A stretch of DNA of 27,462 nucleotides. Origin: a virus. The DNA lies in IMG/VR virus record IMGVR_UViG_3300013132_000210, positions 1-27,462 of that record; one strand, written 5' to 3'. Numbering within the stretch: position 1 is the stretch's first letter; each line of letters starts with the position of its first letter. Shown here in pieces: positions 1 to 27,462 of this stretch. A model generated the notes under the pieces. It was not told the DNA's origin, made no database searches, and saw nothing but the letters and a program-made list of their open reading frames with translations. The translations under genes were made by a program, and so were the position numbers.

Positions 1-3000
1 CAAGGTGTTCAAGGTATACAAGGTGTACAGGGTATTGTAGGTACTCCAGGTGGCTATACTGCTACATATAATTGGAATAGCACACTAACCAGTAATCCAG
101 CAGAAGGTACTATTAGATTAGATCGTAGTTGGACCAGTACAACTGCTGGTGGAATGACAATATATGTAGATGTTTTAGATGCATTAGGTCAAAATAGATA
201 TAGTTTCTTCAATGCTATCACCCAGTTTGGTACTCCTGGATCATATCATGGCGTTATAACTTTACAGCCAGATGGTAGTACAACTAGATATGCTGCTGTA
301 ATTAATAATGTAGCATATGATACTACAAATACATTCTTTACTTTAACATGTACATTTGTTGACACGCAGGGTAGTGCTCCTGCTAATAATGACAAACTTA
401 ATGTAGCGTTCCAGCCTGCTGGTCAGCAGGGTATACAAGGTGTACAAGGTGTACAGGGTGTACAAGGTATCCAAGGTGTACAAGGTATCCAAGGTGTACA
501 AGGTATCCAAGGTGTACAGGGTGGTCAAGGTGTACAGGGTGTACAAGGTATACAGGGTGTACAAGGCGTTCAAGGCGTACAGGGTGTCCAGGGTGGTCAA
601 GGTGTACAAGGTGTACAGGGCGTACAAGGTGTACAAGGTGTTCAAGGTGTACAAGGTGTTCAAGGTGTACAGGGTATACAAGGTGTACAAGGTCGTCAAG
701 GTGTACAAGGTGTACAAGGTGGTCAAGGTATACAAGGTGTACAGGGTGTTCAGGGTGTACAAGGTGTACAAGGCGTTCAAGGTGGTCAAGGTATTCAAGG
801 TGTACAGGGCGTACAAGGTGTACAGGGTGTACAAGGCGTTCAAGGTATCCAAGGATTTAGTATTCTTTGGAAAGGTACTTATTCGGCTAGTACTACATAT
901 CAATTAAATGAGGTAGTATTTTATAATGGACAAAGTTTCATTTATGTAAACACTACTCCAGCATCTGCCCAAACTCCATCAACTGGATTTGGACCAACTC
1001 TTGTAGTTAATACAACTTATTGGAACCAAATGACCAGCCAGGGTATACAAGGTCTACAAGGTGTCCAGGGTGTACAGGGCGTTCAAGGTGTACAAGGTGT
1101 CCAGGGTGTACAGGGTATTCAAGGTGTACAAGGTATCCAAGGTGTACAAGGTATCCAAGGTGGTCAGGGTATCCAAGGTGTACAGGGCGTACAGGGTGTA
1201 CAAGGTGTACAAGGTGTACAGGGTATACAAGGTGTACAAGGTCGTCAGGGTGTACAGGGTGTACAAGGTGTACAAGGAGTACAAGGTGTACAAGGAGTTC
1301 AAGGAGTCCAGGGTGTTCAAGGTATTCAAGGTTTCAGTTTAGTATGGAGAGGAACATATTCAGCATCTACTACTTACAATGCCAATGACATTGTATTCTA
1401 TAATGGACAAAGTTATATTTTTGTATATGCAACACCTACAGCAAATCAAGCACCATCAACTGGAATTGGTAGCAATCTTGTAGTTAATACCACTTATTGG
1501 AATCAAATAGCAAGTCAAGGTATTCAAGGTATTCAAGGTGTACAAGGTGTACAAGGTGTACAAGGTGTACAAGGTGTACAAGGTATACAAGGTGTACAGG
1601 GCATTCAAGGCGTACAAGGCGTACAAGGTGTACAAGGTGTGCAGGGAAGACAAGGTGTACAAGGTGTACAAGGTGTACAGGGTATACAGGGTGTACAAGG
1701 TGTACAAGGTGGTCAAGGTATACAAGGTGTACAGGGAGTTCAGGGTGTACAAGGTGTACAAGGCGTACAAGGTGTACAAGGCGTACAAGGTGTACAAGGT
1801 ATACAGGGCTTTAGTATTGTCTGGAGAGGAACATATTCTGCTGGTACAACTTATAATGCTAATGATACAGTTTTCCATAACGGTAACAGTTACATATTTG
1901 TAAATGTAACACCTACAGCAAATCAAGCACCATCAACTGGTATCGGCGCTTCATTAGTTGTAAATTCAACTTATTGGAATCAACTAACTAGCCAAGGTAT
2001 ACAGGGTATACAAGGTGTACAGGGTATACAAGGTGTACAGGGTATACAAGGGGTACAAGGTGTACAAGGGGTACAAGGTGTACAAGGTGTACAAGGCGTA
2101 CAAGGTGTACAAGGCGTACAAGGTGTACAAGGCGTACAAGGTAGTCAAGGTATTCAAGGTTCAGGCTTTAAGTGGCGTGGTGAATGGGCTCCAGGTAATC
2201 AATATGGCGTCAGTGATATGGTTATCTTTAGTGGTAGTACATATGTAAGTTTAAGTGACTATACTCCAGTAACCTTATCCAGTGTTCAGATTACTTCAAA
2301 TGGTATATCTTTTGCATCAACTACAGCACCAACAGTTGGAAGCCCTATAATTGTAACTGGTACTAATACTGGTGGTGGTAGTTTACAAAGTTATAGCACA
2401 AATAACGCTACACTAGGAACAGTATACTATGTTACTGCAAGCACATCAACAAGTGCTACACTTAGTCTAACCAAAGGTGGTGGTTCAGTTAGTAATAGTA
2501 CAGGTACACCAACAGGCTTAAGTTTCCACGTACCAAGTTATACTCCACAATTACACACTACTCAATATCAAACAGATCCAGATTTAGAGCGTTGGGAACT
2601 AACTGGTGCCCAAGGTATTCAAGGTATTCAAGGTGTACAGGGTGTACAAGGTGTACAAGGTCGTCAAGGTGTACAAGGTATACAAGGCGGACAAGGTATA
2701 CAAGGTGTACAGGGTGTACAGGGTATTCAAGGATTTAGTTTAGTTTGGAGAGGAACTTATAGTTCTGGAACAACATACTTTACTAATGATGTTGTATTCT
2801 ATGATGGCAACAGTTACATTTATAAGAATAATACTGCCGCAAGTAATCAAACTCCAGCAAGTGGTCAACCACCTGTAGTTAATACTACTTACTGGGATCA
2901 AATGACCAGTCAAGGTATACAGGGTATACAAGGTGTACAAGGTGTACAGGGTGTACAAGGCGTACAAGGCCGTCAAGGTGTACAAGGTATTCAAGGTGTA

Positions 3001-5880
3001 CAGGGTGTTCAAGGTATACAAGGTGTACAGGGTGTACAGGGTGTTCAAGGATATAGTGCAGTATGGAGAGGAACTTACAGTGCAAGTACAACATATTATG
3101 CTAATGATATAGTATTTTATGCTGGTCATAGTTTCATATATAAGAATGCTACTCCAACTTCAAATCAAACACCATCTACTGGCATAGCAGGTACGTTAGT
3201 TATTAATAGTACCTATTGGGATATGATGACCAGTCAAGGTATACAAGGTGTACAAGGCGTACAAGGTGTACAAGGCGTACAAGGTGTACAAGGTCGTCAG
3301 GGTGTACAAGGTGTCCAAGGTGTACAAGGTGTCCAAGGCGTTCAAGGCGTTCAAGGCGTTCAAGGTGTACAAGGATATAGTGCAGTATGGAGAGGAACAT
3401 ATGCTGCTGGTACAACTTATTATGCAAACGATATTGTATTCTACAATGGCAACAGTTATATCTATAAAAATGCTACACCAAGCGCAGGAGAAACTCCATC
3501 AACCGGATTTGGTCCAACTCTTGTAGTTAACGATACTTATTGGAACCAAATGACTAGTCAAGGTATACAAGGTGTACAGGGCGTACAAGGTGTACAGGGC
3601 GTACAAGGTGTACAAGGTCGTCAGGGTGTACAAGGTGTCCAAGGTGTACAAGGTGTCCAAGGCGTTCAAGGCGTTCAAGGTGTTCAAGGTGTACAAGGAT
3701 ATAGTGCAGTATGGAGAGGAACATATGCTGCTGGTACAACTTATTATGCTAATGATATAGTATTCCATAATGGAAACAGTTTTATCTATATTAATCTGAC
3801 TGCTAGTTCAGGAAATGCTCCTTCAACTGGTGTAGGCCAGAGTCTAGTAGTTAATACAACTTATTGGAACCAAATGACCAGCCAAGGTATACAAGGTATA
3901 CAAGGTGTACAAGGTGTACAAGGTGTACAAGGTGTACAAGGTGTACAGGGTGGACAAGGTGTACAAGGCGTACAGGGTGTACAGGGTGTACAAGGCGTAC
4001 AAGGTGTACAAGGTGTACAGGGTGTACAAGGTGGTCAGGGTGTACAAGGTGTTCAGGGCGTACAAGGTATACAGGGTGTACAAGGTATACAGGGTGTACA
4101 AGGACGTCAAGGTGTACAAGGTGTACAAGGTGTACAAGGTGTTCAGGGTATCCAAGGTGTACAAGGTGTACAAGGTGTACAAGGTGTACAAGGTGTACAA
4201 GGTGTACAGGGTGGACAAGGTGTACAGGGTGTACAAGGTGTACAAGGTGTACAAGGTTTTGGAGTAACATGGAGAGGAACTTGGAGTACCAGTACTGCAT
4301 ATGCTCAGAATGATCTAGTATTTTATCAAGGTACTACTTATATTTGTGTAACTGCTCATACTAGTGCTGCTACTGCTACTACCGGTCTAACTGGTACACC
4401 AAATCAATCTGCTTATTGGGGTCAAATGAGCAGTCAAGGTATACAGGGTGTACAAGGTGTTCAGGGTGTACAAGGTGTACAGGGCGTACAAGGCGGTCAG
4501 GGTGTACAAGGTGTTCAGGGCGTACAAGGTGTCCAAGGCGTACAAGGTGTACAGGGCGTACAAGGACGTCAAGGTGTCCAAGGCGTACAAGGTGGTCAAG
4601 GTGTCCAAGGTGTCCAAGGTGTCCAAGGTATACAAGGTGTCCAAGGTGTTCAAGGCGTACAAGGTGGTCAAGGTGTTCAAGGCGTACAGGGTGTACAGGG
4701 TGTACAGGGAGTTCAAGGTATACAAGGTGTACAAGGACGTCAAGGTGTACAAGGTGGTCAAGGTGTTCAAGGCGTACAGGGTGTACAGGGTGTACAGGGT
4801 GTACAAGGTGTACAGGGCGTACAAGGTGTACAGGGCGTACAAGGTGGTCAAGGCGTACAAGGTGTACAGGGCGGACAGGGTATACAAGGCGTACAAGGTG
4901 TTCAAGGTGTACAAGGCGTTCAAGGTGTACAAGGCGTACAGGGTGTACAAGGCGTACAGGGTGTACAAGGATTAGGGGTAACTTGGAAAGGTACATGGAC
5001 TAATGCAACAGCATATGCAGTTAATGATATGGTGTTTTATAATGGTACTAGCTATGTTTGTATAACTGCTCATACAAGTAATAATAATCCACCACCAAGT
5101 GCTAATTGGAATCAAATTAGTAGTCAAGGTATACAGGGTGTACAAGGTGTACAAGGCGTACAAGGTGTACAAGGTGTACAAGGTGTACAAGGTGGTCAAG
5201 GTGTACAGGGTGTACAGGGTGTACAAGGTGGTCAAGGTGTACAGGGTGTACAAGGTGGTCAAGGTGTACAGGGTGTACAAGGTGTACAAGGCGTTCAAGG
5301 TGTACAAGGTGGTCAAGGTGTACAAGGTCGTCAGGGTGTACAGGGTGTACAGGGTGGACAGGGTGTACAAGGTGTACAGGGTGTACAGGGTGTACAAGGA
5401 CAACAAGGTACTCAAGGTGGTCAAGGTATACAAGGCGTTCAAGGTATACAGGGTGTACAAGGTGTACAAGGTGGTCAAGGTATACAAGGATTCCAAGGAT
5501 TCCAAGGATTCCAAGGATTCCAAGGATTTACAGGTGCTCAGGGTGTACAAGGCTTCCAAGGATTTACAGGTGCTCAGGGCGTACAAGGTACACAGGGTAC
5601 AACAGGTAGTCAGGGTACAACAGGTAGTCAAGGTACAACAGGTGCCACAGGAAATACTGGTACACAGGGTACAACAGGTTCCACAGGTGACACAGGATTA
5701 CAAGGCTTACCAGGACCACAAGGTGCTACAGGTGCAACTGGTTCAACTGGTACACAAGGTTCACAAGGTCCACAAGGTACAGACGGAACATTAGGAACAT
5801 TAAGTTTAGCAGCGTTCAAGTCAGCAGTAGCATCAGCAACAGATTTTGCAGACTTCCAGAATATAGTAGCAAATATGTAA
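1..5880 (+). CDS. Giant collagen-like modular tail fibre protein (5' end outside window)
   Basis: The reading frame is open from base 1, with Gly-X-Gln triplets before the first in-frame ATG at 154, so the gene begins upstream; 1959 codons are visible. Codons 16-140 form a non-repetitive beta-rich module. Eleven blocks of Gly-Val-Gln-type triplets follow, separated by ten modules starting at 853, 1330, 1807, 2158, 2731, 3049, 3373, 3697, 4255 and 4969. Each module has W(R/K)GTY, then a TTY..ND.VFY.G.SY core and usually a closing TYW. This Trp/Tyr pattern resembles CBM5/12 (chitin-binding type 3) domains, so glycan binding is a reasonable inference. Module 4 carries an extra insert of about 90 residues. 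The C-terminus shifts to GFQ, then Thr/Ser/Pro-containing triplets, and ends in a short non-collagen tail. It is probably a trimeric host-recognition fibre or whisker. The triplet pattern and modules are seen directly; the virion role is inferred from the neighbouring tail genes. Confidence 0.85.
853..1995 (+). repeat. 477-bp higher-order repeat (module plus collagen block)
   Basis: Modules 1, 2 and 3 start at 853, 1330 and 1807, exactly 477 bp apart. Each unit is a 189-bp W(R/K)GTY module followed by a 288-bp Gly-X-Gln block; the third unit is followed by a shorter 162-bp block. The exact spacing suggests duplication of a whole module-plus-spacer unit. The module sequences have since diverged. 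Confidence 0.85.
3049..3885 (+). repeat. 324-bp higher-order repeat (module plus collagen block)
   Basis: Modules 6, 7 and 8 start at 3049, 3373 and 3697, exactly 324 bp apart. Each has a 189-bp module; the first two are followed by 135-bp collagen blocks whose single Arg codon keeps the same phase (2971, 3295 and 3619 in the blocks before each module). Modules 7 and 8 are very similar at the DNA level, which points to a recent tandem duplication. Confidence 0.87.
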
Positions 5881-5893
5881 GGGATAATGAGTA

Positions 5894-8800
5894 ATGCCAA
5901 TTAATTTAGATCAGACGGGCCCAGCACATTTATTAAGCACCGATGAAGATGGTCTGATCCTTAACGGCAGTCCAGTCATCTCAAAGAGCATTCATGTAAG
6001 TGACATTGAACCTAAAGATTGGTTTGGTGAAACTAACAAAAAATTATTATGGTTGGACACAGGAGTAGTTGGAACTAGTGTATTTCCTCTAGGTGGTGCA
6101 GCAAATTATATCCTACGCACTGATGGAAATGGCACAGTAAGTTGGATTCCACCTAGTAGCATAGATGCTACTAAGTTTCATTACTTAATTAGCACTGATA
6201 ATGCTAATAGTCCTGCTCCTACAACAGGTCGTATTAAGTTTATTAGAGCATTTGGTGCTGATATGAGCACTACTACCAGTTTGGCATTGAGTGGCACTGA
6301 TAAATCTGGTAACGATATAAGTGATTTTATCAATAGTCTTAGTGATTATGGTAATGTTAATCGCAGAGGCTTCATTAAAATTGAAAAAGAGAATGATCCA
6401 AACTTTTTTCAGATATATTCATTTAGTACTATAACAGATAATACTGGTTGGTTCAATTTAACAGTCACCTCAGTGAGGGTGGATTTAGGTGATGAAAACT
6501 TTACCAACAATGATCCAGTCAGTATCACATTTACACCAAGTGGTCCAGAAGCAATAACACAGGATTTATCTAATTATCTAACATTAGATGGTACTCAAAC
6601 TACAATATTAAAAACATTAAGTAAGCCACTAATAAAAGAACCTTCATTAATTGATAATAGTTTTAGTTTACAAGGTATGGATATTGGTAGTAATGGTGTT
6701 ATAACTTGTGATTCATTTGATTTAAGTAGTGTTAATATCGGTTCATCAGGTTTAATAGTGTGTTCAGCCAGTAATTTTAATATTGGTGATAGGATTTATG
6801 TAAGTGGGGCCAATACAGGAACTGGATCTATAGATAATTACAACGATTTAGGGACTTTATATTATATAATAGGTACAAATGGTACCACTGAGTTTGTAAT
6901 AAGTGAAACCTTTGATGGGTCCTACGTCAATACTACAGTTGGTTCAGTAACTGGAGCAATAACTTTTACCCGAGTAGTATTCAATGTACACGATGCAGTT
7001 AGGATCAGTGGGTCAAATAGTGGAACTGGTCTTATTTCTGGTTATAATACTAGCGGTACTGTATATTATATCACAGCAACTAATGGTAGAGATACATTTA
7101 CTCTAAGCCAAATCATGGGTGGTACTCCCATTTCAACCACTGCTGGTACTGTTCTTGGTGCTATGACCTTTGTGAGTAATGTCGGTACCACTATTACTTT
7201 CGAAGATTCAGATTTATCAAATGTATTTAAAACTAGATTAAGTGTTGTAAGTTCTAGTGATAATCAAAAAATATTACTTCCTGATCATACAACTACGCTT
7301 GTAGGTATAGATACTACGCAAACACTATCTAATAAGACTATAATTGAACCAGTTATTAAAGATCCAGATATTGAATTGACATGGACTGGCGTTAATGCTG
7401 CTACAAATATTACGATATCTAGTAGTTTAGCCACAGATTTTAATACTAGGATTGGTACCACTGCTAATAATCAATATAGCTGGACTACTAATTTGTACTA
7501 TGATGGTACACAATGGTTAAAAGATGACAATCTTAGAGGAGCATGGCGTCTAAATCAAATTGCTTTAATTACAGATGCTCAAAGTGAAGTGGCGTTAACT
7601 TATGCTCCTGTAGGTAGTAACAATGTAGAAGATAGATTAAGAATTAGAGGTGATGGTCGTGTATTATTAGAAGGCAATGTACCTAGCACAGACATTAGTA
7701 CAGGTACTTTAATTGTTACTGGCGGTGTTGGAATTAGTGCCGATGTTAATATCGGCGGTGATACTAGTATAACTGGAATACTTGAAGCAGGAGCAGTTGA
7801 AAGTACACCGATAGGTTTATCATTCAGATCAACTGGCGCATTTACTACTCTGGCAGCAAATGGTATACTGCAAGTAACTGATGCTACAGCCAGTACAAGT
7901 AAAACAACTGGAGCAGCAGTTATTACTGGAGGACTTGGTGTAGGTGGTGCTGCTTATGTAAATGGTCCTGTGTACATAAATGATATAGATCCATTAGACG
8001 AAACAGAACTAACAGGGTATAGTTTAGTAGTTCAAAATCCACAAGCTAAAGTGAGAGTAGGTCCTAATTATACTGCTGGTGCTGTAGATTATATTGACTT
8101 AATAACACAAACTGACAATCCAAACATATCAACAACCAGTGATAATTTTACACTGGATAATTTACAGAGTGGCGGAAATATAACATTAACAGCTACAGAT
8201 GCTAGTGTAATTATTAATGAAGTTACAGTGGCTTCTGATAAAGTTACAGGTGCTTTAAAAGTAGCAGGCGGTATTGGAGTTGAACTAGATATTCATGCAG
8301 ATGATATATATGTTTATGGACAATCTGGTCTAAACGATATAGCCAGTCAAGTTGTTTCATTGGCTGCTGCTCAAACATTAACAAATAAAACATTAAACGC
8401 ACCTACTATTGATGATGTAGTATTAACAGGCACAGTAAGCGCAAATAATTCTACTGGTATAGCAGGACAATTGTTAGCAAGTACAGGTACTGGTATAGAA
8501 TGGATTAATCCTGTTGACTTTACTGCGGTAATTTATCCAAAAGTAGCAGATCAAAATATTAATCCTTCTGGTGACGTCAGTTGGAGTGCTACACCAACAC
8601 TGAGTTTAGGTGTAAGTTTTGGTACTATGGCTTCTAATGGTGTGTTTACTTTTAGTGTTACTGGCACATATCTAGTAGTGTTGAACTATAGTTTAACTGA
8701 TATTAACGGGGGAAGTACTTATCCTGCTACAGATTTTTGGTTGAAGAAGAATAATGTTAATGATGTTAAGTATGGTCAGATATTAACCAATAGTAGTCGA

Positions 8801-8929
8801 AGAGGCAGCGTATCTGAAATTATAAGTTTTGCTACTAATGATACTTTGATTTGGTTCATGAACAGTGTAATGAGAGTAAATGGTGGGTCTGCAACAGGTA
8901 GTAGATTGACTATCATTAGACTATCTTGA
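5894..8929 (+). CDS. Tail fibre-like structural protein with C1q/TNF-like C-terminus
   Basis: This 1011-residue protein starts 13 bases after the collagen-like fibre stop; the upstream TAAGGG gives only a weak ribosome site. The N-terminus is a typical phage-fibre start, containing LLWLDTG near residue 50. Residues about 293-427 hold two copies of a beta-rich module (core G.I.VSG.NTGTG, then GT.YYI). LSNKT at 478 and LTNKT at 829 are motifs common in phage fibres. Three repeats with a TGGVGI/TGGLGV/AGGIGV core near residues 606, 675 and 788 suggest a beta-helical or trimeric shaft. Residues about 876-1011 look like a C1q/TNF jelly roll: GVFTFSVTGTYLV, then a WLKKN strand and a final GSRLTIIRLS strand. 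It is probably a receptor-binding or accessory fibre. It could instead be a baseplate-attached protein; the exact T4 equivalent is not recognisable. Confidence 0.75.
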   Translation: MPINLDQTGPAHLLSTDEDGLILNGSPVISKSIHVSDIEPKDWFGETNKKLLWLDTGVVGTSVFPLGGAANYILRTDGNGTVSWIPPSSIDATKFHYLISTDNANSPAPTTGRIKFIRAFGADMSTTTSLALSGTDKSGNDISDFINSLSDYGNVNRRGFIKIEKENDPNFFQIYSFSTITDNTGWFNLTVTSVRVDLGDENFTNNDPVSITFTPSGPEAITQDLSNYLTLDGTQTTILKTLSKPLIKEPSLIDNSFSLQGMDIGSNGVITCDSFDLSSVNIGSSGLIVCSASNFNIGDRIYVSGANTGTGSIDNYNDLGTLYYIIGTNGTTEFVISETFDGSYVNTTVGSVTGAITFTRVVFNVHDAVRISGSNSGTGLISGYNTSGTVYYITATNGRDTFTLSQIMGGTPISTTAGTVLGAMTFVSNVGTTITFEDSDLSNVFKTRLSVVSSSDNQKILLPDHTTTLVGIDTTQTLSNKTIIEPVIKDPDIELTWTGVNAATNITISSSLATDFNTRIGTTANNQYSWTTNLYYDGTQWLKDDNLRGAWRLNQIALITDAQSEVALTYAPVGSNNVEDRLRIRGDGRVLLEGNVPSTDISTGTLIVTGGVGISADVNIGGDTSITGILEAGAVESTPIGLSFRSTGAFTTLAANGILQVTDATASTSKTTGAAVITGGLGVGGAAYVNGPVYINDIDPLDETELTGYSLVVQNPQAKVRVGPNYTAGAVDYIDLITQTDNPNISTTSDNFTLDNLQSGGNITLTATDASVIINEVTVASDKVTGALKVAGGIGVELDIHADDIYVYGQSGLNDIASQVVSLAAAQTLTNKTLNAPTIDDVVLTGTVSANNSTGIAGQLLASTGTGIEWINPVDFTAVIYPKVADQNINPSGDVSWSATPTLSLGVSFGTMASNGVFTFSVTGTYLVVLNYSLTDINGGSTYPATDFWLKKNNVNDVKYGQILTNSSRRGSVSEIISFATNDTLIWFMNSVMRVNGGSATGSRLTIIRLS

Positions 8930-8931
8930 TA

Positions 8932-8959
8932 TTGACAAAATAAAAAAAATCTATATAAT
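8932..8959 (+). promoter_or_regulatory. Near-consensus sigma70-type promoter for sugar-modification cassette
   Basis: TTGACA (8932-8937) and TATAAT (8954-8959) are perfect -35 and -10 hexamers 16 bp apart, in the gap just after the fibre stop codon. Transcription would begin near 8966, giving a leader of about 16 nt before the ATG at 8982. No Shine-Dalgarno sequence is visible in that leader. Confidence 0.8.
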
Positions 8960-8981
8960 ACTAGCATAGATAACTACAACT

Positions 8982-9728
8982 ATGCAAGACTTAGGATTAT
9001 ATTGCCTGTGTTATGTGGGCCGAGAACCAAAAAAACATCAATATGACCAACACAATGTTATGTGCGGGTCGATTAATTATGATTACACTGATATTGTAAA
9101 TATGCAACGTCGTGGATTTATAATGGATCATATTGGTCAAGAGCACATTAGTCATATGAATAATGATTTTGGAAGTTTGACAGGTCTTTATTGGGTCTGG
9201 AAAAACACGGATCATCCATACAAAGGCACTAATCAATATAGGATATATTGGGATGAGGATTTTAAGTTAAGGCCAAATAGAGTTTATGTTCCTGAATCTA
9301 AAGATATTGTTACTGCTATAAAAGGTTTTGCTCCTCATGTGGATAACGTATATGATCATTTTAGTCATTGCCATAATCATTTAGGTTGGCAATTACTTTA
9401 TGGATTAGCAGGAGATAGAAAGATACCTATAACTTTTGATATGATAGATCAGTTAAGAACTTATAAGTATCTTATTCCTTTTCATATGTTTATTGCTGAA
9501 GGAAATCTTTTTAATAAGATTTGTGAAATATTATTTCAAGTTTTGTTTGAGTTTCACAATCAGTATTCTTCAATATTACCTGAGATATATAGGCGCAATC
9601 AACAAGTTAGATTCTATGATTTTTTTGCAGAAAGAATTTTACACTTAATTTTGTCAAACAATTACTATTTTTTAGGTAGTGTTGATGTAGTACATTTAAA
9701 TATTTTGGATATAGACCATCATGCTTGA
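8982..9728 (+). CDS. DUF4422-type glycosyltransferase
   Basis: This 248-residue protein shows the layout of DUF4422 proteins, found in capsular and lipopolysaccharide synthesis clusters. SLTGLYWVWKN (residues 65-75) is followed by a K-G-x-x-QYR segment (81-87), matching the family's hallmark 'YW.WKN ... G..HYRR' in slightly altered form. Near the C-terminus, FHMFIAEGNLF and a later FFAERILHL segment match the family's second conserved block. It probably transfers a sugar in the cytoplasm; donor and acceptor cannot be read from sequence. It is first in a three-gene plus-strand unit behind a strong sigma70-like promoter, and its last 8 bases overlap the next gene, which suggests translational coupling. 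It is out of place in a late structural region, so it is probably an acquired accessory gene. Confidence 0.75.
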   Translation: MQDLGLYCLCYVGREPKKHQYDQHNVMCGSINYDYTDIVNMQRRGFIMDHIGQEHISHMNNDFGSLTGLYWVWKNTDHPYKGTNQYRIYWDEDFKLRPNRVYVPESKDIVTAIKGFAPHVDNVYDHFSHCHNHLGWQLLYGLAGDRKIPITFDMIDQLRTYKYLIPFHMFIAEGNLFNKICEILFQVLFEFHNQYSSILPEIYRRNQQVRFYDFFAERILHLILSNNYYFLGSVDVVHLNILDIDHHA

Positions 9729-10974
9729 AACAAATAAAATGCACCCATTTCTCCTTGATTATATAAGAGATCCAGTTAATCCAGAGTTAAACTTTAACAT
9801 GGCATTAGAGTATGATAATATAGGCCAATTGGCCAGTGCTGTTAGTTATTATTTAAGAACTGCTGAAAGAGCCAATACTGATCTATTAAAATATGAATGT
9901 TTAATAAGGGCTGCTATTTGTTTTGAGAAACAAGGAAGTAGAAACTTTACTGTAAAAGGATTATTGCAACATGCTGTTTCAATATTACCTAATAGACCAG
10001 AAGCATACTATCACTTAAGTAGATTCTATGAGCACAAACAGGATGATGGGCATTGGAATGATACTTACATGATAGCCAGTATAGGTGAAAATGTTGCTGA
10101 TTATGCTAATAATGGACTACGTACTGATGTTGGATATTTAGGTAAAGATAGTTTATTATTTCAAAAAGCCTTAAGTGGTTGGAATTGCGGCCTTTGTGAT
10201 GAGAGTAGAAATATATTTAAAAGTTTAATGCGTAGTAACCAACTACCAGAAGATTATAAACGCATTGTTTATAATAATTTAAAATTCATGAGTAATTACA
10301 TTGAGATACCATTTGATACTTATGATAAGAGCAAGTATAATAAATTACGTTATAAGTTTCAAGGTGCTGAAAATATTGAAATAAATTATAGTGAAGCATA
10401 TCAAGATATGTTTGTTCTTAGTATGTTAAATGGTAAAAGAAATGGAACTTTTATTGAAGTAGGTGCAGGTAGACCATTTTACGGAAATAATACAGCATTA
10501 TTAGAAAAAGGCTTTAATTGGCGTGGTATGAGTATTGATTTAGATGAACGCCAAGTTAGTAATGATAGAAAAACTCCATTTCTAATTAAGAATGCTTTGG
10601 AAGTTGATTATGTGAGAATTATTCGAGAATTAAGTTTAGGTCCAGTAATAGATTATTTACAACTTGATTGTGATCCTCCAGAAGTTACCTTTGAAATTTT
10701 AAAGAAAATACCTTTTGATAATTTTAAGTTTAGGGTAATAACGTATGAGCATGATTATTATAACACTGATAAAAAAGAACTTAGAGAGGAGTCAAGAAGA
10801 TATTTACAATCTAAAGGATATAAGTTAGTGGTTAAGGATATTGCACCAGATGAATGGAGAAATTATGAGGATTGGTACGTACACCCAAATCACATAGATA
10901 AAAACATTCTTGATATAATGTTAGACCAAAGCGATAGAACTAAAAAAGGTGAAGATTACATTTTAGCAGGTTAA
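9721..10974 (+). CDS. TPR-like / FkbM-family methyltransferase fusion
   Basis: This 417-residue protein appears to have two parts. Residues about 15-210 are helical and TPR-like, with pairs such as NFNMALEYDNIGQLASAVSYY and a PEAYYHLSRFYEH helix. Residues about 222-400 resemble FkbM (Methyltransf_21) SAM-dependent methyltransferases: a YSEAYQDMFVL entry helix, the SAM-binding loop FIEVGAGRP (244-252), and an acidic motif-II residue D273 in GMSIDLDE. FkbM-like enzymes often O-methylate sugars in glycan clusters, and TPR-methyltransferase fusions are known in glycan and surface-modification loci. Its start overlaps the glycosyltransferase before it, and a second glycosyltransferase follows after 6 bases. 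The likely role is methylation of the glycan made by its neighbours; the substrate is inferred from context. Confidence 0.72.
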   Translation: MLETNKMHPFLLDYIRDPVNPELNFNMALEYDNIGQLASAVSYYLRTAERANTDLLKYECLIRAAICFEKQGSRNFTVKGLLQHAVSILPNRPEAYYHLSRFYEHKQDDGHWNDTYMIASIGENVADYANNGLRTDVGYLGKDSLLFQKALSGWNCGLCDESRNIFKSLMRSNQLPEDYKRIVYNNLKFMSNYIEIPFDTYDKSKYNKLRYKFQGAENIEINYSEAYQDMFVLSMLNGKRNGTFIEVGAGRPFYGNNTALLEKGFNWRGMSIDLDERQVSNDRKTPFLIKNALEVDYVRIIRELSLGPVIDYLQLDCDPPEVTFEILKKIPFDNFKFRVITYEHDYYNTDKKELREESRRYLQSKGYKLVVKDIAPDEWRNYEDWYVHPNHIDKNILDIMLDQSDRTKKGEDYILAG

Positions 10975-10980
10975 TAAATT

Positions 10981-11760
10981 ATGATTCCAGTAATAGGTAC
11001 AGCAGTAGTTTTTACAACACATTGGGTAGAGAGATTGCTAGCCAGTGTAGATTTCCCTGTAGAAAACTTTCTCATTATTAATAATAATGGTAAAGGTGAG
11101 ATCACAGAAAATTTAGATGCACTAGCAAAAATTAAACGTCGTTATATTAAAAACGTACATGTAATTCACATGCCGTGTAATCTAGGAGTTCCAGCAAGTT
11201 GGAACTTAATTATTAAATGTTATATGATGGCTTCTTACTGGGTTATTGTAAACGATGATGTAGCATTTGGCACCGGAATACTTCAAGAGATATATGATAA
11301 AGTAAATGAAGATCCTGAAGTTGGAATTATACATGCTAACCAAGGAGATTTCAATGTTGGTAGTTGGGATTTGTTTTGTTTAAGAGATCACGCAGTAGCA
11401 AAGTTTGGACTATTCGATGAAAATATGTATCCAGCATATTGTGAAGATGATGATTATATTATGCGTATGATGCATGCCGGTGTAAAAAAGGTATTAGGAT
11501 TAAGTAAAAATTATTATCATGGTGCTGGTGATAAAACAGAATATCACTTTCATGGTGGTAATACTCGTAGGCATGATCCAGAAGTTATGAAAAAGTTAGA
11601 TGAAGCCCGTGATATGAATATAGAATATCTAACAGAGAAATGGGATAAACATTGGCGTACTTGTTGGCCTACTACTGAACCATGGCAAGGAAAGCCTCAT
11701 GTTTTAAATGAGCAAAGATATGATTTAGAATTTTTACGTAAAAAGTATGTAGGATTTTAA
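10981..11760 (+). CDS. GT-A fold (family 2-like) glycosyltransferase
   Basis: This 259-residue protein has the shape of a small GT2-type glycosyltransferase. A beta strand with FLIINNNG opens the nucleotide-sugar fold, followed by the NLGVPASWN motif typical of rhamnosyltransferase-like GT2 enzymes. NDDV (residues 91-94) sits where the metal-binding DxD lies, and ECDDD-like acidic residues E155-D158 occur where the catalytic acid is expected. It follows the methyltransferase by 6 bases. Its stop codon overlaps by 4 bases the stop of the convergent Nudix gene, so no separate terminator fits between them. Donor and acceptor are unknown. Its presence with two other sugar-modifying genes suggests a short modified glycan. 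Confidence 0.75.
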   Translation: MIPVIGTAVVFTTHWVERLLASVDFPVENFLIINNNGKGEITENLDALAKIKRRYIKNVHVIHMPCNLGVPASWNLIIKCYMMASYWVIVNDDVAFGTGILQEIYDKVNEDPEVGIIHANQGDFNVGSWDLFCLRDHAVAKFGLFDENMYPAYCEDDDYIMRMMHAGVKKVLGLSKNYYHGAGDKTEYHFHGGNTRRHDPEVMKKLDEARDMNIEYLTEKWDKHWRTCWPTTEPWQGKPHVLNEQRYDLEFLRKKYVGF

Positions 11761-12260
11761 AATAAATTAAAAACATCAAAAACAGTTTTTAGTTTATTTC
11801 TTATATGTTTATTACTAAAACTACTACGTAATCCTTGATGTAAAGGTTTAGGACTTAGATCAATAGTAGTCCAACAATATCCAGAATGTTCATTGCTTAG
11901 TATAGGTATAAATTCATTTTTAACCACACATAGAAAAGTATGAAAATGAAAGACTTTATCGTTGCTGACAAATGTTTCTAATGGAATGGATTTGATGATA
12001 TCAGGCATATCACCAATTTCCTCATTGATCTCTCTTAATAAACTTTGCCAAGGATTTTCCCCTATTTCAGCAGTACCGCCTACTAAACTCCATGTTCCCT
12101 GATGTTTACCATTAGATTTTTGAAGTAATAAAATTCTTTTTGTATTTTTAGCATAAAATAATGCACCACTACAAACAATTTTATCCTTTACAGTATTAAT
12201 CTCCAACTCCCTCGACGATATTCTCCGTGGAAACTTTTGCTCCATTTTATTCCATCCCAT
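11757..12260 (-). CDS. Nudix hydrolase
   Basis: The full Nudix box lies at residues 62-83: G62, E68, then R76-E77 and E80-E81 followed by G83, matching GX5EX7REUXEEXGU. GTWSLVGG just upstream is the usual lead-in. The enzyme would hydrolyse a nucleoside diphosphate linked to another group, such as a nucleotide sugar, an oxidised dNTP or an RNA cap; the sequence does not say which. The gene lies on the minus strand after gp15 and its first ATG overlaps gp15 by 73 bases. No good ribosome site precedes the ATGs at 12260 or 12245, and the domain itself begins around residue 28, so the real start could be further in (for example a TTG near 12206). It ends convergently against the glycosyltransferase gene. 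Confidence 0.8.
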   Translation of the reverse strand: MGWNKMEQKFPRRISSRELEINTVKDKIVCSGALFYAKNTKRILLLQKSNGKHQGTWSLVGGTAEIGENPWQSLLREINEEIGDMPDIIKSIPLETFVSNDKVFHFHTFLCVVKNEFIPILSNEHSGYCWTTIDLSPKPLHQGLRSSFSNKHIRNKLKTVFDVFNLF

Positions 12261-13819
12261 TTGTATTGTACATTACTATGTATGTTAGTTAGGTAGAATA
12301 TGGTATCTTTTTCTTTCATACTATCAAATATAACGTGCCATGTAGAGCCAGTCCATTCAATTATATCATTAGTGTTAGCAACAAAGTCAACTCCAGCAGT
12401 ACTTTTCCATGCATCGGGTCCATCTTCATCTGTATAAAGTATATAGGTAATAATATCATCAACTACCGCATCATTAATTAATCTTATGACCAACTTTCCA
12501 TCTATATCAAGTTGAGTAAAAGAAACAGCAACATCGTTTACAAAAATTTCTACATCTCTTACTTGATAAAAGTCCACATTAGTATCGATTCTATTACTGT
12601 TATTATTAGCAATTAATGTTTCTCTAATACCACCACCAATATTATTAACAAGTAAGTATCTTGTTCCTACAGTAGGTGAGGGCAAGCCTGCATTGGGTCC
12701 TTTGGTTTGAGGGTCAATAATAGCATCAAAAGTTCCAGGACTATTAGTTCTATATGGACTAGGTATATCAGTATTACTAGGATAAGTGTCTGGATCCCAA
12801 TTAATATTAAGACATGTTTCATCTAATGGATCTATAGCAATAGTTCCTACCACATCCATACCGTTTGGCTGTGTTAAAAATATTTTACTTTCACCTGCGG
12901 TGTATGTGTCAACTTGTTTACCAAAGATAACTCTCCAACTTACAGCATTACTAGTTGCTTCTTCAGTATACATTATATCATCATTTTTATGACCTTCTGC
13001 TGTAGGACTAAAAACTTTAGCACAATTACCGTAGACAATTATTGCAAAATCCGTAGTTTCAATAATAATAGGATTGGGAATTTCATCATAAGGATTTCTA
13101 AAACCTTCGTTAGGATCTAATCCTATGCCCTCAATATATCCATCAGCAGGAGGCCCAATGCTTGAAAACATACTCATTATAATACGACTAACTATACCCA
13201 GTTTCTTAACTTTGGCTGGAGGACTGATCCATATGGGCATACTAAAAGTTAGTGTAGCAATATCTATTGGTGTATCTTGACCCACTGGAATTTGTCTACT
13301 ACTAAATTGAACGTCATCCAAATACACCACACTGAGACTAGTCCAATCTACAAAATTATCTGTAGTCTGTATATCAAGACTGGGATTAAACAGCATCAGT
13401 ATTTGTTCTAGTATTTGTAGTTTTTGATCAGTGTTGCCAGTCCAAATGTCTGCTTTTACACTGAGTTTATAAGGTGTTGGCATTAATCTTTCAACAGTAT
13501 AATTACCACCTTGACTACTATTATACTCACCGTTTTCAACGCCTCTCTCACGTAGGTGTATTTTACCTACAAAAGTAGAATCCGCTAATCTTTCTTTGTC
13601 CATTTCAAGACCTGAAATGTATACTGCAATTCTTGGTGGACCATTTACTTTGTTTTCACTATTTTGTTTTATAATATTTGCAACTTGTCTATCCATGTCA
13701 CCGTAGATGACAGGTACAGGAACTAATCTACCATCACCGTATTTTATTACAAAGTTGCTGAGTAATCGTATAGTCTGTAGGAGATAACGTCTTATTTGCC
13801 CGTCATAAAAATGTTGCAT
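12188..13819 (-). CDS. 15: Tail sheath terminator/stabiliser, T4 gp15-like, with long C-terminal extension
   Basis: The first ~210 residues follow T4 gp15 closely in pattern: an FYDGQIRRYL start, VPVPVIYGDMDRQ, a PRIAVYISGLEMD strand, MPTPYKLSVKADIWTGN, an ILEQIL.LFNPSLDIQ segment, and TLTFSMPIWISPPAK. gp15 forms the ring that terminates the sheath and tube and joins tail to neck. T4 gp15 is about 270 residues; this one is 543. The extra ~330 residues include Nudix-unrelated beta-rich segments such as RYLLVNNIGGGIRE and end in Trp/Tyr-rich WHVIFDSM and YKWDGIKWSKSF, like add-on modules of marine phage structural proteins. It follows gp14 directly with a TAATG stop/start overlap at 13819. It is on the opposite strand from gp13, gp18 and gp19. 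Confidence 0.82.
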   Translation of the reverse strand: MQHFYDGQIRRYLLQTIRLLSNFVIKYGDGRLVPVPVIYGDMDRQVANIIKQNSENKVNGPPRIAVYISGLEMDKERLADSTFVGKIHLRERGVENGEYNSSQGGNYTVERLMPTPYKLSVKADIWTGNTDQKLQILEQILMLFNPSLDIQTTDNFVDWTSLSVVYLDDVQFSSRQIPVGQDTPIDIATLTFSMPIWISPPAKVKKLGIVSRIIMSMFSSIGPPADGYIEGIGLDPNEGFRNPYDEIPNPIIIETTDFAIIVYGNCAKVFSPTAEGHKNDDIMYTEEATSNAVSWRVIFGKQVDTYTAGESKIFLTQPNGMDVVGTIAIDPLDETCLNINWDPDTYPSNTDIPSPYRTNSPGTFDAIIDPQTKGPNAGLPSPTVGTRYLLVNNIGGGIRETLIANNNSNRIDTNVDFYQVRDVEIFVNDVAVSFTQLDIDGKLVIRLINDAVVDDIITYILYTDEDGPDAWKSTAGVDFVANTNDIIEWTGSTWHVIFDSMKEKDTIFYLTNIHSNVQYKWDGIKWSKSFHGEYRRGSWRLIL

Positions 13820-14976
13820 TACAAATCTGCCTTAGGTTTTAATACTTTACTTAGCGCCTGACGTTCTACTATTTGTTCACCATTGATATTGCTAACTGTT
13901 TCATTATTAATAAAGCCTAGTCTATGTGTATTACGATTATTAGTATTAGTAAGAGTATGACGAACAGCGTCTTCTGATTTAACCCATCTTTGTCCATCAA
14001 ACCTAAATAATCTATTTGGCATAAAATCTGTTCTCAAAAAGTAGTCATTAAGATATGCATTGCTAGGAAAACTGGTACCATGACCAAAATCATAACCATT
14101 GGGAGGAAAGCCATCACCAGTTAAGTGACCAATATATCCTGGTCTAACTGCTCTGCCAAAAACTCTACTAGCATCCATCCTAGTATTACTTGCATCCACA
14201 TCCATTTGATCAGCAGTTTCAATTACTGGTAATCCAGTCTCCTGATCAATGGCTAAGGTAAAAAATTGTCTAGTTTCATAGCCACTGGCAGGTGAATCTG
14301 CTTCAGCTTGGTCTAGTATGGCGTTGTTTATTTGTAGTTCCTGACCCTTAGTGCTTAATAATTCACGTAGGGTTTGATCAGTATTTTCACCTGCTGGTTT
14401 ATCTAATATATCAGCAAAGGTCTGACTATCCACTATTTTCTTAAGTTTTAATCTATATAAATGTGGCCACCAAGTTTGACTAAACCCTTCGCTGGCTCTG
14501 CTAACATCCTCAATGACAAAATAACGTGGTAGTGCTAGCATATAATCATTTAGAGCAAATTCGTCTTTTAGATGGGGTAGTTCAAAAACGTCACCGCTTA
14601 AAGGTTTGCGCCCTACAGTACGTATCCAATCATTAATATGTACAGTGGCAAATATGGTATCGTTATCTATAAACAGGCCAAATTGACTGAGGTTAAAGTC
14701 TAAATTTTGTACTTGGTAATGACCTCGTATTCTATAAACATCGGGGTCATACTTACGATCACGATTCTCCAATAGCAGTAGGTCTTGAATATTTGTTTCT
14801 TTCAACACATCATAATGAGGTTGATCCGCTGTAGCATTTTCTGGAGCCGTGTTTACACCAAGGTATTTGTGCAAGTAAAAGTCTGTACCGCCAACAGTGA
14901 ACATTTCACTGATCTGACGATCTATGAATTTAAAATCAAGACCGCGTTCTGGACGATATAGGCTTATACGAGGCAT
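13819..14976 (-). CDS. 14: Neck (head-tail connector) protein, T4 gp14-like
   Basis: I place the start at the ATG at 14976 (MPRISLYRPERG). A longer frame begins with a TTG at 15018 but would run through the promoter palindrome. The 385-residue product shares with T4 gp14 the order: a TDFYLHK segment (gp14 has a YYVPR motif), an acidic stretch before DPDVYRIRGHY, then LSQFGLFIDNDTIF, then a D-G-D-like SGDVFELP and a YFVIEDV strand. gp14 and gp13 form the neck complex that caps the portal after packaging. The match is by motif order, not alignment. The gene leads a minus-strand unit (gp14, gp15, Nudix) and diverges from gp13. ATAAATA ends 4 bases before its ATG. Confidence 0.72.
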   Translation of the reverse strand: MPRISLYRPERGLDFKFIDRQISEMFTVGGTDFYLHKYLGVNTAPENATADQPHYDVLKETNIQDLLLLENRDRKYDPDVYRIRGHYQVQNLDFNLSQFGLFIDNDTIFATVHINDWIRTVGRKPLSGDVFELPHLKDEFALNDYMLALPRYFVIEDVSRASEGFSQTWWPHLYRLKLKKIVDSQTFADILDKPAGENTDQTLRELLSTKGQELQINNAILDQAEADSPASGYETRQFFTLAIDQETGLPVIETADQMDVDASNTRMDASRVFGRAVRPGYIGHLTGDGFPPNGYDFGHGTSFPSNAYLNDYFLRTDFMPNRLFRFDGQRWVKSEDAVRHTLTNTNNRNTHRLGFINNETVSNINGEQIVERQALSKVLKPKADL

Positions 14977-14980
14977 AATG

Positions 14981-15003
14981 TATTTATCAGCAGCAGATAA
15001 ATA
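14981..15003. promoter_or_regulatory. Palindromic divergent late-promoter pair between gp14 and gp13
   Basis: TATTTATC (14981-14988) and GATAAATA (14996-15003) form a perfect 8-bp inverted repeat with a 7-bp spacer. Read on each strand, each arm gives GATAAATA, which contains the ATAAATA core of T4-type late promoters. The arms point toward gp14 (minus) and gp13 (plus). This is the only intergenic space between the two divergent genes, so it is the natural place for both promoters. Confidence 0.65.
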
Positions 15004-15020
15004 ATGAGCAGGAGCCAACT

Positions 15021-15788
15021 ATGTCAGAAACTACTACACTACAAGAGCGTGAAAAGATATACAAGTATTGTAAATTAATGCTGGGTGATGGTATGGTGGA
15101 TGTGGAATTGGACCCAGATCATTATGAACTAGCCGTTGATCGTGCCCTGAGTCGCTATCGTCAAAAAAGTCCTAATGCTGTAGAAGAAGCCTATTACTTT
15201 TTAGAACTTAAAGAAGATACCAACGATTATAGATTACCCAAAGAAATTATACAGGTACGCAGTATTTTTCGTCGTACTATAGGTAGTAGAACAGCAGGTG
15301 GTAGTGGTGGTACACAGTTTGAACCATTTAACTTGGCCTACACTAATACATATCTTTTGAATAGCACTATGTTAGGTGGTATTGCTACTTATGATATGTT
15401 TGCACAATATCAAAAACTAGTTGGACGTATGTTCGGTGCCTTTATTGAGTTTCAATGGATACCAACTACACATACCTTACGTATTTTACAGCGTCCTTAT
15501 AGTGAAGGTGAACAAGTACTAATTCGTGGCTATAACCATAGACCAGATTATATCTTATTACAAGACACCTATGCCAGTCAGTGGTTTAAGGATTATGCCC
15601 TAGCCAACTGCAAATTAATGTTAGGTGAAGCACGTGGTAAGTTTAGTCAAATAGCAGGGCCAGGTGGAGCAGGTGGCCTTAACGGTGCAGACCTAAAAAC
15701 AGCAGCCAAAGAAGAATTAGAAAAATTAGAAAAAGAGATTGACACTTACGTAGCAGGTGGTACAGGCTATACTTTTATCATCGGCTAA
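15021..15788 (+). CDS. 13: Neck protein, T4 gp13-like
   Basis: The start is set by AGGAG (15010-15014), 6 bases before the ATG. The 255-residue protein matches the plan of T4 gp13. An N-terminal helix pair (IYKYCKLMLGDGMVDVELD, then HYELAVDRALSRYRQ) leads into an IIQVRSIFRR strand. A central FNLAYTNTYLLNSTMLGG/DMFAQYQKL region follows. The end carries LRILQRPYSEGEQVLIRGY, a QWFKDYALANCKLMLGE helix and a KEELEKLEKEI helix. gp13 binds the portal with gp14 after DNA packaging and forms the docking site for the tail. The Gly/Ala-rich GPGGAGGLNGA loop near residue 213 is typical of these proteins. It is divergent from gp14, unlike T4, where gp13, gp14 and gp15 run together. Confidence 0.72.
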   Translation: MSETTTLQEREKIYKYCKLMLGDGMVDVELDPDHYELAVDRALSRYRQKSPNAVEEAYYFLELKEDTNDYRLPKEIIQVRSIFRRTIGSRTAGGSGGTQFEPFNLAYTNTYLLNSTMLGGIATYDMFAQYQKLVGRMFGAFIEFQWIPTTHTLRILQRPYSEGEQVLIRGYNHRPDYILLQDTYASQWFKDYALANCKLMLGEARGKFSQIAGPGGAGGLNGADLKTAAKEELEKLEKEIDTYVAGGTGYTFIIG

Positions 15789-15796
15789 AAATAGTC

Positions 15797-15825
15797 TTGA
15801 CTTTACTCTGTAACTAAATTATTAT
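15797..15825 (+). promoter_or_regulatory. Sigma70-type promoter for dNMP kinase
   Basis: TTGACT (15797-15802) and TATTAT (15820-15825), each one base from consensus, are 17 bp apart in the 55-bp gap between gp13 and the kinase. A strong AAGGAG ribosome site follows at 15832-15837. The layout suggests this metabolic gene can be transcribed by host-type polymerase apart from the late genes around it. Confidence 0.6.
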
Positions 15826-15843
15826 TGTAGAAAGGAGTAAACT

Positions 15844-16512
15844 ATGATCGTAGGTATCTGTGGCTTAATTGGTAGTGGTAAGGACACTATTGCTGATTAT
15901 CTTGTTAATTTTCATGAATTTCGTAGAGAAAGTTTTGCCCGTAGCCTAAAGGATGCTGTGGCAGCAGTGTTTGGATGGGATCGTGATTTATTAGAAGGGC
16001 GAACTAAAGAGAGCAGAGAGTGGCGAGAACAAGTAGACTTTTGGTGGAGTAATAGATTAGGAATGAAAATTACACCACGATGGGTACTACAGAACTGGGG
16101 CACTGAAGTATGCCGTCAAAACTTCCATGATGATATATGGATAGCCAGTTTAGAAAATAAATTACGAACTAGTAAGGATAATGTAGTAATCAGCGATTGT
16201 AGATTCCCTAACGAAATCAGTGCTATAAAAAATACTAATGGTATTATAGTTTGGGTACAGAGAGGCGAATTACCTGATTGGTATGATATTGCCTTAGATG
16301 CTAATAAAGGCAATTCAAAGGCATTTAATTATATGCAGGATATAGGCATACACCCTAGTGAATGGAAATGGATTGGTACAGAGTTTGATATTATTATTGA
16401 TAATAATAGCAGTTTAAACAATTTATATAATCAAATTGAAAGTATAGTATTGGGTCGGATAACTTTTAGAACTGATAATAAAGTCACTTTTATACATTCA
16501 GCACTAAGTTAG
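15844..16512 (+). CDS. Deoxynucleoside monophosphate kinase (T4 gp1-like)
   Basis: The P-loop GLIGSGKDT (residues 7-15) has the GxxGxGKDT form typical of phage dNMP kinases. A Trp/Arg-rich segment with RWVLQNWGTEVCR follows, where the enzyme usually has its R(W/L)xLQxxGTE motif, and later VVISDCRFPNE, a strong family signature in which the Asp and Arg contact substrate. The 222-residue length fits the family (T4 gp1 is about 240). It phosphorylates dNMPs to supply dNTPs for phage replication in the cytoplasm. AAGGAG at 15832-15837, 6 bases upstream, fixes the start. It is a nucleotide-metabolism gene among late virion genes and has its own sigma70-like promoter. Confidence 0.9.
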   Translation: MIVGICGLIGSGKDTIADYLVNFHEFRRESFARSLKDAVAAVFGWDRDLLEGRTKESREWREQVDFWWSNRLGMKITPRWVLQNWGTEVCRQNFHDDIWIASLENKLRTSKDNVVISDCRFPNEISAIKNTNGIIVWVQRGELPDWYDIALDANKGNSKAFNYMQDIGIHPSEWKWIGTEFDIIIDNNSSLNNLYNQIESIVLGRITFRTDNKVTFIHSALS

Positions 16513-16532
16513 TTAGCATTTCTCCTTAATCA

Positions 16533-16553
16533 ATTGAGCATTTTTTGCTCAAT
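16533..16553. other. Perfect 8-bp hairpin downstream of kinase
   Basis: ATTGAGCA (16533-16540) and TGCTCAAT (16546-16553) form a perfect 8-bp stem with a TTTTT loop, between the kinase stop and the sheath gene. No U-run follows the 3' arm, so it is not a classical intrinsic terminator. It may be a weak terminator, a processing site or a 3'-end stabiliser. Confidence 0.55.
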
Positions 16554-16556
16554 CAT

Positions 16557-16564
16557 GCTAAATA
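16557..16564 (+). promoter_or_regulatory. Possible late promoter upstream of tail sheath gene
   Basis: GCTAAATA at 16557-16564 differs from TATAAATA at two positions. It lies 29 bases before the sheath ATG and after the hairpin, leaving room for a leader with its AGGAG site. The placement suits a late promoter, but the sequence match is imperfect. Confidence 0.4.
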
Positions 16565-16572
16565 CATGAGTA

Positions 16573-16589
16573 AGATTTAGGAGAAATCT
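16573..16589 (+). promoter_or_regulatory. Ribosome binding site presented in a hairpin loop (tail sheath)
   Basis: AGATTT (16573-16578) and AAATCT (16584-16589) form a perfect 6-bp stem whose 5-nt loop is exactly AGGAG (16579-16583), the Shine-Dalgarno sequence for the sheath gene at 16594. Spacing from AGGAG to the ATG is 10 nt, which supports the chosen start. Confidence 0.5.
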
Positions 16590-16593
16590 AACA

Positions 16594-19500
16594 ATGGCAC
16601 AACTTAATTCACCTGGTGTAACAGTCACCGTTGTTGACGAGAGTTTTTATACTCCAGCCGCACCAAGCACAGTACCACTAATTGTAATAGCAACAGAAGA
16701 AAACAAACCTAACGGAGCCAATACTGGTATTGCTTCTGGTACGCTAAAGGCTAATTCTGGTTTAGCATATTTAATTACAAGTCAGCGAGAATTGTCAGAG
16801 ATTTTTGGAATCGCCAGTTTTAAAACTGATGCTAACAATAATCCTATTCATGCTGGTGAGCAGAATGAATATGGCTTACACGCCGCGTATAGTTACTTAG
16901 GTGTTAGCAATAGAGCATATGTTGTAAGAGCAGATGTAGACTTAGGTGCTATTAATGCTAGAGCAGAGCTACCAAAAGCAGCCCCTAACAATGGAACTCA
17001 TTGGTTAGACACTTTACAGAGTGATTGGGGAATATTTGAGTGGAATGGTGATCCTAAAGGAACTGGTAAAGGTCAAACTTTTACCAAGAAAAAATTAACA
17101 CCGATCACTGATACAAATAAAGTCGTCGATTACGCAGGTGGTGATTATACTCCTAAATCAAGTATAGGTGCTGTTGGTGATTATGCTATTGTTAGTTTAA
17201 TGAATTTAGATACAGATTATGCTGATCCAGATGCTATTTGGTATAAGAGTCCAGGTAACGGTACCAGCGTTAATCAAGGTGATTGGGTTTTAGTAGGAAG
17301 TCAGGATTGGAAAGATAGTTGGCCAATTCAAGTATCTTCAAAAGCAAATGTAAGTGCAGCAGCAGGATTAACGTTGGTGTTTGATGCTAATCCAAGTATT
17401 GCCGGTCTCGAGACTATAACATTGGATGCTTCAGGTGACATAAATGACTATGTTAATGATATTAATAGTTTTAGTAGTACAATTAGAGCTGGAATAACCA
17501 AAAGTGGTAGATTAGCATTGTATTTAAGTGGTAATGCTAAAAGTATAACAATAGATCCAACTAGTACAGCCTTAACAGCATTAGGCATATCAAGCGGTAC
17601 TTTTTACGAACCATCATATGAATCTAGTCCACATACTAGAGTACCTGCATGGAAAAAGCCAACAACTGGATTTCCAGGAGATCCATATCCTAGACCAACA
17701 GGAAGTGTTTGGTTAAAATCAACTAATAGTGCTGGTGGAGCAAATATTGTACTAAAGAGATTTAATAGTGATAGTTTGTCTTGGGAAGTTCTTAGCACAC
17801 CTATATCTTCTAATAACATTCAAGCAATTACAGATCTAGATAAAACAGGCGGTTTAGGAATTCCAGCAGGAACAATTTATATTCAACATAATCCTGATGA
17901 ACTTGATGTACAGGCATTTGGTACTAATAGTGCTGATCTTTCTAAATTAAAATTTTTCAGAAAAAGATCAAGTGGGTCTACTAAAGTAGTTAGTTCAAAA
18001 GTTACTAATACATTTTTTAGTAGCGGTTCAAAGACATTTAGTATTTCAGAGTCTATTGCAGGTTCTTTCGTAGGGTCATCTTTAGTATCTATTTCGGTTT
18101 CTTTGAATGGTGATGCTGATGATGCTGATGTTATTGCTGGTGCTATAAATAGCGCTGGTTTAGTTAATGTCAGTGCAGAAGTAGATGCTCAAAATCGTGT
18201 TGTAGTTATTCATAAACTAGGCGGCGAAATTAGATTCCAAGATCCAAATAATCTATTGTATGATTTATTTTCTTTTGGAAGTACAGATAAAGATAAGAAC
18301 TTATATCCTGATACAGGAGTATTTGATTTTAAAGCATCTTTATGGGAACCTTTAAGATTCACAGCCAGTAATGAAGCCCCAACAAGTCTAACAGCAGATC
18401 AAACATTATGGTATAATAGTATCGTTGATGAGGTCGATATTATGGTACACAATGGTACTACCTGGGTAGGTTATCAAAACTTTAACGGATTTACAGGAAC
18501 AGATCAAAATGGACCAATTGTAAGTGCTACAAGACCTGTAAAGCAAAGTGATGGTGTTACTGACTTAGTAAGTAACGATTTATGGATTGATACAAGCGAT
18601 ATTGATAATTATCCACAAATTTATAGATTTGATTTATCAAAATCTGGACCAATATCTACTAGATGGGTTTTAATTGATAAAACAGATCAGAGCAGTGAAG
18701 AAGGGATTTTATTTGCTGATGCAAGATGGAGTACAAGTGGATCAAAATCTGAACCTGGTGTAATCCAAGAACTATTAAGTAGTGATCATTTGGACCATGA
18801 TGCTCCAGATCCTACGCTTTATCCTAAAGGAATGCTTTTATGGAATATGCGTAGAAGTGGATTTAATGTTAAAAAGTTTGTTCAAAATTACATTAATATT
18901 GACGATGAAAATAAACGAATCACATTAATTGATACAAGCTCATTATTGCCATATAATCCAATAATGAGTAATTATTATCCTCATCGTTGGGTAACAGTCA
19001 GTGGTAACCAACAAAATGGTGCTGGCAACTTTGGACGTATTGCACAACGTAGAGTGATTGTTGAATCACTACAGGCAGTTGTTAATAGTTCAAGAGATAT
19101 ACGTGAAGAAGCAAGAGTCTTTAACTTAACTGCTTGCCCAGGATATCCAGAACTAATTGGCGAATTAATTAACCTAAACTATGACAGAGGCTTAACAGCA
19201 TTTATAGTTGGTGATACACCAGCAAGATTAACTCCAGATGCTACAAGTCTTAAGGCATGGGGCGATAATTTAAGATTAGCCTTTGAGGATAACGATGAAG
19301 GTGGTGCAAGTTATGATGAATACTTAGGTATGTTTTATCCATGGGGATTCACAAGTGATAACTTTGGACGTAACATTGTAGTACCTCCAAGCCATATGAT
19401 GCTTAGAACTATTGCCTTAAGTGATAGCGTAAGTTTTCCATGGTTTGCACCAGCAGGTACACGTCGAGGCGGAATTACTAATGCTAGTAGTGTAGGTTAT

Positions 19501-19971
19501 ATAGATAAAGAAGGCGAATTTGTAACGGTGGCTCTAAACACAGGAGCACGTGATACATTATATGATGTTAAGATTAATCCAATTACATTCTTTACAGGTG
19601 TTGGCCTAGTGAACTTTGGTCAGAAGACTCGTGCTAAGAATGCAAGTGCAATGGATAGAATTAATGTTGCAAGACTTGTAGTGTATATACGTAGACAGTT
19701 AGACATATTGGCTAAACCATATATTTTCGAACCTAATGATAAGATCACTAGGGACGAATTAAAAGGTGCAGTAGAAAGTTTAATGCTAGAGTTAACAGGT
19801 CAAAGAGCGTTGTATGATTACATTGTAGTTTGTGATGAATCAAATAATACACCAAGCAGGATTGATAGAAATGAATTGTGGTTAGATATTGCTATTGAAC
19901 CTGTTAAAGCAGTAGAATTTATTTATATTCCATTGAGATTGAAAAACACAGGTGAAATCGCTGGTCTATAA
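16594..19971 (+). CDS. 18: Contractile tail sheath protein (gp18-like)
   Basis: The N-terminus (LNSPGVTVTVVDESFYTPA, then PLIVIATEENKP) is the hallmark opening of T4-type sheath proteins. The C-terminus carries RINVARLVVYIRRQLD, PYIFEPND and an ELWLDIAIEPVKAVEFIYIPL strand, the domain that links sheath subunits into the contractile mesh. The conserved sheath core resumes around residue 725 (LYPKGMLLWNMRRSGFNV). At 1125 residues it is about 470 longer than T4 gp18 (659). The extra length lies in the middle (about residues 180-720), where short Trp-rich motifs such as SVWLKST, TLWYNS and DLWIDTS recur. This is where outward-facing domains are inserted in sheath proteins. It is directly followed by the tube gene, as in T4. 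Confidence 0.95.
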   Translation: MAQLNSPGVTVTVVDESFYTPAAPSTVPLIVIATEENKPNGANTGIASGTLKANSGLAYLITSQRELSEIFGIASFKTDANNNPIHAGEQNEYGLHAAYSYLGVSNRAYVVRADVDLGAINARAELPKAAPNNGTHWLDTLQSDWGIFEWNGDPKGTGKGQTFTKKKLTPITDTNKVVDYAGGDYTPKSSIGAVGDYAIVSLMNLDTDYADPDAIWYKSPGNGTSVNQGDWVLVGSQDWKDSWPIQVSSKANVSAAAGLTLVFDANPSIAGLETITLDASGDINDYVNDINSFSSTIRAGITKSGRLALYLSGNAKSITIDPTSTALTALGISSGTFYEPSYESSPHTRVPAWKKPTTGFPGDPYPRPTGSVWLKSTNSAGGANIVLKRFNSDSLSWEVLSTPISSNNIQAITDLDKTGGLGIPAGTIYIQHNPDELDVQAFGTNSADLSKLKFFRKRSSGSTKVVSSKVTNTFFSSGSKTFSISESIAGSFVGSSLVSISVSLNGDADDADVIAGAINSAGLVNVSAEVDAQNRVVVIHKLGGEIRFQDPNNLLYDLFSFGSTDKDKNLYPDTGVFDFKASLWEPLRFTASNEAPTSLTADQTLWYNSIVDEVDIMVHNGTTWVGYQNFNGFTGTDQNGPIVSATRPVKQSDGVTDLVSNDLWIDTSDIDNYPQIYRFDLSKSGPISTRWVLIDKTDQSSEEGILFADARWSTSGSKSEPGVIQELLSSDHLDHDAPDPTLYPKGMLLWNMRRSGFNVKKFVQNYINIDDENKRITLIDTSSLLPYNPIMSNYYPHRWVTVSGNQQNGAGNFGRIAQRRVIVESLQAVVNSSRDIREEARVFNLTACPGYPELIGELINLNYDRGLTAFIVGDTPARLTPDATSLKAWGDNLRLAFEDNDEGGASYDEYLGMFYPWGFTSDNFGRNIVVPPSHMMLRTIALSDSVSFPWFAPAGTRRGGITNASSVGYIDKEGEFVTVALNTGARDTLYDVKINPITFFTGVGLVNFGQKTRAKNASAMDRINVARLVVYIRRQLDILAKPYIFEPNDKITRDELKGAVESLMLELTGQRALYDYIVVCDESNNTPSRIDRNELWLDIAIEPVKAVEFIYIPLRLKNTGEIAGL

Positions 19972-19973
19972 GG

Positions 19974-19981
19974 CATAAATA
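19974..19981 (+). promoter_or_regulatory. Late promoter upstream of tail tube gene
   Basis: CATAAATA at 19974-19981 has the ATAAATA core of the T4 late promoter. It lies just after the sheath stop and 22 nt before the tube ATG. A GGAG ribosome site (19990-19993) falls between it and the ATG, giving a normal leader. Confidence 0.55.
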
Positions 19982-20003
19982 AGAATAACGGAGCTAAAAA
20001 ACT

Positions 20004-20666
20004 ATGGCAATCGCAACATTAAATAAATTCACAGTACCTCTAGCAAGCGACAGTACTAACCCAACTCAAGGCATGTTAATGCCTAAACTCAAATATCGTT
20101 TTAGAATTATGTTTGAGAATTTTGGTGTTACAAGTCCTTCAACAGAGTTGACCAAGCAGGTACAAACTGCTGCTAAGCCTAACGTTCAATTCCAAAATCA
20201 AGTTATTGAAACTTATAATAGCAAGATTAATTATGCTGGTAAACCAGCATGGCAAGCTATAGCAATTGTACTTAGAGATGATCAAAGTGGAAATGTAAGC
20301 AAACTTGTTGGTGAGCAAATGCAGAAACAGTTTGATTTCTTCGAACAGTCAAGTGCAGGTGCTGCTGCTGATTATAAGTTTTTAATGAGAATAGAAATTA
20401 CAGAAGGCGGTAACGGTGCGTTTAAACCTAATGTATTAGAGACCTGGGAGTGTTATGGTTGTTATGTTACACAAGCTAACTGGCAATCATTAAGTTATGC
20501 TGAAGCGGCCCCACAAACAATAGACTTAACAATACAACCTGATAATTGTATTCAAATTGCTAAAGGTAGCGGTGTTGGTGCAGTTACTCCACAACAACAA
20601 CTCAGAAACAAGGTTGTTGGCAGCGGTGGTGTATCTACTGGTGCTGGTTCTGCTGGTGGTGCATAA
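20004..20666 (+). CDS. 19: Tail tube protein (gp19-like)
   Basis: This 220-residue protein follows the sheath gene with the pattern of T4-type tube subunits. It has an N-terminal strand with MPKLKYRFRIMFENFG, a central KPAWQAIAIVLRDD segment, a QMQKQFDFFEQSS helix and LETWECYGCYVTQANWQSL, with a late IDLTIQPDNCIQ strand. Tube subunits stack as hexamer rings inside the sheath and form the channel for DNA. A Gly/Ser/Ala-rich tail ends the protein. A clear intrinsic terminator follows the gene. Confidence 0.92.
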   Translation: MAIATLNKFTVPLASDSTNPTQGMLMPKLKYRFRIMFENFGVTSPSTELTKQVQTAAKPNVQFQNQVIETYNSKINYAGKPAWQAIAIVLRDDQSGNVSKLVGEQMQKQFDFFEQSSAGAAADYKFLMRIEITEGGNGAFKPNVLETWECYGCYVTQANWQSLSYAEAAPQTIDLTIQPDNCIQIAKGSGVGAVTPQQQLRNKVVGSGGVSTGAGSAGGA

Positions 20667-20679
20667 CTAGTTTTAAAAT

Positions 20680-20704
20680 AAAAAAGGGCCTTGTGCCCTT
20701 TTTT
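20680..20704 (+). terminator. Intrinsic terminator after tail tube gene
   Basis: A-run plus GGGC (20680-20689) pairs with GCCC plus T-run (20695-20704) around a 5-nt loop. The GC core is 4 bp, flanked by A:T pairs, and the 3' arm ends in six T residues. It should work as a Rho-independent terminator and may act in both directions because of its A/T symmetry. Confidence 0.88.
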
Positions 20705-20740
20705 ATTGGGTGAACATTATACTAGCACTTAATTTTAGTA

Positions 20741-20748
20741 TATAAATA
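20741..20748 (+). promoter_or_regulatory. Perfect T4-type late promoter TATAAATA
   Basis: TATAAATA at 20741-20748 is a perfect T4 late-promoter match, placed between the terminator at 20680-20704 and the ATG at 20754. With a start point 6-7 nt past the motif, transcription would begin at or beside the ATG, and no Shine-Dalgarno sequence is present. Confidence 0.65.
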
Positions 20749-20753
20749 ATATT

Positions 20754-21827
20754 ATGGCAAGTAAAATAAATTCTTATCTAAGTAGTTTAGGTAGCGCAAT
20801 TCTTAGTCCAAAAGGACAAATGGGTGATTGGCAACATGCTGCCCGTACTTTTGTTGACGACTATTTTAGATTAGCCCCTAAGGCTAAGTTTTTATTTCAT
20901 GTTTATTTTGACATTAATCCTGGTGCTGTTTTAATGCCACAATTAACTCAAAGACATAGAACTGAGTTAGGATTGCTAGTAAGATCAGTAGAATTACCAA
21001 GATTTAATATTAAAACACAAACTCTAAATCAATATAATAGAAAGAAAGTTGTTCAACTAACCCATGATTATGGACCAATGACATTTAAGTTTATAGATGA
21101 TAGGGCTCATATCGTTAATATGATGTGGCAATCTTATTACAAATATTATTATGCTGACCCTATTACAGCAGAAGTTAGCGGTGCTTATAAAAGAAATGCC
21201 TACAATGGATATAATTTTATTAAAGGGCCACATGGTTTTGATAATAATTCAACTATACCTTTCTTTAAAGAGATAACATTGTATCAGATTAATAAAAGAG
21301 AGTATGTGAGCTATACTTTAGTAAATCCTTTAATAACAAGTTTTGTGCATGATCAAGTAAGTACAAGCGATCAAGGTTCAAATCCAGCAGAATGCCAAAT
21401 GACATTAAATTTTGAAGCAGTGAAATATGATTCAGGTAGTGTTAGGTCAGGAAAAATAAAAGGATTTGCTCAAGATCATTATGATAAAGCACCAAGCCCT
21501 TTAAGTTCATTTGGTGGCGGCACAGCCAGTGTATTTGGAACGGGCGGAGTATTGGATGGTGTAGCAGATACATTAGGTGCATTTCAACGTGGTAATATAG
21601 TAGATGCTGCTATAAGTGCTATAAACACATATCAAAATGGTAAAAGCATTAATAAACAAGGTGCAAAACAAGAGTTAACAAATTTAGCAGCCGGTGCTGT
21701 AGCAGGTGCAGTAGTATCAGGAGTAAATGCTCTGAGAGGAACACAGTTTCCCATAATAAATACTTCATCAAATAAAACAGTGGCCAGCCCTACATTTGCT
21801 TCTAATCCTAGTGATAGTGGACCATGA
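20754..21827 (+). CDS. Tail tube-fold baseplate protein (gp48/gp54-type candidate)
   Basis: This 357-residue protein has the tube-fold pattern seen in T4-like tube-initiator proteins: a KAKFLFHVYFDI strand, then ELGLLVRSVELPRF (from residue 71), a LNQYNRKKVVQ segment, and MTFKFIDDRAHIVNMMWQSYYKYYY. Similar proteins recur beside tail genes in marine T4-like phages. Its length is close to T4 gp48 (364) and gp54 (320), so it may cap the baseplate hub and start the tube; which one cannot be decided. The C-terminal third is Gly/Ser/Ala-rich, ending in an Ala/Val-rich segment (AAGAVAGAVVSGV) that could be a flexible or membrane-active tail. It is isolated from the tube gene by a terminator and begins immediately after TATAAATA. 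Confidence 0.55.
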   Translation: MASKINSYLSSLGSAILSPKGQMGDWQHAARTFVDDYFRLAPKAKFLFHVYFDINPGAVLMPQLTQRHRTELGLLVRSVELPRFNIKTQTLNQYNRKKVVQLTHDYGPMTFKFIDDRAHIVNMMWQSYYKYYYADPITAEVSGAYKRNAYNGYNFIKGPHGFDNNSTIPFFKEITLYQINKREYVSYTLVNPLITSFVHDQVSTSDQGSNPAECQMTLNFEAVKYDSGSVRSGKIKGFAQDHYDKAPSPLSSFGGGTASVFGTGGVLDGVADTLGAFQRGNIVDAAISAINTYQNGKSINKQGAKQELTNLAAGAVAGAVVSGVNALRGTQFPIINTSSNKTVASPTFASNPSDSGP

Positions 21828-22192
21828 GTAATATTAATTTACCCGTCGAAATAAATAAAGATCAAAAAGAAGTAAGACAGTTTTTTAATACTTACTTTGA
21901 TCAGGAAATAAGTTTCCCTAGTAATCTTATTGATGCTGTAGTCGGTTTTTTCGTCAAAAGAGGGTTTGATGAACAAGTTGCTCGTAGCACCGGCATTGTG
22001 CTACTTAACCAATCAAGATTAGATAATATAAATGTTTTTATTTTATTAGATAGATTAAAAACTTTAACAGATGTTCAGTTAGGCCAAGTTATAACTCAAA
22101 TAATGAATAATTATAGAATACAGACTAGTGTACTGGGATTTAAAACAAGTAGTAAAGATAATACTTATGAAAGCAGAAATATTCTTATATGA
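21824..22192 (+). CDS. Small conserved-looking virion-region protein, unknown function
   Basis: The 122-residue protein starts inside the last codons of the tube-fold gene (ATGA overlap at 21824-21827) and overlaps the next gene in the same way (22189-22192), so it is tightly coupled to both. It is mostly helical: a FPSNLIDAVVGFFVKRGFDEQVARSTGI segment read as two helices, then LDRLKTLTDVQLGQVITQIMNN. It ends with a short YRIQTSVLGFK and ESRNILI tail. I recall similar small proteins at this position in marine T4-like phages, but no function is established here. A baseplate or tail-assembly role is plausible from position. Confidence 0.55.
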   Translation: MSNINLPVEINKDQKEVRQFFNTYFDQEISFPSNLIDAVVGFFVKRGFDEQVARSTGIVLLNQSRLDNINVFILLDRLKTLTDVQLGQVITQIMNNYRIQTSVLGFKTSSKDNTYESRNILI

Positions 22193-22626
22193 GTAAGTTT
22201 GCTAAAGGTAAATTTACTCCAAAAAATCCAGAAAAATATGTAGGCTTAAAAAATCCTTTATATCGTAGTAGTTGGGAATGGGCTTTTATGAACTTCTGTG
22301 ACAATAATCCTAGCATACAAAGATGGGCTAGTGAGTCAATAAAAATACCTTATCGTAATCCTGTTACAAATAGACAAACTGTTTATGTACCAGATTTTTT
22401 TATACAATATGTTGACAAAGTTGGTCGTATGCATAGCGAACTTATAGAGATTAAACCACAAAATCAACAGGTAATGGAAAAGGTAGGACGTAATGCAGCA
22501 AGGGCTACAGCATATGTGGTCAATCAGGCTAAGTGGGCCGCTGCTACTAGTTGGTGTAAGAACAATGGAATAAAGTTTCGTGTGCTCAATGAAACAGATA
22601 TTTTCCATAACGGCCAAACAAGATAA
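22189..22626 (+). CDS. 4: Head completion nuclease-fold protein, T4 gp4-like
   Basis: This 145-residue protein matches T4 gp4 (also called gp50/65) in opening, size and motif order: KGKFTPKNPEKYVG, YRSSWEWAFM and IPYRNPV. It carries the TnsA/PD-(D/E)XK nuclease-like residues E30, D69 (in VPDFF) and E87-x-K89 (in IEIKP). gp4 acts after DNA packaging to complete the head so that it can join the tail. All three catalytic positions are present, so nuclease activity is possible. It overlaps the preceding small gene by 4 bases and is followed by the small terminase after 7 bases. Confidence 0.87.
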   Translation: MSKFAKGKFTPKNPEKYVGLKNPLYRSSWEWAFMNFCDNNPSIQRWASESIKIPYRNPVTNRQTVYVPDFFIQYVDKVGRMHSELIEIKPQNQQVMEKVGRNAARATAYVVNQAKWAAATSWCKNNGIKFRVLNETDIFHNGQTR

Positions 22627-22629
22627 ATA
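22622..22629 (+). promoter_or_regulatory. Possible late promoter upstream of small terminase
   Basis: GATAAATA at 22622-22629 overlaps the gp4 stop codon and ends 4 bases before the ATG at 22634. The bases between include AAGG, a weak ribosome site. It may be a late promoter giving a very short leader, or only a coincidence of the stop codon and AT-rich sequence. Confidence 0.4.
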
Positions 22630-22633
22630 AGGT

Positions 22634-23110
22634 ATGACAAAAAAACTTGAAGAAGTTCTCAATTTACCAGAGAACAAGAAAATTATCAAAGAAGAAAAGA
22701 AACAGCACGAAAAGCCTGAATCTTTTATGCGTGATATTGCTGAGTTTGATAAGATCAGTGCAGCATTACCACAGGTCAAGGGTTTAGGGGATCTAAGCGA
22801 CAGTGAATTTGATGAATTAGCACAACGTGCTACAAATGCCTATGATGACTTAATGGATTTGGGTATGAATGTAGAATCACGTTATAGTGGACGTATTTTT
22901 GAAGTAGCAGGCACTATGCTTAAGAATGCTATTGATGCTAAAGCAGCCAAGATGGATAAAAAACTCAAAATGATTGAGTTACAGATTAAAAAGGCTAAAC
23001 TAGATCAAGATGCTGAATCAGATGCAGCCAAGGGTATAAACATTCCTGGAGATGGATTCATAGTAACTGATCGCAATAGCCTGCTTGAAAAATTAAAGAA
23101 TATGAAATAA
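22634..23110 (+). CDS. 16: Terminase small subunit (gp16-like)
   Basis: The 158-residue protein is close to T4 gp16 in length (164) and layout. An acidic N-terminus with PENKKIIKEEKK and a DELAQRATNAYDDL helix comes first. Then comes a central helix pair where RIFEVAGTMLKNAIDAKAAK parallels the gp16 'MEVFATLMG' helix. The Lys-rich coiled-coil segment MDKKLKMIELQIKKAKL matches the region that forms the small-terminase ring. The C-terminal IVTDRNSLLEKLKNM resembles the 'VFMGSPTELMDEI' tail that contacts the large subunit. It regulates packaging initiation and stimulates the gp17 ATPase. Two unknown genes lie between it and gp17, unlike T4 where the subunits are adjacent. Confidence 0.78.
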   Translation: MTKKLEEVLNLPENKKIIKEEKKQHEKPESFMRDIAEFDKISAALPQVKGLGDLSDSEFDELAQRATNAYDDLMDLGMNVESRYSGRIFEVAGTMLKNAIDAKAAKMDKKLKMIELQIKKAKLDQDAESDAAKGINIPGDGFIVTDRNSLLEKLKNMK

Positions 23111-23113
23111 ATA
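23106..23113 (+). promoter_or_regulatory. Possible late promoter after small terminase
   Basis: AATAAATA at 23106-23113 overlaps the gp16 stop and lies 18 nt before the ATG at 23132. This would give a short leader with a weak GGAA ribosome site. It is one of several ATAAATA motifs at structural gene starts here. Confidence 0.4.
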
Positions 23114-23131
23114 TAGTATACTGGAACAATT

Positions 23132-23698
23132 ATGAGTACTTTTAAACAATATCTTGCAGAAAGCAAAAAAGTCTATCAATTTAAGGTAAAAATTGCTGGC
23201 GACGTAGCCAAGAATCAAGTCGAAGCAATGAAAATTGCATTAAGCAAATACGATTGTACTAGCATAAGCGCACCTAAAAGAACTCCAATAACAGAAACTC
23301 CACTAGAATTTCCAAATATTAAAAACAGTCACGTACATATTTTTGATGTAACCTGTAATTATCCTGGTAGTCCTCACGAAATATCAGCAGCACTAGCAGA
23401 AATGTTAAGATTAAGTGCAGGACATATTATTGTTAGAACTGATGCAGAACAAATAGAACAAGATTTGGCTCTAGCAGGTAAAAACAGAATAGGAACAAAA
23501 GCACCAGCACTATTAAACAATCCAAACTTAGAGGATGTTAATGGTCAGGATTTAGTTGGTGAAAAGAAAATGATGAGTTTTCTAAAAGAGTTAGAAAAAA
23601 GTAATCATAGTGGTACAATATATAAAGGTGTAAATGATCAATTATTAGCCAAGAGCGCTCCTACTGCATCAGCACCTAAGTCAAACAAAGGACGCTAA
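23132..23698 (+). CDS. Unknown phage protein with MSTFKQYL-type N-terminus
   Basis: No function is recognised. The 188-residue protein begins MSTFKQYLAESKK, a short amphipathic start (M-x-TF-[KR]-x-[FY]-L) common in proteins of marine T4-like phages. Two beta-alpha segments follow: VYQFKVKIAGDVAKNQVEAM and the HVHIFDVTCNYPG to SAALAEMLRLSAGHIIV stretch. The C-terminus is charged and Ser/Lys-rich, probably disordered. It sits between gp16 and gp17 and is spaced 1 base from the next unknown gene, so a role in packaging or head assembly is possible. This is positional inference only. Confidence 0.6.
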   Translation: MSTFKQYLAESKKVYQFKVKIAGDVAKNQVEAMKIALSKYDCTSISAPKRTPITETPLEFPNIKNSHVHIFDVTCNYPGSPHEISAALAEMLRLSAGHIIVRTDAEQIEQDLALAGKNRIGTKAPALLNNPNLEDVNGQDLVGEKKMMSFLKELEKSNHSGTIYKGVNDQLLAKSAPTASAPKSNKGR

Positions 23699-23699
23699 T

Positions 23700-24257
23700 A
23701 TGGATTTTAATAAATTATATAAAAAGATAGCAGATTTAGATCAAGGTCGTCAAATTCTAAAAGAGAGTGAACAACCTGTAGAAGAATGTGGCATGATGGG
23801 TATGAGCCCAATGGGTGGTATGGATGATCGCCCAACTACAATGAGTGTTAATATGAATGCCAGTGGTGCAGAAGGCATTCGTGAACTACTAAACATTCTA
23901 CAAGGCAAGGGTGATGACGGCTTGGGTGGTCCAGATGGTGGTCCAGCAGGCGTATTAATAGGTATGGATGGCCCAGATGGTGGTGATGAGATGGGACCAG
24001 ATGGTGCTCCTGATATGCATGGTGACGATGAAGAGCCAGGTCAAAAACCTATGTTAGGTAAAGGTCCAGAAATGGATGAGGAATATGCCAATTCGCCACA
24101 GCCAGAAATGAGTGGTGTAGATACAGTAATACCTACAGGTGATGATATGAATAGCAAAGGTCGTGAAGCGCCTAAAGTTAACGGTGGTGGTAATCCTCTA
24201 GCAGAAAATCTACGTGGCAAACTTACAGCATTATATCACGAAATAAAAACTAGATAA
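23700..24257 (+). CDS. Acidic Gly/Met/Asp-rich protein of unknown function
   Basis: No function is recognised. The 185-residue protein has an N-terminal helix (FNKLYKKIADLDQGRQIL), then TTMSVNMNASGAEGIREL, followed by a low-complexity Gly/Asp/Pro/Met region (about residues 73-130). It ends with EEYANSPQPEMSGVDT and GNPLAENLRGKLTALYHEIK. Proteins of this type with the same NMNASG and NPLAE elements are familiar beside structural genes of marine T4-like phages. Its stop overlaps the gp17 start (TAATG at 24255-24259), so it is translationally coupled to the large terminase. A scaffold-like or chaperone role is conceivable but unsupported by a specific motif. Confidence 0.6.
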   Translation: MDFNKLYKKIADLDQGRQILKESEQPVEECGMMGMSPMGGMDDRPTTMSVNMNASGAEGIRELLNILQGKGDDGLGGPDGGPAGVLIGMDGPDGGDEMGPDGAPDMHGDDEEPGQKPMLGKGPEMDEEYANSPQPEMSGVDTVIPTGDDMNSKGREAPKVNGGGNPLAENLRGKLTALYHEIKTR

Positions 24258-25840
24258 TGGCTAAGTCGCTTGATGGTGTACTAACCAAAAAAGCACATAA
24301 GAAGGAAAAGTACACTGAGGATCAAATACAGCATTTAATATCTTGTAGTGATCCTGAAACTGGCTACTTACATTTTAGTAAACATTTTTATTACATTCAA
24401 CATCCTGTAAAGGGTAAACTATTATTTGAGCCATATAGTTTTCAAGAAAGGCTTATGTATGCTTATCATAATCATAGATTTACCGTCAATATGCTACCAC
24501 GTCAGATGGGCAAAACTACTTGTGCTGCCTGCTATCTACTATGGTATGCAATGTTTATACCAGATCAAACAATTCTCATAGCAGCCCATAAGTATACAGG
24601 TGCATATGAAATTATGCAGCGTATTAGATATGCGTATGAATTATGCCCTGACTTTGTTCGTAGTGGTGTTATTAACTATAACAAAGGTAGTATAGAATTT
24701 GACAACGGTAGTCGTATTGTTAGTGCTACAACTACTAATAACACTGGTCGTGGTATGAGTATATCTTTACTATATTGTGATGAGTTTGCGTTTGTACAAC
24801 CTAATATAGCGGATGAGTTTTGGACATCCATTAGCCCAACGCTGGCAACTGGTGGTCGTGCTATTATTACCAGCACACCAAACAGTGACGAAGATACATT
24901 TGCCAATATATGGAAAGAAGCAAACAATCATTTTGATGAGTTTGGCAATGAGACTGACATTGGTGCAAATGGTTTCTTCCCATTTACCTGTAGTTGGAAT
25001 GAGCATCCAGATCGTGATGAAGCCTGGGCCAAAGAAGAACAAGCACGTATAGGTGAAGAAAGATTCCGTCGTGAATATGGCTGTGAATTCTTAGTATATG
25101 ATGAAACACTGATCAATAGTATTAGACTAAGTGAATTAGTAGGTAAGGATCCTATTGCTAAAATGGGACAAACACGTTGGTACAGTAAGATTAATCCAGA
25201 AATGTTATATCTTGTAGCACTTGATCCTTGTTTGGGCACAGGGGGAAACTATAGTGCAATTGTGGTATTTGAATTACCCTCATTTAAACAGGTGGGGGAA
25301 TGGTATCATAATACTACTCCTATACAGGGACAAATAAAAATCCTTAGGGATATTTTGACCTACATTGATGAAAAGATGGATGGTAATAGTAATAATATCT
25401 ATTGGAGTATAGAGAATAATACGGTAGGTGAAGCAGGGTTAGTAGTAATACGTGATGTAGGAGAAGAAACTTTTCCAGGACTTATGGTCAGCGAGCCCAT
25501 ACGTAAGGGCCACGTAAGGAAGTTTCGTAAAGGATTTAACACTACACATAATAGTAAGATCAGCGCCTGTGCTAGATTAAAGCATTTGATTGAAACAGGT
25601 CAAATGACTATTAGCAGTAGACCTATGATCACTGAACTTAAAACATTTGTAGCACACGGATTTACCTATAAGGCCAAAGAAGGTGATCACGATGACCTTG
25701 TTAGTGCCCTACTATTACTATGTAGAATGAGCACACTAGTAGCAGATTGGGATCCAAGGGTGTTTGAAAGCCTCAGTGGGGTTCATACTGAGGAAGATTT
25801 CTTAGCACCACTACCAATATTCATTTCACAAGGTTTCTAA
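24257..25840 (+). CDS. 17: Terminase large subunit (gp17-like)
   Basis: The ATPase domain has a Walker A RQMGKTT (residues 82-88), a Walker B ending in D175-E176 (LLYCDEFAF) and a coupling motif TSTPNS (205-210). The C-terminal RNase H-like nuclease domain shows its acidic triad: D323 in LVALDPCLG, E386 in SIENN, and D479/D480 in DHDDLVSALLL. This is the packaging motor that pumps DNA into the prohead and cuts the concatemer. The length of 527 residues is slightly less than T4 gp17 (610), mostly because the N-terminal region is shorter. The start overlaps the stop of the previous gene. Confidence 0.96.
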   Translation: MAKSLDGVLTKKAHKKEKYTEDQIQHLISCSDPETGYLHFSKHFYYIQHPVKGKLLFEPYSFQERLMYAYHNHRFTVNMLPRQMGKTTCAACYLLWYAMFIPDQTILIAAHKYTGAYEIMQRIRYAYELCPDFVRSGVINYNKGSIEFDNGSRIVSATTTNNTGRGMSISLLYCDEFAFVQPNIADEFWTSISPTLATGGRAIITSTPNSDEDTFANIWKEANNHFDEFGNETDIGANGFFPFTCSWNEHPDRDEAWAKEEQARIGEERFRREYGCEFLVYDETLINSIRLSELVGKDPIAKMGQTRWYSKINPEMLYLVALDPCLGTGGNYSAIVVFELPSFKQVGEWYHNTTPIQGQIKILRDILTYIDEKMDGNSNNIYWSIENNTVGEAGLVVIRDVGEETFPGLMVSEPIRKGHVRKFRKGFNTTHNSKISACARLKHLIETGQMTISSRPMITELKTFVAHGFTYKAKEGDHDDLVSALLLLCRMSTLVADWDPRVFESLSGVHTEEDFLAPLPIFISQGF

Positions 25841-25846
25841 TAAATA
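25839..25846 (+). promoter_or_regulatory. Possible late promoter upstream of downstream unknown gene
   Basis: AATAAATA at 25839-25846 overlaps the gp17 stop region and ends 5 bases before the ATG at 25852. No Shine-Dalgarno sequence is visible. The predicted transcription start would be at the A of the ATG, as for the gene at 20754. Confidence 0.45.
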
Positions 25847-25851
25847 ATGAT

Positions 25852-27462
25852 ATGAGCGCAAACTTTCAGCGAATCGCTATAGATTTGGGTCGTCAATTGC
25901 AGACGAGATTTCCCAGCCTACGTAAAAGCACAGCAGATGATAAGCCAATTGATGGCGTAAAACTAAAAGATCAAGATGCAAGAAAATTTAACTTTGATTT
26001 TGTAGACGAGAGTGGTGTTAAGTTGGTCAATGTCACCGTAAGTTTAAACGAAGATGACGATGGTGGACCAGGATTAGACGTACAATGGAGTGAGCAGGTA
26101 GATAATAAAGCGTGGGATAGATTTATCCGTACCATACTACCAAAATTTGCTCAAACACACGGATTAAATTTTAACGCACAAAACCCAAGTCAAAGCAACT
26201 TAGACAAAAGACATTCCATTGGGGAAGGCAATATGAATGAATCAAAACTATTTGGTACCACAAAGACCAGTTATCAACAAATAGGGGAAGCAAAAATTAT
26301 AGTAAGGCACACACAGCCCATTAATTTAAATGCCCCAAATGGAAGAACACAACACATTGAGCACATTTATGTTGAAAATGCTATTGGAGAAAGATTTTTA
26401 TATCCAATAAAACACTTGAACGGTGCAAGAGCAATGGCTCGCCATATGAGTGAAGGCGGTAGTTTCTTTGATGACATTGGTAACTATGTTATAGGACTTA
26501 GTGAAGAACTAAGCAAACTAAAAGTATTTAAAAATTATGTTGATCGTAGTCCTGTAGTAAGTGAGAGTATGAGTACTATACAGGAAAAAGTTATCAGTCG
26601 TATTGGTAATATTAAAGAAGAAGTACACGCTCTACAGACCAACAAATATTATAGTCAATTTAAAGAAAGTTTCAGCGCATATAATAAAGTTGATGTACCA
26701 GAAGATATACTAAATGATTGGATTGATCGTTTGACTGTGCGTAGTTTCAATGAAGAACTTAAAGACGCATTTCCCTATATCTACAGACTAGTTGATGAAA
26801 CACAGTTACCTATCAAGGAACTTGGTGCTGATGATATATTGGAAGATGACAAAGAGAAAAAATACGATGACAATGATCCACCATTTGATCCAGATCCTCC
26901 TAAGAAAAAGAAGGAAGCTGGTGATAAAGCAGAACACGGTGGTCATAGTCGTGCCAAACATCTTGCTAAGAGTGCAATGAAGGATGTCAAAGAATTTAGT
27001 ACCTTTGAACGTTATCTAAATCAAATCGTTAGTGAGACAGATGATTTATTCAATGCTGATGAGGAAGTACAGGCACAGGCAATGGAAAGTTTAAAACAAT
27101 TGTTTGCCAGTGAAGTACCTTTAGGAACAAACGGTGATAATGCTGTAGATAGTATATCTGGTGTTATTGATGAAAAGAAGTTAAACAAGGCTTTTGAATT
27201 ATTAGCAGAGCTTGGTTTAGATGAAATGGATGCTAGACCAATCATTAATGAGTTTCTAAAATCATATGATGCAGAAAATGGAACAGATTTAAGTGGGAAG
27301 TTAGGATATGAACCAGGAGTTTCATCCACTCCTCCACCCCCACCAGAACCTGCCGCACCGCCAGTAGATCCAATGGCAGCAGCGGCACCTCCACCTGCAC
27401 AAGAACCTGCCGCACCGCCAGTAGATCCAATGGCAGCAGCGGCACCTCCACCAGTAGATCCA
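25852..27462 (+). CDS. Large unknown protein, 3' end outside window
   Basis: The frame from the ATG at 25852 is open for 537 codons to the window edge, so the gene is partial at its 3' end. No function is recognised. Residues about 145-235 (VRHTQPINLNAPNGR, then GERFLYPIKHLNGARAMARH and SFFDDIGNYVIGLSEEL) look like a conserved globular block that I recall from unnamed marine T4-like phage proteins. Residues about 325-360 are a highly charged, Asp/Lys/Pro-rich linker (DDNDPPFDPDPPKKKKE). An internal FSTFERYLNQ near residue 382 resembles the N-terminus of the protein at 23132. From about residue 494 the protein becomes Pro/Ala-rich with a tandem repeat. It follows gp17 by 11 bases. A structural or head-assembly role is possible, with no direct support. 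Confidence 0.7.
   Translation, partial: MSANFQRIAIDLGRQLQTRFPSLRKSTADDKPIDGVKLKDQDARKFNFDFVDESGVKLVNVTVSLNEDDDGGPGLDVQWSEQVDNKAWDRFIRTILPKFAQTHGLNFNAQNPSQSNLDKRHSIGEGNMNESKLFGTTKTSYQQIGEAKIIVRHTQPINLNAPNGRTQHIEHIYVENAIGERFLYPIKHLNGARAMARHMSEGGSFFDDIGNYVIGLSEELSKLKVFKNYVDRSPVVSESMSTIQEKVISRIGNIKEEVHALQTNKYYSQFKESFSAYNKVDVPEDILNDWIDRLTVRSFNEELKDAFPYIYRLVDETQLPIKELGADDILEDDKEKKYDDNDPPFDPDPPKKKKEAGDKAEHGGHSRAKHLAKSAMKDVKEFSTFERYLNQIVSETDDLFNADEEVQAQAMESLKQLFASEVPLGTNGDNAVDSISGVIDEKKLNKAFELLAELGLDEMDARPIINEFLKSYDAENGTDLSGKLGYEPGVSSTPPPPPEPAAPPVDPMAAAAPPPAQEPAAPPVDPMAAAAPPPVDP
27346..27452 (+). repeat. 57-bp tandem repeat encoding Pro/Ala-rich linker
   Basis: Two copies start at 27346 and 27403, 57 bp (19 codons) apart. 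The first 50 bases of each (27346-27395 and 27403-27452) are identical. They encode EPAAPPVDPMAAAAPPP. A third copy may begin at the window edge. The perfect identity suggests a recent duplication, so copy number may vary between strains. Confidence 0.9.

What the first reader, a model, noticed from the sequence alone, without database searches (positions are those of the whole stretch)
8932..11760. Three-gene glycan-modification cassette inserted among virion genes under a sigma70-type promoter
A DUF4422 glycosyltransferase, a TPR-FkbM methyltransferase fusion and a GT2-type enzyme form one tight unit behind TTGACA/TATAAT, sitting between fibre genes and neck genes. Together they could make and methylate a short glycan. 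Two testable ideas: glycosylation of the Ser/Thr-rich fibre modules next door (virion decoration), or early change of the host surface to block superinfection. The near-perfect host-type promoter favours early expression. I know of no described phage system with exactly this trio.
Basis: partly seen in the sequence, partly recalled or inferred. Interest (0 to 1): 0.65.

Follow-up and report, generated by a model that had tools for sequence, protein, structure and literature searches.

The report
Phage cassette for sugar-coating tail fibres
Three adjacent genes in a large freshwater-type phage form one version of a widespread, virus-only set of sugar-adding and methylating enzymes that usually lies beside tail-fibre genes, so the virus probably decorates its own fibres with a methylated sugar; this is predicted from sequence and has not been shown in the laboratory.

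Summary
Three intact genes (DUF4422/GT111-type glycosyltransferase; TPR plus FkbM-like methyltransferase; GT2-type glycosyltransferase) lie behind a perfect TTGACA-16-TATAAT, between collagen-like/fibre genes and tail-terminator/neck genes of a T4-like jumbo phage. The trio keeps order and place in 29 related contigs. TTGACA is invariant in 25 of 25 upstream regions, and the genes are under purifying selection.

New here: the trio is one form of a modular cassette. Its core, a ~200-residue TPR module, was found in at least 599 viral stretches, in 2 of 50,697 phage records and in none of 84,980 prokaryote species by the scan used. It is paired with the GT2 enzyme in 41 of 50 clusters and with a GH130/GT108-like enzyme in 42; DUF4422 takes that slot here. 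Swappable partners are methyltransferases, GT25, GT17, radical-SAM and 2OG-oxygenase enzymes. Neighbours are mainly collagen-like, tail-fibre, sheath and terminase genes. No enzyme of the trio has a membrane segment.

Best reading: cytoplasmic O-glycosylation and methylation of collagen-like/Thr-rich fibre proteins, resembling C. difficile SgtA (GT2+TPR) acting on collagen-like BclA3. Early change of the host surface remains the main rival. The glycan and the substrate are unproven.

The parts
8932..8959 (+). sigma70-type promoter TTGACA-16-TATAAT
   Evidence: 12/12 match, the only one in the window, 0.10 expected; TTGACA invariant and TATAAT nearly so in 25/25 relatives
8982..9728 (+). DUF4422 (GT111-type) glycosyltransferase, 248 aa
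   Evidence: Pfam 2e-23; profile matches WbbM 6u4b at 1.2e-10; alignment A3
9721..10974 (+). TPR module (about residues 1-205) plus FkbM-like class I methyltransferase domain, 417 aa
   Evidence: TPR_17 over cut-off; 5/22 relatives match PF05050; model pLDDT 85.6, TPR half resembles the OGT TPR superhelix; invariant E246, G248, D273 and D311-Y-L-Q motif
10981..11760 (+). GT2-type (GT-A) glycosyltransferase, 259 aa
   Evidence: PF00535 over cut-off, PHROG galactosyl transferase 2e-25; invariant D93, E155-D156 and H180-G181 across relatives down to 45% identity
1..5880 (+). collagen-like fibre ORF (open at the left end), 338 GXY triplets, Q/V/I-rich, Thr-rich near the C-terminus; candidate substrate
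   Evidence: a collagen-like ORF lies upstream of the fibre gene in all 16 related loci checked
5894..8929 (+). S/T-rich fibre protein, 1011 aa; candidate substrate
   Evidence: 10% S, 13% T; syntenic in relatives; no Pfam or PHROG match
11757..12260 (-). NUDIX hydrolase, converging on the cassette; neighbour, probably not part of the unit
   Evidence: Pfam 2.2e-17
12188..13819 (-). T4 gp15-like tail sheath stabiliser; right boundary marker
   Evidence: Pfam 1.3e-25

Best explanation
The three genes are a lineage-specific form of a modular, virus-only cassette that glycosylates the phage's own fibre proteins in the host cytoplasm. The TPR module recruits the acceptor polypeptide (collagen-like Gly-X-Y repeats or the S/T-rich fibre). 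The GT2 enzyme adds, or starts, a sugar on Thr/Ser. The DUF4422 enzyme extends it (in other lineages a GH130/GT108-like enzyme holds this slot). The FkbM-like domain O-methylates the sugar as a cap. A host-type promoter has the enzymes made before or along with the late fibre proteins. Shown here: the genes, their conservation, synteny, modular co-occurrence, fibre-rich neighbourhood, solubility and promoter. Inferred: acceptor, order of steps, sugar identity, methylation of the sugar, and timing.
For: Trio in one order and place in 29 contigs; purifying selection, pN/pS 0.05-0.24, like gp13/gp15. Partners in 50 clusters: GH130-like 42, GT2 41, FkbM-like 34, 2OG-oxygenase (DUF6445 type) 26. 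Collagen-like ORF within 5 kb upstream in 13 of 29 clusters with enough flank, against 4.6% of genes (p about 1.5e-10; 9/25, p about 1e-6, without the window's clade). The commonest families among 108 other neighbours are tail fibre, collagen, sheath stabiliser and terminase; no flippase or lipid-carrier transferase is among the 25 listed. No membrane segment in the trio. Neighbouring GXY repeats are mostly Q/T/I-rich with almost no Lys. Precedent: SgtA (GT2+TPR), encoded immediately upstream of collagen-like bclA3, puts O-GlcNAc on Thr of its GXY repeats (PMC7157674).
Against: No glycan, proteomic or expression data. About half of the TPR clusters have no collagen-like ORF within 5 kb. The window's collagen triplets are poor in Thr (3.7%) except near the C-terminus. 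A host-type promoter is not needed for a late virion function. DUF4422, GT2 and GT25 families are best known from O-antigen synthesis, and published readings of phage glycosyltransferase clusters favour host-surface change (PMC7029224, PMC7824862). TPR modules are generic protein binders.
Confidence: 0.52

Rival explanations
1. Early host-surface modification: the enzymes are made at the start of infection from the host-type promoter and alter or cap the host's LPS/O-chain or another surface glycan, excluding superinfecting phages or protecting released progeny.
For: Perfect host-type promoter conserved in the clade, the only strict one in the virion block of the 400-kb relative, with others before early-type and replication-type genes. 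DUF4422 resembles WbbM, an O-antigen synthase (PMC12269835). The 400-kb relative has a second glycan locus with GT17, the GH130-like enzyme and a nucleotidyltransferase under a similar promoter. Published interpretation of phage glycosyltransferase clusters.
Against: No membrane segments; no flippase, acyltransferase or lipid-carrier enzyme among the neighbour families listed. The TPR core is absent from prokaryote genomes, although surface-glycan enzymes are usually acquired from hosts. Neighbours are fibre, sheath and terminase genes in unrelated phages. Outside this clade promoter scores equal background.
Confidence: 0.27
2. The cassette modifies another protein, such as a host receptor, pilin or transporter, or a virion protein other than the fibres (sheath, neck, head); the fibre-gene neighbourhood is incidental.
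For: The TPR module is a protein-binding fold, and about half of the clusters lack a collagen-like neighbour. Mycobacteriophages glycosylate capsid and tail-tube proteins (Freeman et al. 2023, as cited in PMC12619734).
Against: Enrichment for collagen-like and tail-fibre neighbours.
Confidence: 0.14
3. DNA hypermodification: the glycosyltransferases glycosylate modified bases of the phage genome.
For: T4-type relatives are known for this (own knowledge).
Against: The 400-kb relative has no thymidylate-synthase-family gene that could be a base hydroxymethylase. The Tet_JBP search was silent too, but its controls were also silent. The enzymes cluster with fibre genes, and a TPR-methyltransferase has no role in known base glycosylation.
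Confidence: 0.04

Closest known systems
Clostridioides difficile SgtA / BclA3 (spore collagen-like glycoprotein)
   Same: TPR module plus GT2-type glycosyltransferase encoded beside a collagen-like protein; cytoplasmic O-glycosylation of Thr in Gly-X-Y repeats (PMC7157674)
   Different: SgtA is one polypeptide and is not viral. Here TPR is fused to a methyltransferase and the GT2 enzyme is a separate gene (TPR and GT2 are fused in L136, L137, L200); the phage cassette adds further enzymes. Not shown to be homologous beyond the generic folds.
Mycobacteriophage virion glycosylation (Freeman et al. 2023)
   Same: phage-encoded glycosyltransferases acting on virion proteins
   Different: there capsid and tail-tube C-termini; here the neighbourhood suggests fibres. 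The paper is not held in the library; known only as cited in PMC12619734.
WbbM / GT111 (DUF4422) galactosyltransferases
   Same: the DUF4422 domain of the first gene (1.2e-10 to 6u4b)
   Different: stand-alone single-domain phage protein, not an O-antigen polymerase; donor sugar unknown
Glycosyltransferase clusters of jumbo cyanophages and pelagimyophages
   Same: several glycosyltransferases in T4-like phages near host-recognition genes
   Different: those reports describe no TPR core in the passages read; they read the clusters as LPS diversification
Synechococcus phages DSL-LC02 and S-SCSM2R; Pontimonas phage phiPsal1
   Same: DSL-LC02: collagen-like gene, then GH130-like, TPR-FkbM-radicalSAM and DUF6445-type genes; S-SCSM2R: GH130-like plus TPR-methyltransferase; phiPsal1: glycosyltransferase-methyltransferase-GT2 between capsid and neck genes
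   Different: different first enzyme and different fusions; in phiPsal1 only the GT2 gene was found related (32%)

Membership tests
DUF4422 / GT111 | Pfam DUF4422 profile over curated cut-off | tested here: met
   83.8 bits against 25; 6u4b WbbM 1.2e-10
DUF4422 / GT111 | galactosyl (Galf) transfer activity | not testable with these tools
   needs enzymology
GT2 (PF00535) | profile over cut-off with conserved Asp-rich (DXD-type) motif and catalytic acidic pair | tested here: met
   24.4 bits against 23.3; D93 and E155-D156 invariant in 18 sequences
FkbM methyltransferase (PF05050) | profile over curated cut-off for this protein | tested here: not met
   15.4 bits against 22.7; it is therefore called FkbM-like only. 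5 of 22 relatives match at E<=0.01, best 1e-5
FkbM methyltransferase (PF05050) | class I methyltransferase fold | tested here: inconclusive
   model shows alternating strands and helices after residue 240, but the fold searches were filled by the TPR half
TPR | TPR profile over cut-off and helical-pair superhelix | tested here: met
   TPR_17 25.5 against 24.4; OGT TPR 1w3b Z 15.7, 4.0 A over 168 residues
SgtA/BclA3-type collagen glycosylation | GT2 enzyme and TPR encoded beside a collagen-like gene | tested here: met
   GT2 and TPR adjacent, collagen-like ORF 3.1 kb upstream of the first gene; recurs in 13/29 clusters
SgtA/BclA3-type collagen glycosylation | glycan on Thr of the Gly-X-Y repeats | not testable with these tools
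   needs mass spectrometry
Mycobacteriophage-type virion glycosylation | glycan on virion proteins | not testable with these tools
   no virion material
Gtr-type serotype conversion | membrane flippase GtrA and membrane-anchored GtrB | tested here: not met
   no segment above a Kyte-Doolittle mean of 1.17 in the three proteins; no such family next to the cassette
T4-type DNA base glucosylation | thymidylate-synthase-family base hydroxymethylase in the genome | tested here: not met
   none in the 400-kb and 183-kb relatives; the window itself is a fragment

The most novel reading that the evidence does not exclude
A general, virus-only post-translational modification system for phage fibres: a TPR scaffold onto which lineages plug hydroxylating (2OG-oxygenase), glycosylating (GT2, GT25, GT17, DUF4422, GH130/GT108-like), methylating and radical-SAM enzymes to build lineage-specific caps on collagen-like, Thr/Gln-rich fibres. 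It would be a phage counterpart of collagen modification in animals and spores, almost unseen so far because cultured phages rarely carry it.
Probability: 0.38. Interest if true: 0.85.

Novelty: new variant of a known kind. Interest (0 to 1): 0.6.

Why it matters
If fibres of abundant aquatic phages carry phage-made methylated glycans, then adsorption, host range, particle stability and evasion of host or grazer recognition depend partly on a post-translational code that sequence-based receptor prediction does not see. The cassette's mix-and-match enzymes would make that code testable: one isolate (S-SCSM2R on Synechococcus WH7803) and a three-gene expression assay are enough to begin. It would also settle which of two published explanations for phage glycosyltransferases, host-surface change or virion decoration, applies here.

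Tried and rejected
(1) The promoter as a general feature of the cassette: outside the window's clade only 5 of about 42 cassettes have a site of 11/12 or better within 120 nt, against 7-12% of all genes, so it is lineage-specific. (2) T4-type late promoters: TATAAATA with up to one mismatch is not enriched in the window (81 found, 93 expected), and no exact copy lies within 120 nt upstream of the cassette. (3) Hydroxylysine-type collagen glycosylation: Lys is nearly absent from the repeats, so Thr/Ser is preferred. (4) DNA modification: no hydroxymethylase-type gene in the closest long relative; the Tet_JBP search was uninformative because its controls were silent. (5) Fold searches on the TPR-methyltransferase model only placed the TPR half; the methyltransferase half stayed untested by fold. 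(6) The first TPR alignment was too diverse for a genome scan; a narrower one gave 32 pattern hits, none a relative, which is a negative at that sensitivity only. (7) The NUDIX pN/pS numbers look like an artefact of my script and are not used. (8) The GH130-like partner had no Pfam or PDB sequence match; its predicted fold matched GH130/GT108 enzymes. (9) Literature searches found no description of this cassette in the open-access library; subscription papers are mostly not held.
Full report
WHAT IS THERE. The window is a complete 27,462-base virus record from a T4-like phage. Its terminase is closest to those of jumbo phages such as Pseudomonas phage PA5oct (54.6%), and one close relative record is 399,796 bases long. 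The three reported genes exist exactly as described: DUF4422 8982-9728, TPR plus FkbM-like 9721-10974, GT2-type 10981-11760. They are packed as an operon (8-nt overlap, then a 6-nt gap) behind TTGACA-16-TATAAT at 8932-8959. This is the only perfect site in the window, with 0.10 expected by chance. Upstream lie a collagen-like ORF (338 Gly-X-Y triplets) and an S/T-rich fibre ORF. Downstream, on the other strand, lie a NUDIX gene, the gp15-like tail sheath stabiliser and a virion protein, and then the head-tail adaptor.

THE UNIT IS CONSERVED. In 29 related viral contigs the three genes keep the same order and the same place. Where the contig is long enough, the neighbours are the same too: fibre gene upstream, then NUDIX, gp15 and neck genes downstream. 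I found no close relative with the full region that lacks a member. Codon changes show purifying selection (pN/pS 0.05-0.24 against 0.07-0.32 for gp13 and gp15). The TTGACA hexamer is invariant in all 25 upstream regions compared, and 21 of them have all 12 consensus bases, although the flanking fibre sequence has diverged.

THE TRIO IS ONE FORM OF A MODULAR CASSETTE. Only 2 of 50,697 phage records carried it, and no confirmed relative turned up in 84,980 bacterial and archaeal species with a narrower alignment. One of the two phage records, DSL-LC02, is itself a metagenome assembly. I grouped the fetched loci into 50 TPR clusters and labelled the genes around them. A GH130/GT108-like enzyme is present in 42, the GT2 enzyme in 41, the window-type methyltransferase in 34, a 2OG-Fe oxygenase-like (DUF6445 type) in 26, other methyltransferase types in 17 and 10, GT17-like in 14, GT25-like in 13, radical-SAM in 11 and DUF4422 in 7. 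Many of these are fused to the TPR module or to the GT2 enzyme, including TPR and GT2 in one polypeptide (L136, L137, L200). The GH130-like identity rests on a predicted structure (pLDDT 82.1, pTM 0.86) whose best solved matches are mannoside phosphorylases and the GDP-mannose-dependent transferases of Leishmania. In the window's clade the first slot holds DUF4422 with the same 8-nt overlap into the TPR gene that many GH130-like cassettes show. The 400-kb relative still carries the GH130-like gene at 278 kb, under its own TTGACA-16-TATAAT.

WHERE IT SITS. Collagen-like ORFs are rare in these genomes (2-4 per 180-400 kb). Yet one lies within 5 kb upstream of the TPR gene in 13 of 29 clusters with enough flank, against 4.6% of genes in three long records (p about 1.5e-10). 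Without the window's clade it is 9 of 25 (p about 1e-6). Clusters are not fully independent, so these values overstate certainty. Without relying on the collagen test, I scanned 108 other unlabelled neighbours of cassettes outside the window's clade. The most frequent families were tail fibre, tail protein, collagen-like minor tail, T4 gp15, peptidase S74 and terminase. No flippase or lipid-carrier family is among the 25 Pfam families listed. The three window proteins have no membrane-like segment.

HOW IT MOST LIKELY WORKS. Shown: genes, conservation, modularity, neighbourhood, promoter. Inferred: the TPR module binds the acceptor, the GT2 enzyme glycosylates Thr/Ser, DUF4422 extends, and the FkbM-like domain methylates the sugar. 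The nearest worked example is C. difficile SgtA, a GT2+TPR protein encoded immediately upstream of collagen-like bclA3, which places O-GlcNAc on Thr of its Gly-X-Y repeats (PMC7157674). The repeats beside the phage cassettes are mostly rich in Gln, Thr and Ile and nearly free of Lys, which argues against a hydroxylysine route. In the window itself Thr is scarce except in the last part of the collagen-like region, so the S/T-rich fibre ORF is an equally good acceptor.

THE PROMOTER AND TIMING. In the 400-kb relative there are 36 strict sites against 3 for the reversed pattern. Thirteen are packed into 10-19 kb before small ORFs; others precede genes whose sequences look like recombination and clamp-loader genes (my reading of the translations). 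The cassette's is the only one between 79 and 194 kb, which includes the virion block. This supports transcription by the host polymerase before or independently of late genes. It does not decide between virion decoration and host-surface change. A control showed that the promoter is not a feature of the wider cassette family, which weakens any argument that early expression is essential to its function.

RIVALS. Host-surface change is the published reading of glycosyltransferase clusters in T4-like aquatic phages (PMC7029224, PMC7824862). It stays at about 0.27 because DUF4422, GT25 and GT2 enzymes are typical of O-antigen synthesis and because of the second glycan locus in the 400-kb relative. 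DNA glycosylation is unlikely, since no thymidylate-synthase-family gene was found in the two closest long records.

MEMBERSHIP. The first gene is a DUF4422 member and the third a GT2 member by curated cut-offs. The second has a genuine TPR module, but its methyltransferase half misses the FkbM cut-off and is called FkbM-like only. The cassette works like SgtA/BclA3 glycosylation by anatomy; I do not claim homology with it.

VERDICT. A real, conserved and functional glycan cassette and a better-than-even case for fibre decoration, without biochemical proof. The specific trio is a new variant of a known kind (phage-encoded glycosylation). The wider TPR-centred modular family appears undescribed in the open-access literature searched.

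Noticed in passing
L270:17316-19153 and L271:437-4818 (400-kb relative, 277.3-284.8 kb): A second glycan locus: GT17-like, GH130-like (under TTGACA-16-TATAAT at 279187), an NTP-transferase (MobA-like) and other genes, including one encoding a RuBisCO-large-like protein (PF00016, 1.5e-30).
   Followed up: partly
L046:4682-5460: The GT2 gene of contig 3300019093_000068 is split into two frames (frameshift or assembly error), while its near-identical relative L043 is intact.
   Followed up: no
window 12188-12260: The NUDIX and gp15 genes overlap by 73 nt on the - strand; the overlap is kept in nearly all close relatives.
   Followed up: no
G003 (400-kb relative) 10.3-19.4 kb: An array of 13 host-type promoters, 12 of them with the spacer start TTGACAGG(T/A)CTTT, before small ORFs: a probable early region.
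   Followed up: partly
window 8960-8981 and homologous leaders: A conserved leader (consensus TAGCATAGATAACTA) follows the -10 box, and no evident Shine-Dalgarno sequence precedes the DUF4422 start.
   Followed up: no
L143 (Pontimonas phage phiPsal1) 3282-5654: A glycosyltransferase, a methyltransferase and a GT2-type gene lie between the capsid and neck genes of an unrelated phage: the same kind of trio, with only the GT2 gene related by sequence.
   Followed up: no
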